The notes under the pieces: model-generated
The model's input: the letters and a program-made list of their open reading frames with translations, nothing else
Databases searched by the model: none
Told to the model about the DNA's origin: nothing
In this document: in pieces, positions 1-58,873 of the stretch
Position numbering within the stretch: the stretch's first letter is position 1
Layout of the letters: each line of letters opens with the position of its first letter
Made by a program: the position numbers and the translations under genes
Assembly: GCA_017447265.1 (NCBI GenBank)
Contig: JAFSOA010000014.1
Coordinates: 1 to 58,873, forward strand
DNA: 58,873 nucleotides
Reading direction: 5' to 3'
Source of the DNA: Bacteroidales bacterium
Lineage (GTDB): Bacteria; Bacteroidota; Bacteroidia; Bacteroidales; UBA932

Positions 1-2
1 TC

Positions 3-611
3 AAGATTCGTCCCATCGAGGCAGACCAGAGCGCCGCAATGATTTATAACCGCGGAGAGAATCCCGATGACGATTACCCTTGGATGCTGATTGTAAAAAC
101 GACCGGTGACCAAGCGGCCGCGAAAAAGCAGGTGGAAGCCGCCTGCAAGGAAGTCTTCCCGGACCGGCTCTTCGAAGCCCAGTATATTGAGGAAATGATC
201 GAAGACGGCTTCGGTGACGAAAGCCGGGTGCTCAAGATTGTCATCATCTTCACGCTGTTGTCCATCCTGGTGAGCGCCCTTGGGCTCTTTGCCATGAGCT
301 CATACTATATGCAGCAGGAGATTCGTAGCGTATCAGTGAAGAAGGTCTTCGGAGCCGATTATTCCGGCGTGCTGAAGGAACTGGTGCTGTCGTTCATGAA
401 GATGGTGGGCATCGCCTTCGTCATCGGCGTGCCGATTGCCTGGTTCATCATGAATCGCTGGCTCTCCGGCTACGGCCATCGTATTGACCTCCACTGGTGG
501 ATATTTGTTCTTGCCGGACTGGCGGTTGCCTTTATTGCAGCAATCAGTGTACTCTACCAAAGCATCAAGACCGCCCGGACGAATCCGGCCGAGGCGTTGA
601 AGAAAGAATAA
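3..611 (+). CDS. FtsX/MacB-type ABC permease, C-terminal part (cut by window start)
   Basis: The reading frame is open from the first full codon at base 3, so this is the 3' part of a longer gene whose start lies outside the window. About 200 residues are visible. They hold the end of a periplasmic MacB-like domain, then three membrane segments (near the sequences IVIIFTLLSILVSALGLFAMS, MKMVGIAFVIGVPIAW and WIFVLAGLAVAFIAAISV) and the invariant ending TNPAEALKKE. The internal stretch VKKVFGAD is the usual cytoplasmic coupling sequence of FtsX domains. The KKE ending places it with the permeases at 6406, 11145 and 13560. Its substrate is unknown; such proteins act in the inner membrane with a MacB-like ATPase. 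Five bases separate it from the next permease, so the two are probably co-transcribed. Confidence 0.85.
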   Translation, partial: KIRPIEADQSAAMIYNRGENPDDDYPWMLIVKTTGDQAAAKKQVEAACKEVFPDRLFEAQYIEEMIEDGFGDESRVLKIVIIFTLLSILVSALGLFAMSSYYMQQEIRSVSVKKVFGADYSGVLKELVLSFMKMVGIAFVIGVPIAWFIMNRWLSGYGHRIDLHWWIFVLAGLAVAFIAAISVLYQSIKTARTNPAEALKKE

Positions 612-616
612 ATCCT

Positions 617-2965
617 ATGAAAGTATTCAGAAAGACAGGCGTTTCGACGCTGATCAATATCCTGGGGATGAGCGTCGCTTTCGCGGCGGCGATGATCCTG
701 ATGGTGCAGGTGCGCTGGGACACGACCTATGACGCCAATTTCGAAGGGCACAAGCGGGTGTTCCGGATGGAGAACAACTGGATGGATAAAGGGCTGTATA
801 GTACCTTTTTTTCCCGGCCGATCATAGAGGCCGCCAAGGCGGTCAGCCCCAATATCGAGGCGGTGGGGACCTTTGGATGGATGCCCCAGGAGGCGACTCT
901 AAACAAAGACGGTGAAGAGACGGTACTATCCGTTCCTTCTGCAAGAGTTGACAGTTCTATGTTCTCCGTGTTCCCATTTGAGTGGGTAGAGGGCTCGGCG
1001 CGGGAATTCACCGCAGGCGAGACAGCTGTCGTGAGCGAGGAATATGCGAAGACATTCTTCGGAAACGAGAGCGCCATCGGCAAAAATTTTAAGGCCGGTA
1101 ATGGCGAGCAGGTCCGTGTGATTGGTGTCTTTAAGGATTTGCCCCAAAATTTCAGCATGCACTATGGCGTGCTTGTCAATCTGGGGGACGATTGCCTTGA
1201 TTCGCCCAATGAGTGGTCATTCGCCGCTTATTTGAAAATAAAAGACCCGTGCCGGGCCAAGGAAACGGAGGGGCTGATGGTGAATACCATTCTGGAACAA
1301 TACGGTGACGATCACGATGCCGATGAGACAGAGGAATTCCGCAGAGGATTCCGTATCGTTAACCTGCATAATGCCCATTTTGAGCGTGATGTGAGGGCCA
1401 ATATCGCCAGCGCCAACAAGGCGATTACCATTACGCTGGCCGCGATTGCCATCCTGCTCATTATCATCGCCATTATCAACTTTATCAATTTCGCTTTCGC
1501 GGAGATTCCTTTCCGCATCAAGAGCATCAATACCCGAAAAGTGCTGGGCGAAGGACGAGGCTCGCTGATTGGACGGCAACTGATGCACGCCGGGCTTATC
1601 GCGCTCATCGCATTTGCGGTTGCCTGCCTCATCATGCACGTAGTGGCAGGAACTTCCTGGGCATCGTATGTGTCGGACAGCTTGTCACTGAAGAATAATG
1701 TCGGCATCCTGGCGCTGATGCTGGGCGTGGCGCTGATCTCGGCCGTCATCGCCGGTCTTGCCCCGGCCCTGTATTCCACATCCCAGCCTGCCGCATTGGT
1801 CTTGAAAGGTTCTTATGGAACCAGCGTGAAGGGAAAGGCTCTTCGCAATATGCTTGTGGGGCTTCAATTTGTATTGTCGTTCCTTTTCATCCTGATGGCC
1901 ATGTTTGTGGGCGTGCAGACCAAGTTTATGATGGGGAAGGACATGGGCTTCGACGAAGCGCGCGTCCTTCAGACTTGGTGCGGATATCCGGCCGGGAACC
2001 AGAAAGACGCCCTGAGGAGCCATTTGCTTCAGAATCCTTCCATTGAAGCCGTGACTTTCGCTGACGGTCAGATTGTCTCAGACCAGAAGATGGGTTGGAG
2101 CCGTCCCGGGGACGATGGCAACCAGGTATTTATGGAAGTGTTGCCCGTCGATGTCAACTTTATGGAATTCTTTGGCCTGCAACTGGCAGATGGCCGCGAT
2201 TTCCGTGAGTCTGACAACCAGAATGAGGCCGGCAGCATCATTCCCAATGAGACCTTCATGCAGATGTTTCCACAGTACCACGTCGGAAGCCTGATGTACG
2301 GCCACGTGGCTAGTTGCGAGATTATCGGTGTTGTGAAGGATTTCAATTTCAAGAGTTTGCAACATGCAATGGGCCCGTTGGTACTTTATAACTGGGGCAA
2401 AGATGGGTGGCGGTCTTTCGCACAAATGTACGTGCGGGCTACGCCCGGGGCCGATTTCAAAGAGGTATCGGATTACATCAAAGAGGCCGTCTGCAAGTTC
2501 GACCCCAGACGGGAACCCCATATGGTGTCAGTCAGCCACCTGGATGAGAGTATCGAGAAAATGTACCAAAGCGAACAGTCGCTGGGAAAACTCATCACCA
2601 TCGCCTCCCTTGTGGCGCTCCTGATTGCCATCATCGGCATCATCGGCCTGGTGTTCTTTGAGACGCAGTTCATCCGCAAAGAGATTGCCGTACGGCGTGT
2701 GAATGGCGCTACTGTGGGCAGCATCTTGAAGATGATAAACAAGAAGTACTTGATAATGGCCGGTGCCAGCTTCGTGATTGCAGCGCCCGTTGCATACTGG
2801 CTGATGACCGCCTGGCGGAAGGGATTTGCCTATCAGGCACCCGTGCCAGTGTGGATCTTCCTGGTGGCGCTGCTGGCAGTTGCCGCCATTACCCTGGCCG
2901 TCGTCACTCTCCAAAGCTGGAGAGCGGCCAATGCCAACCCCGTCGAATCGTTGAAGAATGAGTAG
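617..2965 (+). CDS. FtsX/MacB-type ABC transporter permease (SLKNE class)
   Basis: This 782-residue inner-membrane protein has the double MacB architecture usual in Bacteroidota: one N-terminal membrane helix (residues about 10-32), a periplasmic domain to about 265, a first FtsX bundle with helices near 270-295, 325-350 and 365-390, a further helix near 415-440, a second periplasmic domain, and a C-terminal FtsX bundle (about 665-770). It ends ANPVESLKNE. The start is taken at ATG 617, just after the previous gene stops, because the longer open frame back to 497 would overlap that gene and adds no recognisable domain. VRRVNGA is the coupling segment of the second FtsX domain. Substrate unknown; a macrolide, peptide or lipoprotein-type exporter role is only a family guess. 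Confidence 0.88.
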   Translation: MKVFRKTGVSTLINILGMSVAFAAAMILMVQVRWDTTYDANFEGHKRVFRMENNWMDKGLYSTFFSRPIIEAAKAVSPNIEAVGTFGWMPQEATLNKDGEETVLSVPSARVDSSMFSVFPFEWVEGSAREFTAGETAVVSEEYAKTFFGNESAIGKNFKAGNGEQVRVIGVFKDLPQNFSMHYGVLVNLGDDCLDSPNEWSFAAYLKIKDPCRAKETEGLMVNTILEQYGDDHDADETEEFRRGFRIVNLHNAHFERDVRANIASANKAITITLAAIAILLIIIAIINFINFAFAEIPFRIKSINTRKVLGEGRGSLIGRQLMHAGLIALIAFAVACLIMHVVAGTSWASYVSDSLSLKNNVGILALMLGVALISAVIAGLAPALYSTSQPAALVLKGSYGTSVKGKALRNMLVGLQFVLSFLFILMAMFVGVQTKFMMGKDMGFDEARVLQTWCGYPAGNQKDALRSHLLQNPSIEAVTFADGQIVSDQKMGWSRPGDDGNQVFMEVLPVDVNFMEFFGLQLADGRDFRESDNQNEAGSIIPNETFMQMFPQYHVGSLMYGHVASCEIIGVVKDFNFKSLQHAMGPLVLYNWGKDGWRSFAQMYVRATPGADFKEVSDYIKEAVCKFDPRREPHMVSVSHLDESIEKMYQSEQSLGKLITIASLVALLIAIIGIIGLVFFETQFIRKEIAVRRVNGATVGSILKMINKKYLIMAGASFVIAAPVAYWLMTAWRKGFAYQAPVPVWIFLVALLAVAAITLAVVTLQSWRAANANPVESLKNE

Positions 2966-3084
2966 ATCCTTCGCTAACGCTCAGGATGACAAAGAGGTGG
3001 CTCAGGATGACAAAGAGGTGGCTCAGGATGATAAAGAGGACAGTCTGAATGTTGGCCTGTCATTCTGAACGAAGTGAAGAATCT
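2964..3084. repeat. Inverted repeat with internal 21-bp tandem copies
   Basis: A left arm beginning gatccttcgc at 2964 and a right arm tgtcattctgaacgaagtga... at 3058-3084 are diverged inverted copies of the same element. Between them a 21-bp unit starting gctcaggatgaca is present three times in tandem (2979-2999, 3000-3020, 3021-3041; the last copy has two changes). The element fills the gap between a permease and the ATPase. A hairpin is expected in RNA. Confidence 0.8.
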
Positions 3085-3120
3085 TTAACAATAGAACAAA
3101 CAATTATAACACAAATAATT

Positions 3121-3801
3121 ATGATTAAAGTTACCAACCTTTCCAAGATCTTCCGGACGGAAGAAATCGAGACCACGGCGCTTAATGGCGTCAGCTTTGA
3201 AATCAAGGACGGCGAGTTCGTCGCCATCATGGGCCCCTCGGGCTGCGGCAAGTCCACGCTGCTGAATATCCTGGGCCTGTTGGACAATCCCACCAGCGGC
3301 TCCTACGAACTCCTCGGCACTGAAGTCGGCGGCCTGAAGGAAAAGGAGCGCACCAAGTTCCGCAAGGGCAACATCGGCTTTGTGTTCCAGAGCTTCAACC
3401 TGATCGATGAACTGAATGTCTATGAGAACATCGAACTGCCACTGCGTTACCTGAACATCAGCGCCAGCGAGCGCAAGGCCAAAGTCACGGAAATCATGAA
3501 ACGCATGGCCATCAGCCACCGCGCCCAGCACTTCCCGCAGCAGCTCTCCGGCGGTCAGCAGCAGCGTGTGGCCATTGCCCGTGCCGTCGTCGCCGGCCCG
3601 AAGCTGATCCTCGCCGATGAGCCCACCGGTAACCTGGATTCCAAGAATGGCAAGGAAGTGATGGACCTCCTGAAAGAGCTCAACGCTGAGGGCACCACCA
3701 TCGTCATGGTGACCCACTCCCAGAAAGACGCCGCCTGCGCCCAGCGCACGATCGACCTGTTCGACGGCCAGATTGTCTCCGACGTTAAAAATGAACTTTA
3801 G
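3121..3801 (+). CDS. MacB/LolD-type ABC transporter ATP-binding protein
   Basis: This 226-residue cytoplasmic ATPase powers FtsX-type permeases. Visible motifs are Walker A GPSGCGKST (residues about 37-45), Q-loop region VFQSFNLIDEL, signature LSGGQQQR, Walker B LILADEPTGNLD and the H-loop VTHSQ. Length and motif order fit the MacB/LolD/FtsE group. The start is ATG 3121 (MIKVTNLSKIF); the longer frame from 3049 reads through the interspersed repeat and gives the artefactual peptide HSERSEES. It is the only free-standing ATPase gene among seven permease genes here, so it probably serves several of them. It lies between two permeases of the SLKNE class. Confidence 0.93.
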   Translation: MIKVTNLSKIFRTEEIETTALNGVSFEIKDGEFVAIMGPSGCGKSTLLNILGLLDNPTSGSYELLGTEVGGLKEKERTKFRKGNIGFVFQSFNLIDELNVYENIELPLRYLNISASERKAKVTEIMKRMAISHRAQHFPQQLSGGQQQRVAIARAVVAGPKLILADEPTGNLDSKNGKEVMDLLKELNAEGTTIVMVTHSQKDAACAQRTIDLFDGQIVSDVKNEL

Positions 3802-3888
3802 ATCCTTCGCTTCGCTCAGGATGACAAGACTGTCGCGATGAAGCCTTTCCTTGTCATTCTGAGGGAGCGGAAGGCGACCGAAGAATCT
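3801..3888. repeat. Interspersed inverted repeat (HSERSEES-type element)
   Basis: Left arm gatccttcgcttcgctcagg...gaca (3801-3826) and right arm tgtcattctgagggagcgg...gaagaatct (3852-3888) are inverted copies; the right copy carries extra bases in the middle. It sits between the ATPase stop codon and the next permease start and may fold into a hairpin in the mRNA. Confidence 0.8.
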
Positions 3889-3892
3889 GATA

Positions 3893-6337
3893 ATGAAGAA
3901 AAGCTCAGATATTCTAATTAAGGTCCTCTCTCTGGGCATCGGGCTGGCCGTGGGCATCGTGCTCATTGCCAAGGTGTTCTTTGAGCTGAGTTACGACAGC
4001 TTCTACAAGGACATCGACCGGGTGTACACCATCCGGACCTGGTACTCGCAGAATGGGGATGAGCAGGATTATGGCCAGGTAAGCGGCGCCGTAGCCGTGG
4101 GCTTCATGGAGGAGGTACCGGGCGTTGAGGCGGGTACGCGCACGACCTATGTGTTCAGCGGCGATACCTATCTGGATGAAGAGGGTAACAAGCTCAAGGC
4201 GACCCTCGTCTGTGCCGATACCTGCTTCTTCAAGGTGTTCGACCGGCCTATTCTGGCCGGTGACCCGGTGAAGGCACTGGGCAAATGGGGCTGCGTGATG
4301 GTTTCACGGTCGTTTGCTGAAAAACTTGTAGATTCTTCGGCTTCGCCTCAGAATGACAATGCCGTTGCTTCGCCTCAGAATGACAATGCCGTTGCTTCGC
4401 CTCAGAATGACAACAATGTCATCCTGAGCGCAGCGAAGGATCTTTCCTCCGTCATCGGCAAACAGATCGCCAATGAAGACATGGATGGCCTGAAACTGAC
4501 CATCGAAGGTGTTTTCGAGGATTTCCCGAAGAACGGCAGCCTGGACTACGATATCCTGCTTTCCATGGACACCTACGGCAAGCAGAGCACGGACAACTGG
4601 CTGGGCAATGACCGGTACAAGGGCTATGTCAAGCTCATGCCCGGTGTGGACCCGAATACCCTTATCGATGCCATCCGCAAGATGCAGGAGGCGCACCAGC
4701 CCATGGAAAAAATTGAGGCGATGGGCATCTCGCTGAAGTATTTCCTGAAGCCCTTCAGTACGCTGCATACCTCCGATCCCGAGGTGAAGTCGCAGGTGAT
4801 CCTGCTTTCCATCGTGGCTGCGTTGCTGATTCTGATTTCCTTGCTGAATTACATCCTGATCGTGATTTCATCCCTGGTGAAACGTTCCAAGGAAGTGGGG
4901 GTGCGGAAGTGCTACGGGGCTGAAAGCAAGCACATCTACGGAATGCTCTCCCAAGAGGCGCTGCTGCATATCGTGCTGTCTTTGGCCTTGGCCGCCGTCA
5001 TCATTTTTGCGGGCCGGAGCATCGTGGAGAACTTGCTGGGCGTGTCGTTCCAGACGCTGCTGGTGCCGCAGAGTATCGTGGCTATCGGTTTGTTGATCCT
5101 GTTCGTACTGGTCATCTCGATCGTCGTTCCGGCCGAACTGTACCAGCGGATTCCGGTCCATGCGGCGCTGAAGAACTATACGGAGAACTCCCGCCGATGG
5201 AAGCTGGGTCTGCTCGGTGTTCAGGTGCTGATCAATGTGTTCCTGGTTGTGATGATGCTCATCATCGGCAGGCAGTATCAAAAGGTCTCTCACGCCGACA
5301 CGGGTTATGACTACAAGAACCTGTACTATTTCGATATGTTCGACGGAGACCGGCAGGCGCTGTTGCGGGCCTACCAGACACTGAAAGGACTCCCCGAGGT
5401 AAGCGCGGTAGCGGCCAGCTACAATCTGCCTTATCGCGGTTCCAGCGGTGACAATGTCTCTCTTCCCGGCGAGTACAAAGAGCTGTTCAACATCGCCGAT
5501 CAGTATGAATGTTCGAAAGACTTCTACGATTTGTTGGGAATCAATTTCCTGGATGGGCGTGCGCCGCGAGATTCCAGCGAGGTGGCTGTCGACGAGAAAT
5601 TTGTGGCCCGGATGGCCGACTTCGCCGACTGGTCCGACGGCGCTGTGGGCAAGCAGGTATTCATCACTGGCCACGACAGGGAGGAAGATACGGAAATGAG
5701 TTACTTCACCATTTCCGGCGTATACAAGAGTTATGTCATCGGCAACCTGACCGGTGTGGACCCGCGCCCCAGCGCCCTGTTCTACGGCGAGATTGGCTCC
5801 ATGTCTTCCTGGATGCCGCACACCCTGTTCAAAGTGCGCCCCGATGCGCTGCCGAAGGTAAGGGAAGCTCTTTCCCGGGCTTTGGAAGGCCGCGAAATCA
5901 ATATTCTTTCCTACGAGGATGAGATGCGAGCCGCATACGACGACAGCAAGAAGATGCGCAATACCATGGCGCTGGGAGCCATGTTCTCGCTGCTGATTGC
6001 ACTGCTGGGCCTCATCGGCTTCATCCGCGACGAAAGCCTGCGCCGCAGCAAGGAGATGGCTGTCCGAAAGATCAACGGCGCCACCACCCGGGACATCCTG
6101 CGCGTATTTGCCAGGGAAATCATGAAACTGTCCGCCGTGATGGCCGTCATCGCCTGCATCGCCGCCTACTTCGTGGCGCACAAGTGGCTGGAGCAGTTTG
6201 CCGAAAAGGTATCGCTCAATCCGCTGTATTTCATCGGCGGAGCCGCTCTGGTGCTGCTGATTGTACTGGGCGTGGTAGTCCTGAACTGCCTCCGCATTGC
6301 CCGGGCCAATCCAGTGGAATCATTGAAGAACGAATAG
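3893..6337 (+). CDS. FtsX/MacB-type ABC permease with repeat-derived insertion (SLKNE class)
   Basis: This 814-residue permease has the same layout as the gene at 617: N-terminal helix (about 8-30), periplasmic domain, FtsX bundle (about 300-420), second periplasmic domain, and C-terminal FtsX bundle ending ANPVESLKNE. It is about 30 residues longer than its paralogues. The extra length is explained by residues about 147-184, which read as three copies of a nine-residue unit (SPQNDNAVA and variants) followed by a translated copy of the interspersed repeat. Paralogues have only a short FGNESA-like loop between the same flanking motifs (SRSFAEKL and IGKQI), so the insertion lies in a periplasmic loop. 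The frame stays open. Coupling segments VRKCYGAE and VRKINGAT are intact, so the protein is probably functional. Confidence 0.87.
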   Translation: MKKSSDILIKVLSLGIGLAVGIVLIAKVFFELSYDSFYKDIDRVYTIRTWYSQNGDEQDYGQVSGAVAVGFMEEVPGVEAGTRTTYVFSGDTYLDEEGNKLKATLVCADTCFFKVFDRPILAGDPVKALGKWGCVMVSRSFAEKLVDSSASPQNDNAVASPQNDNAVASPQNDNNVILSAAKDLSSVIGKQIANEDMDGLKLTIEGVFEDFPKNGSLDYDILLSMDTYGKQSTDNWLGNDRYKGYVKLMPGVDPNTLIDAIRKMQEAHQPMEKIEAMGISLKYFLKPFSTLHTSDPEVKSQVILLSIVAALLILISLLNYILIVISSLVKRSKEVGVRKCYGAESKHIYGMLSQEALLHIVLSLALAAVIIFAGRSIVENLLGVSFQTLLVPQSIVAIGLLILFVLVISIVVPAELYQRIPVHAALKNYTENSRRWKLGLLGVQVLINVFLVVMMLIIGRQYQKVSHADTGYDYKNLYYFDMFDGDRQALLRAYQTLKGLPEVSAVAASYNLPYRGSSGDNVSLPGEYKELFNIADQYECSKDFYDLLGINFLDGRAPRDSSEVAVDEKFVARMADFADWSDGAVGKQVFITGHDREEDTEMSYFTISGVYKSYVIGNLTGVDPRPSALFYGEIGSMSSWMPHTLFKVRPDALPKVREALSRALEGREINILSYEDEMRAAYDDSKKMRNTMALGAMFSLLIALLGLIGFIRDESLRRSKEMAVRKINGATTRDILRVFAREIMKLSAVMAVIACIAAYFVAHKWLEQFAEKVSLNPLYFIGGAALVLLIVLGVVVLNCLRIARANPVESLKNE
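4331..4443. repeat. Interspersed repeat inside a coding region
   Basis: Inside the permease gene, left arm gattcttcggcttcgcctca (from 4331) and right arm tgtcatcctgagcgcagcga (from 4417) are inverted copies of the intergenic element. A 27-bp unit occurs three times (4340-4366, 4367-4393, 4394-4420); because 27 is a multiple of three, unit number can change without a frameshift. Confidence 0.85.
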
Positions 6338-6403
6338 ATCCTTCGCTTCGCTCAGGATGACAGTGTTGTCATTCTGAGGGAGCAGAAGGCGACCGAAGAA
6401 TCT
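6337..6403. repeat. Interspersed inverted repeat (HSERSEES-type element)
   Basis: Left arm gatccttcgcttcgctcagg... (6337-6362) starts on the last base of the upstream stop codon; right arm tgtcattctgagggagcaga... (6367-6403) ends three bases before the next start codon. It is almost identical to the copy at 11077-11142. Its position means it forms nearly the whole gap and the leader of the downstream gene. Confidence 0.82.
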
Positions 6404-6405
6404 AT

Positions 6406-8703
6406 ATGAAAAGTTACCTGAAATTCCTCTCCCGCAACAAACTCTACACCGCCATCGAGGCGGTGGGACTCGCCGTGAGCCTGGCGTTTGTGATCATCAT
6501 AGGTTCCTATGTATGGCAGCAATATGCCGTGACATGGGAGAATCCGGACCGGGAAAGAGTCTATGTGCCTGGAACACCGGGATTCCCTGCGCTGACGTAT
6601 GGTTTCCCTGATGCCATTGGGGACATTCCGGAAATCGAGTCTGTTTCCAGGATGTGCAATGTAGCTGTACATCCAGTCATTCGGGGAGAGAATACGGAGG
6701 CAGAAAGCGTTGGCGTAGAACCGGCGTTCTTTGAGATATGTCCTCAGTTTCGTTTTGTAGAAGGCTCCGCAGATGTGCTTTCAGCTCCGACCCATGTCAT
6801 TCTTTCGGCCTCTTTTGCCAAAAAATACAGCCTTTCGATGGGTGACGCCCTTGACATCAGCGGGAACAGCTATGTGGTGGGTGCCATATTGGACGACCTG
6901 AAGGGCACGGTCATCAAGCCTTATGATATATTCCTCAATGCTGCTGTTTACAAAGACGACTGGCAGCCTTTCGACAACTATGGCAGCACGGTCACGTTAC
7001 TCAAGGTCCGGCCCGGGACAGACAGGAAAGTATTCTATGACAAATTGGAAGCCGTTTGCAAAGATGTTTATTCAGGCATCTATGGGCAGGCTTTCTTTGA
7101 ACATCTGGAACTTTCAAGGTATGATGAATTGTTTTTCAAGGAGACGGAGGGATTTTTCAGACATGGAGACAAAGCGACACTCAGAATTCTGATGCTGGTT
7201 GGGCTTCTGCTCCTTCTTTCGGCCATTCTGAACTACATCAACCTGTCTGTCGCTCTCACCGGAAAGAGAGCGAAAGAAATGGCTGTGAGACAGTTGTCAG
7301 GAGCATCAAAAGGCGGCATTATCTGGAAGTACGTAGCTGAATCCATCGCCTTTACCGCCGTGTGCTTTGCTGCCGGTCTCTTGCTTGCGGAGGCCTTCTG
7401 CCCGGCCATGAATGCGCTCTTGAACAATCCGGATATCCCGATAAAAGTCATCTGGTCTCCGGGGTATGTATTGGCATATATCGTCATCATTCTGCTTGTG
7501 GGAGCGCTCTGCGGCATCTTCCCGGCCCTGATGGCAGGCCGCTACAAACCCGTGGACGTGATGAAAGGCGGATACCGGCGCAAGAGCAAAATGGTGTTCA
7601 GCAAGGTTTTCATCGTGCTGCAAAACACTTTGGCCGTCATCCTGATAGCGCTGGCCGTCACGATGGAGGCGCAAATGCGAAAGACACAGGAGCGACCGAT
7701 GAACTGCAACATCGAGAACATCTTCTTCCTCAAGGTTTTTTCCGGCGAAGACGATGCTCCTTTGAAAGATGCCCTTGAGGCGCTTCCCTGCGTAAGACGG
7801 ATCGGAAAGAGTTCAGGTGTGCCAGGCAGTATCAATATGGGCCAGTACAGCACAACCCGGGAAGGACAGGACATCCTCTACATGCTGATCAGGCTGGACA
7901 GTACTGCATTCTCAATGTTCGGATTTGAAATTCTGGAGGATTTCCATGCGCCACAATTCAACAGCGTATGGTTCTCGGACAAGAGTTTTGCCGCTACTGG
8001 GTTCGATACTGACTATCATGACATCAGCGGCACGTTGAGCAGACGGACGAAGGGATGCGAACAGGTTGCCGGCGTTTTCAAATCCTTTCCGACCAACAGT
8101 GCCAATATGGGAGAAGAAGACTATGCCATTGTTTCGTTGATGCGCTCTGATGACATTCCTTTCGCCGGATGGGTCATAGAAACCACCCCGGACCGGAAAG
8201 CGGCGAAAGCGCAGATCATGGACGCTTACGAAAACTATATCAAGGGCAAGCAGAACTACGGCAGCTTAGCTTTCTGGATTGACGAGAATATCGCTGAGGC
8301 CTGGAGACCGGCCCGTAACAATATGAGGCTGGTGGAGATCTTTATGCTCCTCTCCATTATCATCGCTCTGCTGGGCCTGGTGGCCATGAGTACCTATTAT
8401 GCCGATGAAAAATCCCGTGACATTGCCGTCCGGAAGGTCTTCGGCGGTACAATGGACACCGAGGCATGGAGAACGATACGCGAATACATGGTGCTTGTAG
8501 GGATAGCCTGCATCATCGGCATTCCGATTGCGGTCTATGCCGCGCAGGAATACCTCAAAGATTTCATTTACAGGCTGGAAGGCTATTGGTGGATTTTCGT
8601 GGTGGCCGTGCTGCTCACTGGGCTTATCGCTTTTGTCTCCGTCATCTGGCAGGTATTGAAGTCGGCAAAGACGAATCCGGCCATAGAATTGAAAAAAGAA
8701 TAA
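6406..8703 (+). CDS. FtsX/MacB-type ABC transporter permease (KKE class)
   Basis: This 765-residue inner-membrane permease starts MKSYLKFLSRNKLYTAIEAV, a sequence shared almost exactly with the genes at 11145 and 13560. Layout: N-terminal helix about 15-37, periplasmic domain, FtsX bundle about 260-390, helix near 405-425 (FSKVFIVLQNTLAVILIAL), second periplasmic domain and C-terminal FtsX bundle, ending TNPAIELKKE. Coupling segments VRQLSGAS and VRKVFGGT are present. It follows an SLKNE-class permease, and the alternation suggests that one subunit of each class makes a heterodimer. Substrate unknown. Confidence 0.87.
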   Translation: MKSYLKFLSRNKLYTAIEAVGLAVSLAFVIIIGSYVWQQYAVTWENPDRERVYVPGTPGFPALTYGFPDAIGDIPEIESVSRMCNVAVHPVIRGENTEAESVGVEPAFFEICPQFRFVEGSADVLSAPTHVILSASFAKKYSLSMGDALDISGNSYVVGAILDDLKGTVIKPYDIFLNAAVYKDDWQPFDNYGSTVTLLKVRPGTDRKVFYDKLEAVCKDVYSGIYGQAFFEHLELSRYDELFFKETEGFFRHGDKATLRILMLVGLLLLLSAILNYINLSVALTGKRAKEMAVRQLSGASKGGIIWKYVAESIAFTAVCFAAGLLLAEAFCPAMNALLNNPDIPIKVIWSPGYVLAYIVIILLVGALCGIFPALMAGRYKPVDVMKGGYRRKSKMVFSKVFIVLQNTLAVILIALAVTMEAQMRKTQERPMNCNIENIFFLKVFSGEDDAPLKDALEALPCVRRIGKSSGVPGSINMGQYSTTREGQDILYMLIRLDSTAFSMFGFEILEDFHAPQFNSVWFSDKSFAATGFDTDYHDISGTLSRRTKGCEQVAGVFKSFPTNSANMGEEDYAIVSLMRSDDIPFAGWVIETTPDRKAAKAQIMDAYENYIKGKQNYGSLAFWIDENIAEAWRPARNNMRLVEIFMLLSIIIALLGLVAMSTYYADEKSRDIAVRKVFGGTMDTEAWRTIREYMVLVGIACIIGIPIAVYAAQEYLKDFIYRLEGYWWIFVVAVLLTGLIAFVSVIWQVLKSAKTNPAIELKKE

Positions 8704-8707
8704 AGAG

Positions 8708-8731
8708 ATTCCGGGTCAAGCCCGGGATGAC
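8708..8731. repeat. Short inverted repeat between permeases
   Basis: The gap holds attccgggtcaagcccggga, with arms CCGGG and CCCGG around a short loop. It differs in sequence from the other elements in this array and could form a small hairpin. Confidence 0.55.
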
Positions 8732-8740
8732 GAATGTGAT

Positions 8741-11077
8741 ATGATACTACGAAACCTAAAGAGTCTTATCCGCCGGTATCCGGTAGCGGTGGTCCTGAAC
8801 TTCACGGGACTGGTGGCGGCGTTGCTTGCCTTTGCCCTGATATTCCTGCAGGCGGATTATGAGCTGTCCTTTGACAAATGCCATCCGACGGCCGACCGGG
8901 TTTTCCGGGCCGATAAGAAAGGTGATGAGTCGCTGTTCAGGAACATCCTGCCGCGAGGCTTTGCTGATGATATCATCGGTTCATCGGCCCACATCGAGGC
9001 GGGGTGCACGCTGGTCCCCTTCTTCGGAGATGTCTTTTTCAGTGTGGCCGAAGAAGGCAAGATGTCGACTGGTTTCAAGCGGGAGCTCCTCTTCGCCTCG
9101 GAGCGCTTCATTGATGTGTTTGGACTTCAGATGGTCGAGGGCGACGCACGAGCGTTGGAAGGTCCCAACTCCGTGATCATCCCCAGATCGCTGGCTGAGA
9201 ATCTGTTTCCCGGTGAGCCTGCAGTCGGCAAGCTGTTGAAGATGGATGTCAAGTATCGGGAACTTCCTGGCGAAACCACGGTGACGGGCGTCTATGAGGA
9301 TTTGCCGGCCAACACGCAGATCGGAAACAACTTGTACATGGCCGTCGGAGACGTGCAGAAAGGATCCTATGGCGCAGCCAATTTCTTATGTTACCTGCTG
9401 CTCGACGATGCCGCCAATGCCCAGGCCGTGGCCGACGAATTCAATACCCGTTTCGACTTCGCTCCGCATGAGGGCTGGCTGACGCCCATCGAACTGGTGC
9501 CGCTGACCAGCATATACTTCCGGAACGAAGGCAACATCTACAAGAGCGGCAGCCGTTCGCAATTGAACCTGCTCATCGCAATCGCCATCCTGATTCTGGG
9601 CATCGGCCTGATCAACTTCATGAATTTCTATGTGGCCCTGACGCCGCTGCGCATCCGTAGCGTGTACCTGCAGAAGATTCTGGGCTCGTCAACGACGCGG
9701 CTGCGCGTCCTGGTGGTGGCAGAAGCCGTGATCTGGTGCTGCTGCGCCTTTGTAGTGACGGCCTTGCTGCTGGGCCCGATTTCCGATGCACTGCTGACCC
9801 GGGGTGTGCTGATGCAGTCTTTCTCCTTCGGCAAGCATTGGAGCCTGCTGCTGTTCGTCGGGACAGTCGCGGTGGCCACCGGTTTCATTGCCGGTATCTG
9901 GCCGGGCATCTATTCGACCTCTGGGCAACCGGCCTTGATCCTGAAAGGCAATTACGGCCTTTCGGCTTCAGGAAAGAATCTTCGGGCCATTCTAGTAGGC
10001 GTTCAGTTCGTCATTTCCACGGCACTGCTCATCTTCGTCCTGTTCGTGCAGCGGCAGAGCGAGTTCATGCAAGAGTATCCCTGCGGCTACGAAAAGAATA
10101 ACCTTGCCGTGGTGGATATCGGCGGAGAAAACGGCCGGAACAAGGCAGACTGGCTTCGGGAACGATTGTGCACCCTTCCCGAAGTGGAAGACGTAGCTTA
10201 CGCCATGGATATCGTCGGCGGCTCGGACATCTATTCCACAGACGGCGTCGATTTTGGGAAAGGGCCGGTGATGATGAGCATGATTTACTGTAGCTGGAGC
10301 CTCCCGCAGGTGTTGGGATTGAACATCCTTGAGGGGCGTGGCTTCCGGGAAAATGATTTGGGCCCCATCCTTTTCACCCAGGACATGAAGGAATACGGAG
10401 CAGAGGCAAAGGTCTATCCGGAAGAATTCGGCGAAGGCGCGCCCATCGTGGGCTTCGTGAACAATGTGAACATCACATCCCTGCGGAAAGCCGACGGGCC
10501 AGTGGGTTTCCAGGTGGTCGGGCAGGATTACTTTTCGATGCCTTTTGCCCATATCCGGCTGGCCGAGGGCGCGGACCGTCTGGCAGCCGTGGAGAAGATC
10601 CAGACCGTCCTGACCGAGATGGACCCGACAATGCAGTTTGAAATCCTGTTCTACGATGCCATCGGCAAGAACCTGTACAGCGGCGAGGAGCGCCTGCGGT
10701 TGGCCGTGTGGCTGTTCTCCCTGCTGGCGGTGCTGCTGTCGCTGGTGGGCATCTGGGGCCAGGTGCTGATGGACGTGCAGTACAAACGGATGGAGATTTC
10801 CGTAAAGCGTGTATTCGGGGCCGACATGGGCCAGATTACCAGCGAAGGCCTGATGCTGTATCTGCGGACGGTAGCCATCTGTTATGTGATTGCGGCGCCC
10901 GTCGGCTGGCTGGTGGTGAGGTATTACCTGCAGCAGTTCGCGCACCGGGTGGGCTTCATGCCGTCGGTGTTCCTGCTGGCGCTGGTGATTGTGGGGGCGT
11001 TGTGTTCGGCCGTGGTGCTGTATCACTACCTCAAGACCGCCCGCGCCAATCCGGTGGAATCTTTGAAAAATGAATAG
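8741..11077 (+). CDS. FtsX/MacB-type ABC transporter permease (SLKNE class)
   Basis: This 778-residue permease has an N-terminal helix (about 15-37, VVLNFTGLVAALLAFALIF), a periplasmic domain to about 265, an FtsX bundle (about 270-400), a helix near 425-445, a second periplasmic domain, and a C-terminal FtsX bundle ending ANPVESLKNE. Coupling segments LQKILGSS and VKRVFGAD are visible. The first of these is less conserved than in the paralogues, which could weaken ATPase contact on one side; this is inference. It lies between two KKE-class permeases, with 37 bases to the upstream gene. Confidence 0.87.
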   Translation: MILRNLKSLIRRYPVAVVLNFTGLVAALLAFALIFLQADYELSFDKCHPTADRVFRADKKGDESLFRNILPRGFADDIIGSSAHIEAGCTLVPFFGDVFFSVAEEGKMSTGFKRELLFASERFIDVFGLQMVEGDARALEGPNSVIIPRSLAENLFPGEPAVGKLLKMDVKYRELPGETTVTGVYEDLPANTQIGNNLYMAVGDVQKGSYGAANFLCYLLLDDAANAQAVADEFNTRFDFAPHEGWLTPIELVPLTSIYFRNEGNIYKSGSRSQLNLLIAIAILILGIGLINFMNFYVALTPLRIRSVYLQKILGSSTTRLRVLVVAEAVIWCCCAFVVTALLLGPISDALLTRGVLMQSFSFGKHWSLLLFVGTVAVATGFIAGIWPGIYSTSGQPALILKGNYGLSASGKNLRAILVGVQFVISTALLIFVLFVQRQSEFMQEYPCGYEKNNLAVVDIGGENGRNKADWLRERLCTLPEVEDVAYAMDIVGGSDIYSTDGVDFGKGPVMMSMIYCSWSLPQVLGLNILEGRGFRENDLGPILFTQDMKEYGAEAKVYPEEFGEGAPIVGFVNNVNITSLRKADGPVGFQVVGQDYFSMPFAHIRLAEGADRLAAVEKIQTVLTEMDPTMQFEILFYDAIGKNLYSGEERLRLAVWLFSLLAVLLSLVGIWGQVLMDVQYKRMEISVKRVFGADMGQITSEGLMLYLRTVAICYVIAAPVGWLVVRYYLQQFAHRVGFMPSVFLLALVIVGALCSAVVLYHYLKTARANPVESLKNE

Positions 11078-11142
11078 ATCCTTCGCTTCGCTCAGGATGA
11101 CAGATTGTCATTCTGAGGGAGCTGAAGGCGACCGAAGAATCT
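11077..11142. repeat. Interspersed inverted repeat (HSERSEES-type element)
   Basis: Near-copy of the element at 6337-6403: left arm from 11077 on the last stop-codon base, right arm tgtcattctgagggagctga... ending at 11142, two bases before the next ATG. Both copies precede a gene whose first ~85 bases are also nearly identical. Confidence 0.82.
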
Positions 11143-11144
11143 AA

Positions 11145-13454
11145 ATGAAAAGTTACTTTAAATTCCTCTCCCGCAACAAGCTCTACACCGCCATCGAGGC
11201 GGTGGGGCTGGCCGTGAGCCTGGCGTTCGTGCTGCTGACCGGGCATTTCGTGTGGCAGCAGCGGCTGATGACGCGGAACGTGCCGGACTATCAGGATGTC
11301 TATACCTTCTACCGGACGACCGGAACGCGCTCGGGCATCGGCCAGTCCTGGGGTTTCGCCTACCAGGCCAAAGAGAGCATTCCCGAAGTGGAAAAAGCCG
11401 CGATGTTCTGGAAGGCGCGACAGAACGAGGAAGATATAGCTGAAGTTGGCGGGCAGAAATACCACGTCAGCAGCTATATGGTGGGTGGGGATTTCTTCGA
11501 CATCTTTCCGGCCGAGTTCGACTACGGCGGCCCCGAAGTGCTCACGGATATCTCCAATGTCATCGTCAGCCGCGCCTTCGCAAACAGTTTGGGCGGGGTG
11601 GAGCAAGCCTTGGGCAGGACCCTCGACGGAAAATATACGATTGCGGCCGTCATCAAGGAGACTCCCAATCCCATCTTCGGCGACGTCGATATCATCTCCA
11701 GCATCGAGAATCTCACCAACCGGAAGAATTCCCCGTTCATGCTCGATGTCATCCCCTTCGTCAAAGTCCGGAAGGGAACCGCCCGGGCGGCGCTGGAGGT
11801 GAAGGCCGACACGCTGGTAGCCCGGGCATTCGACGTATTCGGAGCAAGGGATTTCCTCAACGACAGCGGCCTGATCCGTTATGACGAAATCTGGTTCTCG
11901 CCCGCCAACAACCAGTCCCTGCGACAGGGAAACCCGCTGTTCACGGGCGTCATCCTGCTGGTCACCATCATCCTTCTGTTGTCGGCGATATTCAATTACA
12001 TCAACCTCAACGTAGCGCTTTCCAGCAAGCGCGCCAAAGAGATGGCCACCCGCAAGATTCTCGGGGCGGGAGAAAAGGCCCTGATCGGTGGCTACCTCCT
12101 GGAATCCTTCGCCTTCACAGCGATCTGCTTCCTGCTGGCAGTGCTGCTTGCCGAGGCTTGCACGCCCTGGTTCAACCGGATCATCGGTGCCGTCGTGCCT
12201 GTGATGGTACAGTACACCCCGGGATGGCTGGCTGTTTATGCTCTGTTTATTGTTCTGATCTCAGTAATCCAGGGTCTCCTGCCGGCCTGGATCGGCACGC
12301 GGATGCCGGCCATCGCGGTGGTCAAGGGAGAATACCGCGCCCGGCACAAACACGTGTTCAGCAAAGTTTTCATCGTGCTGCAGCAGGTCTTCTCCATCAT
12401 CCTGCTGGCCCTCGCCCTGATCCTCGGCCTGCAGGTCTCGCACATGGCCCATCGCCCGATGGGTGCCGATGTGGAAGGAGATTTCTATGTGCAGTTGGAC
12501 GACTGGGGGCTGCGGGACCTCTTTGCCAAGCAGGCGGCTTCCCTGTCCTGTGTCAACCGGATTGGTCGCAGCACCTATTTCCCGGGAATGGCAGAAGAAT
12601 GGGAATCGGAAGACAAGGACAAGGGTAAGATCAAGATGGCCATCATCACCTGCGACAGTACGGCGTTTGACATCTTTGGTTTCGATGTCCGGGAACGATT
12701 CCAAGAACCGGTGGAAGGCACCGTGTGGATCTCCGAGCAGGAAATGACCCGCTTCGGCGTCAACCGGAATACGGAAAACCTGAAATACCACCACGTGCTG
12801 GGCGAATCCCTCGGCGGCATTATCGGCGACTTTGCGGCGATCGATGTGCTTTCTTATGGCTCGGACGTGGGCAGTTACGTGATCATCAGCCCCGTGGAGG
12901 AGTTGTACGGCCTGCTGATCGAGACGACTGGCGACCGGGCGGAGGCCGAACGCCAGTTGAAGGATCTTTATCAGGAACTATGCATGAAATACCTAGGGAT
13001 CGAGGATAAACCCTATATGTTCGGCTACATCTCGGACATTCTCTCGGCAGGTCTGACGGAAGTCCGGGCGCGCCTGAAGCTCGTCGAAGTATTCATGCTG
13101 CTGAGCTTGCTGCTTTCCATATTGGGCCTGACCGCCATGAGCAGCTACTACGCAAACGAGAGTGCGAAAGATATCGCCATCCGGAAGGTCTTCGGCAGCA
13201 CGATGCAGGATGAGGTCCGCAAATCGGTCCTGGAGTATCTCACGCTGCTGGCAATCGCGGCGTTTGTCGCTGTCCCGCTCGCCATTTATCTGGCCGCCCG
13301 GCTGCTGCAGCCGTATCCGTACCGGGTGTCAGGCTGCGGCTGGGTCTTTATCGCCGCCGTGGCCATCGCAACGCTCATCGCTTTCGCCTCCGTCCTCTGG
13401 CAGACCTTGAAAGCCGCGCGGACCAATCCGGCGATAGAATTGAAAAAAGAGTAA
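11145..13454 (+). CDS. FtsX/MacB-type ABC transporter permease (KKE class)
   Basis: This 769-residue permease starts MKSYFKFLSRNKLYTAIEAV and ends TNPAIELKKE. It has an N-terminal helix (about 15-38), a periplasmic MacB-like domain, an FtsX bundle (about 265-390), a helix after VFSKVFIVLQQVFSIILLAL, a second periplasmic domain and a C-terminal FtsX bundle. Coupling segments TRKILGAG and IRKVFGST are intact. After the shared N-terminus the sequence diverges strongly from its paralogues, mainly in the periplasmic domains, as expected if these decide substrate or partner. It follows an SLKNE-class gene and so could pair with it. Confidence 0.87.
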   Translation: MKSYFKFLSRNKLYTAIEAVGLAVSLAFVLLTGHFVWQQRLMTRNVPDYQDVYTFYRTTGTRSGIGQSWGFAYQAKESIPEVEKAAMFWKARQNEEDIAEVGGQKYHVSSYMVGGDFFDIFPAEFDYGGPEVLTDISNVIVSRAFANSLGGVEQALGRTLDGKYTIAAVIKETPNPIFGDVDIISSIENLTNRKNSPFMLDVIPFVKVRKGTARAALEVKADTLVARAFDVFGARDFLNDSGLIRYDEIWFSPANNQSLRQGNPLFTGVILLVTIILLLSAIFNYINLNVALSSKRAKEMATRKILGAGEKALIGGYLLESFAFTAICFLLAVLLAEACTPWFNRIIGAVVPVMVQYTPGWLAVYALFIVLISVIQGLLPAWIGTRMPAIAVVKGEYRARHKHVFSKVFIVLQQVFSIILLALALILGLQVSHMAHRPMGADVEGDFYVQLDDWGLRDLFAKQAASLSCVNRIGRSTYFPGMAEEWESEDKDKGKIKMAIITCDSTAFDIFGFDVRERFQEPVEGTVWISEQEMTRFGVNRNTENLKYHHVLGESLGGIIGDFAAIDVLSYGSDVGSYVIISPVEELYGLLIETTGDRAEAERQLKDLYQELCMKYLGIEDKPYMFGYISDILSAGLTEVRARLKLVEVFMLLSLLLSILGLTAMSSYYANESAKDIAIRKVFGSTMQDEVRKSVLEYLTLLAIAAFVAVPLAIYLAARLLQPYPYRVSGCGWVFIAAVAIATLIAFASVLWQTLKAARTNPAIELKKE

Positions 13455-13457
13455 GAG

Positions 13458-13542
13458 TGACGGTAGCGTCCCAAAACGAGGGACGTTACCGTCAAAAAAG
13501 CCCGAATTTGAAGGTACCCTGCAAAATAATGGGACGCTACCC
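13458..13542. repeat. Stem-loop (GGTAGCGTCCC type) plus third partial copy
   Basis: TGACGGTAGCGTCCC (13458-13472) pairs with GGGACGTTACCGTCA (13480-13494) over 15 positions with one mismatch and a 7-base loop. A further copy, gggacgctaccc, lies at 13531-13542. The hairpin is followed by A residues, not T residues, so it is not a standard plus-strand terminator. Confidence 0.75.
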
Positions 13543-13559
13543 GCAGTAAAAACGAAAAT

Positions 13560-15941
13560 ATGAAAAGCTATCTGAAGTTTCTCTCCCGCAACAAGCTCTA
13601 TACCGCCATCGAGGCGGTGGGGCTGGCCATAAGCCTGGCGTTTGTAATTTTAATTGGCTCCTATGTGGTGCAGCAGTATGAAGTGGCGCACGAGTCGCCG
13701 CAGTGGAAACGCACGTTTGTGCTGGGAAGTGATGAGTTCCTGGGGTTGACCTATTGGGACAAGGAGGAACTGGAGATGAATATCCCGGAGGTCGAGGCAG
13801 CAAGCCGCGTGGCCTTGCTGTGGCAGCCGCTCATCCGTGAGGGCGATGATCTGCTCCAGTGCTCTGGAATGGAGACCGATGCCGACTTCTTCAAGGTATT
13901 CCCGGAATACCATCTTGTAGAAGGAAGTGCGGAAGATTTTGTGGGCAAGGATGATGTCCTCATCAGTGAATCACTGGCCAGGAAACTATCCATAGATGGA
14001 GGAAGCCTTATTGGGCGTACTATCAATGTGGATGAATCGGACCGTACCATTAAAGGAATCTTTGCCGATTTTGACGAGACCTTCTTTATGCCCTACGACA
14101 TCTTTACGCACATTTCAGGGACCTGGGCTGCTGCGCAGGAGCGGAACTTTGGCAGCATCGGCAACTACACGACCTGGTTCCGCGTCCGCGAAGATGCGGA
14201 TCCCGACGACGTGAGGGCCAAAGTGAACTCGCTGCTGCACAAGAACTACGACCCCATCTGGAGCGCGGAGAAGGTGAACGCGTGGAAAGCATACCGCATG
14301 GACGAAGCCTTCTTCGCCACAGGAAACAGCAACGGGCTCACCCGTCAGGGCAACGCCCAGATGCTCAGGCTCCTGACGGTCGTTGTGCTGCTGCTCTTGC
14401 TGTCGGCCATCTTCAACTACGTGAACCTGAGCCTGGCGCTTACGGGCAAGCGTTCCAAGGAAATGGCCACCCGGAGGCTGCTGGGGGCCGACAAAACCGG
14501 CATCCTGTGGAAGTACATCGTCGAATCCGTAGCTTTCACCGCTGTCTGCTTTGGAGCGGCACTGCTGCTGGCCGATCTGCTGGTGCCGATGATGAACAGC
14601 CTGGTTTCCACCAGCGACCCGGACGAGTTGATGCTGGGCATGGACACCAGCGTGAGGCTCTCCTTTATGATGACGCCGGGGTATATCCTGGCCTACATCG
14701 CCGGCATTCTTTTGCTGGGCACCCTCAGCGGCCTTCTTCCGGCCATCGTCGCCTCGCGCTACGAACCCATCGACGTCATCAAAGGCACGCTCCGGCGCCG
14801 CAACAAGATGGTCCTGAGCAAGTTGTTCATTGTGGTGCAGAACGTCCTGTCGGTTTTCCTGATAGCCCTGGCGCTGGTGATGGAAGTGCAGATGCGGCAT
14901 ATGCTCACCCGGCCGATGCACTCCGCAACAGTAAATCTCTATTACATTGAGTACTCTGCCCGCGACTACGATATGATGAAACTCTTCAAGGACAAGGTGG
15001 AGCAGTTGCCATTCGTGACAAAGGCAGGCGTGGGACGCGGAATTCCGGGGCTCATCAATATGACCATGGGGGTCAGGGTGGACGAGGAGCATCGCGTGGA
15101 TATGCCCCTCATCCTTTGCGATTCCACCTATTTCAAGTTGCTGGGACTGGAGGTGGAAGAAGATTTCGGCCATCCGCTGACGCATTCGCTCTGGATGAGC
15201 CGTAGTGCCTTCAATGCCGCCGCAGTGTCGGATACGTCCACCGTCTTCCCCCGGAGAATCAATATGAACGGCGCCCAGCCGGAGTTTATCGGCGGTGTTG
15301 TTACGGATTTCCCCGCCCGGCCGGCCTCAGAGATCAGTCAGAACCCGAATGGCGGCGTCATCGTGACCCGGGCCGAGGAACTCAGGTATGCCAACAGCAT
15401 GCTTATCGGCACCACAGGAGAGGACGAATCTTACGACAAAGCCATCCGGCAGGCTTACAGGGAGTATCGGCTGGAGACCTCCGGTGTGGAAGAACCAGCC
15501 TGGCGATATGGTTTTGTGCGTGACATCAACAGGAAGATGCTGGCTCCCGTCCAGCGTACGCTGCGCCTGGTGGAACTCTTTGCTGCACTTTCCGTGCTGA
15601 TCGCACTGCTGGGCCTTCTGGCCATGAGTACGTATTTTGCCGATGAAAACACGAAACAGATAGCCGTACGCAAAGTTTTTGGCTCTGATGTCTTGCACGA
15701 AACCTGGCGGAATGTCCGCAGCTACATGGTGCTGACCGGCATTGCCTGCCTGATCGGCATCCCTCTGGCCGTCTGGGCCGCACGGGTGTATCTGGAACGA
15801 TTTGCGTACCGCGTCCAGGACTACGGCTGGGTGTTCGTGGTGGCTGTCATCATCTCCCTGGCCATTGCCTTTGGAACGGTGCTATGGCAGACGCTGAAAG
15901 CCGCGCGGACCAATCCGGCGGTGGAATTGAAAAAAGAATAG
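13560..15941 (+). CDS. FtsX/MacB-type ABC transporter permease (KKE class)
   Basis: This 793-residue permease is the last of the array. It starts MKSYLKFLSRNKLYTAIEAV and ends TNPAVELKKE. Layout as in its paralogues: N-terminal helix about 15-38, periplasmic domain, FtsX bundle about 270-410, helix near 435-455, second periplasmic domain and C-terminal FtsX bundle. Coupling segments TRRLLGAD and VRKVFGSD are present. It follows another KKE-class gene, so it has no adjacent SLKNE partner; its partner may be elsewhere or it may pair with a shared subunit. The gene ends 8 bases from a convergent gene. Confidence 0.87.
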   Translation: MKSYLKFLSRNKLYTAIEAVGLAISLAFVILIGSYVVQQYEVAHESPQWKRTFVLGSDEFLGLTYWDKEELEMNIPEVEAASRVALLWQPLIREGDDLLQCSGMETDADFFKVFPEYHLVEGSAEDFVGKDDVLISESLARKLSIDGGSLIGRTINVDESDRTIKGIFADFDETFFMPYDIFTHISGTWAAAQERNFGSIGNYTTWFRVREDADPDDVRAKVNSLLHKNYDPIWSAEKVNAWKAYRMDEAFFATGNSNGLTRQGNAQMLRLLTVVVLLLLLSAIFNYVNLSLALTGKRSKEMATRRLLGADKTGILWKYIVESVAFTAVCFGAALLLADLLVPMMNSLVSTSDPDELMLGMDTSVRLSFMMTPGYILAYIAGILLLGTLSGLLPAIVASRYEPIDVIKGTLRRRNKMVLSKLFIVVQNVLSVFLIALALVMEVQMRHMLTRPMHSATVNLYYIEYSARDYDMMKLFKDKVEQLPFVTKAGVGRGIPGLINMTMGVRVDEEHRVDMPLILCDSTYFKLLGLEVEEDFGHPLTHSLWMSRSAFNAAAVSDTSTVFPRRINMNGAQPEFIGGVVTDFPARPASEISQNPNGGVIVTRAEELRYANSMLIGTTGEDESYDKAIRQAYREYRLETSGVEEPAWRYGFVRDINRKMLAPVQRTLRLVELFAALSVLIALLGLLAMSTYFADENTKQIAVRKVFGSDVLHETWRNVRSYMVLTGIACLIGIPLAVWAARVYLERFAYRVQDYGWVFVVAVIISLAIAFGTVLWQTLKAARTNPAVELKKE

Positions 15942-15949
15942 GAAAGCAC

Positions 15950-17560
15950 TTATTTGATGATGATCCTTCCGGCGGGTTTTCCGTACTGGGCGGAGCGGAT
16001 GTTGCCGTGGAGATCGTCGATGATATACTTCTCGAGCCGCTCGATATCGGGTGTACCCGTGTCGTGGCCGATCCCTTTCAACATCTCGTAGCCGTCACCG
16101 CCATCCCGGAGCAGATAGTTCGTGCTGCCCACCGAGTAGGTGCGCTCCGGATCGATCGGCTCATACTTGCCGGAGGCGCGGTTGAGGACTTTTACGTCGC
16201 TCACGCGGCGCGGTCCGCCGTCCATCTTGACGAAAGCCTTGTTTACGTCGAAGACCACGGGACTCTCAACCGAAGGATCGAAAGTGTAGACCATGCCGGA
16301 CACATGCAGGAACCCGCCGAAATCGACAGGGTAGGCCGCCACGCCGAATTCCAGCACGTCCAGGATCATCTGGCCCGTCAGGTTCGCGGTGCAGGTCGTG
16401 TTGTTGAAGGGAAATACAGAGAAAAGGTCGTCGTAGCTGATATCGCCGGCCGGCAGGTCCTTGCGGAGCGAACCGCCGCCCAGGATCGCGATGTCCGTGC
16501 CCAGCGTGACGCGGAGCGCGTCGGCGCATAAGTCGCCCAATGATGTCTCGCCATTGCGAACCAGCCAGTCGCCCTGGGCATTCTTGGCCGGGAGCATGAC
16601 TTCCGAACGACCGATCTTGCGGGCGCCCATCACGGCGTATTCCTGCTTCAGGCTGTCCGTGACCGCCTTGACACGCGGGTCTTCCTTCGTATAGTCCTTG
16701 GTCGGAATCAACTGCAGGCTGATCTTGCCCTTGGGCGAGATCGTCATCACGCCCAGGTTGTCGAAGAACGCGCCCGTCTGGGAATAGAGCACAGTCTTGC
16801 CGTCCTTGGCGGTGAGCTTCCGCTCCGGCACGAGGCTGTGCGAATGCCCGTCCAGAATCACGTCGATGCCGTAGGTCTGCCGGGCCAGCTCCTGCGAGTT
16901 GATAGGATCGAATTCCACGTCGTCGCCCAGGTGCGTGATGGCGACCACGTAGTCGGCACCCTGGTTGCGCGCATCGTTGACATAGTTCTGGAACATGTCG
17001 TAAAACGTGTCGGCGCAGAGCGAGTAGACGTAGTTGCCCTTTCCGTCCTGGAAATAGGCGGGCGTGGACGAATTGAAGCTGTAGGGCGTGACGGCGCCGA
17101 TGAAGGCGACCTTTGTGCCGCCGTAGTCCACGATCTGGAAGGCCTTGTACATGCGCCGGCCCGCTTTCAAGTCGATCAGGTTGCTGCAGAGCACGCTGGC
17201 GGAGAGCATGCCGGTCAATTCCTTCAGGCGCGGGATGGCATAGTCGAATTCATGGTTGCCGAGGGTGACGAAGTCGTAGCCCACGGCGTTCATGATCGTG
17301 ACGATGTAGCCGCCTTTCGAAACGGCGCCCATGCTGCCTCCCTGCACGAAGTCCCCCGCGGAGACAAGGGTCACATACGGCGTCACGGCCTGCTTGTCCG
17401 CTTTGAGGGCGGCCATCTTGGCGTAGCCGTCCACGGCGCAGTGTACGTCGTTTTCGTAGAGGATGACGATGTCGGAATCCCGCTGGCTGCCGGCCGGTGC
17501 CGTTTTCGGACTGCAGGCGGCGGCTGCAAGGAGCAGGAGAAGGAGGCAGATTCGTTTCAT
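15950..17560 (-). CDS. 5'-nucleotidase/2',3'-cyclic phosphodiesterase family lipoprotein (UshA-like)
   Basis: This 536-residue exported enzyme likely releases phosphate from nucleotides or UDP-sugars outside the cytoplasm. The N-terminus MKRICLLLLLLAAAACS is a lipoprotein signal with a lipobox ending at Cys16, so it should be membrane-anchored. The N-terminal metallophosphatase domain shows NDVH, GDFVQGG, GNHEFDY, THLGDD and GHSHS, which supply the two-metal ligands. The C-terminal half has the 5_nucleotid_C pattern (GNYVY/NGETSLGDL..., then GDGYEML near the end). In the first motif the usual NDxHG glycine is replaced by Cys (NDVHC), which should not remove a metal ligand. It stands alone between convergent and same-strand neighbours. 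Exact substrate cannot be read from sequence. Confidence 0.88.
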   Translation of the reverse strand: MKRICLLLLLLAAAACSPKTAPAGSQRDSDIVILYENDVHCAVDGYAKMAALKADKQAVTPYVTLVSAGDFVQGGSMGAVSKGGYIVTIMNAVGYDFVTLGNHEFDYAIPRLKELTGMLSASVLCSNLIDLKAGRRMYKAFQIVDYGGTKVAFIGAVTPYSFNSSTPAYFQDGKGNYVYSLCADTFYDMFQNYVNDARNQGADYVVAITHLGDDVEFDPINSQELARQTYGIDVILDGHSHSLVPERKLTAKDGKTVLYSQTGAFFDNLGVMTISPKGKISLQLIPTKDYTKEDPRVKAVTDSLKQEYAVMGARKIGRSEVMLPAKNAQGDWLVRNGETSLGDLCADALRVTLGTDIAILGGGSLRKDLPAGDISYDDLFSVFPFNNTTCTANLTGQMILDVLEFGVAAYPVDFGGFLHVSGMVYTFDPSVESPVVFDVNKAFVKMDGGPRRVSDVKVLNRASGKYEPIDPERTYSVGSTNYLLRDGGDGYEMLKGIGHDTGTPDIERLEKYIIDDLHGNIRSAQYGKPAGRIIIK

Positions 17561-17580
17561 GATTGCAAAATTATGAAATA

Positions 17581-17606
17581 GATTCTTCGCTCCGCTCAGA
17601 ATGACA
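17581..17606. repeat. Half copy of the interspersed repeat
   Basis: gattcttcgctccgctcaga followed by atgaca matches one arm of the inverted repeat found in the permease array. No second arm is visible nearby. It lies between the nucleotidase gene and the GAPDH terminator. Confidence 0.7.
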
Positions 17607-17641
17607 AAAAAAACTGCGCCCGGATAGGGACCCGGGCGCAG
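17606..17641 (-). terminator. Rho-independent terminator of GAPDH gene
   Basis: On the minus strand a perfect 10-bp GC-rich stem (CTGCGCCCGG, 17614-17623, with its complement at 17632-17641) and an 8-base loop is followed by eight T residues (A run on the plus strand at 17606-17613). It begins about 20 bases after the GAPDH stop codon. Confidence 0.9.
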
Positions 17642-17662
17642 CGAAAGCGCTGTAAGGAACGA

Positions 17663-20704
<3,042 letters not shown>

Positions 20705-20727
<23 letters not shown>

Positions 20728-21532
20728 ATATCAGGGTGCCGGCAATGATTTCGTCATCGTCGACAATCGGCGCGGGGAAGCGGATTTTCTCACCCCGCTG
20801 CTGATCAACCGCCTTTGCGACCGCCGCTTCGGCGTGGGCGCCGACGGTTTGATGACCTTGTGCCGCAGCGATGTCGCCGATTTCGAGATGCATTACTACA
20901 ATGCGGACGGCCCTGAAGGAACCATGTGCGGAAACGGCGGCCGCTGCCTGGTGGCATTCGCCGCGCTCATGGGATTCCACCGCTTTGAATTCGAGGCCTG
21001 CGACGGCCATCACCGCGCCGAGCTGCTGGCGTTCTCGCCGGACCGCTGCACCGTGCGTCTGAAGATGATTGACGTGGACCAGGTACAGAAATATGAAGAC
21101 GGCTGGCTGCTGGAGACAGGTTCGACCCACTTCGTGCAATGGGTGAAGGAACTCGCTTCGTTCGACGTGGCCACGGAAGGGAAGCGGCTGCGCTGGGACA
21201 AGCGTTTTCCGCGCGGTGCCAATGTGAATTTCGTGGAAGCGGAGCCCGACGGACTCTTCGTCCGTACCTACGAGCGGGGTGTGGAAGCGGAGACATGGGC
21301 CTGCGGCACGGGCTCCACGGCGGCGGCCATCGCTTCGTGGCTTCGCGGTGTCCCCGGCTGTACGGTCATCGACGAGAACGGGAAGCAGCGTGTCCGCTAT
21401 GCCATCCGTACCCTGGGCGGAAACCTGGTCGTCGATTTCCTGGCCGGAAACGACGGACGCTGCCAGGACGTCTACCTGACCGGCCCGGCCACCAAAGTAT
21501 TTGAAACCGATATCGACCCTGACCGTATATAG
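20705..21532 (+). CDS. dapF: Diaminopimelate epimerase
   Basis: DapF (275 residues) converts LL- to meso-diaminopimelate for lysine and peptidoglycan synthesis. The two catalytic cysteines lie in MCGNGGRC and ACGTGSTA, each in its family context; YQGAGNDFVIVDN is the N-terminal signature and the substrate loop RGANVNFVE is present. The start at ATG 20705 (MRPLHVYKYQG) overlaps lpxB by 23 bases; an upstream in-frame start at 20675 would add ten residues not expected in the family. The overlap suggests translational coupling. Confidence 0.95.
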
Positions 21533-21545
21533 AACAGTCCATATC

Positions 21546-22361
21546 ATGAAGATATTGAAACCCAGAATCAGATTCAAGCGGATGGGCGTCAAGCGCAAGG
21601 TGTTGCTGGGATGCATTATCCTGGCTGCCATCCTGTTCTTCTCCAGCCTGATTTCCGTCTACGAATTCACGCGGATGAACCGCTATGTGACCGGCGTGAT
21701 CGCCGACAACATCCGCAGCATCAATTCGGCCCGCAAACTGCTGTCCGTGTCGGAACAGTACAATGTCAGCCTGATGAACAACCTGGTGCTGGCCGGCGAA
21801 TCGTCCCGCCCGGACATCTCGGTATTCCAGGGCGAAGAACTGGTGGCCTCGTTCGAGAACCTGAGCCACAGTTTCGTCACGCCCGCCGAACGGGCGGCCG
21901 CCGATTCGGTGTTATATGCGTATTCCGCATACATGCAGGTGGTTTCCGAAGCGGAGCAGATGTGGGAGCAGGACTATGCGGAGCGGCAGCACTGGTACTT
22001 CAACCGCCTGCAGCCCGTGTACCTGAAGTTCCGCGGCTATATGACACAGCTGACTTCCATTTGCCAGGACGCGTTGGTAGAGAACTCGCAGGACATCCGC
22101 GAGGGCACATACCGCAGCCTGATGCCCGGTGTGGTGTCGGTGCTGGTGGGCCTGATCATGGTGCTGCTCTTCAACTATTACCTCAACTATTTTGTGATCA
22201 ATCCGCTGCTCCGCGTGACGGCCGGCATCAAGGGATACCGCTATCACGGCCGGAGCTATGCCGTGAAACTCGACAACGACGATGAGCTGGAAGAGCTCAA
22301 CGAAGCGGTCGGCGACATCGTGGAGCAGAATCAATCGTATAAACGGGAACTGGAGCGATGA
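21546..22361 (+). CDS. Membrane protein with four-helix-bundle-like sensor domain and HAMP, no output domain
   Basis: This 271-residue protein has a basic N-terminus, a membrane helix (about 17-40), a mostly helical extracytoplasmic region (about 41-195), a second helix (about 197-220) and a HAMP-like segment (about 220-271, with NPLLRVTAGIKGY and DDELEELNEAVGDIVEQNQSY). It then stops. The topology is that of chemoreceptors and sensor kinases, but no kinase, methyl-accepting or cyclase domain follows, and the downstream frame encodes a different protein. Its stop codon overlaps the trkH start by 4 bases, so the two are probably made together. It may sense a signal and act on TrkH or on a separate partner; that is inference. 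Confidence 0.75.
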   Translation: MKILKPRIRFKRMGVKRKVLLGCIILAAILFFSSLISVYEFTRMNRYVTGVIADNIRSINSARKLLSVSEQYNVSLMNNLVLAGESSRPDISVFQGEELVASFENLSHSFVTPAERAAADSVLYAYSAYMQVVSEAEQMWEQDYAERQHWYFNRLQPVYLKFRGYMTQLTSICQDALVENSQDIREGTYRSLMPGVVSVLVGLIMVLLFNYYLNYFVINPLLRVTAGIKGYRYHGRSYAVKLDNDDELEELNEAVGDIVEQNQSYKRELER

Positions 22362-23809
22362 ACTGGGGCGTGATATCGCGGAATGTGGGCATCGCACTCA
22401 TCTGCTGTGCGAGCTTCATGTTTCTGTCAGCACTGGTATCGGTGCTCGACGGTTTCGACTCTTCGTTCTCGCCTCTGCTCCTCAGTGCCATCCTGACCAT
22501 GATGGTCGGCATCTTCCCGCTCGTTTTTGTCCGTCGCCATCGCGATATCAATACCCAGGAAGGTCTGGCCATCCTGCTGATATCCTGGTTCCTGTGCTGC
22601 ATCTTCTCCATGCTGCCCTTCGTGCTCTGGGGCGGGGAGTTCTCGCTGGTGAACGCCTGGTTCGAGAGCGCTTCGGGCATCACGACCACGGGTGCGACCG
22701 TGCTGGAGGATATCGAGGCCCTGCCCAAAGGCCTGCTGTTCTGGCGTTCTTCCACGCACTACATCGGCGGTCTGGGTGTCGTGGTGTTCATCGTGATGAT
22801 CCTGCCGTCCTTTGGCACGGTGCGCTTCAAGATGAGCAAGATGGGCGTGGACGACATCTCCAAGAACAACTACCAGTACAAGTCGAACAAGTTCGTCCGC
22901 GTGGTCGTGACTGTCTACGCCGGCATCACGATCTGCTCGTTCCTCAGCCTGCTCCTGGCCGGCATGCCGCTCTTCGACGCCGCCAACCACGCCCTGAGCG
23001 TGACGGCGACGGGCGGTTTCAGCACCAAGAACGCGTCGATTGCGGCGTATGACTCGCCGCTGATCGAGTGGGTCCTGATCTTCTTCATGATTGTGGCCAG
23101 CCTTCACTTCGGCTTGATCTATGCATCCTTCGCCACGCGCAGTTTCAAGGTGCTCAAGAACCCCGTCACGAAGTTTTACCTGTCCACCATCCTGGCCGTG
23201 TCCCTCCTGATCGCGGTCAATCTGGTCACGAGCGGCACCATCCCCAACGTGGCGGAGGCCCTCCGGCACAGTTTCTTCACGGTGGTCTGCACCATCTCGA
23301 CCTCGGGTTTCGGCTCCACCGATACGAATGTATGGCCGACCTTTTCGATCATACTCCTGCTCTATGTGGCCCTCCAGTGCGGTTGTTCGGGATCCACGAC
23401 GTCGGGTCTGCGCTCCGACCGCGTCTACCTGACGCTCAAGGCCGCCTGGGCCCAGGTCATCAAGATGGCCTATCCGACGGCCGTGGTGCAGGTCAAGTCC
23501 GACGGTCAGGCCGTCGACCGTGAAATGCTTTCCAGTGTTTCGCTCTACGTGCTGCTCTACCTCATCCTTACGTTGATCATGGCCGTCGTCTATTCGGCTT
23601 TCGGCATCGACCTGCTGACCGCTGTGAGCGCTTCGGTGTCGATGATGAGCAACGTGGGCCCGTGCTTCGGCAGTTTCGGTTCGTCGATGAGCAATTTCTC
23701 CATGGCGCCGGAAGCCGTCAAGGTGCTGATGGGCTTCCAGATGATCATCGGTCGTCTCGGCATCTATTCCATCCTGCTGGTGTTCGTCCTTTATAGAAAG
23801 CGTGCCTGA
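22358..23809 (+). CDS. trkH: TrkH-family potassium uptake channel subunit
   Basis: This 483-residue integral membrane protein belongs to the TrkH/KtrB superfamily, which forms a K+ pathway from four M1-P-M2 repeats. Selectivity-filter segments are visible: ASGITTTGATVLED, SVTATGGFSTKNAS, STSGFGSTD and MSNVGPCFGSF. An inserted Gly-containing loop region around GCSGSTTSGLRSDR matches the usual gate region. It starts within the stop codon of the HAMP protein gene (4-base overlap), and its own last base is shared with the start of the helicase gene. No TrkA or KtrA gene lies in the window, so the cytoplasmic regulator must be elsewhere or be replaced. Confidence 0.92.
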   Translation: MNWGVISRNVGIALICCASFMFLSALVSVLDGFDSSFSPLLLSAILTMMVGIFPLVFVRRHRDINTQEGLAILLISWFLCCIFSMLPFVLWGGEFSLVNAWFESASGITTTGATVLEDIEALPKGLLFWRSSTHYIGGLGVVVFIVMILPSFGTVRFKMSKMGVDDISKNNYQYKSNKFVRVVVTVYAGITICSFLSLLLAGMPLFDAANHALSVTATGGFSTKNASIAAYDSPLIEWVLIFFMIVASLHFGLIYASFATRSFKVLKNPVTKFYLSTILAVSLLIAVNLVTSGTIPNVAEALRHSFFTVVCTISTSGFGSTDTNVWPTFSIILLLYVALQCGCSGSTTSGLRSDRVYLTLKAAWAQVIKMAYPTAVVQVKSDGQAVDREMLSSVSLYVLLYLILTLIMAVVYSAFGIDLLTAVSASVSMMSNVGPCFGSFGSSMSNFSMAPEAVKVLMGFQMIIGRLGIYSILLVFVLYRKRA

Positions 23810-25227
23810 TGGGAGTGGCGCAGTTTTTTTCTGAGCGGCTCCGGCATCACCTGGGCTATCCGCCGACGCCCTGCCAGGAGCGTCTCTTCGACACGCTGGC
23901 CGACTTCGCCATGCAGTACGAGACTTGCGACCTGCTGCTGGTGAGCGGTTACGCGGGTACGGGCAAGACGTCCGCCATCGCGGCGTTCGTCAGGACGCTC
24001 AAGGAACTGCAGTACCGCTTTGTTCTGCTGGCGCCGACCGGCCGTGCGGCCAAAGTATTGTCGGGCTTTACGGGCGAAAAGGCCTCGACCATCCACCGGC
24101 ACATCTACCGCCAGAAGTCCATGCATGACGGTGTAGGGGAGTTCCAGCTCGACTTCAACAAAGCCAAAGATACCTTCTTCATCGTGGATGAAGCTTCGCT
24201 GATCTCGGTCGACACGAGCCAGGGCGGGGGCGTGTTCGGCTCCGGCGACCTGCTGGACGACCTCGTGCGCTTCGTACGCAGCGGCGTCGACGACAAACTC
24301 ATCATCATCGGTGACCGCGGCCAGCTGCCGCCGGTCGGACTGGATCACAGCCCGGCCCTGGACGAAAGTTATCTGGGCCGCTACGGGGCCCTGATGACGG
24401 CCCATCTCGACACGGTGGTGCGGCAGGCGGCCGACTCCGGCATCCTGACCAACGCCACCATCCTCCGGCGGCTCATCGAGGCGCAACGGGTGGAGACGCC
24501 CAGGCTCCGGCTTGCGGGTTTCGACGACGTGGAGCGGATCGACGGCAGCCAGCTCATCGAGAAGATCGGCGATGCGGTAGGCCGCTACGGGCTCGACGAC
24601 ATCGTGGTGCTCTGCCGTTCCAACAAACGGGCGAACCGCTACAACGCGGGCATCCGCGCTTCGGTGCTCTACCGCGAGGAACGGCTTTCCCGCGGCGACA
24701 AACTGATGGTGGTCAAGAACTGCTACCAGTTCCTCGACGGCGTGCCCGAACTCGAGTTCATCGCCAACGGCGACGTGGCGCGCCTGATGCGGCTGTCCCG
24801 CCACGAGGAACGCTATGGCCTGCATTTCGCCGAGGCGGTGCTCTCGTTTCCCGATTACAACGATGTGGAGGTGACGGCCAAGGTGGTGCTCGACACCCTC
24901 GAATCGGAACAGCCGTCGCTGGGCAGCGAGCAGCAGCGCGCGCTCTGGGAGGGGGTGAACGCGGACTACGCCGACGAGCGCAACGCCCGCAAGCGCTACC
25001 AGAAAGTGCGGGAGGATCCGTATTACAACGCCCTGCAGATCAAATACGCCACGGCCATCACGGCCCACAAGTCGCAGGGCGGACAGTGGTCCTGCGTGTT
25101 CATCGACAATCCCTTCTGGAAGGAACTCACGCTGGACGACCTGAAATGGCTCTATACGGCGGTGACACGCGGTGTGGAGAAAGTATTTTTTATTAACTTT
25201 AAGGATGATTTTTTTGAAAAGGAATAA
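23809..25227 (+). CDS. RecD-like superfamily 1 DNA helicase
   Basis: This 472-residue ATPase has SF1B (RecD/Dda) helicase motifs in order: Walker A VSGYAGTGKTSA (about residue 45), motif Ia APTGRAAKVL, Walker B FFIVDEASLIS, motif III IIIGDRGQLPPVG, motif V TAHKSQGGQWSCVFID and motif VI YTAVTRGVEKVFFI. It lacks the long N-terminal region of RecD2 and is close in size to phage Dda, so it should be a short 5'-3' helicase acting in DNA repair or replication restart. It overlaps trkH by one base and is followed after 3 bases by the YugP-like protease; these neighbours do not suggest a common pathway. Confidence 0.88.
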   Translation: MGVAQFFSERLRHHLGYPPTPCQERLFDTLADFAMQYETCDLLLVSGYAGTGKTSAIAAFVRTLKELQYRFVLLAPTGRAAKVLSGFTGEKASTIHRHIYRQKSMHDGVGEFQLDFNKAKDTFFIVDEASLISVDTSQGGGVFGSGDLLDDLVRFVRSGVDDKLIIIGDRGQLPPVGLDHSPALDESYLGRYGALMTAHLDTVVRQAADSGILTNATILRRLIEAQRVETPRLRLAGFDDVERIDGSQLIEKIGDAVGRYGLDDIVVLCRSNKRANRYNAGIRASVLYREERLSRGDKLMVVKNCYQFLDGVPELEFIANGDVARLMRLSRHEERYGLHFAEAVLSFPDYNDVEVTAKVVLDTLESEQPSLGSEQQRALWEGVNADYADERNARKRYQKVREDPYYNALQIKYATAITAHKSQGGQWSCVFIDNPFWKELTLDDLKWLYTAVTRGVEKVFFINFKDDFFEKE

Positions 25228-25230
25228 GCT

Positions 25231-25911
25231 ATGAGTATGTATTGGATCTTGTTCATCGGTGTGGCTGTGCTGAGTTATGTGGTGCAGTACTCTTTTCAGC
25301 GGAAATTCAAGAAGGCCTCCGAACTGCCTGTCCTGAGCGGAATGACCGGGCGGGAGGTGGCGCAGCAGATGCTGTCCGACCATGGCATCCGTGATGTGAA
25401 GGTCATCAGCACCCGGGGGCAGCTGACCGACAACTACAACCCGACCAACCATACCGTAAACCTGAGCGAAGCGGTCTACAACCAGAACCATGTCGCCGCA
25501 GCCGCCGTCGCGGCCCACGAATGCGGCCATGCCGTGCAGCACGCCACGGGCTATCTCCCCGTGAAACTGCGTTCTGCGCTGGTGCCCGTCATCTCGGTCA
25601 CCAACCAGGTCGTTCCCTTCGTTCTGCTGGGCGGCATGTTGCTCATCAATGTCTTTCCGCACCTGATCTGGGTGGGCATCGCCATGTTCGCGCTCTCGAC
25701 ACTCTTTTCCTTCGTGACGCTGCCGGTCGAGATCAACGCCAGCCGCCGGGCCCTCGCCTGGATGAGCGAGAAGGGGATTGTGGATCCCTCCAATGAAGAC
25801 GAAGCCCGCGAGGCGCTTCGGGCCGCGGCCTTTACCTATATCGCGGCGGCGCTCAGCTCGCTGGCCACGCTGCTCTATTATTTGTCCATCGCATCTGGAA
25901 GAAGAAATTGA
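25231..25911 (+). CDS. YugP-type membrane zinc metalloprotease
   Basis: This 226-residue protein has an N-terminal membrane helix (about 4-22), a cytoplasmic zinc-protease motif HECGHA at residues 96-101 within VAAHECGHAVQHATGY, then two hydrophobic segments (about 120-165) and a further C-terminal one (about 195-220). This is the Zn_peptidase_2/YugP pattern. Substrates are unknown. The gene sits 3 bases after the helicase and 1 base before the DPP IV gene, so it is in the middle of the plus-strand series. Confidence 0.87.
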   Translation: MSMYWILFIGVAVLSYVVQYSFQRKFKKASELPVLSGMTGREVAQQMLSDHGIRDVKVISTRGQLTDNYNPTNHTVNLSEAVYNQNHVAAAAVAAHECGHAVQHATGYLPVKLRSALVPVISVTNQVVPFVLLGGMLLINVFPHLIWVGIAMFALSTLFSFVTLPVEINASRRALAWMSEKGIVDPSNEDEAREALRAAAFTYIAAALSSLATLLYYLSIASGRRN

Positions 25912-25912
25912 T

Positions 25913-28018
25913 ATGAAACGAATCTTTGTCATCGCACTGGCGCTGTCGCTGGCCTTTCCGCTGGCCGGACAGCAGGCCCTTTCGGGCAGGCATTTCACCG
26001 ATGAGGAACTGCTGGGCCGCGTGCCCGAGGGGATTGTGAAGCCGACCCCGTTCGTGGCGGGCTTTACGGACGAGGCCCTGCGCTACAGCGTGGGCCGCGA
26101 CGCCTATTCCTATTCCCTCAAGACGGGTGTCTCGGCACCCGCGACCCTGCCGCCGCGGATGCGTCCGGCCAGCCGGGAAGAGCTGGTGCCGGGCTGGGTC
26201 AATCCGACCTGGTCGCCCGATTCCACGAAGATCGCTTTTACGCTCAAGAACGACCTCTATTCGATCGACGTGCACTCGAAACACGTCACCCGCCATACCT
26301 ACGACGGCAGTGAACTGATTCTCAACGGTTACGCTTCCTGGGTGTACTACGAGGAAATCTTCGGCCGTCCCTCGCAGTACCGGGCCTTCTGGTGGTCGCC
26401 CGACAGCCGGGTGATCGCCTACTACCGTTTCGACAATTCCCAGGTGCCGATGTTCCCGATTTATTCGGCCAGGGGCCAGCACGGCTCGCTCAACCAGACG
26501 CGCTATCCCAAGACGGGCGACCCGAATCCGGAAGTGAAGCTGGGCTTCGTGTCCGTAAACGGGGGAGAGACCGTCTGGGCTGACTTCGATCCGAAGGAGG
26601 ACCAGTATTTCGGCACGCCCTTCTGGAGCGGTGACGGCACCAAGCTGATGGTCAGCTGGATGGACCGCGCCCAGGACAATTTCCGCCTCTATTCCGTCAC
26701 GCCGGCTACCGGCAGCAAGGTGATGGTCTACCAGGAGCACCAGGACAGTTGGATCGACTGGATGGACGGCATGCTCTTCTCGAAGGAAGGCATCTACATC
26801 GTGCGGGATTTCAGCGGCTGGCAGCAGCTCTATTTCCTCTCGTACGACGGGAAGAAGTTCGAGCAGCTCACCACCGGCGAGAACTGGGGCGTCACCCTGC
26901 TCAAGGTGGACAAGAAGCACCTTTATTTTACCGCCAAGCGTGAGGCTTCCACCCGCGTGGACATCTACCGGGTGAACCTCAAGAGCAAGGCGCTGCAGCG
27001 TCTGTCTTACGGCCCGTACAGCTTCGCGGGCGTTCGGATCTCCGAAGACGGCAAGTACATTGCGGCGCAGGCTTCCAACTACCGGACGCCCACGCAGCTG
27101 GTGCTTATCACGGTACCGGCTTCCGGCGACGTCGATCCGTCCAAACATGTGAAAGTGATCTACGATACGAAGGGCGAGCAGTTCGATGACTACGCCATCG
27201 CCCTGCCGGAATTGATCTATGTGACATCGCGGGACGGACACCGCATCCCGGCCGCCGTCACCTGGCCGGTGGACTTTGACAGGAACAAGCGCTACCCGGT
27301 GAAGGTCAATATCTATGGCGGCCCCGACAATCCGCAGGTCCGCGAGGGATGGCGGGGTGTCAGCATGGGCAGCCAGTGGTGGGCCAACCATGGCGTGATC
27401 CAGGTGACGCTCGACAACCGGGCCGGCGGCCACTTCGGCAAGAAAGGCCTGGAGGAGGTATACCGCCAGCTGGATATCCTGGAAGTGCAGGATTTCTGCG
27501 ACGGCATCGACTACTTCCGCCAGCTGCCCTTCGTCAACGAGAACAAGATCGGCGTCGAGGGCTTCTCCTTCGGCGGCACCATGACCGCGCTCTGCGTGAC
27601 CGAGGGCAACGAGCATTTCCAGTACGGCATCGCCGGCGGCGGCGTCTACGACTGGAGCCTCTACGATTCACACTACACCGAGCGCTATATGGACCGTCCC
27701 CAGGACAACCCGGAAGGGTACGCGAAGACGCGCGTCATGGGCCGCGTGTCCAACTACAAAGGGGATGCGACCAACATGCTGCGCATCACCCACGGTACGG
27801 GCGACGACAATGTCCACTTCCAGAACACCCTGCAGCTGATCGACCAGCTCCAGAAGGACCACAAGGATTTCGAGCTGATGATCTACCCCGACGGCATGCA
27901 CGGCTACCGCGGCGACCAGGGCATGCACTCCTCCCTGCAGGACTACAAGTTCTGGTACCGCTATCTGCTGGACCAACCCCTTCCGGAGGTACTGGCCGAT
28001 TACTTCAGGAAAAAGTAG
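25913..28018 (+). CDS. Dipeptidyl peptidase IV-type S9 serine peptidase
   Basis: This 701-residue exported peptidase has a signal peptide (MKRIFVIALALSLAFPLAGQ), an N-terminal beta-propeller region (to about 430) and a C-terminal alpha/beta-hydrolase domain. The catalytic Ser lies in EGFSFGGTMT, Asp in HGTGDDNVHFQN and His in PDGMHGYRG. The propeller segment SWVYYEEIFGRP contains the Glu-Glu pair that binds the substrate N-terminus in DPP IV enzymes, so removal of N-terminal dipeptides is predicted. The serine motif is GFSFGG, slightly different from the GWSYGG of classical DPP IV. In Bacteroidales such periplasmic peptidases feed peptide use. The start at 25913 is fixed by the signal peptide. 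Confidence 0.93.
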   Translation: MKRIFVIALALSLAFPLAGQQALSGRHFTDEELLGRVPEGIVKPTPFVAGFTDEALRYSVGRDAYSYSLKTGVSAPATLPPRMRPASREELVPGWVNPTWSPDSTKIAFTLKNDLYSIDVHSKHVTRHTYDGSELILNGYASWVYYEEIFGRPSQYRAFWWSPDSRVIAYYRFDNSQVPMFPIYSARGQHGSLNQTRYPKTGDPNPEVKLGFVSVNGGETVWADFDPKEDQYFGTPFWSGDGTKLMVSWMDRAQDNFRLYSVTPATGSKVMVYQEHQDSWIDWMDGMLFSKEGIYIVRDFSGWQQLYFLSYDGKKFEQLTTGENWGVTLLKVDKKHLYFTAKREASTRVDIYRVNLKSKALQRLSYGPYSFAGVRISEDGKYIAAQASNYRTPTQLVLITVPASGDVDPSKHVKVIYDTKGEQFDDYAIALPELIYVTSRDGHRIPAAVTWPVDFDRNKRYPVKVNIYGGPDNPQVREGWRGVSMGSQWWANHGVIQVTLDNRAGGHFGKKGLEEVYRQLDILEVQDFCDGIDYFRQLPFVNENKIGVEGFSFGGTMTALCVTEGNEHFQYGIAGGGVYDWSLYDSHYTERYMDRPQDNPEGYAKTRVMGRVSNYKGDATNMLRITHGTGDDNVHFQNTLQLIDQLQKDHKDFELMIYPDGMHGYRGDQGMHSSLQDYKFWYRYLLDQPLPEVLADYFRKK

Positions 28019-28038
28019 CCCGTCGCGGGTGCCACGGG

Positions 28039-29832
28039 TCAGTCCGGCTGGCTGATCGTGCGGGCAATCTTCTCGATGTTGAGGCTGCGGGCCGACGCAT
28101 CGATGATGTCCTTGTAGATGCCGCCTTTCCGGTACACATCGTCCGGATGGCCCGACTGCTCCACGCGGCCGCTCTTCATGGCATAGACCATCTCGCTGTC
28201 AATGATCTGGGAGATGCTGTGCGAGATGATGATGACGGTGCGGTCTTTCTTGATGGCGTCGATGCTGTTCTTGATCTGCTCGGTGGCGACGGCGTCGAGG
28301 CTGGCGGTCGGCTCGTCGAGGAAGATGATGGGCGGGTTCTTGAGGAACATGCGGGCGATGGCTACGCGCTGCTGCTGGCCGCCCGACAGATCTGAGGCCT
28401 TGTTCTCGAACTTTTTGGGGAGTTCCATGATCTGGTCAAGGAGATGGGCTTTCCGGGCCGCCTCGACCACTTCTTCCTCCGTTGCGTCGGGCTTGCCGTA
28501 GCGGATGTTCTCCGCGATGGTGCCGTCGAAGATGTGGTTCTTCTGCAACACGAGGCCGATGTGCTCGCGCAGGTACCGGGTGTCGTATTCCCGCAGGTCC
28601 ACCCCGTCGAGCAGGATACGGCCGCTCTGCGGCTCGTAGAACTTGTCGAGCAGGTTGACGACGGTACTCTTGCCGGCGCCCGACAGTCCCACCAGCGCCG
28701 TGATCTTGCCGGGCTCGATGGTCATGTTCACGTCGAAGAGGGCCTGGTTGCCGTTGGGATAGGTGAAATTGACATCCGTCAGTTCGAATTTGCCGTGGAT
28801 CTTTTCGGGACGGTAGCTGCCGGAGGGCTCGATGTCCTTTTCGGAGTTCAGGATGCTGAAGAAGCCTTCGGCGTAGATGAGCGCGTCGTTCACATCGTCG
28901 AAGATGCGCTGCAGCTGCGTGATCGGGGCGATGACGTTGCTGAACAGCATCACGTGGTACATGATTTTACCGATGGTCATGCCCGGATACTCCTTGAGGA
29001 CCAGGTAGGCCGTCAGGATGATGACCAGCACGGTGCCCACCTGCCTGACGAAACCCTTGAGGCCGTTGTAATAGAAGGCTACCTTGCGGGTCTTGATCTG
29101 GTTTTCCGTCACCTGGTTCTGGATGTCCAGCTGCTTCCGGGCTTCAATCTTCTCGCGGTTGAAACTCTTGATGACGTTGATCGAGTCGATGATGTTCTTG
29201 ATGCCCTGGCTTTTGGTCTCGAGGTGCCCGCGCATCTCGCGCCGCCAGCCCTTGAGCCGTTTTGCCTGCCGGTAGGTGATCCAGAAGTAGACCGGCACGA
29301 TGGCCAGCGCCACGAGGCCCACATACACGTTGGCCGCGAACATCAGGATGAGGGCCAGCAGGGCCGTCGTGAACAGCGGCAGCAAGTCGATGAAGAAATT
29401 CTGCACGGTACGGGACAGCGAACTCACGCCCTGGTCGATGCGGGCCTGCACTTTGCCGGTCGCATTTTCGTCGGTATTGAAATAGGCCATCCGGAAGGTC
29501 AGCACTTTTTCGATGACGCTCTGCGCGAGGTCGCGCGAAACAAAAATGCGCATGCGCTCGCCGTAGTAGTTCTGGGCGAAGGTAATCAGGGCCGAGAGGA
29601 TCTCCTTGCCCAGCAGGACGATGGAGATGATGGTCATGATGCGGGCGGCCTGGGCCCAGGTGAAACTGGTGCCGATCAGGGCGTTGATGGCATCGACCGT
29701 CCTGTCGAGCACGATGGCGTTGACCTGCGCCATCAAGGATCCCACCAGCGTGAGGATCAGCGTAATGACCACCAGCCACCGGTACGGCCTGACGAAGGGG
29801 CGGATGTTCTTGAAAAGTTGGAAGAGGTTCAT
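28039..29832 (-). CDS. ABC exporter, fused membrane and ATPase domains (MsbA/LmrA-like)
   Basis: This 597-residue half-transporter has six membrane helices in the first ~320 residues and a C-terminal ATPase. ATPase motifs are Walker A GLSGAGKST, Q-loop LVLQKNHIFDG, signature DLSGGQQQRVAIAR, Walker B IIFLDEPTASLD and H-loop IISHSIS. It should act as a homodimer exporting a lipid, drug or peptide; the substrate cannot be told from sequence. The start overlaps the stop codon of the LOG-like gene by 4 bases, which suggests coupled translation. It is convergent with the DPP IV gene, 20 bases away. Confidence 0.93.
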   Translation of the reverse strand: MNLFQLFKNIRPFVRPYRWLVVITLILTLVGSLMAQVNAIVLDRTVDAINALIGTSFTWAQAARIMTIISIVLLGKEILSALITFAQNYYGERMRIFVSRDLAQSVIEKVLTFRMAYFNTDENATGKVQARIDQGVSSLSRTVQNFFIDLLPLFTTALLALILMFAANVYVGLVALAIVPVYFWITYRQAKRLKGWRREMRGHLETKSQGIKNIIDSINVIKSFNREKIEARKQLDIQNQVTENQIKTRKVAFYYNGLKGFVRQVGTVLVIILTAYLVLKEYPGMTIGKIMYHVMLFSNVIAPITQLQRIFDDVNDALIYAEGFFSILNSEKDIEPSGSYRPEKIHGKFELTDVNFTYPNGNQALFDVNMTIEPGKITALVGLSGAGKSTVVNLLDKFYEPQSGRILLDGVDLREYDTRYLREHIGLVLQKNHIFDGTIAENIRYGKPDATEEEVVEAARKAHLLDQIMELPKKFENKASDLSGGQQQRVAIARMFLKNPPIIFLDEPTASLDAVATEQIKNSIDAIKKDRTVIIISHSISQIIDSEMVYAMKSGRVEQSGHPDDVYRKGGIYKDIIDASARSLNIEKIARTISQPD

Positions 29833-30989
29833 AATTCAAAATCAGAAGCATGCCTGGACCACGGGTGGAACGGACGGTGGAAGTCCATCAGATAGCGGAT
29901 GACATCGCTGGTTTCGTCGGTAATGGACAGCAGCAGGTTCTGGTACCGGCCCCTGTCCTGCAGGTCGCGCAGCAGGGAGTAGATGGGCACCTCATCGGTA
30001 TAGTACTGTCTCCCCAGGAAGACCATGGGGCTGGCGGTGCCCAGGGTCTTGTAGTGGTTCTGCGCGGCGTCCTGGAAGATTTCCTGGAAGGTGCCGGCGC
30101 TGCCCGGGGTGTAGATGATGCCGCCTTTGGGAAGCGAGATGATGCAGTCTTCGCGGAGGCTGTTGTCGAAAAACTTGGCAATCTGTGAGGCGAAGGGCGT
30201 GGCGGGCTCGTGCCCGTAGAACCAGGTGGGGATGCCGAGGCTGTGGAACTGCGGGTCGCGGGGATACTTGTCCATCACCTGCCAGGCTGTTGTGAGCCAG
30301 CCTTTTTCCCGGAACGTGGGCGTAGGCGCCAGGATGGAGAGCGCGTCTTCCACTTCGGCGTCGCTGCGGCCGGCCATCCAGGCCCCGAGGTGCACGGCTT
30401 CCATCGCACCCGGGCCGCCCCCGCTGATCATGAGCTTGCCGGCTTCGGTCAGGCGCTTGCTGATGTCGACGATCTGGTGATACTGGGTGTCGGTGCGCTT
30501 AACCGCGTGTCCGCCCATGACGGCCACGATGTCCTTCTCGTCATACTCGGAGACGAGCTGTTCGATGGCGTTGCTGATGGAATGGTCGTGCAGCAGGCGG
30601 CAGAGCGTCTCCTTGATGTCGCTGGTCGCCTTTCCCATGGCCATATACCGGTCGTAGACGATGGTGTCATAGCAGGTATAGTAGGTCTCGTGGTAGCCGG
30701 GCTTGTAGTGCAGGTAGAGAGACTGGGCGTCGTAGAGTTTGTTGGGAAAAACCTTGTAGGGCATCTTCACGCGGGGCAGGACGATGCAGGCTTCGTCCAT
30801 TGCATAGAACATGCGGGGCGGGATGGTGCAGCCCATGAAGAGGCAGTCTTCGAAACGGTATTTTTCCATCGGGAAGCCGCTCTTCTCGAAGTTGACGGAC
30901 TGGAAGGCGTAGTGCCGCAGGGTCTCGTTGTGGGAAAGCACCTGCCGCAAGGCATACAGGGATTCGATTTCGGTATAATTCTCTCTCAT
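29829..30989 (-). CDS. LOG/Rossmann-fold nucleotide-binding protein
   Basis: This 386-residue protein has an N-terminal region of about 150 residues without a recognised domain, then a Rossmann-like LOG (lysine decarboxylase-like) domain. GGHAVKR and ISGGGPGAMEAVHLGAW match the phosphate-binding part; the second signature is LPKGGIIYTPGSAGTFQE, a departure from the usual PGGxGTxxE. LOG proteins act as nucleoside-5'-monophosphate phosphoribohydrolases, but with the altered motif and the extra N-terminal region I would not assign that activity firmly. It lies between a methyltransferase and an ABC exporter with 4-base overlaps on both sides. Confidence 0.8.
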   Translation of the reverse strand: MRENYTEIESLYALRQVLSHNETLRHYAFQSVNFEKSGFPMEKYRFEDCLFMGCTIPPRMFYAMDEACIVLPRVKMPYKVFPNKLYDAQSLYLHYKPGYHETYYTCYDTIVYDRYMAMGKATSDIKETLCRLLHDHSISNAIEQLVSEYDEKDIVAVMGGHAVKRTDTQYHQIVDISKRLTEAGKLMISGGGPGAMEAVHLGAWMAGRSDAEVEDALSILAPTPTFREKGWLTTAWQVMDKYPRDPQFHSLGIPTWFYGHEPATPFASQIAKFFDNSLREDCIISLPKGGIIYTPGSAGTFQEIFQDAAQNHYKTLGTASPMVFLGRQYYTDEVPIYSLLRDLQDRGRYQNLLLSITDETSDVIRYLMDFHRPFHPWSRHASDFEL

Positions 30990-32149
30990 GACTGGCAGAG
31001 GATCAGGATTTTCGTTTGGTTGAGGGTGGTAGCGAAAAGGTGGCGGTTTCCGCCGCCAGGGATGCCCAGACGCTGCCGCAGCGCGTCGGTGGCGAGGGGA
31101 AAATTCAGGGCGGTCAGCTCGAGGCGGTCGAAGCGGCGGCGGAGGTCCTGGATGGCCGCCTTGCTCCAGGGAATGACTTCTTCCACGGCGAAACATTTGC
31201 CGGGGAATCCGTCCACCGGCGCATCGGCGGTGTAGAGCTGGGTGCTGGGGGCGAGCTTGGCCACACCGTAGCGTGCGGAGAGCAGTCGGAAAGCGCCGGC
31301 TTTGCGCAGGACCCTGGCGGGCTGGAAGAGATAGTTTCCGATGTGCGCGGCGTAGCGGACTTCCGCAGCCGGTTCTTCGTCCGGGTGGAAGGTGAAGCGG
31401 ATGCCGCCTTCCGCGGCGACGATCAACGGCGCGGCGGGCTGCGATGATTCGAGCAGGAGCAGCAGTTCCTTAACCTCTCCACCGGCGCCTACGATGTGCA
31501 GTTCCCGGGTTTCGGGCAGTTGCCGCAGGGTGCGGGAGATATCGGCCATCGGGGAAATCTTGGCCAGGACACGCGGCGCGTGCTGCAGGAGGCGTTCTTT
31601 GACTTCGAGCAGGTTCGGTTCGCAGCCGGCGATGTCGTAGACCCGTTGCGCGGCTTTCCCGCGACGGGCCGGGTCCAGGTAGATGAGGTCGAAGCCCTCC
31701 GTGTCCTGCGCCAGCCAGGCGATGCCGTCGCCTTCGTGCACGCTGATGTTGCCGGCGCCCAGCAGCGGGAAATTGTGGCGGGCGGCGGCGCAGAGCGCGC
31801 CGTCCCGTTCGCAGTAGTCCACGCTGGCCGCTGCCGCGCTCATGGCCCAACTGTCCACGCCCAGACCGCCGGTCAGGTCGGCGATGCGGCCGCCCGCCGG
31901 CACGAAAGCCTGCTTGTAGCGGGCTGTCTCCTCGGAGCTGCACTGCTCCAGCGGCAGACTGGCCGGGTAGTCGAGCGCTGGGCAGGCATGCCATGCCGGC
32001 ACCTTGTCGCGCAGCTTGCGCCGCGCCGCGATGATCCGCGCCGCCCGCCGTACGTCGAGCGCCGGCCAGCGGTCCGCCGACAACAGCAGCCGCTCGGGCT
32101 CGTCGCTTTCGTGCTCCAAGACAAACTGGATGAAGTTTTCTGCCGACAT
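30986..32149 (-). CDS. Class I SAM-dependent methyltransferase (THUMP-like type)
   Basis: This 387-residue protein has a helical N-terminal region, a SAM-binding Rossmann domain (IADLTGGLGVDSWAMS near residues 88-103; acidic residue in VDYCERD; catalytic-like motif LIYLDPARRG) and a C-terminal domain. DPAR in place of the DPPY motif is typical of a Bacteroidota family annotated as THUMP-like class I methyltransferases, whose substrate (probably RNA) is not established. It heads the three-gene minus-strand series. A TAACTTTG box lies only 5 bases before its ATG on the same strand. Confidence 0.8.
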   Translation of the reverse strand: MSAENFIQFVLEHESDEPERLLLSADRWPALDVRRAARIIAARRKLRDKVPAWHACPALDYPASLPLEQCSSEETARYKQAFVPAGGRIADLTGGLGVDSWAMSAAAASVDYCERDGALCAAARHNFPLLGAGNISVHEGDGIAWLAQDTEGFDLIYLDPARRGKAAQRVYDIAGCEPNLLEVKERLLQHAPRVLAKISPMADISRTLRQLPETRELHIVGAGGEVKELLLLLESSQPAAPLIVAAEGGIRFTFHPDEEPAAEVRYAAHIGNYLFQPARVLRKAGAFRLLSARYGVAKLAPSTQLYTADAPVDGFPGKCFAVEEVIPWSKAAIQDLRRRFDRLELTALNFPLATDALRQRLGIPGGGNRHLFATTLNQTKILILCQS

Positions 32150-32154
32150 CTCTA

Positions 32155-32162
32155 CAAAGTTA
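32155..32162 (-). promoter_or_regulatory. Candidate -7 box for the methyltransferase operon
   Basis: The minus strand reads TAACTTTG (plus strand CAAAGTTA). It ends 5 bases before the ATG at 32149, so if used it would give a leaderless or nearly leaderless transcript. A chance match cannot be excluded. Confidence 0.35.
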
Positions 32163-32174
32163 CCGCTTTTTTAT

Positions 32175-32182
32175 TATCTTTG
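32175..32182 (+). promoter_or_regulatory. Candidate -7 box for phosphoglucomutase
   Basis: The plus strand reads TATCTTTG, a full match to TAnnTTTG, 34 bases before the ATG at 32217. The leader after it contains a 14-base direct repeat (32188-32201 and 32202-32215, one mismatch). No clear -33 element. Confidence 0.45.
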
Positions 32183-32216
32183 AAAGATTAAAGGTCAGAA
32201 CTTAAAGATCAGAACT

Positions 32217-33869
32217 ATGGCAAATTATCTTGAAGTGGCCGAGTCTTGGCTCAGCAACAGTTACGATGTGGAAACCCAGCGCGAAGTGCTGGAGATGATG
32301 AAGGGCGATCCGAAAGCCCTGGAAGACGCTTTTTACCGCACGCTGGAATTCGGTACGGGCGGCCTGCGCGGCGTCATGGGTGCCGGCACCAACCGGATGA
32401 ACCGCTACACTGTCGCCATGGCTACGCAGGGGCTTGCCAACTATCTCAAGAAGAATTTCAAGGACCAGAAGATTTCGGTGGTGATTTCCTACGACAGCCG
32501 CAACAACAGCCAGCTCTTCGCCCGGGTGTCCGCCGGGGTGCTGATGGCCAACGACATCCTCGTCTATATTTTCGACAATATCCGTCCCACGCCGGAACTC
32601 AGCTTCGCGATCCGGCACCTGGGCTGCAAAGCCGGCATCATGATCACGGCTTCGCACAATCCCAAGGAGTACAATGGCTACAAGGTGTTCTGGGAGGACG
32701 GCGCGCAGATCATCACCCCGCACGACAAAAATATCATCGAGGAGGTGGGCAAGATCACGTCGATGGATCAGGTCAGGTACGATGAAAACAGCTTCCCGCA
32801 GGGCATTGGCGCCGAAGTCGACCGGGCTTTCCTCGACAGCCAGCTGTCGCTGCTCCTTTCTCCGGACAGCGTCAGGCGCCACAGCGACATGAAGATCGCC
32901 TACACGCCGCTGCACGGAACGGGTGTCCGCCTGGTTCCCGCCGGCCTGAAGCAGGCGGGCTTCACGAATGTGTTCCATGTAGACGCGCAGGATGTGAGCG
33001 ACGGCAACTTCCCGACGGTGGTCTCGCCGAATCCGGAAGAGCCGACGGCCATGCGGATGGTCATGGAACGGGCCGACGCCGTGGGCGCCGACATCGCGCT
33101 GGGCACCGATCCCGACGCCGACCGCGTGGGCTGCGCCGTGCGCAATGACAAGGGTGAACTGGTTCTTCTGACCGGGAACCAGATTGCTACGATCGTCACG
33201 AGCTACATTCTTACGCGCTGGCATGAACTCGGCCGGATCGACGGCCGTCAGTTCGTGGTCAAGACCATCGTGACGACAGACCTCCTGAAAAAAATCTGTG
33301 CAAAATACGGCGTCGAACTCTTCGACGTGCTGACCGGTTTCAAATACATCGCCGACAAGCAGCATCTGTACGAGGGCAAGAAGACCTTCATCTGCGGCGG
33401 CGAGGAGAGCAACGGCTTCAATGTCGGCAGCTTCGTGCGCGACAAGGATTCCGTCATCACCTGCTGCATGCTCTGTGAATGTGCGGCCTGGCTGGCCGAC
33501 CGGGGCCAGTCGCTCTACGGCTATCTGCAGGAGATCTATGCGGAGTACGGCTACTTCAAGGAGAGCCTGCTTTCGGTCACGAAGAAAGGCAAGAGCGGCA
33601 TCGAGGAAATCCAGCAGATGATGGTCGACTTCCGCGCCCAGGCCCCGAAGGCTCTCGCCGGCTCGCCGGTGGTGAAGGTCGTGGACTACAACAAGCCGGA
33701 AGAGACGGGCTTGCCGAAATCGAACGTATTGCAGTTCTTCAGCGAGAACGGTTGCAAGGTGACGGTGCGTCCTTCGGGTACCGAGCCGAAGATCAAGTTC
33801 TACTTCAGTGCCAGCGGCCCCGACGCCGACGCCCTGAACGTCGCTCTTCGCGAACAATTCTCCGTCTAG
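32217..33869 (+). CDS. Phospho-sugar mutase (phosphoglucomutase/phosphomannomutase)
   Basis: This 550-residue alpha-D-phosphohexomutase interconverts hexose 1- and 6-phosphates. The catalytic phosphoserine loop is TASHNPKEYNGYK, the Mg-binding loop is DPDADRVG, the sugar-binding loop is GGEESNG and the C-terminal phosphate-binding loop is RPSGTEPKIKFY. N-terminal FGTGGLRGVMG is family-typical, and the length fits the PgcA-like group. It is probably part of glycogen, nucleotide-sugar or envelope glycan supply. It has its own promoter-like box, and a long palindrome separates it from folC. Confidence 0.94.
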   Translation: MANYLEVAESWLSNSYDVETQREVLEMMKGDPKALEDAFYRTLEFGTGGLRGVMGAGTNRMNRYTVAMATQGLANYLKKNFKDQKISVVISYDSRNNSQLFARVSAGVLMANDILVYIFDNIRPTPELSFAIRHLGCKAGIMITASHNPKEYNGYKVFWEDGAQIITPHDKNIIEEVGKITSMDQVRYDENSFPQGIGAEVDRAFLDSQLSLLLSPDSVRRHSDMKIAYTPLHGTGVRLVPAGLKQAGFTNVFHVDAQDVSDGNFPTVVSPNPEEPTAMRMVMERADAVGADIALGTDPDADRVGCAVRNDKGELVLLTGNQIATIVTSYILTRWHELGRIDGRQFVVKTIVTTDLLKKICAKYGVELFDVLTGFKYIADKQHLYEGKKTFICGGEESNGFNVGSFVRDKDSVITCCMLCECAAWLADRGQSLYGYLQEIYAEYGYFKESLLSVTKKGKSGIEEIQQMMVDFRAQAPKALAGSPVVKVVDYNKPEETGLPKSNVLQFFSENGCKVTVRPSGTEPKIKFYFSASGPDADALNVALREQFSV

Positions 33870-33879
33870 TTCTTAGTCC

Positions 33880-34033
33880 GGTTCGCCTGCTGGGCGCTCT
33901 GGTTATTGCTCCGGAACCGTCTCGCTGCGCTCGACCCCTCCCATGCTGCGCATGGGCCCCTCCCTCTTACAGTGCCGAGGGTGGCATGGGTTCCGGAGCA
34001 ATGAACCACCCGCGCCTGTGACGCAAGCGAACC
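33880..34033. repeat. Long nested imperfect palindrome between pgm-like gene and folC
   Basis: Outer arms GGTTCGCCTGC (33880-33890) and GCAAGCGAACC (34023-34033) pair with one mismatch. Inner arms ATTGCTCCGGAACC (33905-33918) and GGTTCCGGAGCAAT (33989-34002) pair perfectly over 14 bases. The centre is rich in CTCGCTGCGCTCGAC and CATGCTGCGCATG. It could fold into a cruciform in DNA or a large hairpin in RNA. I do not recognise it as a named element. Confidence 0.8.
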
Positions 34034-34044
34034 CTGTCCATGAA

Positions 34045-35319
34045 ATGAAATCATACGATGATAAATTGAACTGGCTGTTCAGTCAGTTTCCTTCCTACCA
34101 GAAGGTGGGGAAGGTGGCGTACAAACCGGGCATCGAAACGATGGAGGCGTTCGATGCGGCGCTCGGGCATCCGCACCGTCGCTTCCGCACCATCCATGTC
34201 GCCGGAACCAACGGAAAGGGATCAACCTCCCACATGCTGGCGGCGGGCCTGGCCGCTTGCGGCCTGAAAGTCGGCCTGTATACCTCACCGCACCTGGTGG
34301 ATTTCCGCGAACGGATGAAGATGGTGGAAGGCGATGGCTTCCGGATGATTTCCAAAGATAAGGTGGAAGATTTCCTGGATAAATGGAGGGATTTTCTTGT
34401 CTTGAATCATCCTTCTCTATTCGAGATAACGACAGCTATGGCTTTCGACTTTTTCGCGGCCGAAAACGTGGATATCGCCGTCATCGAGACCGGCCTGGGC
34501 GGCCGACTCGACTCGACCAACGTCATCACGCCCATCCTGAGCATCATTACCAATATCGGCCTGGAGCACTGCGAACACCTGGGTTATACGCTGGCGGCCA
34601 TTGCCGGCGAGAAGGCCGGCATCATCAAGCCCGGCGTACCGGCCGTCGTCGGGGAATTCACCCCCGAGACCCGGCCGGTATTCGAGGCGAAGGCCGCTGC
34701 CTGCGGCAGCCCCCTTACCTTTGCCGTGGAGGCGACGCCGTGTCTTTCGCTGAAGGTGGCTGACCTGGATCTTCCCGGAGACTACCAGGAACGAAACCTT
34801 TGCACACTCTCCGCCGCCGTCGGCATCCTGCAGCCTATGCTGGGCCTCGACCTGGAAGCCTTCCGCAACGGTGTCCGCCACGCCGCCCGGAATACGGGCC
34901 TGCATGGCCGCTGGGAGACCCTGCGTGAGGCCGATCCGGTTCAGCACAAGGCTCAGATCATCTGCGACACGGGCCATAACGCGCACGGCCTGCGCTGGGT
35001 CGCCGAGCAGGTGGACCGGATTTCCTGCGATTATGACAATGTCGTTTTCATTTTCGGTCTGACGCGCGAAAAAGATCTGGATGTCATTGCTCCTCTTCTG
35101 CCGCGCAATGTGCATTATATATTCACGCAGGCTCCAGATCCGAGAGCCTTTCCGTTTAATGAGCTGGCGAACATCATGTCCGATTACGGGCTGGCCGGAA
35201 TGGGCGTTGCCTCGTTTTCATCTGCACTCTCCCTGGCAGACAGTCTCACAGGGGAGAAAGATCTGATTTTCGTGGGCGGAAGCAATTATATCGTAAAGCA
35301 ATTGTTTGAAAATGAGTAA
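34045..35319 (+). CDS. folC: Folylpolyglutamate synthase/dihydrofolate synthase
   Basis: This 424-residue Mur-ligase-type enzyme adds glutamate to dihydropteroate and folates. Motifs are P-loop HVAGTNGKGSTSHML, YTSPHLVDFRERM, VIETGLGGRLDSTNVI, IGLEHCEHLGYTLAAIAGEKAGIIKPG (with the Lys that is carbamylated in this family) and the C-terminal DTGHNAHGL. The start at ATG 34045 (MKSYDDKLNWLF) is chosen because the longer frame from 33943 runs through the palindrome. Its last 8 bases overlap the next gene, so folC is in one transcription unit with the cassette behind it. Base composition drops in AT-rich direction from about 35080 on, inside the gene. Confidence 0.94.
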   Translation: MKSYDDKLNWLFSQFPSYQKVGKVAYKPGIETMEAFDAALGHPHRRFRTIHVAGTNGKGSTSHMLAAGLAACGLKVGLYTSPHLVDFRERMKMVEGDGFRMISKDKVEDFLDKWRDFLVLNHPSLFEITTAMAFDFFAAENVDIAVIETGLGGRLDSTNVITPILSIITNIGLEHCEHLGYTLAAIAGEKAGIIKPGVPAVVGEFTPETRPVFEAKAAACGSPLTFAVEATPCLSLKVADLDLPGDYQERNLCTLSAAVGILQPMLGLDLEAFRNGVRHAARNTGLHGRWETLREADPVQHKAQIICDTGHNAHGLRWVAEQVDRISCDYDNVVFIFGLTREKDLDVIAPLLPRNVHYIFTQAPDPRAFPFNELANIMSDYGLAGMGVASFSSALSLADSLTGEKDLIFVGGSNYIVKQLFENE

Positions 35320-37315
35320 GAATGAAGATCAGTTAATCAAACTGCTGGTCAGGAAAGAGAAGCGTTTTTCTCTCTTCCACTACGCAGGTATGGGAAAAGC
35401 CCGGTTCCGGATATTGGAAGGTACTGTTCCTGTGATGCTTTCTGTCCCACATTGTGTCACTCATTTTCGTGAAGGAAATCTGAAAAAGGCTGAAAAGTAT
35501 ACAGGCGCACTCGCCTTGGTTCTGCACGAGTTGACAGGATGTCATGTTATTTATTCTACAGGCTGCAGGGAATCCGACCCGAATCATGATGATTTTTCAT
35601 GTAATGCTTATCAGGAGGCACTGATCGGTCATGTCAAGGGTCATTCAATTAAAGTTGTAATCGATCTTCACGGTGCTGCGCAGGAGAGGCCTTTCTCCTT
35701 GGAGATAGGCACGGCACCGTCTGAATCTGAACCCTTGTCATCACTCAAGGGATTTGATTTTATTGCCACGCTCATTCGTCTGAGTTTGGAGTACACGACA
35801 AAAAAGAACAGTGGTTTTGTCCTGTGCCAGAACCAGCTATTCAGAGCCAGTAGTCCCAATACAGTAACCAGCGTCGTATCGGGCCGTACCGAAGCTGCCA
35901 GCATGCAGTTAGAAATTAATGCTGATTATCGGGATCCTTCCATCCCTTCACAGCTCGTTTCTCTTATAAAAGGACTGCGTCTGATCATAGAATCTCTGGC
36001 CCGTGTTGATTGGAGATCTTCTTATATCGATGTCAGGCGCTTGTGCCAGTCTCCTAATCCTAAACCTCAAGACCGGGCCATCCTTTATAAGGAAGGTTCA
36101 AAATGGTCTGAGAATGAGGTGGTTTATATCCATTCCGCAGAAGGAGATGTTGATTTGGCCCATGTCCGTCTTGCCGGATTGAAGGAAGTTGCAAGTGAAA
36201 AGTGGGATCCTGGGGAACTCGTTTTTCTGCCGAACAGGCTCATCCATCATCTTTGTGGATGCGAGTGGTCTCTTAACGGGGATGATCCTTTTCTTGAAGG
36301 TATGCCTGTTCTGTTGTCCAGACGCAGTGATCAGGGGCTTCCGATGGGCATTCCGAAAGCCGATAAGATCAATCATATTTATCTTTCCCAGCTGTTATTT
36401 GACAGATTGATCAAATTTTCAAAAAACCGTCGTTTTGTGGTTTTCAACAAGGTGACGGATTCTAGTGTCGATTTTGACTTGACCACGGCCGATTATGGTG
36501 ATGGAGGAACGGTCCTGCAGAATGGCGAACCGGCAGAAAAAGTGATGCTTCCCCGCTACTTCAGCACATTAATGGGCTTGAATGACCATCCTTTCAAGAT
36601 GATACGAAAGGAAGAACTTGATCTCATCAAGGCTTCGTTAATCGATGACGTCCAGCGCGAGACATTCAGTCGTTGTTATAAAGCTATTCCTGATCAAGTC
36701 TATTATATGATCAACCCCGAAGCCGACGCTAAGGACTTGGAATCGGCTGATACTATTTTGAAAGGCTTGGGATGTTATAATGTAGATGTATTGTCATTCC
36801 CGGTTTCGGGAAAGAAGAGAAGGACATTCAGGGATCGGATTGGTTTTTTGTCCGATTATATACTTGAAAAAATCATAGGAAAATCCACATTCCTTCTCAG
36901 GATCAGTTGGACAAATGTCACAGATGACAAAAATGTCGTAGCCCGGCTGAGTCCCAACATGATGAGCCTCTTGGGCGTTTCTGACAACGATAAAGTTATG
37001 ATCCGCTTCCGTGACAGAAAGGTTAAATTGCGGGTATTATCTGATTCCCAGCTGACGGATTATGAAGTTCGCGTCCCGGCTCCGGCCCGAAAGTCGCTGC
37101 GGATGAACAGTATCAATGATGTTGTTGAAATATCCAGAGATATCCACCATACTTTTCTCCGGAATTCACAGGCCCAGACCATTGCCATCCTGGGAACCAT
37201 ATTGGCGGTTTTTCAGGTTTTCCGTGATTTAAAAACGGGAATCATTCTATGTCTTTTCTTTGTCCCGCTCATTCTGTATTTTTCCTTGAACGAAGAGAGA
37301 ATCAAAGTTAAGTAG
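35312..37315 (+). CDS. Membrane-anchored N-formylglutamate-amidohydrolase-like protein with barrel-like C-terminal domain
   Basis: I do not know an experimentally named member of this architecture. The 667-residue protein has an N-terminal domain (about 25-245) resembling N-formylglutamate amidohydrolases: SVPH with His47, TGCRESDPNHDDFS (84-97), VVIDLHGA with His120, and QLEIN with Glu201, a set that could bind zinc and cleave an amide. A middle region (about 245-525) is unrecognised. Residues about 540-610 (VARLSPNMMSLLGVSDNDKV and following) resemble the double-psi beta-barrel of Cdc48-N-like domains. Two membrane helices follow (about 623-639 and 643-658) with a basic tail, so the catalytic part is likely cytoplasmic but anchored. 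The start at ATG 35312 overlaps folC by 8 bases. Composition is clearly AT-richer than flanking genes. Confidence 0.6.
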   Translation: MSKNEDQLIKLLVRKEKRFSLFHYAGMGKARFRILEGTVPVMLSVPHCVTHFREGNLKKAEKYTGALALVLHELTGCHVIYSTGCRESDPNHDDFSCNAYQEALIGHVKGHSIKVVIDLHGAAQERPFSLEIGTAPSESEPLSSLKGFDFIATLIRLSLEYTTKKNSGFVLCQNQLFRASSPNTVTSVVSGRTEAASMQLEINADYRDPSIPSQLVSLIKGLRLIIESLARVDWRSSYIDVRRLCQSPNPKPQDRAILYKEGSKWSENEVVYIHSAEGDVDLAHVRLAGLKEVASEKWDPGELVFLPNRLIHHLCGCEWSLNGDDPFLEGMPVLLSRRSDQGLPMGIPKADKINHIYLSQLLFDRLIKFSKNRRFVVFNKVTDSSVDFDLTTADYGDGGTVLQNGEPAEKVMLPRYFSTLMGLNDHPFKMIRKEELDLIKASLIDDVQRETFSRCYKAIPDQVYYMINPEADAKDLESADTILKGLGCYNVDVLSFPVSGKKRRTFRDRIGFLSDYILEKIIGKSTFLLRISWTNVTDDKNVVARLSPNMMSLLGVSDNDKVMIRFRDRKVKLRVLSDSQLTDYEVRVPAPARKSLRMNSINDVVEISRDIHHTFLRNSQAQTIAILGTILAVFQVFRDLKTGIILCLFFVPLILYFSLNEERIKVK

Positions 37316-37317
37316 TC

Positions 37318-38175
37318 ATGATGATGAAGGGCTATCTGATAGAAAAGTACAGCGATATGGGTGTCGCTTATACTTCTGACCGCCTGATTCAAGAAGCCGC
37401 GAAAGCCGGGGTCGTCCTGGATCGTATCGGAGTACACGACGTTCTGCTTACCGGGGATGGCCCTTTCCATAAAGGCCAGGCGTTGAAGCGCAGAGATTTC
37501 GTTCTCAACCGTTACAAGTGGGGATGGATTAAGGACAAGCTGAACAGTTTGGGGGATGAAAGCTATAATCGGCTCAAGCCATTCAATCGGTTTATTGATA
37601 AATATGAACAGTTACAAAGACTGGATTCACGCTTTTTTCAAAAGCCTCACTATGTATTGGGAACTATCCAGTCGAGTTATGATGCCGTTGCCTCTTTGCT
37701 TGGGGATGTTTTTGTTGTAAAAGGGCTGAGAAATTCGAAAGGGAAAGAGATCTATCTGGTACATTCTCCTTCGGAGTTCAAGCGTCTCCAAGACTTCTTC
37801 CCATTGGAAACGGAGTTATTGTTTGAGGAGTTTATCGCTTCCAGTTTTGGCCGGGATTTGCGATTGTTCTGCATCCGGGGAGAGGCGATTGCAGCGATGA
37901 TCCGGAAATCCAATGGGGATTTCCGATCTAATTTTGCCTTGGGGGCAAGCGTTCAAGCTGTACCTGTTACCGGGGAAATGCGGACAATTGCGGAAGATTT
38001 GTTTGTAGAGACGGGACTTGATGTCATGGGTGTTGATCTGCTCTTCGGTCAAGATGGCTATTATTTGTGCGAAATCAATGTAACACCGGGCATTGAGGGA
38101 ATCGAAGCCGCTACCGGCAGTAATATTGCCTCTTTAATCATCTCCTTGATTGTTAATGATTTGAAAAGTAAATAA
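37318..38175 (+). CDS. RimK-like ATP-grasp ligase
   Basis: This 285-residue protein should ligate a carboxylate to an amine using ATP. Central and C-terminal ATP-grasp motifs are visible: VFVVKGLRNSKGKE with Lys135, LLFEEFI (Glu170/171), GRDLRLFCIRGEAIAAMIRK (Asp180, Arg182, Arg196), FRSNFALGA, MGVDLLF (Asp240) and LCEINVTPGIEGIE (Glu252, Asn254) for Mg2+. The pattern is closest to RimK/LysX, whose members add glutamate or related amino acids to proteins or small molecules. The N-terminal 110 residues lack a clear pre-ATP-grasp signature. Start chosen at 37318; ATGs at 37321 and 37324 are also possible. Two bases separate it from each neighbour, a cassette of three tightly packed genes. Confidence 0.78.
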   Translation: MMMKGYLIEKYSDMGVAYTSDRLIQEAAKAGVVLDRIGVHDVLLTGDGPFHKGQALKRRDFVLNRYKWGWIKDKLNSLGDESYNRLKPFNRFIDKYEQLQRLDSRFFQKPHYVLGTIQSSYDAVASLLGDVFVVKGLRNSKGKEIYLVHSPSEFKRLQDFFPLETELLFEEFIASSFGRDLRLFCIRGEAIAAMIRKSNGDFRSNFALGASVQAVPVTGEMRTIAEDLFVETGLDVMGVDLLFGQDGYYLCEINVTPGIEGIEAATGSNIASLIISLIVNDLKSK

Positions 38176-38177
38176 CG

Positions 38178-39482
38178 ATGAATCGGGAGCAAGTGGATCA
38201 TTTTATATATGCCTCATATCTCCAGGTTGCCGATGAATTGGATTATGATGCACCGGACAGCGTGAAACGTAATCCGGAACTTACGCGTGATCTGCTCGTC
38301 TCGTTGAACCATACTCCTTCTGTCGGCATTACGGGCAGCAAAGGAAAAGGATCGGTCGCCTGTATGTTGTCCTCCATCCTGCAGGCGGAAGAGAAGGTTG
38401 GTCTTTTGACCAGTCCGCATATCCTGTCATTCAATGAACGTTTCAAGGTAAACGGTATATCTATTTCTGACGATGATCTGGCCAGGATCGCCAGTTTTGT
38501 CGCATCGAAGCTGGAACCAGTTTCTGCCATGATTTCCGGAAAAAGCTATATCAGTCCGATTGGTATTCAGGCAGCTATCGGATTGACCTGGTTTCAGGAA
38601 TGCAAGACAACATTCAATGTCTTTGAGTATGGAAAAGGTGTGCGCTACGATGACATTAACAACATCCCTCATACTTTTGCCGTCATCAACTCCATTTTTT
38701 TGGAGCATACCCGTGAATTGGGCGGAACCCTTGAAGCAATTGCCGAGGATAAGTCTTATGCCATCAACCCTTATTCATCAGCCTGTTTTGTCGCAGAACA
38801 GCCTGATGCTGTCAAAAAGGTATTGAGCCGTCGTGGTGCAGCGTGTAAAGTGCCGTTATTGTGGTATGGGCAGGATTTTTACGCCGAAGCGATCCGATAT
38901 ACCCGTTCGGGGATGGCATTTACTGTTTCGGTCTCAGGCAAAAAGATCAGGGACATTCATATTCCATTGTTGGGTGTACATCAGGCGAAAAATTGTGCAT
39001 TGGCGCTGGCTGTGGCAGATGCTGTTATGGATGATTTGGATGAAGATTGTGTCCGGGAACGGTTGAAGTCACTTTATTGGCCCGGGCGAATGGAAATCTT
39101 GTCCTCCTCTCCACTGATTATTCTGGATGCGTGTATCAATCGAAGTAGCGCCGTTTTAGCCCTCGATGTGCTGGATCATCTCAGGATTGACAAGTGTGTA
39201 TGGATAATCGGCATTCCTGATGATAAGGATTATGAAGGAGTCGCCCTCACCGTACAGAGCCGCTCTGTTAGAACCATTCTTACTCGCTCGCAGAATGTCC
39301 ATTATCATTTCACGAACAGACAAGCCGAAGTTCTGCTTCGATCCGGGATTGAAACTATTGGGACCTCATCTGTTTCTGAAGCCTTGGATACAGCCATGAC
39401 ATACGGGGAAGTTGTCTTTATCCTTGGGACAACTTCGGTTGTGGCAGAAGCAGAGCAACTTCGTCGTTTGCGAAGCCTTTAG
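38178..39482 (+). CDS. Divergent FolC/Mur-ligase-type amide ligase
   Basis: This 434-residue protein is homologous to FolC but not orthologous. Shared features: P-loop GITGSKGKGSVACM (50-63), LLTSPHILSFNERFKVNG (76-93), the Mg-binding Glu150, and IFLEHTRELGGTLEAIAEDKS with Lys192 at the position of the carbamylated Lys. Where FolC has GLGGRLDSTN this protein has YGKGVRYDDIN, so the substrate site is changed. The C-terminal ligase domain has GVHQAKNCALALAVADAV, WPGRMEI and ILDACINRS, a weakened form of the FolC DGAHN motif. Cyanophycin synthetase also couples an ATP-grasp and a Mur-ligase module, but as one polypeptide; here they are two genes. The substrate is unknown. Confidence 0.75.
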   Translation: MNREQVDHFIYASYLQVADELDYDAPDSVKRNPELTRDLLVSLNHTPSVGITGSKGKGSVACMLSSILQAEEKVGLLTSPHILSFNERFKVNGISISDDDLARIASFVASKLEPVSAMISGKSYISPIGIQAAIGLTWFQECKTTFNVFEYGKGVRYDDINNIPHTFAVINSIFLEHTRELGGTLEAIAEDKSYAINPYSSACFVAEQPDAVKKVLSRRGAACKVPLLWYGQDFYAEAIRYTRSGMAFTVSVSGKKIRDIHIPLLGVHQAKNCALALAVADAVMDDLDEDCVRERLKSLYWPGRMEILSSSPLIILDACINRSSAVLALDVLDHLRIDKCVWIIGIPDDKDYEGVALTVQSRSVRTILTRSQNVHYHFTNRQAEVLLRSGIETIGTSSVSEALDTAMTYGEVVFILGTTSVVAEAEQLRRLRSL

Positions 39483-39483
39483 C

Positions 39484-40662
39484 TTATCTGAGAATGAATT
39501 TGCGCGCGAGGGCAATGCCGAGCCGGTAGGGGAGCGGACGCAGGGCACGGTCGGCTTCTTTCAGCTTCTCGCGGATCGGAATGCCTTGCGGGCAGTGGCT
39601 TTCGCACTTGCCGCAGCCGATGCACTGCGAGGCGAAGGTGGGCTCTTTGGTCATGGCGACGTTCTGGAAGTACTGCCAGCGTCCGGACCATTTGGTCTCG
39701 GCATACATGGCATTGTAGGAACGGAATACGCCCGGGATGTCGACGCCCCTGGGGCAGGGCATGCAGTAGCGGCAGCCCGTACAACCGACTCTTTCGGTCT
39801 TCCGTATCAGTTCCCGGACCTGTTCGATCACGGCGTGATCTTCTTTCGTGAAAGCACCGGCGGCGGCCTCGGAGGCTGTTGCGACATTCTCTTCAATCAT
39901 CTTCAGGGAGTTCATGCCCGATAGGACGACCGTGACGGCAGGCTGGTTGTACAGCCAGCGGAATGCCCATTCGGCGGGTGTCCAGCCTCTTCCACTGCGC
40001 GCCATGGCATCCTTCGCTTCTTCGGGAAGCAGGTTGACCAGCTTGCCGCCGCGGAGCGGTTCCATGATGATGACGGGGATACCCTTGGCGGCGGCCGCCT
40101 CCAGTCCCTTGACGCCGGCCTGGGTAGACTCGTCGAGGTAGTTGTATTGGATCTGGCAGAAGTCCCAGTCGTAGTTGTACAGGATTTTCAGGAAATTGTC
40201 GGTATTGCCGTGGTAGGAGAAGCCGATGTTGCGGATGACGCCCGTCCGTTTCTTCTCCGCGATCCAGTCGAGGATGCCCAGGGACTTGAGCCGTTCCCAT
40301 TCCGCCACGTCGGTCAGCATGTGCATCAGGTAATAGTCCACATAGCTTGTGCGGAGACGGCGGATCTGCTCGTCAAACAGGCGGTCGATGCCCGATGACT
40401 TCAGGATGAGATAATGGGGCAGCTTGGTGGCGATGTGCACCTGCTCCCTGATGCCGTTCTTCTCGAGAATCTGGCCCAGGGCCATTTCGTTTCCCGGATA
40501 GAGGTACGCGGTGTCGAAGTAATTGACGCCGGCCTTGAAAGCGGCCATAATCTCGCTTTCGGCCTTTTCGATGTCAATGGATCCACCCTTGCGGGTAAGA
40601 CGCATGCAACCGTATCCCAGCAGGGACAGCGCTTCTCCGTAGCGGTTCTTTCTGTATTGCAT
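39484..40662 (-). CDS. Aldo/keto reductase with C-terminal 4Fe-4S ferredoxin domain
   Basis: This 392-residue cytoplasmic oxidoreductase has an AKR barrel (about 1-280) with NYFDTAYLYPGNE (catalytic Asp and Tyr), the Lys of ATKLPHY and the His of YYLMHML, followed by a ferredoxin-like domain with CTGCRYCMPCPRG and CIGCGKCESHCPQG. Such fused AKRs are common in anaerobes and probably exchange electrons through the clusters; physiological substrates are unknown. It begins 14 bases after the GH89 gene on the same strand and so may be the last gene of the Hdr-containing operon. It converges with the Mur-ligase-like gene, with one base between the stop codons. Confidence 0.93.
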   Translation of the reverse strand: MQYRKNRYGEALSLLGYGCMRLTRKGGSIDIEKAESEIMAAFKAGVNYFDTAYLYPGNEMALGQILEKNGIREQVHIATKLPHYLILKSSGIDRLFDEQIRRLRTSYVDYYLMHMLTDVAEWERLKSLGILDWIAEKKRTGVIRNIGFSYHGNTDNFLKILYNYDWDFCQIQYNYLDESTQAGVKGLEAAAAKGIPVIIMEPLRGGKLVNLLPEEAKDAMARSGRGWTPAEWAFRWLYNQPAVTVVLSGMNSLKMIEENVATASEAAAGAFTKEDHAVIEQVRELIRKTERVGCTGCRYCMPCPRGVDIPGVFRSYNAMYAETKWSGRWQYFQNVAMTKEPTFASQCIGCGKCESHCPQGIPIREKLKEADRALRPLPYRLGIALARKFILR

Positions 40663-40676
40663 GGCTCAACAAATAT

Positions 40677-42896
40677 TTATTTGCCGGACATGATCCGGCG
40701 GACCAGTGCGATGGGATCGCCCTGCGGCTTCGACGGGAAGCTGCCGGGACGTTCGGCCCACCAGTTGTATTCGTGGTCTTTCATGGCTTCGAGCAGGGTG
40801 TCGAAGCGTTCGCCCTCCAGCTTTTCGCCTGCGGCTACGGCTTCATCCGCGGCCTCGAAGAACATCTCCCAGCGCGGTTTGTAGTAGGTTTTCACCAGAC
40901 CGGCCCAGGAACGGTCCGCATAATCCGTGAGCAGATTGCCCCGGTCGCCCCAGGATGTCAGCAGGTTGCGGGCGTTGGACTCGAAGTAGTCGGCCTCTTC
41001 CGGCGTGGCGCCCCAGCTGCGTGCATCGGCGATCCACTTGCCCACCAGGAAGTAGTCCTGCGAAGCGAGCAGTTCGTCGAGGGTGTCGAAGCCGGCCAGC
41101 ATCTCTTCTTTCAACGCGGCCATCTGCTCCGTATCGCCGTTCTCGTAGGCCGTCTTGTATTCGGCGAAGCGCTGCTCGAACTGGTTGCTCAGGTATTGGC
41201 GCGTGAGGTTCACCAGGTCGAATCCGTACGAAGGGCCTTCGCCGTCGGCGGCCAGCAGCCGGTCGATCACGGAGCGAAGCTTCTCGTTTTCATAGTTGAA
41301 ACGGACGCTGGAGTGGTAGGAGGTCGAGCGCTGGAACGAGGGCCGCAGGTTCATGACCGGGCTGTGGCCCGGGACGGAGCGCTGGATGTAGATCTCGTCG
41401 AAGAGTTCCTTCCAGGCAGCCCTGGCATCTGCATTGTTCACGCCGGAACGCATCTGCGCCAGCGTGCCCGCCCAGGTGTCGAGGTTCTGGTGCTGCGGCA
41501 TGTTCCACGCCTTTTCAAAGATGAACTGGTACATGAAGGGATTGCAGTCGAAACCTTCGAGCGTAGAGCCCAGACCCTGGAAACTCGGCCCGGCCTCGGC
41601 AAAGGCACCTTCGATCAATCCATTGATCTCCTGGATGTTGCCCGCCAGGAAGGTGTTGCCGCCGAAGTTGCCCAGGTAGCACCAGATGAACGGGATGCCG
41701 TAATAGCTCTGGGTCTTGCGCCAGACCTCCATCCGCTCGCAGTAGTAGTCGAGCAGGATCGATTGCCCGGCCGGATAGGACGTCAGGAAGGCTTTCACGC
41801 GCTCGTCGGAGTCGCCCTCGAACCAGTATTTGCGCTCGTTGTAGAAGAGCCAGGTCATCTGGAGCCAGACGGCGTCGGGGTCGGCGGCGGCCAGCGATTC
41901 ATACACGCCGTGGCTCACGCGGCCCAGGTAGGCGGGATCCCAGCTCTTGGGAATCATTTCGTTGAAGATATCGATGCCGTAGACATGGTCGGTTCCGTAG
42001 ATCGCAAGCTCTTTCTCGAGGAAACGCTTCTGGATCTCGGGGAAAAGCTTGTCCTCCGGGTCGAGGAACCAGGGGTAGTCCTCCAGGGCGAAGCCTGCCC
42101 AGTCGCTCATGCGCTCGATCTTCGCGTCGGGGTAGATGCGCTGCAGCTCCGGCGGCACATGGCCGGCGAAGGCCGGCAGCACCGGCTTCATGTTGAGTTC
42201 GCGCTCGCGCGCGACAATCTGCTTCTGCAGGGCTTCCTGCCCTTCGAGCCAGGATTTCGGCAGCGGGCCGCCCCAGCGGTCGATGTTCAGCATGCGGTGC
42301 CAGGGCAGGTGGGCGGGTCCGGTAAAGTAGCTGCGGACCTCTTCGTCGCTCAGGCCCAGTTCAGTCCAGACCTGGTACCAGATGGATTCCTGGCCCGTGA
42401 TGGCCAGCGGCAGGTTGATGCCGTTGAGCGCCATCCAGTCGATGAAGTGCTCCCATTCCTTCCAGGTCCACCAGGGCATGGTGTAGCCGTAGGTACAGTA
42501 GTTCAGGAAGAAGCGCTGCGGCACGCGTGCGTCGATCTTGACGGGCGTCTCCACGGCGGGCAACTTCTTCGGCATGTCTCCCTTTTCCCAGGCGAACCAG
42601 CCGACATTGACGTGGCAGTAGTATTTCAGGTAGTAGTTGAGGCCTACGGCCATCGAGTTGGCATTGTTGCCGCCGATGACGATCTTGCGGCCTTCGCTGC
42701 GCAGGGTGAAATAGTCGGATGCCCTTGCGGGCAGGGCCTCGAAGACGAAATGGCCTGCCTGCCTGGGAAAGATGCGGTGGGCCAGCGCCGTGGCGGCGTT
42801 CACCTCGGGGTTGTCGCTGGCGGGTGTGGTCTGGCAGCCGGACGTCATGAGCAGGAGGGCGGCCAGGGCCAGGACGGAAACAAGAAGTCTTTTCAT
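40677..42896 (-). CDS. Alpha-N-acetylglucosaminidase lipoprotein (GH89)
   Basis: This 739-residue exported glycosidase is predicted to remove terminal alpha-linked GlcNAc, as found in mucin O-glycans and heparan sulfate. The N-terminus MKRLLVSVLALAALLLMTSGC carries a lipobox (TSGC). The GH89 central domain includes NYCTYGYTMPWWTWKEWEHF, WMALNGINLPLAITGQE, the acid/base region GIDIFNEMIP and the nucleophile region GSTLEGFDCNPFMY. Three-part architecture (small N-terminal domain, TIM barrel, helical C-terminal domain) and length agree with the family. It starts 12 bases after the cysteate synthase gene. A functional tie to the Hdr genes is not obvious. Confidence 0.93.
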   Translation of the reverse strand: MKRLLVSVLALAALLLMTSGCQTTPASDNPEVNAATALAHRIFPRQAGHFVFEALPARASDYFTLRSEGRKIVIGGNNANSMAVGLNYYLKYYCHVNVGWFAWEKGDMPKKLPAVETPVKIDARVPQRFFLNYCTYGYTMPWWTWKEWEHFIDWMALNGINLPLAITGQESIWYQVWTELGLSDEEVRSYFTGPAHLPWHRMLNIDRWGGPLPKSWLEGQEALQKQIVARERELNMKPVLPAFAGHVPPELQRIYPDAKIERMSDWAGFALEDYPWFLDPEDKLFPEIQKRFLEKELAIYGTDHVYGIDIFNEMIPKSWDPAYLGRVSHGVYESLAAADPDAVWLQMTWLFYNERKYWFEGDSDERVKAFLTSYPAGQSILLDYYCERMEVWRKTQSYYGIPFIWCYLGNFGGNTFLAGNIQEINGLIEGAFAEAGPSFQGLGSTLEGFDCNPFMYQFIFEKAWNMPQHQNLDTWAGTLAQMRSGVNNADARAAWKELFDEIYIQRSVPGHSPVMNLRPSFQRSTSYHSSVRFNYENEKLRSVIDRLLAADGEGPSYGFDLVNLTRQYLSNQFEQRFAEYKTAYENGDTEQMAALKEEMLAGFDTLDELLASQDYFLVGKWIADARSWGATPEEADYFESNARNLLTSWGDRGNLLTDYADRSWAGLVKTYYKPRWEMFFEAADEAVAAGEKLEGERFDTLLEAMKDHEYNWWAERPGSFPSKPQGDPIALVRRIMSGK

Positions 42897-42908
42897 GGCT
42901 GAAGGGGT

Positions 42909-44195
42909 TTATCGGAAGATCTTTTCTATTTTTTCGACGATGTCCGGGTCGGAGGCGTTGCCGATCAGGCTGGGTTTCAGGTAGTTGCACTTGTGCTCGC
43001 GCTGGAAGCGGGCCTGACCGCCGCCGGTGACGTTGAGCAGGGCCACGGTATCGCGCGGCAGCTTGCCGGCTTCGAAGGCGTTGATCATGCCCTGGAGCGC
43101 TACGGCTGCGGCGGGATGGATGTCGATGCCTTCGGTATCGAGGAAGAGATGCTGCATGGCGGCGATGTCGGCGTTGGTGGCGCATTCGATGTCGCCGCCG
43201 GCATCCAGCATGGCGTCGTAGACGCCGCCCCGCAGGCTGTACGGCGGCCGCCGGTTCGAGAGCACCTTGGCATCGATCTCGAGGGCCAGCACGCGGGCTT
43301 TTTCATCGTCCATGGGCAGCAGTGCGCGGCTGCCGGCCTTCCAGGCGTCGTACATGGGCAGGAAAGGCACGTTCTGCGAGGGGAAGAGTTTCATCTTGTG
43401 GCTGCCGAAGCGCCCGTCATCGATCAGGCGGAGGTTGGCCTCCCATGCGGCGATGGTGCCGGTGCCGGAGCCTATGGCCTGGAAATAGGCCTCGGGGGTA
43501 CGCTGCAGAACCTTGGCGGCAGACAGCACGGTGGTGGCCATGCCGTCGCGGCGGGCGATGTTCTTGGCGCCGCCTTCGGCGAAGAACATCGGCGAGGTGC
43601 AGGCGGCATCACCGAGGGCGATGGCGTCGAAATAGTCGGTGCCGCGCGGTGAGCACATGAGTTTCACGCATTCGTTCAGGGGTCTCTCAAACCAGAGCGC
43701 ATCGATGTTCTCTTCCGGCACGCTGAGCAGCAAAGGGATGTTGTTCTCCGAACAGACTTTGGCAAAGGCCCGGGCCGTGTTGCCGGCCGAGGCCACCACC
43801 AGTACGCGCTTCTCTCCGTCGGGGATGCGGGCGCACACGCTGTAGGCTTCCGTTTCCTTGAAGGAGCAGGTGCTCATGGCAGCGCCGATTTCGGGCCACC
43901 AGCCCGAGAAGGCGATATGCAGGTTCGGGAGTTTCAGCCTGGCGGCGAGTTTTTCGCTGCGGTAGGTGACGTTCGGGGCGGATCCCTTCAGCATCCGCCG
44001 CACCGGCATCCAGTCCGCGAACTGGTAGATGCCCCGTTCCTCCGGCCCGAAAGCAATTTGTTTCTTCTCATAAACGGCCCTGACCAGCGAGGGCTCCTGG
44101 CATTGCGGGTCGGCCAGCGACCACCCCGCATCCTCGAAGCGCCGGCCGGTGGCCACAGTTTCCAGCTCGTATTTCGTGGGTTCAAATCCGTTCAT
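42909..44195 (-). CDS. Cysteate synthase (PLP fold type II, threonine synthase-like)
   Basis: This 428-residue PLP enzyme belongs to the threonine-synthase superfamily. The PLP lysine is probably Lys113 in STCSFKETEAYSVCARIP, the phosphate- or substrate-binding loop is ASAGNTARAFA (135-145), and the C-terminal PLP-phosphate loop region is GSGTGTIAAWE. True threonine synthases have SFKDRG at the lysine; SFKETEAY and the N-terminal pattern (YELETVATGRRFEDAGW) match what I recall of Bacteroidales proteins named cysteate synthase, which replace the phosphate of phosphoserine by sulfite to make L-cysteate. Cysteate feeds sulfonolipid (capnine) synthesis in Bacteroidota and coenzyme M in Methanosarcina. 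Its start overlaps the stop of the HdrDE/EMO-like gene by 4 bases. Threonine synthase is the alternative. Confidence 0.72.
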   Translation of the reverse strand: MNGFEPTKYELETVATGRRFEDAGWSLADPQCQEPSLVRAVYEKKQIAFGPEERGIYQFADWMPVRRMLKGSAPNVTYRSEKLAARLKLPNLHIAFSGWWPEIGAAMSTCSFKETEAYSVCARIPDGEKRVLVVASAGNTARAFAKVCSENNIPLLLSVPEENIDALWFERPLNECVKLMCSPRGTDYFDAIALGDAACTSPMFFAEGGAKNIARRDGMATTVLSAAKVLQRTPEAYFQAIGSGTGTIAAWEANLRLIDDGRFGSHKMKLFPSQNVPFLPMYDAWKAGSRALLPMDDEKARVLALEIDAKVLSNRRPPYSLRGGVYDAMLDAGGDIECATNADIAAMQHLFLDTEGIDIHPAAAVALQGMINAFEAGKLPRDTVALLNVTGGGQARFQREHKCNYLKPSLIGNASDPDIVEKIEKIFR

Positions 44196-46024
44196 TTCGT
44201 ATCGTTTTTGTTTGTTTCCAAGTGAAGGGCGAGCATTTCGGCGAAGTCCCTGACGGGGACGGGGGCGAAGCGGCCGAAAGTCTTGAGGCAGAGGGGACAG
44301 GCGGTAACGATCTGCTCGGGGTTGTTGGCCGTCAGATTCTCGATGGAACCACGCGTGATGGGTTCGCGGTCTTCGTAGCGCAGCGTCAGCGAGCCCACGG
44401 AACCGCCGCAGCAGACGCTTTCCTCCCTTTCTTTGAGGGCCGGCACCAGCTGGCCGACCTGCGAGAGCGCCTGACGCGGTGCGTCGTAGATGCCGCAGCC
44501 ACGTCCCAGGTCGCAGGGATCGTGGTAGACCAGCGTCTCATGGCTGTTTTTCAGGGGAAGCCTGCCCGCGGCGATGAGGCGGTTGAAATATTCGGTATAG
44601 TGCACGACCTCCACGCCGATCAGGTCGTATTGCTCCTTGAAGATGCGGTAGCAGATGGCACAGCTGACGAGCAGGATCTGGGCGCCGCTCTTTTCGATGA
44701 GCTGGCGGTTCTTCTCGATCAGTTGCTGCGCCTCGTCGCGGCGTCCGGCCAAGAGAAGCGGGCGTCCGCAGCAGATGGCGCCGTCCCTGTCCATCAGTTC
44801 GAAAGGCACGCCGGCTGCCTGCAGGACCCGCTGCACCGAACGGGAAATCACCGGGGTGAGCGAGCTCATGCAACCGGCGTAGTACAGCACTTTCTCTTCT
44901 CCGACCTCCTGCGGGGTTACGGCGTTGAGGTAACTGAAATCGGCCGGAAGCCGGTTGTTCTTCTTTTCCTGCGCCGTGCGGTAGGCGAGGCGGATGCCGC
45001 AGGCGTCCATCTGCACCTGGCAGAGCGATGCGCATTTGCCGCACATCAGGCATTTTTCCGCAATCTCCAGGGAACGCCGCTGGTTGCGCCGCTTGAGGTT
45101 GCGCACCATGTAGACCGTCGCATCCTGGACATTCTTCTTCTGCACGCCCATCGGGCACGCGTCGATGCAGACGCCGCAGCTCGGGCAGGAATAGAGCATC
45201 GCCAGCGTGAAGCCCTTGCGCGTGTGGCGTACCGGCAGTCCGGCGTTCCGCATGGGAATCAGCAGGATTTCTGCAGGGATGTGCATGTAGCGCGTGAAGG
45301 GGAGGACCGTCATGAACGTGCCCAACGCCAGCGAATAGGCCCACCAGGCCACCGTGATGTTCTCGGGCTTGCTCATGAAGCTGTGCAGGATCCAGTTGAT
45401 CGGGATGGTCATGAAGCTGCCGCCGGCCACGCCCGCGGTGAAGCCCTCGGCGATCCAACGCAGCGGGAAGATGGCCCAGAGGCTGTAGAGCCCGATGAGG
45501 TCGGTCAGGGTGAGCTTGGTGGTGCGCCGCATGCCCACGATGCGCGAGCGGAAGCGTTTGATGATGGCCAGGGTGATGCCGCTCAGGATGATGAGCAGGA
45601 AAAAGTCCATCAGGAAGAAGAAGAACGAACCCTGCAGGGTCTGCTTCTGCTCTTCCATGAAAAAGCGGAAGAAGATGGGGTAGTAGAGCTTGTGCAGCCG
45701 TTCCGGGATGTAGAGGACGGTCTCGATGTGGCCGATGACGATAATCATGAACCAGCCGAAGGCGATGCTGGAATGCATGTAGCCCAGCACCTTGTTGCGC
45801 TTCCATAATTTCACGTGGAGGAGACAGTCGCAGAACAGGTCGCGGAGGTTCTTCAGGATGGTCGAAGGCGTGATCAGCGAGAGTGCGAACTTCCTGCGGT
45901 CGGCGGGGGAGAGCTGCACCAGGACCTTGAACAGCGCCAGCAGGCAGTAGCCTATCACGAAGCTGATGCCGAAGACAAACGGCAGGACGAAGGGGTCGTA
46001 GGCGGCGAGGATGCGTTCCTTCAT
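44192..46024 (-). CDS. Membrane HdrDE/EMO-like protein: cytochrome b-type domain, 2x4Fe-4S, two CCG domains
   Basis: This 610-residue protein joins a five-helix NarI/HdrE-like membrane domain (about 1-260; candidate heme-ligand His84, His99, His248) to a ferredoxin-like domain (CPSCGVCIDACPMG, 280-293; CLMCGKCASLCQ, 325-336) and two HdrD-type CCG domains (CMSS...CCGRP...CAIC and CDLGRGC...CCGGS...CPLC). This order is that of the ETF:menaquinone oxidoreductase/DUF224 group. It likely passes electrons between menaquinone in the membrane and the soluble HdrABC-like proteins encoded just upstream. The start at 46024 (MKERILAAYDP) overlaps the preceding gene by 4 bases; the longer frame to 46123 only runs into that gene. 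Confidence 0.85.
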   Translation of the reverse strand: MKERILAAYDPFVLPFVFGISFVIGYCLLALFKVLVQLSPADRRKFALSLITPSTILKNLRDLFCDCLLHVKLWKRNKVLGYMHSSIAFGWFMIIVIGHIETVLYIPERLHKLYYPIFFRFFMEEQKQTLQGSFFFFLMDFFLLIILSGITLAIIKRFRSRIVGMRRTTKLTLTDLIGLYSLWAIFPLRWIAEGFTAGVAGGSFMTIPINWILHSFMSKPENITVAWWAYSLALGTFMTVLPFTRYMHIPAEILLIPMRNAGLPVRHTRKGFTLAMLYSCPSCGVCIDACPMGVQKKNVQDATVYMVRNLKRRNQRRSLEIAEKCLMCGKCASLCQVQMDACGIRLAYRTAQEKKNNRLPADFSYLNAVTPQEVGEEKVLYYAGCMSSLTPVISRSVQRVLQAAGVPFELMDRDGAICCGRPLLLAGRRDEAQQLIEKNRQLIEKSGAQILLVSCAICYRIFKEQYDLIGVEVVHYTEYFNRLIAAGRLPLKNSHETLVYHDPCDLGRGCGIYDAPRQALSQVGQLVPALKEREESVCCGGSVGSLTLRYEDREPITRGSIENLTANNPEQIVTACPLCLKTFGRFAPVPVRDFAEMLALHLETNKNDTK

Positions 46025-46374
46025 GGCCGGACCTCCTCTTTTTGGTCCGCCGGACCGTAGACCTTCCCGATGCTCAGGATGAGATGGCGCGTATTGATGC
46101 CGCGCGGACAGACGAGCTGGCACTTGCCGCAGAGCATGCAGTGCTGCAGCATGGGCAGGATTTCTTTCTCACGGCCCCGCTGGAGCGACAGGATCACGCG
46201 GCGGAGGCTCATTTCCGTGAAGCAGCCCGCACTGCAGCTGGCTGTGCAGGAACCGCACGCGATGCACTTGGCCACGTCGGGCTCGCGACGGTGCAGCTCC
46301 TCGAAAAGAGGGTTCTGCACGTTCTCGATCCGGAGCGTGGCGCTCGGTGTCAGTCCGTAGCCGAAGTCAATCAT
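46021..46374 (-). CDS. HdrC-like 4Fe-4S ferredoxin protein
   Basis: This 117-residue protein holds two 4Fe-4S motifs, CIACGSCTASCSAG and CMLCGKCQLVCPRG; in each the last cysteine is followed by S/P as in HdrC proteins. It starts MIDFGYGLTPSAT. It should carry electrons between the FAD protein encoded upstream and the membrane protein encoded downstream. It overlaps both by 4 bases, so three proteins are probably made in fixed proportion. It is the second HdrC-like protein of the operon. Confidence 0.87.
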   Translation of the reverse strand: MIDFGYGLTPSATLRIENVQNPLFEELHRREPDVAKCIACGSCTASCSAGCFTEMSLRRVILSLQRGREKEILPMLQHCMLCGKCQLVCPRGINTRHLILSIGKVYGPADQKEEVRP

Positions 46375-47390
46375 CGCCGGGCAGTGGTTTTGAGATAACG
46401 GTCGATGGCCAGGGCGGCGGCAGAAGCTTCGCCAAGGGTCTCGGGGATGGTCTTGGGACCCGTCGACGTTCCTGCGAAGAAGATGCCTTCGCGCGGTGCG
46501 ATGCAAGGCGCGCCCACGATGCTGGCAGGCACGAGGAAGCCGTCTTCGCCCATCGGGATGCTGACCATCCGGGCCAGTTCGGGCGTGCCGTCCGCCGGAG
46601 TCATGCCGCACATCAGCACCAGCATGTCCATCTTGATCTTCAGGGGCTTGCCGAAGAGCGTGTCTTCCGCCTTGACGAAGAGGTGCCCGTCGATGTCTTC
46701 CGACACTTCGGAGACGCGGCCCCGGACAAAGCGTACGCCGTGCTCCTTCTGGGCCTTCAGGTACAGGTCTTCGAACTTGCGCCCGAACATGCGCAGGTCC
46801 ATGTAGAAACAGTAGACCGTGACCTCAGGATGCTTTTCCTTGAATTCGCAGGCCTGCTTGACCGCGGTCACGCAGCACACCTTCGAGCACTGGCGGTTGC
46901 CCGCCTTCTCGTCGCGCGAGCCCACGCAGTGAACGAACCCGATGGTATGGACACCCTCGAACTGGGGGACGGCGCCGGCCTTGAACCAGTCTTCCAGCTC
47001 GGCGTTGGTGATCACGCGCTCGTAGATGCCGTAGCCGTATTCTTCTTTCTTCTCCGCCTTGAACAGGTCGAAGCCCGTGCTGAGCAGGATGGCGCGCACC
47101 TGGGCCGAGAGTCCGTTCGAAAGTTTCACCACCCAGGTGTCCTTGAGCCGGTTGATCGACGAAACCGTCGTGTCGGTGAAATACTTGATGCCGTCCAGGT
47201 CCTGGAGCATGGGATCCAGCACGGAGCGTGCTTCCACGCCGTCGGGGAAGAGGCGGTCCCAGCGGGCCAGATGTCCGCCCAGGACGGGTTCTTTTTCAAT
47301 GAGGATAGGGGTGTAGCCCAGGTCGCGGAGCCTGCGCGAGGCTTCGATGCCGGCGGGGCCACCGCCGATGACGACGACATTCTCGCTCAT
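46371..47390 (-). CDS. HdrA/QmoA-like FAD oxidoreductase subunit
   Basis: This 339-residue flavoprotein has the N-terminal FAD motif VVVIGGGPAGIEASRRL and the HdrA hallmark HCVGSRDEKAGNRQCSKVCC, followed by a second nucleotide-binding half and the FAD contact FFAGTSTGPKTIPETL. It lacks the extra ferredoxin domains of full-length methanogen HdrA and is nearer in size to QmoA. In known complexes this subunit is the site of electron branching or transfer to FeS subunits. It lies 1 base after the hdrB-like gene and overlaps the small ferredoxin gene by 4 bases. Confidence 0.88.
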   Translation of the reverse strand: MSENVVVIGGGPAGIEASRRLRDLGYTPILIEKEPVLGGHLARWDRLFPDGVEARSVLDPMLQDLDGIKYFTDTTVSSINRLKDTWVVKLSNGLSAQVRAILLSTGFDLFKAEKKEEYGYGIYERVITNAELEDWFKAGAVPQFEGVHTIGFVHCVGSRDEKAGNRQCSKVCCVTAVKQACEFKEKHPEVTVYCFYMDLRMFGRKFEDLYLKAQKEHGVRFVRGRVSEVSEDIDGHLFVKAEDTLFGKPLKIKMDMLVLMCGMTPADGTPELARMVSIPMGEDGFLVPASIVGAPCIAPREGIFFAGTSTGPKTIPETLGEASAAALAIDRYLKTTARR

Positions 47391-47391
47391 A

Positions 47392-48462
47392 TCAGCAGCA
47401 TTTGATGTTCATGGGGAATTCCGGCCGCTGGAGTTGCTTGCCGTTCAGGCCCTTGTATTTGTCTTCGGGTTTGTAGGGGACGCCCATCTTGTCGAGCAGC
47501 GGTTCGACGGCCACCTGATGGGTCTGCAGTCCCAGGTCCCAGGGATCGTAGCCCAGCACCAAGCCGGCTACCTCTTCATAGGTGAACACGGGGATGCCAT
47601 AGCCGTTCCCGCCGTAGGTCTTGCCCGTCTGCTCGGCGATGACGTATTGCCAGCGGTCGAGGAAGTAGGGGCAGCCCGGGCAGTTGGTGATGATCATGTC
47701 GGGCTTGAAGGGCTCCATGCTTTCGAACTTCTTGTGGGTGTTCGACAGGGAGTAGCCGCGGTTGGCCCTGACCAGGTACTGGCGGAAGCCGAAGCCGCAG
47801 CAGTGGCGCCGCTCCGGGTAGTCGATGACCTCGCCGCCCCACGATTCGACCATCCCGGCCAGCACGTACGGGTATTCGGCGCCGCCCACGCCCTTGGAAG
47901 GGAACATCTTGGCGTAGTGGCAGCCGATGTGCTCCACGACGCGGAGCGGTTCGCCGGTGGCCTTGTTGACCAGCCGGAACTTCGCCTGCTCGGCGATCGC
48001 GTTGCGGAACTTGTAGATCAGGTCGCTGGCGTGGGCCAGGTTGGTCGGGATCTTGAATTCACGCCGCGTGGCCTTCCAGAGGTTCTCGCGTATCTTCGCC
48101 TCCAGTTCAGGGAAATTGCGCCAATCCTCCATCACTTCCGTGTAGAGGCCGAAACTCGTGATGCAGCTGCACACGTAGTTTTCGTAGCCCGCTTCGGTCA
48201 TCAGGGCGAACTGCCGCGCGATGATGGTCATCATCGTTTCCTGCGGGATGGCCTCGCTGTGGTAGGCGATGCCGCCGCAGGTGGTGTGGTGAGGGGTTTC
48301 GTAGACATCTTTGCCGAGCCGGTTGCGAAGAATCTCCAGGAACATCTTTTCGGAAGCCGGGAAGAAACTCTGGCGGATGCAGCTCCGTACGTAGAACCAG
48401 TGGTCGTCGGGTATCTCTTTCTGGTACTCGGACCAGATCTTCTGTTTGCCTTGGTAGATCAT
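47392..48462 (-). CDS. HdrB-like CCG-domain protein
   Basis: This 356-residue protein carries cysteine-rich CCG-type motifs of HdrB: HTTCGGIAYH with a following CSC (CSCITSFG), and GCHYAKM...HCCGFGFRQY...NCPGCPYFLD. In HdrB such motifs bind noncubane 4Fe-4S clusters that reduce a disulfide; here the first motif is CGG rather than CCG, so only the second domain keeps the full set. The start at ATG 48462 (MIYQGKQKIWSEY) is the first plausible one after the preceding stop. It lies 7 bases after the hdrC-like gene. Confidence 0.85.
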   Translation of the reverse strand: MIYQGKQKIWSEYQKEIPDDHWFYVRSCIRQSFFPASEKMFLEILRNRLGKDVYETPHHTTCGGIAYHSEAIPQETMMTIIARQFALMTEAGYENYVCSCITSFGLYTEVMEDWRNFPELEAKIRENLWKATRREFKIPTNLAHASDLIYKFRNAIAEQAKFRLVNKATGEPLRVVEHIGCHYAKMFPSKGVGGAEYPYVLAGMVESWGGEVIDYPERRHCCGFGFRQYLVRANRGYSLSNTHKKFESMEPFKPDMIITNCPGCPYFLDRWQYVIAEQTGKTYGGNGYGIPVFTYEEVAGLVLGYDPWDLGLQTHQVAVEPLLDKMGVPYKPEDKYKGLNGKQLQRPEFPMNIKCC

Positions 48463-48469
48463 ATGCGTG

Positions 48470-49171
48470 TCATTCCTGGGGGTTGAGGTGGCAGGAACTG
48501 GTCTGGTTGAAGGCCTGCGCTTCATATTCCTCCATCGTGAGACCCATTTCGGCGGCCTTCTCGCGGGATTTTTCCTCCACGATATCCATCCAGCGGGTGG
48601 CGCCGGTCAGGTCGAAGATGGCCTTGAGCTCGTCGAGCGACTCCTGGGGAATCCGGCGCAGCGCGCCGGGACCGACCTGGCCGAGGTGGGCGCCGAGGCG
48701 CTCGTACACGTCCTCCATGTGCTCCTGGGTCCATTGGCCCACCGTGCCGTATTCGGGGTGCTTCTCGTACTGGAAGGTTTTGGGGTAGACACAGTATCCG
48801 TAGTCGAGGATGTTGCGCTGCATGGCATGCATGAGCGGGAGCATCTGCCGGCCCTTCTCGCTTTCCACGAAGTAGCCCAGTTCGATGGATAGGGCGCGCA
48901 AGGCCATGATGACGAGCCCCGGCGCGTTTTTGCGCGGGCAGCGTGTCACGCAGGACAGGCACTCGCCGCAGTACCAGATCACGTCGCTCTTGAGGAGTTC
49001 GGTGATGGCGTTGTCGTCGCGGCTCTGGACGATCGTGACGATTTTCTTCGGATTGTAGCGGTAAAACTCCGCTGCGGGGCAGATGGCCGTGCAGGTGCCG
49101 CAACTGATGCAGGCTTTGAGTCCTTCCTTGATGCGGTAGTCCTGTGCGAGGCGCTCGTAGATTCTTCCCAT
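48470..49171 (-). CDS. HdrC-like 4Fe-4S protein, first gene of the operon
   Basis: This 233-residue protein has two 4Fe-4S motifs near the N-terminus (CISCGTCTAICPAAE and CGECLSCVTRCPRKN), then a ~140-residue helical tail with YFVESEKGRQMLPLM and an extended C-terminus. The N-terminal half is HdrC-like; the tail is longer than usual HdrC and may bind the HdrB-like partner. It heads the minus-strand operon and is divergent from the C-S lyase gene. The ATG at 49171 is 20 bases after a TAATTTTA sequence that could be a -7 box. Confidence 0.85.
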   Translation of the reverse strand: MGRIYERLAQDYRIKEGLKACISCGTCTAICPAAEFYRYNPKKIVTIVQSRDDNAITELLKSDVIWYCGECLSCVTRCPRKNAPGLVIMALRALSIELGYFVESEKGRQMLPLMHAMQRNILDYGYCVYPKTFQYEKHPEYGTVGQWTQEHMEDVYERLGAHLGQVGPGALRRIPQESLDELKAIFDLTGATRWMDIVEEKSREKAAEMGLTMEEYEAQAFNQTSSCHLNPQE

Positions 49172-49190
49172 GGATAGAAATTTGTCGGGT

Positions 49191-49198
49191 AAAATTAC
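49191..49198 (-). promoter_or_regulatory. Possible -7 box for the Hdr operon
   Basis: The minus strand reads TAATTTTA, one mismatch from TAnnTTTG, 20 bases before the ATG at 49171. Weak evidence in an AT-rich gap. Confidence 0.3.
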
Positions 49199-49228
49199 AA
49201 AAAAAGACAGAATATAGCCACTTTTTCC

Positions 49229-49236
49229 TATCTTTA
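49229..49236 (+). promoter_or_regulatory. Possible -7 box for the C-S lyase operon
   Basis: TATCTTTA, one mismatch from TAnnTTTG, 26 bases before the ATG at 49262. It overlaps the palindrome that starts at 49233. Confidence 0.4.
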
Positions 49237-49250
49237 CATGTTAATGTAAA
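49233..49250. promoter_or_regulatory. Operator-like palindrome
   Basis: TTTACAT-GTTA-ATGTAAA is a perfect 7-bp inverted repeat with a 4-base centre. It overlaps the likely plus-strand -7 box and start point and lies between two divergent operons, a usual place for a dimeric repressor or activator. Confidence 0.5.
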
Positions 49251-49261
49251 TTGGGCATTTT

Positions 49262-50446
49262 ATGCGATACGACTTTGACAAGCTTGTCGACCGGCGCGGA
49301 TCCGGTGCCATCATGACCGATGTGCTGCAGGAACGCTACGGACGTAGCGACCTGCTTGCGCTCTGGGTGGCCGACATGTACTTCGAGACACCGGCACCCG
49401 TCCGGGAAGCGATCGAGCGGCGTCTCTCCCACCAGATCTACGGATATAGCATCCCTGCCGCCTCCTACTGGTCTTCCGTCATCAACTGGGAACGGGAACT
49501 GCACGGCTGGACGTTCCGTCGCGAAGAGATGAGTTTCATCCCGGGTATCGTCCGGGGCATCGCCTACGTGCTGCAGTGCTTCACGAAGCCCGGCGACAAG
49601 GTGGTGGTGCAGCCGCCCGTCTACATGCCCTTCCTGAACCTGCCCCGTAACAATGGCCGGCAGATCGTCGAGAATCCGCTGGCGTGGGATGCCGCCTCCG
49701 GCACCTACCGGATGGACCTGGCGGACCTGGAGGAAGTCTGCCGCCGCGAATCGCCCAGGCTGCTCATCCTTTCCAATCCGCACAATCCGGCCGGCATTGT
49801 CTGGCCGAAAGAGGACCTGGCGGCCCTGGCGGAGATCTGCTGGCGCTACGATGTGCTGGTGATTTCCGACGAGATCCACGCCGACATGGCGCACCGGGGC
49901 TTTGTCCACCACCCATTCCCGACCGTATCGCCGGCCGCGGCGGAGGTTTCCATCACCTTCGCGGCGCCGAGCAAGACCTTCAACATCGCCGGCCTGGTGA
50001 GTTCGTTCTGCGTGGTGCCCAACCCGCGCCTGCGGGAGCCTTTCTTCCAGTATCTGTCGTGCAACGAGTTCGGCGAGCCGCTGTTCCTGTCGGCCATCGC
50101 CACCGAGGCGGCCTTCACCCGGTGCGGGGAATGGCGCCGCCAGATGCTCGACTATGTGCAGGACAACGTGGACTTCGTCTGTGACTATCTCCGCAGCAAC
50201 GTGCCCGGCATCGTGGCGGTCCGTCCGCAGGCCTCTTTCCTCATCTGGCTCGACTGCCGCGGACTGGGGCTGGACCATGCCGCCCTCATCGATCTGTTCG
50301 TGAACAAAGCGCAGCTGGCTTTCAACGACGGCGAGGCTTTCGGTCGCGGCGGCGAGGGTCATATGCGCATGAATGTTGGCGCACCGCGCGCCATGGTAGC
50401 CGAGGCCATGCGGCGCATCGAAACGGCTGTCAAAAGTTTGAAATAG
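49262..50446 (+). CDS. PatB/MalY-type PLP C-S lyase or aminotransferase
   Basis: This 394-residue fold-type I PLP enzyme resembles MalY/PatB cystathionine beta-lyases. Features: N-terminal FDKLVDRRGSGAIMTD (MalY-like opening), WVADMYFETP, YGYS, SNPHNPAGIVW, SDEIHADM and the PLP lysine in APSKTFNIAGL. These enzymes cleave cystathionine or Cys conjugates to a thiol, pyruvate and ammonia; a transaminase role is also possible because an omega-amidase gene lies two genes downstream. It heads a plus-strand series and is divergent from the Hdr-cysteate synthase operon, with a shared 90-base regulatory gap. Confidence 0.9.
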   Translation: MRYDFDKLVDRRGSGAIMTDVLQERYGRSDLLALWVADMYFETPAPVREAIERRLSHQIYGYSIPAASYWSSVINWERELHGWTFRREEMSFIPGIVRGIAYVLQCFTKPGDKVVVQPPVYMPFLNLPRNNGRQIVENPLAWDAASGTYRMDLADLEEVCRRESPRLLILSNPHNPAGIVWPKEDLAALAEICWRYDVLVISDEIHADMAHRGFVHHPFPTVSPAAAEVSITFAAPSKTFNIAGLVSSFCVVPNPRLREPFFQYLSCNEFGEPLFLSAIATEAAFTRCGEWRRQMLDYVQDNVDFVCDYLRSNVPGIVAVRPQASFLIWLDCRGLGLDHAALIDLFVNKAQLAFNDGEAFGRGGEGHMRMNVGAPRAMVAEAMRRIETAVKSLK

Positions 50447-50452
50447 TAAACT

Positions 50453-51661
50453 ATGAAACGACTCAAAGATTGGGGACTGCTCCCGAAAGTGTTGATCGCC
50501 ATCGTGCTGGGTATCCTGTGCTCGTTCTTCTTTCCGAGCGGGCTCGCACGCTGCTTCATCACCTTTAACAGCATTTTCAGCAATTTCCTGGGTCTTTTCA
50601 TCCCGATCCTCATCATCGGACTCATCGCCCCGGGTATTTTCGAACTGGGAAAAGGGGCGGGGAAGCTGTTGCTCATCACGGCGCTCATCGCCTATCTCTC
50701 GACCGTCCTGGCGGGCTTTTTCTCCTACTTTACCTGCCGTGCCACCTATCCTGCGCTGCTGGGCAAGGCTGCCGTCTCGCTCGGCAATATCGACATGACA
50801 GGCAACATGCTGAAGCCCTTTTTCACCATCGAGATGCCGCCGCTCATGAACGTCACCACCGCGCTGGTGCTGGCCTTCGTGCTGGGACTCGCCCTGGTCG
50901 GCTCGAAGGGCGACACCTTCAAGCATGTGATGCTTGAGCTGCGGGAGGTGGTCTTTCTGGTCATCCAGAATGTGATCATTCCGCTCCTGCCGCTTTTCAT
51001 CTTCGGCATTTTCCTCGAGATGGGAGTGGAAGGGAATGTTACCCCTGTCCTGGGGATGTTCGTCAAGATCATCGTCATCATCTTCGCGATGCATATCACG
51101 GTGCTGGTGCTGCAGTTCTGCATCGCCGGCGCCATCGCCCACAAGAATCCTTTCAAGGCGCTCTGGACCATGCTGCCCGCCTATGTGACGGCGCTCGGCA
51201 CTCAGTCCTCCGCCGCCACGATCCCCGTGACGCGGGCCCAGTCCATCAAGAACGGCGTCAATCCGGACGTGGCCGACTTTGTCGTCCCGCTTTGCGCCAC
51301 CATACACATGTCCTGCAGCATTCTGAAGATCGTGGCTTGTGCCTACGCCATCTCGTTGAGTATGGGGCTCAACGTCAGCTTCAGCACCTACGCGGTTTTC
51401 ATCCTGATGCTCGGCATTACCATGATCGCCGCGCCGGGTGTCCCGGGTGGCGCCATCATGGCGGCGCTCGGTCTTCTCTCCAGCATGCTGGGCTTCGATG
51501 CCGGCATGCAGGGCCTCATGATCGCCCTCTACATCGCCATGGACAGCTTCGGCACGGCTGGCAATGTTACGGGAGACGGAGCGATTGCATTGATTATCAA
51601 CAAGATTAAAAACAAGAATACGAACAGTGGAGAACCTCAAGATCGCCCTCTGCCAGCATGA
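50453..51661 (+). CDS. Dicarboxylate/amino acid:cation symporter (DAACS family)
   Basis: This 402-residue membrane protein has the DAACS (GltP/SstT) pattern: about eight membrane helices, the reentrant-loop serine-rich motif TQSSAATIPVT, the second reentrant region IAAPGVPGGAIMA and the C-terminal substrate motif DSFGTAGNVTGD. It probably imports an amino acid or dicarboxylate with Na+ or H+. The Asp in DSFGTAGNVTGD and lack of the usual Arg nearby would suit a neutral amino acid, which is inference. It follows the C-S lyase gene by 6 bases and overlaps the omega-amidase gene by 35 bases. Confidence 0.9.
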   Translation: MKRLKDWGLLPKVLIAIVLGILCSFFFPSGLARCFITFNSIFSNFLGLFIPILIIGLIAPGIFELGKGAGKLLLITALIAYLSTVLAGFFSYFTCRATYPALLGKAAVSLGNIDMTGNMLKPFFTIEMPPLMNVTTALVLAFVLGLALVGSKGDTFKHVMLELREVVFLVIQNVIIPLLPLFIFGIFLEMGVEGNVTPVLGMFVKIIVIIFAMHITVLVLQFCIAGAIAHKNPFKALWTMLPAYVTALGTQSSAATIPVTRAQSIKNGVNPDVADFVVPLCATIHMSCSILKIVACAYAISLSMGLNVSFSTYAVFILMLGITMIAAPGVPGGAIMAALGLLSSMLGFDAGMQGLMIALYIAMDSFGTAGNVTGDGAIALIINKIKNKNTNSGEPQDRPLPA

Positions 51662-52412
51662 CATCGTCTGGGAAGACGCTGCCGGGACGCTCGCCAGGAT
51701 CGAGGGCCCGGTGCGGCGCTTCATCGCGAAATACCGGCCGGACCTGCTGGTGTTTCCCGAGACGTTCTCGGTGGGATTTACCATGAACCCCGACTTGTCC
51801 GAGCCTGTTGACGGCCCTTCCGCCAGCTGGCTGCGCGCGCTTTCCCGTTCCTGTGGCGTGGCGGTGGTGGCATCCGTTCCCACCCTGGCGGACGGGCATC
51901 GCTACAACCGCTGCTATTTTATCGCGCCGGAAGGGGAGGAGTGGCACTACGACAAGCGCCACCTATTTTCACCCTCGGGCGAGAGCGGAGCCTACGAAAA
52001 GGGCCGGAGCCGCTGCACCGTCCCCTACAAGGGCTGGAACATCGAGCTCAATGTCTGCTATGATCTCCGCTTCCCGGTCTGGAGCCGCAATCCGGATTGT
52101 GGCTACGACCTGCTGCTGAACATCGCCAACTGGCCGGCCATCCGTATCGAGGCTGCCGATATCCTCCTGCATGCCCGGGCCGTGGAGAACGCCTGCTATG
52201 CCGCTTTCTGCAACCGCATCGGTAAAGACGCTTTGTGCGAATACGACGGGCATTCGATGATCGTGAATTTTTTCGGCCAGGACATGGCACGCCGCCGCCG
52301 CGTCGGGGGCGTCCGCTTTCTCACGGCCGATTTGTCCCTGCCTAAACTGCAGCATTACCGCAGCCGTTTTCCGGTGAGTGAAGATGCTGACGAATATATA
52401 GTGAAACTTTAG
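51627..52412 (+). CDS. Omega-amidase/nitrilase-superfamily amidohydrolase
   Basis: This 261-residue enzyme has the nitrilase-fold catalytic triad: Glu in LLVFPETFSVGF, Lys in HYDKRHLFSP and Cys in NVCYDLRFPVW. Size and FPETF...KRHLFSPSGE pattern match the YafV/omega-amidase group that hydrolyses alpha-ketoglutaramate or alpha-ketosuccinamate, the products of glutamine or asparagine transamination. The start is GTG 51627, inside the end of the transporter gene. Together with the PLP enzyme upstream it could form a transaminase/omega-amidase pathway, for example in sulfur amino acid salvage. Confidence 0.9.
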   Translation: MENLKIALCQHDIVWEDAAGTLARIEGPVRRFIAKYRPDLLVFPETFSVGFTMNPDLSEPVDGPSASWLRALSRSCGVAVVASVPTLADGHRYNRCYFIAPEGEEWHYDKRHLFSPSGESGAYEKGRSRCTVPYKGWNIELNVCYDLRFPVWSRNPDCGYDLLLNIANWPAIRIEAADILLHARAVENACYAAFCNRIGKDALCEYDGHSMIVNFFGQDMARRRRVGGVRFLTADLSLPKLQHYRSRFPVSEDADEYIVKL

Positions 52413-52430
52413 ATAAAGAAAAGCATTTCA

Positions 52431-54107
52431 ATGAAAAAGAGTATAGTAAGGATTTTTGCAATTCTCATTGCTCTCTTTGGTATCGGCTTCGGTATCGGCT
52501 GCCTGATCTCCCTCATCTCTTCGAAGGAATCGCTGGCCGACGGGGCGTACCGCGTGACCATCTGTGCCACGACGGACGTGCATGGCGCCTTCTTCGACTC
52601 TTCGTATGTCGACGACAAAGCCAACCGCACATCGATGGCCCATGTGGCTTCCTACCTGAAGGAGCTGCGCGCTTCCGGCGTGGAACCGGTCCTGATCGAC
52701 GTGGGCGACAACCTGCAGGGAGACAACGCAGCGTATTATTTCAACTACGTGGCTACTGACGTGCCGCACATCATGCCGCGCATCATGGAGTATCTGGCGT
52801 ATGACGCTGTGATCGTGGGGAACCACGACCTGGAGACCGGCCATGACGTATACGACCGCATCCAGCGCGAACTGACCGTCCCGTATATAGCCGCCAATGC
52901 GGCCCTGGACCGGGACGAGAACGGCAAGGCCGACATGGATGAAGACCCGAACAACAAGCTGGTGTCGGATTCGTATTTCCTGCCGTACTGCCTCATCGAC
53001 CGCGGCGGTGTGAAAGTGGCCGTGGTCGGCATGACCAATGCCAACATCAAAAGCTGGCTTTCGTCTTCCTACTGGCACGGCATGGATTTCCAGTTGATCC
53101 ACGACATCGCCCAGCCGCTGATCGACAAGATCATCGCCCGGGAGCGGCCGCAGCTGGTGGTGCTGGCGGTCCACTCGGGAACGGGCACCGACCTGCCCGA
53201 CCGGGAGAACGAAGCCCTGTACCTGGCTTCCTCGCTGGCCCATGTGGACCTGGTGCTCAGCGGCCATGACCACCGCCCCCTGGCCAAGGAGGTGGACAAT
53301 CCGAACGGCAGCGTGGTGCTGCTCGACGAGGGCACGAAAGCCCAGTATGTCGGGCAGGCCGATTTCACCCTGCGGATCAAGAATGGAAAGCTGATCGAGC
53401 GCAACGTGGACTACAAGCTGGTTCCCATGGAGCAGTATCCTGCCGACTCCGCGTATGTGGCGGAATTCAAGGACGATTTCCGGGCTGTCAAGGCCTTCTC
53501 GTCCCGTCCCATCGGACGGCTCGCCGACAATATCTTCCTGGCCGACGCCCTGGACGGTCCTTCCTCCTACATCAATCTCGTGCACACCGTGCAACTCAAT
53601 GCTTCCGGCGCTGACATCTCCTTCGCCGCACCGCTGACCAGCGGCGGCGTGGTGCCCAAGGGCGTCATCGAGTTCCAGGACCTGGTCTCCATCTACCGTT
53701 TCGAGAATACGCTCTACGTGGTGGGCATGACCGGCCGGCAGGTGAAGGACTATCTGGAGTACTCCTACGACAACTGGGTGCGCCGGACCGGCGCGACCTA
53801 CAACTGGGATTCTGCCGACGGCATCATCTACGAAGTGAGCCGGAGCGCGCCGAAAGGGGAGCGGGTGAGGATCCTCTCGATGAGTGACGGAACGCCCTTC
53901 GACCTCGATAAGACTTACAAGGTGGCCATGACCTCGTACCGTGCTTCCGGCGGCGGCGACCTGCTCCTGCAGGGAGCGGGCGTGCATCCTGATTCGCTGG
54001 TGGTCTATGAGAAGATGAAGGATATACGCTCGATGGTGGGCGACTACATCGCGGGACAGGAAGAAATTGTCCCGGAGGTATCATCCAATTGGAAATTTGT
54101 AAAATAA
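52431..54107 (+). CDS. 5'-nucleotidase/2',3'-cyclic phosphodiesterase family protein, membrane anchored
   Basis: This 558-residue metallophosphatase has an N-terminal hydrophobic segment (about 5-30) ending in GIGCL, then the metal motifs TTDVHGAF, DVGDNLQGD, VGNHDLETGHD, LAVHSGTGTD and LSGHDHRPL, and a C-terminal 5_nucleotid_C-like domain ending near SYRASGGGDLLLQ. It keeps the standard DVHG motif, unlike the enzyme at 15950, and belongs to a different branch. The anchor could be a signal anchor or a lipoprotein signal with an imperfect lipobox. It follows the omega-amidase by 18 bases. Confidence 0.9.
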   Translation: MKKSIVRIFAILIALFGIGFGIGCLISLISSKESLADGAYRVTICATTDVHGAFFDSSYVDDKANRTSMAHVASYLKELRASGVEPVLIDVGDNLQGDNAAYYFNYVATDVPHIMPRIMEYLAYDAVIVGNHDLETGHDVYDRIQRELTVPYIAANAALDRDENGKADMDEDPNNKLVSDSYFLPYCLIDRGGVKVAVVGMTNANIKSWLSSSYWHGMDFQLIHDIAQPLIDKIIARERPQLVVLAVHSGTGTDLPDRENEALYLASSLAHVDLVLSGHDHRPLAKEVDNPNGSVVLLDEGTKAQYVGQADFTLRIKNGKLIERNVDYKLVPMEQYPADSAYVAEFKDDFRAVKAFSSRPIGRLADNIFLADALDGPSSYINLVHTVQLNASGADISFAAPLTSGGVVPKGVIEFQDLVSIYRFENTLYVVGMTGRQVKDYLEYSYDNWVRRTGATYNWDSADGIIYEVSRSAPKGERVRILSMSDGTPFDLDKTYKVAMTSYRASGGGDLLLQGAGVHPDSLVVYEKMKDIRSMVGDYIAGQEEIVPEVSSNWKFVK

Positions 54108-54119
54108 TACATAACTTTG
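54089..54119 (+). promoter_or_regulatory. Candidate promoter for the coiled-coil/zapA genes
   Basis: TTGG (54089-54092) and TAACTTTG (54112-54119) are spaced by 19 bases, fitting Bacteroidota -33/-7 spacing. The -7 box lies 17 bases before the ATG at 54137, and the promoter overlaps the 3' end of the nucleotidase gene. Confidence 0.5.
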
Positions 54120-54136
54120 TACGAATATTTTTCGCT

Positions 54137-54421
54137 ATGGAACAAGATCTCGCCGTCCGGTTGAAAAGCAAAGTGGAAGAGTTGATTTCCCGTTATGAAT
54201 CACTCGCCACGGAGAATGCCGGGCTGCGGGCTTCGCTGGCCAAAAGCGAAAGTGACAACCAGAAAAAAGAACAACGAATTAAAGAATTAGAAAAAAAAAT
54301 AGATAGCTTACGATTGAAGGATGCATTCCTGGGAACGGCCGTAGACCGGACGCAAGCCAAGAAGAAAGTGGCCAGATTGATGAAGGAAATCGATGCGTGC
54401 GTAAGTTTGCTGAACGAGTGA
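54137..54421 (+). CDS. Small coiled-coil protein upstream of zapA (possible ZapB-like)
   Basis: This 94-residue cytoplasmic protein is almost wholly helical. Residues about 1-65 form a charged coiled coil (KVEELISRYESLATENAGLR..., then a Lys/Glu-rich stretch), and the C-terminal 30 residues (DRTQAKKKVARLMKEIDACV) form a second helical segment. No enzyme motif is present. It lies 4 bases before zapA, and a short coiled coil paired with ZapA recalls ZapB of gammaproteobacteria, which links ZapA-FtsZ into the division site; homology to ZapB cannot be shown by eye. A promoter-like sequence precedes it. Confidence 0.7.
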   Translation: MEQDLAVRLKSKVEELISRYESLATENAGLRASLAKSESDNQKKEQRIKELEKKIDSLRLKDAFLGTAVDRTQAKKKVARLMKEIDACVSLLNE

Positions 54422-54425
54422 GGCG

Positions 54426-54713
54426 ATGAAACAACAGATCACATTGAGAATTGCCGGAAAGGAAACGGTCCACATGGTGGATCCGGAGCGGGAGGAGATT
54501 ATCCGCCGCGCCGCGAAACGGATCAACGAGGAGATTGACTCGCTCCGCTTCGATTTCCGGGATCAGGATATGAGCGATGTGTTGAGCATGATTCTCCTGT
54601 CCGAGGAGACACGTCTGCTTGAGCTTGAAGCCAGGAGTTTAAAAGAAACCAACAGCGTGCTGCAGCGCCTGGGCGACCTGGATGCAGCACTGGGAGAATA
54701 CCTTAGCCGTTAG
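54426..54713 (+). CDS. zapA: Cell division protein ZapA
   Basis: This 95-residue protein matches ZapA: N-terminal beta/alpha part ITLRIAGKETVHMVDPEREE, IIRRAAKRINEEID, and a C-terminal coiled coil (LLSEETRLLELEARSLKETN). ZapA stabilises FtsZ filaments at the division ring. It follows the coiled-coil gene by 4 bases and precedes a structured RNA, a position comparable to zapA-ssrS in proteobacteria. Confidence 0.85.
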   Translation: MKQQITLRIAGKETVHMVDPEREEIIRRAAKRINEEIDSLRFDFRDQDMSDVLSMILLSEETRLLELEARSLKETNSVLQRLGDLDAALGEYLSR

Positions 54714-54744
54714 TCCTGCTCTTTGCCAAAATCAACACTATAAC

Positions 54745-54895
54745 TCAAACCGAGCCTACTCGGTCGTCAAAGACAGGCCTGGGTGACCCTCCGGGGGATT
54801 CTGTTTCGACAGGACGTTGGAAGTCTGCGATAGGGCCGGAGCTCAAATCTTGTATTTCAAGATTTTCGAACAGACCAGGACTGACGGCTTTTTTC
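54745..54895 (+). ncRNA. ssrS: Structured RNA, 6S-like (Bacteroidales-1-type candidate)
   Basis: The 234-base gap between zapA and RNase Y holds dense secondary structure. A closing stem is GTCGTCA (54763-54769) with TGACGGC (54882-54888), followed by a T run (54889-54894) as in a terminator. Inside are a CTGT-TTCG-ACAG hairpin, GTCTG pairing with CAGAC, and AAATCTTG-TATTT-CAAGATTT. A long, interrupted rod with a terminal T run next to zapA fits 6S RNA, which binds RNA polymerase. The family call rests on position and shape, not on a covariance model. Ends are approximate. A tmRNA was considered and rejected for lack of space. Confidence 0.55.
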
Positions 54896-54947
54896 CTTCG
54901 ACCGTAAGTATTGCGTGAAACCTTAAACCACTCAATATATTACGATC

Positions 54948-56492
54948 ATGTCAACAGCATTAGTAATCATCGTAACAGCACTTATCTCTGCGGGTCTGGG
55001 TGTCCTCGGGACCCTGCTCGTCAGGAACGTCATACTGAAGGGAAAGCGCGACGATATTCTCAAGAACGCGCAGGCCGAAGGTGAAGCCATCAAGAAAGAA
55101 AAGATCTTCCAGGCCAAAGAAAAATTCCTCCAGCTCAAGAGCGAGCATGAAGCTTACATCAACGATCGAAACGCACAGGCCCTCCAGATGGAGAACAAGC
55201 TCAAGCAGCGCGAAATCAGCCTGAACCAGCAGAACTCCGAACTGGGCCGAAAACAGAAGGAAGTCGAAGCCATCCGTGAAAACCTCAAGGGCCAGATGGA
55301 TATCGTGGCCAAGAAGCAGGAAGAATACGAAAAGCTGCGCGGCAAGGTGATCGAGAAGCTCGAAGAAGTGGCCGGCATGACGGCCGCCGACGCCAAGAAC
55401 CAGCTGGTTGAGAACATGAAGGCGGAAGCGCGCACCGAAGCCATGTCCTATGTCAATGAAGTGATGGATGAAGCCCGTCTGAACGCCGCCAAGGAGGCCA
55501 AGCGCATCGTCATCAACACCATCCAGCGCACGGCGCCCGAGACGGCCATCGAAAACGCCGTCACGGTCTTCAACATCGAGAACGACGAGATCAAGGGCCG
55601 CATCATCGGCCGCGAGGGCCGCAACATCCGCGCCCTGGAAGCTGCCACGGGCGTGGAGATCGTGGTCGACGACACGCCGGAAGCCATCCTGCTTTCCTCC
55701 TTCGACCCGGTACGCCGCGAAGTGGCGCGCCTGGCGCTGCACCAACTCGTGGCCGACGGCCGCATCCACCCCGCCCGCATCGAGGAAGTGGTGGAGAAAG
55801 TGAGCAAGCAGCTCGACGACGAAATCATGGAAACCGGCAAGCGCACCTGCATCGACCTGGGTATCCACGGCCTGAACGTGGAACTGGTCCGGCTGGTGGG
55901 CCGCATGAAATACCGCAGTTCCTACGGCCAGAACCTGCTGCAACACTCCCGCGAGGTGGCCAACATCTGTGCGACCATGGCCTCCGAACTGGGCCTCAAT
56001 ACCAAGGCTGCCAAACGCGCCGGCCTGCTGCACGACATCGGCAAGGTCTGTGAGGAAGATCCTGAACTCCCGCACGCACTCCTCGGTATGAAGGTGGCGG
56101 AGAAATACAAAGAGAAACCCGATATCTGCAACGCCATCGGCGCGCACCACGAAGAGATCGAGATGACTACGCTCATCGCCCCGCTGGTGCTGGTGGCCGA
56201 CGCCATTTCCGGCGCCCGTCCGGGTGCCCGCCGCGAGGTTATCGAATCGTACATCAAGCGCCTCAAGGACATGGAAGGCATTGCTCTGTCGCATCCGGGC
56301 GTCACCAAGACCTACGCCATCCAGGCCGGCCGCGAACTCCGCGTCATCGTAGGTGCGGAGAGCGTGAGCGACCAGCAGTGCGAGGAACTCTCCACCGAGA
56401 TCGCCCGCAAGATCCAGGATGAGATGACCTATCCGGGCCAGATCAAGATTACCGTGATCCGGGAGACCCGGGCCGTCGCATTTGCCAAATAA
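54948..56492 (+). CDS. rny: Ribonuclease Y
   Basis: RNase Y (514 residues) is a membrane-bound endoribonuclease that starts mRNA decay. An N-terminal helix (about 4-25) is followed by a long coiled coil (about 35-165), a KH domain with [15 protein letters not shown], and an HD domain with [10 protein letters not shown] and LLHDIGK, ending in the conserved [14 protein letters not shown]. All expected domains are complete. It sits between the structured RNA and a DUF3467 gene. Confidence 0.96.
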
Positions 56493-56501
56493 GTGTCCGC
56501 T

Positions 56502-56795
56502 ATGGAAAAGAAGATTGATATCGAGATCAAGCCCGAGGTGGCGCAGGGACGCTACGCCAACCTGGCCATCATCACCCACTCGTCGAGCGAATTCATCCTC
56601 GATTTCGCGCAGAATATGCCGGGCATGCCCAAGATGCAGGTAGGGAGCCGTATCATCATGACGCCCGAGCACGCGAAGCGCCTGCTGGGCGCCCTGACCG
56701 AGAACATCCGGAAATACGAAAGCCAGTTCGGTGAGATCCGTTTGCCGATGAACCCGATGATGATGCCTCCGCTCAAATCCGATGCCGAGGCCTGA
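56502..56795 (+). CDS. DUF3467 family protein
   Basis: This 97-residue protein matches DUF3467: YANLAIITHSSSEFILDFAQ, an acidic/aromatic core, then IIMTPEHAKRLLGALTENIRKYE. The function of the family is unknown. The C-terminus is Met/Pro-rich (LPMNPMMMPPLKSD). The start at ATG 56502 is preferred to GTG 56493 because homologues start close to it. It lies 9 bases after rny, so it is probably co-transcribed. Confidence 0.85.
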   Translation: MEKKIDIEIKPEVAQGRYANLAIITHSSSEFILDFAQNMPGMPKMQVGSRIIMTPEHAKRLLGALTENIRKYESQFGEIRLPMNPMMMPPLKSDAEA

Positions 56796-56822
56796 CGAAA
56801 AACCAAAACCTACATAGCAAGT

Positions 56823-58469
56823 ATGAGCAAGTACCCGCATTATCTGGAAAGACTGCAGGCGGCTACCCGCAAGTTCTGGGACAAGCCGGCCCTCAACAAT
56901 ATCGGCGGCGAGACGTTCAACTACGCCCAGATGGCCACGCAGATCGAGAAATTCCATCTTGTATTCGAGAAACTGGGCTTCAGGAAAGGCGACCGCATCG
57001 CCATCTGCGCCCAGAACGGTGCCCGCTGGGGCATGGCGTACCTGGCCGTCAATACCTACGAGACGGTAATCGTGCCCATCCTGGCCGATTTTATCCCTGA
57101 GAGTGTCAATCACCTGGTCAACCATTCCGAGAGCATCGCCCTGTTCACCAACGAAGCCAAATGGAAGAAGCTCGACATCACGAAGATGCCGCTCCTGAAG
57201 CTGGCCGTTGATGTGGATACCTGGGAGCCGCTCTGGACGGCCGACGACAAGGTGAAGGAAATCTATGGCCAGATGGACGCCCTGTTCGCGGCCAAATACC
57301 CGAACGGATACGGCCCCGACGACGTCGTCTTCCCGACCGACAACTGGGACAATCTGTCGACCATCAACTATACTTCCGGCTCGACGGGCGATCCGAAGGG
57401 CGTGATGCTGACCTACCGGAACTTCTCCGCCAATGTGGACTACAGCCAGCGTCACGTGCCGGCCGGCGACAAGATGGTCTCCATGCTTCCGATGGCGCAC
57501 ATGTACGGTCTGGTGATTGAGTTCATTTATCCGCTCTGCAACGGCACGTCCATCTACTGGCTGGGCAAGACGCCTACGCCGGCGGCTCTGCTGAAGGCCT
57601 TCGCCGATGTGAAGCCCTATCTGCTGATCACCGTTCCGCTGGTGATGGAGAAGATCTACAAGTCGAAAGTGAAGCCGACGCTCGACAAGCCGGTTATTAA
57701 ATTTTTACTGAAGGTACCAGGTGTTAATAATCTTATTTACAAGAAAGTAAAAGATGGTCTCGTGCAGGCGTTCGGCGGCAATGTCCAGGAGTTTATCATG
57801 GGCGGCGCGGCGCTGAACCCCGAAGTGGAGAAATTATTCAAGCGCATCAAGTTCCCGTATCTGGTGGGCTATGGCATGACCGAGGCCTGCCCGCTGCTGG
57901 CCTATGAGCACTGGACGAAATATGTGGCCGGCTCCTGCGGCAAGTGTGTCGACGTGGCCGAGGTGCGCATCGATTCGGAAGATCCCCAGCATGTGGTGGG
58001 CGAGATCCAGGCGCGCGGCGAGAATATCATGATCGGCTACTACAAGAACGAAGAGGCGACGAAGAACGCCTTTACGGACGACGGCTGGCTGAAGACCGGT
58101 GACCTGGGCATCATCGATGCCGAGGGCAACATCTTTATCCGTGGCCGTTCGAAGAACATGATTCTGGGCCCGTCCGGCCAGAACATCTATCCGGAGGAGA
58201 TCGAGGCCATCGTCAACAACCAGGAATATGTTGTCGAGAGCGTGGTGGTCGACCGTGGCGGCAAGCTGGTCGCGCTGGTCTTCCTCGATGAGCAGGCCAT
58301 CGCCAAGGCCCTCCTCGACGTCGAAGCCAGGAGCGACATCCCCGAAAACATCCGCGCCGGTGCGAACCGTCAGCTCCCCAATTACAGCCAGATTTCGAAA
58401 GTCGAGCTCCAGGCCCAGCCTTTCGAAAAGACGCCGAAGATGTCCATCAAGCGCTTCCTCTACAAATAG
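56823..58469 (+). CDS. Long-chain acyl-CoA synthetase-like AMP-binding enzyme
   Basis: This 548-residue enzyme has the ANL adenylation fold: the P-loop-like motif NYTSGSTGDPKGVMLTYRN, the A5 motif GYGMTEACPL, the Asp of WLKTGDLG, the A8 hinge RGRSKNMILGPSGQNIYPEEIE and a C-terminal lysine in KTPKMSIKRFLYK. It activates a carboxylate as acyl-AMP and then probably the CoA thioester; a fatty acid substrate is the usual Bacteroidales assignment. The C-terminal domain is relatively short. It follows the DUF3467 gene by 27 bases. Confidence 0.9.
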   Translation: MSKYPHYLERLQAATRKFWDKPALNNIGGETFNYAQMATQIEKFHLVFEKLGFRKGDRIAICAQNGARWGMAYLAVNTYETVIVPILADFIPESVNHLVNHSESIALFTNEAKWKKLDITKMPLLKLAVDVDTWEPLWTADDKVKEIYGQMDALFAAKYPNGYGPDDVVFPTDNWDNLSTINYTSGSTGDPKGVMLTYRNFSANVDYSQRHVPAGDKMVSMLPMAHMYGLVIEFIYPLCNGTSIYWLGKTPTPAALLKAFADVKPYLLITVPLVMEKIYKSKVKPTLDKPVIKFLLKVPGVNNLIYKKVKDGLVQAFGGNVQEFIMGGAALNPEVEKLFKRIKFPYLVGYGMTEACPLLAYEHWTKYVAGSCGKCVDVAEVRIDSEDPQHVVGEIQARGENIMIGYYKNEEATKNAFTDDGWLKTGDLGIIDAEGNIFIRGRSKNMILGPSGQNIYPEEIEAIVNNQEYVVESVVVDRGGKLVALVFLDEQAIAKALLDVEARSDIPENIRAGANRQLPNYSQISKVELQAQPFEKTPKMSIKRFLYK

Positions 58470-58873
58470 AAGCGTATCTATCGTCATTTCGGGGCAACTG
58501 GCACATTGTTCCCAATAATAAGGGACGGAATTATGGATCACCGCCAAAAGTGGGTGGAGAAGTATCGACCTTGATACTGTCTCTCGCGGCGCTCTTGCGC
58601 AGGGGCTGACAGCGTTTCTCCTCAAGGTTCGCGGCAGGCGCGGAATTGCTTACGGGGCGCTGCCCCGAACCCCGCCGCTCCGGCCTTGCTATCACGCGGG
58701 CTAACCCTGCCCGGCCTCCGCTAGCGGCTGATGCCGCTTTCCGTCCCTTGACGGCGAACTTCTCCCTTTTAGCTGTCGCTACGCTCCGCTAACGGTCGAA
58801 GAACCTGCGCCGTCACGAGACGGGACTCCCGCTTGGCCGCGTATTTCCTGCCGCTCACAAATCGTCGCCCCGC
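58470..58873. other. GC-rich intergenic sequence with palindromes, no supported gene
   Basis: The last 404 bases contain no open frame that I would call a gene. The sequence is very GC-rich and has short palindromes: CGGGGC-GCT-GCCCCG (58653-58667) and CCGCTAGCGG (58718-58727), with further GCTAACGG/CCGTTAGC-like copies downstream. It resembles the noncoding leaders seen near mobilisation modules of Bacteroidales integrative elements, which is recollection rather than evidence. It may be the edge of an inserted element continuing beyond the window. Confidence 0.4.

Follow-up and report, generated by a model that had tools for sequence, protein, structure and literature searches.

A three-gene island behind folC in a Bacteroidales genome, apparently acquired by recombination within folC and tentatively linked to glutamyl-tail metabolism

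In a draft Bacteroidales genome (2.13 Mb in 19 contigs, 78.66% complete), folC runs directly into three genes that together encode a hydrolase-like membrane protein (P1) and two putative carboxylate ligases (P2 and P3), which raises the question of how these genes came to lie there and what they do together. In the window, by which we mean the whole stretch of 58,873 nucleotides that was analysed, P1 starts with an ATG at 35312 and overlaps by 8 bases with folC, the stop codon of which ends at 35319; the P1-P2 and P2-P3 spacings are 2 bases each (Table 1). The open reading frames of all four genes are intact over their full length. A preliminary description of this DNA had recognised a three-gene cassette behind folC, and its coordinates, strand, overlap and gaps were all borne out. 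Furthermore, the GC content of P1-P3 is 45-47% versus about 60% around them, where 500-base windows mostly lie at 55-69%, and their GC3 is 0.47-0.50 versus 0.78 in the next gene. No convincing flanking repeats or transposon ends were found within 34900-41000. Scans for promoters (10 sites versus 6.3 in shuffles) and terminators (13 versus 6.9) were not used.

Table 1. Features of folC, the island behind it and the adjoining gene, in positions of the window.
Feature	Position	Strand	Basis
folC (host)	34045..35319	+	folC model, 299 bits (299.4); foreign sequence from about 35030; start MKSYDD chosen by eye
First diverged patch inside folC	34340..34499	+	109/156 (69.9%) identical to G937
Foreign folC 3′ end, left joint	35030..35319	+	187/262 (71.4%) identical to G937
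P1, membrane-anchored hydrolase-like protein, 667 aa	35312..37315	+	Open reading frame, invariant residues, helix prediction
P1 residues 24-234, N-formylglutamate-amidohydrolase-like domain	35381..36013	+	Family alignment, structural model
P1 residues 538-609, CDC48_N-like domain	36923..37138	+	Weak match, 21.4 bits (cut-off 35.1)
P1 residues 619-659, two predicted membrane helices	37166..37288	+	Helix prediction
P2, RimK-type ATP-grasp ligase, 285 aa	37318..38175	+	Pfam/NCBIfam models, alignment with solved ligases
P3, divergent FolC-family Mur ligase, 434 aa	38178..39482	+	NCBIfam folC score, residue comparison
Old host folC 3′ remnant forming the end of P3 in another frame, right joint	39454..39482	+	Comparison with G937
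Oxidoreductase gene, context outside the island	39484..40662	-	Same place in G937

The origin of the island was read from a comparison with G937, the genome with the most window-like folC (about 84-85.2%) among 40 genomes of the genus that were searched. Genes neighbouring folC in G937, named by eye, are nearly identical to those of the window (phosphoglucomutase-like, 98.4%; aldo/keto-reductase-like, 98.5%; alpha-N-acetylglucosaminidase-like, 97.4%). No match to P1 was found in G937, where the reductase gene starts within a few bases of the folC stop. The joints were taken from a 60-base identity profile. Over 32217-34339 the two genomes agree at 2033 of 2122 positions (95.8%), and over 34500-35029 at 502 of 530 (94.7%). 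Beyond the foreign folC 3′ end and the three genes, agreement returns with 62 of 67 positions over 39454-39520 and 3358 of 3470 (96.8%) over 39521-42990. The compared regions were picked after viewing the profile, so that the Fisher values of 7e-19 and 2e-15 are post hoc. Since the sequence from 39454 onward matches the 3′ end of the G937 folC, the last 29 bases of P3 represent the host's old folC tail; one base is missing there relative to G937, and the P3 stop is therefore located in this tail. The steps in identity, together with a sister that lacks the island, thus show that a foreign segment took the place of the 3′ end of folC, with P1, P2 and P3 following straight after. The simplest account would be recombination that used homologous folC sequence at the left joint and a short homologous stretch at the right joint. 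An insertion behind an intact folC had been considered and was dropped when G937 revealed the exchanged folC end. About 35030-39453 is thus a better description of the extent of the island. The preliminary description had included neither the low GC nor the exchange at the end of folC, and neither the origin of the last P3 codons nor the CDC48_N-like domain. The diverged patch within folC (70% identity versus 95% around it) probably stems from this recombination or a separate one.

The exchanged folC 3′ end has an open frame and is alignable. Its tail is identical to folC proteins of the genus at 40/91 to 56/88 positions, and at most at 36/91 to 22 loci tested outside the genus; among these loci and those of the genus no donor lineage was found. 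From the foreign folC 3′ end within the island we infer that folC immediately preceded P1 in the donor, the gene order very probably being folC-P1-P2-P3, and as the donor genes nearly overlap they may have been read as one operon.

Surroundings of folC were inspected in ten relatives. A glucosaminidase-like gene lies within about 200 bp after folC in five of them (G771, G789, G975, G931 and G990), is separated from folC by the reductase gene in G937 and by about 3 kb in G840, and is absent from the stretch fetched for G753, G899 and G752 (another genus). The reductase gene of G771 and G789, 73% identical, is at another location. As the oxidoreductase gene lies behind folC in the window and in G937 but elsewhere in these two genomes, it appears to have moved too. 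Upstream of folC, an element of roughly 190 bp (33861-34050) is present at the corresponding position in G937 and G975; the folC surroundings of five more relatives did not reveal it. Its translation yields a spurious N-terminus for folC, the first 35 residues of which match 14 further places in G789.

With regard to the encoded proteins, P1 had been described at the outset as N-formylglutamate-amidohydrolase-like with a membrane anchor. P1 itself gave no match to the Pfam family PF05013 (FGase), even with E up to 1; of the 23 members of the P1 family alignment, 12 matched this family at E up to 0.1. When the model of the hydrolase domain was compared with known structures using Foldseek, the best matches were 2odf and 2q7s of the FGase family, followed by poly-gamma-glutamate hydrolases and carboxypeptidases. 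Pyroglutamyl peptidases, amidases, purine phosphorylases and gamma-secretase were also listed, at E about 1e-4 to 1e-3. The domain is thus predicted, from its model, to have the N-formylglutamate-amidohydrolase/poly-gamma-glutamate-hydrolase fold, and the two C-terminal hydrophobic helices agree with an anchor, so the original description stands. P1 nevertheless differs from the N-formylglutamate amidohydrolases in lacking a PF05013 match and in having about 430 extra residues, which comprise the CDC48_N-like domain and the membrane helices. Residues H47, D94, D118, H120 and E201 of the hydrolase domain are invariant across the 23 aligned rows. In the poly-gamma-glutamate hydrolases PghP and PghL, the reported zinc ligands are a His, a Glu five residues on (Glu46) and a further His, accompanied by a catalytic Glu (PMC6506827). 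In contrast to these enzymes (3a9l, 5onj), the 23 rows hold no invariant Glu at H47+5 as a counterpart of Glu46, in a comparison at the level of the sequence alignment.

The weak CDC48_N call in P1 is supported by a Halobacterium relative, P0003, which matches CDC48_N with 68.1 bits and aligns with P1 residues 511-636. A Halobacterium plasmid protein related to the C-terminal part of P1 (L004, 7446-8528) has CDC48_N stretches and C-terminal hydrophobic stretches, two of each. A single-sequence model of P1 residues 415-667 was unusable (mean pLDDT 43.5, pTM 0.24). Searching the PDB sequences with profile A4 returned one match, an unrelated DNA polymerase record at E 0.018. From this profile, 6 of the 27 loci of hydrolase relatives had been left out, either as near-duplicates (L075, L078 and L079) or for a wrong open reading frame (L085, L088 and L089); several rows were trimmed at the start, and L084 and L087 also at the end.

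A fusion of the hydrolase domain to GGACT, a gamma-glutamyl cyclotransferase-like domain, is present in 3 of the 23 aligned relatives. Such fusions are located in Dadabacteria/Deltaproteobacteria drafts (L064, 9515-10573; L065, 9515-10573; L068, 2794-3945), where the preceding genes look dapF-like and amidohydrolase-like by eye. A three-gene set from these drafts (288 aa, 416 aa and the hydrolase) was rejected with this reading of its first two members.

For P2, the initial reading as a RimK-like ATP-grasp ligase was upheld by the Pfam RimK domain, which it matches with 95.2 bits at a cut-off of 21. Among the NCBIfam models the RimK family scored best, with 120.8 bits, under the cut-off of 143.4, and no specific subfamily was reached: E. 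coli RimK (82.6 bits) and MptN (80.5 bits) were nearly equal, followed by LysX (70.3 bits) and CofF (46.3 bits). Its closest solved relatives are RimK-type S6/alpha-L-glutamate ligases. When aligned with solved alpha-L-glutamate ligases, P2 keeps D-x-R, FRSN and N-x-x-PG-x-EGIE-x-x-TG; it thus shares the RimK domain, FRSN and EGIE..TG with RimK and MptN, and differs from them by its score under the family cut-off. P2 is the sole RimK-family match found in this incomplete genome.

P3 matches Mur_ligase_M of Pfam with 54.1 bits (cut-off 24) and the NCBIfam folC model (TIGR01499) with 188 bits (cut-off 162.65), compared with 299.4 bits for the host folC, to which it is 29% identical (114/398). 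It reaches the usual FolC end, the profile running to position 395 of 400. When 19 FolC proteins are compared, 95 columns are conserved in 90% or more of them, and P3 keeps 46 of these. Among the residues kept are the GKGS loop, E150, R156, D158, N161, H177, K192, Q269, N272 and G303-R304, as well as D317, N321 and K350. With FolC (PDB 2gca and others) P3 consequently shares, besides the family score, the nucleotide loop, the metal/lysine residues, the GR pair and D317; these roles, like those on the substrate side, are what we take the individual residues to do. The changes are N55K, F127P, F128I, E129G, T131Q, G155V and H320I; through F128I, E129G, T131Q and H320I, P3 departs from FolC in the conserved FE..T and D-x-x-HN (AHN-type) substrate-side motifs. 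The ATP/metal machinery therefore looks kept and the substrate side altered, as the early view of a FolC-like ligase with a changed substrate signature had held. A candidate special relative of P3, phrog_16655, was rejected, since the host folC scores higher against it (231.4 versus 174.8 bits).

The preliminary description had named two findings that would speak against a shared pathway, namely catalytic residues that are not conserved across homologues and homologues that rarely occur together. Conserved residues persist, in that P1 keeps the family invariants, P2 the RimK-type motifs and P3 the nucleotide and metal residues of FolC. The expected co-occurrence, on the other hand, failed to appear. 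Neither P2 nor P3, nor the R2K ligase P0002 nor P0003, was found at E < 0.01 at any of 27 loci of P1 hydrolase-domain relatives, with flanks from 10 kb down to the contig ends, so that no conserved three-gene system was shown. P1 was matched in its own genome only among 295 genomes of the class, 398 of the family and 393 of the order, which are overlapping sets, and the hydrolase profile A1 likewise among 395 genomes of the phylum. A search with P3 gave matches in 94 of 99 genomes of the order, at the level of FolC, the best other match by E-value being 29% identical. Exact-peptide scans of viral contigs (P1, P2 and P3) and genome contigs (P1) confirmed no relative, and no further copy of the set was found among the genomes and loci searched. 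Searches of open-licence PMC papers also turned up none on a cassette of N-formylglutamate amidohydrolase, RimK and FolC.

We propose that folC-P1-P2-P3 may constitute a folate-linked glutamyl-tail module with a presumed substrate, a reading to which we assign a probability of slightly under 0.4. FolC would provide a gamma-glutamyl carrier, be it folate or a folate-like molecule, and P2, as a RimK/MptN-type ligase, would join glutamate by an alpha linkage onto the terminal carboxylate. P3, which retains the ATP/metal residues of FolC but has altered substrate motifs, would add glutamate or another amino acid onto a different acceptor. P1, as a predicted membrane-anchored zinc amide hydrolase, would cut glutamyl amides of the tail, and binding of the substrate or a partner may be the task of its CDC48_N-like domain. 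A glutamyl tail on such a carrier is favoured by the presence of two carboxylate-joining ligases, one of them a FolC relative, by the nearest folds of P1, which cut N-acyl-Glu, gamma-Glu or peptide amides, and by the GGACT fusions among its hydrolase relatives and the donor position behind folC. Of the initial suggestion that the cassette makes and trims a conjugate, possibly related to folate, the folate link was strengthened by the foreign folC 3′ end; conservation of the trio was not seen (0/27 loci).

We know of no gene assigned to a folyl-alpha-glutamate ligase activity. Ferone et al. reported this activity in 1986, in extracts of E. coli (cited in PMC1971073), and distal alpha linkages were reported in E. 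coli folates (PMC1971073, citing Ferone 1986). A more specific, and unlikely, version of our proposal is that the operon both makes and edits glutamate tails of mixed gamma/alpha linkage, carried by folates or a related pterin, in which P2 would be a folyl-alpha-glutamate ligase, P3 a second, re-targeted tail ligase and P1 a membrane-bound tail hydrolase. RimK-type ligases are described to act on cofactors (PMC8141765): MptN, which ligates alpha-glutamate, acts on the pterin tetrahydromethanopterin, and methylofuran is very likely the cofactor for MyfB, which in vitro makes polyglutamate. The methylofuran ligases resemble P2 in that a RimK-type ligase lengthens the glutamate tail of a C1 cofactor; MyfA and MyfB, however, are two ATP-grasp ligases, and the passages on them name no FolC-like ligase or hydrolase (PMC8141765).

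The strongest functional rival is protein tagging, which we regard as doubtful: P2 and P3 would add amino acids to a protein, as RimK does to ribosomal protein S6, and P1 would recognise the product via its CDC48_N-like domain and remove the tag at the membrane. ATP-grasp ligases have been proposed as protein modifiers (PMC4431377), and the closest solved relatives of P2 include S6 ligases. MptN, however, scores like RimK for P2, and the island is devoid of a target protein gene. CDC48_N is a domain of protein-binding ATPases, and its weak match in P1, with the backing of the Halobacterium relative, would suit such a role, but P3 belongs to the FolC family, for which we know of no protein substrate.

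It is quite unlikely that the unit does not work, be it as an assembly chimera or as a decaying fresh import. The incomplete draft of 19 contigs, the position of both joints in folC sequence, the single occurrence and the end of P3 in host folC sequence are consistent with this, but the several switches (patch, return, tail and right joint) would be hard to obtain from one assembly error, and the reading frames of folC, P1, P2 and P3 are uninterrupted, with P3 reaching the usual FolC end. Very unlikely, too, is a short peptide or storage polymer with P1 as its depolymerase. Cyanophycin synthetase combines the same two ligase types, ATP-grasp and Mur-type, and a poly-gamma-glutamate hydrolase is among the structural matches of P1; yet that enzyme is a single polypeptide, its models score only 10.4 bits for P2 and 19.3 bits for P3 (cut-off 850), the PgsB model gives 12.3 bits for P3 (cut-off 222.7), and P3 is clearly nearer to FolC. 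Least likely of all is a conflict or defence cassette that would modify a metabolite or protein on infection with the membrane part of P1 as effector, which the rare, foreign and compact island and the Halobacterium plasmid relative of the P1 C-terminal part, near AAA ATPase, phospholipase D family and HNH endonuclease genes, could suggest, but P1, P2, P3 and P0003 were without a match to the PADLOC models at E 0.01, the remaining genes of the island look biosynthetic and the entry point in folC indicates metabolism.

Each of the three enzymes belongs to or near a known family; their combination and the link to folC appear to be new. If the glutamyl-tail reading is true, a RimK-type ligase and a hydrolase would be tied to folate tails, a candidate gene for alpha-linked folate glutamylation would be at hand, and recombination in folC could reshape the tail of a core cofactor. 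Whether or not this holds, the joint is instructive, as cargo appears to have entered through core-gene homology and the host's old folC end now encodes the last codons of this cargo.

In Arthrobacter-type plasmids, an annotated ATP-grasp gene adjoins a P1-type hydrolase gene in 2 of 5 records. In L003 (7995-9765) and L024 (3989-5801) the ATP-grasp gene comes after the hydrolase gene of P1 type; a scan of the one in L003 placed it in the R2K clade.
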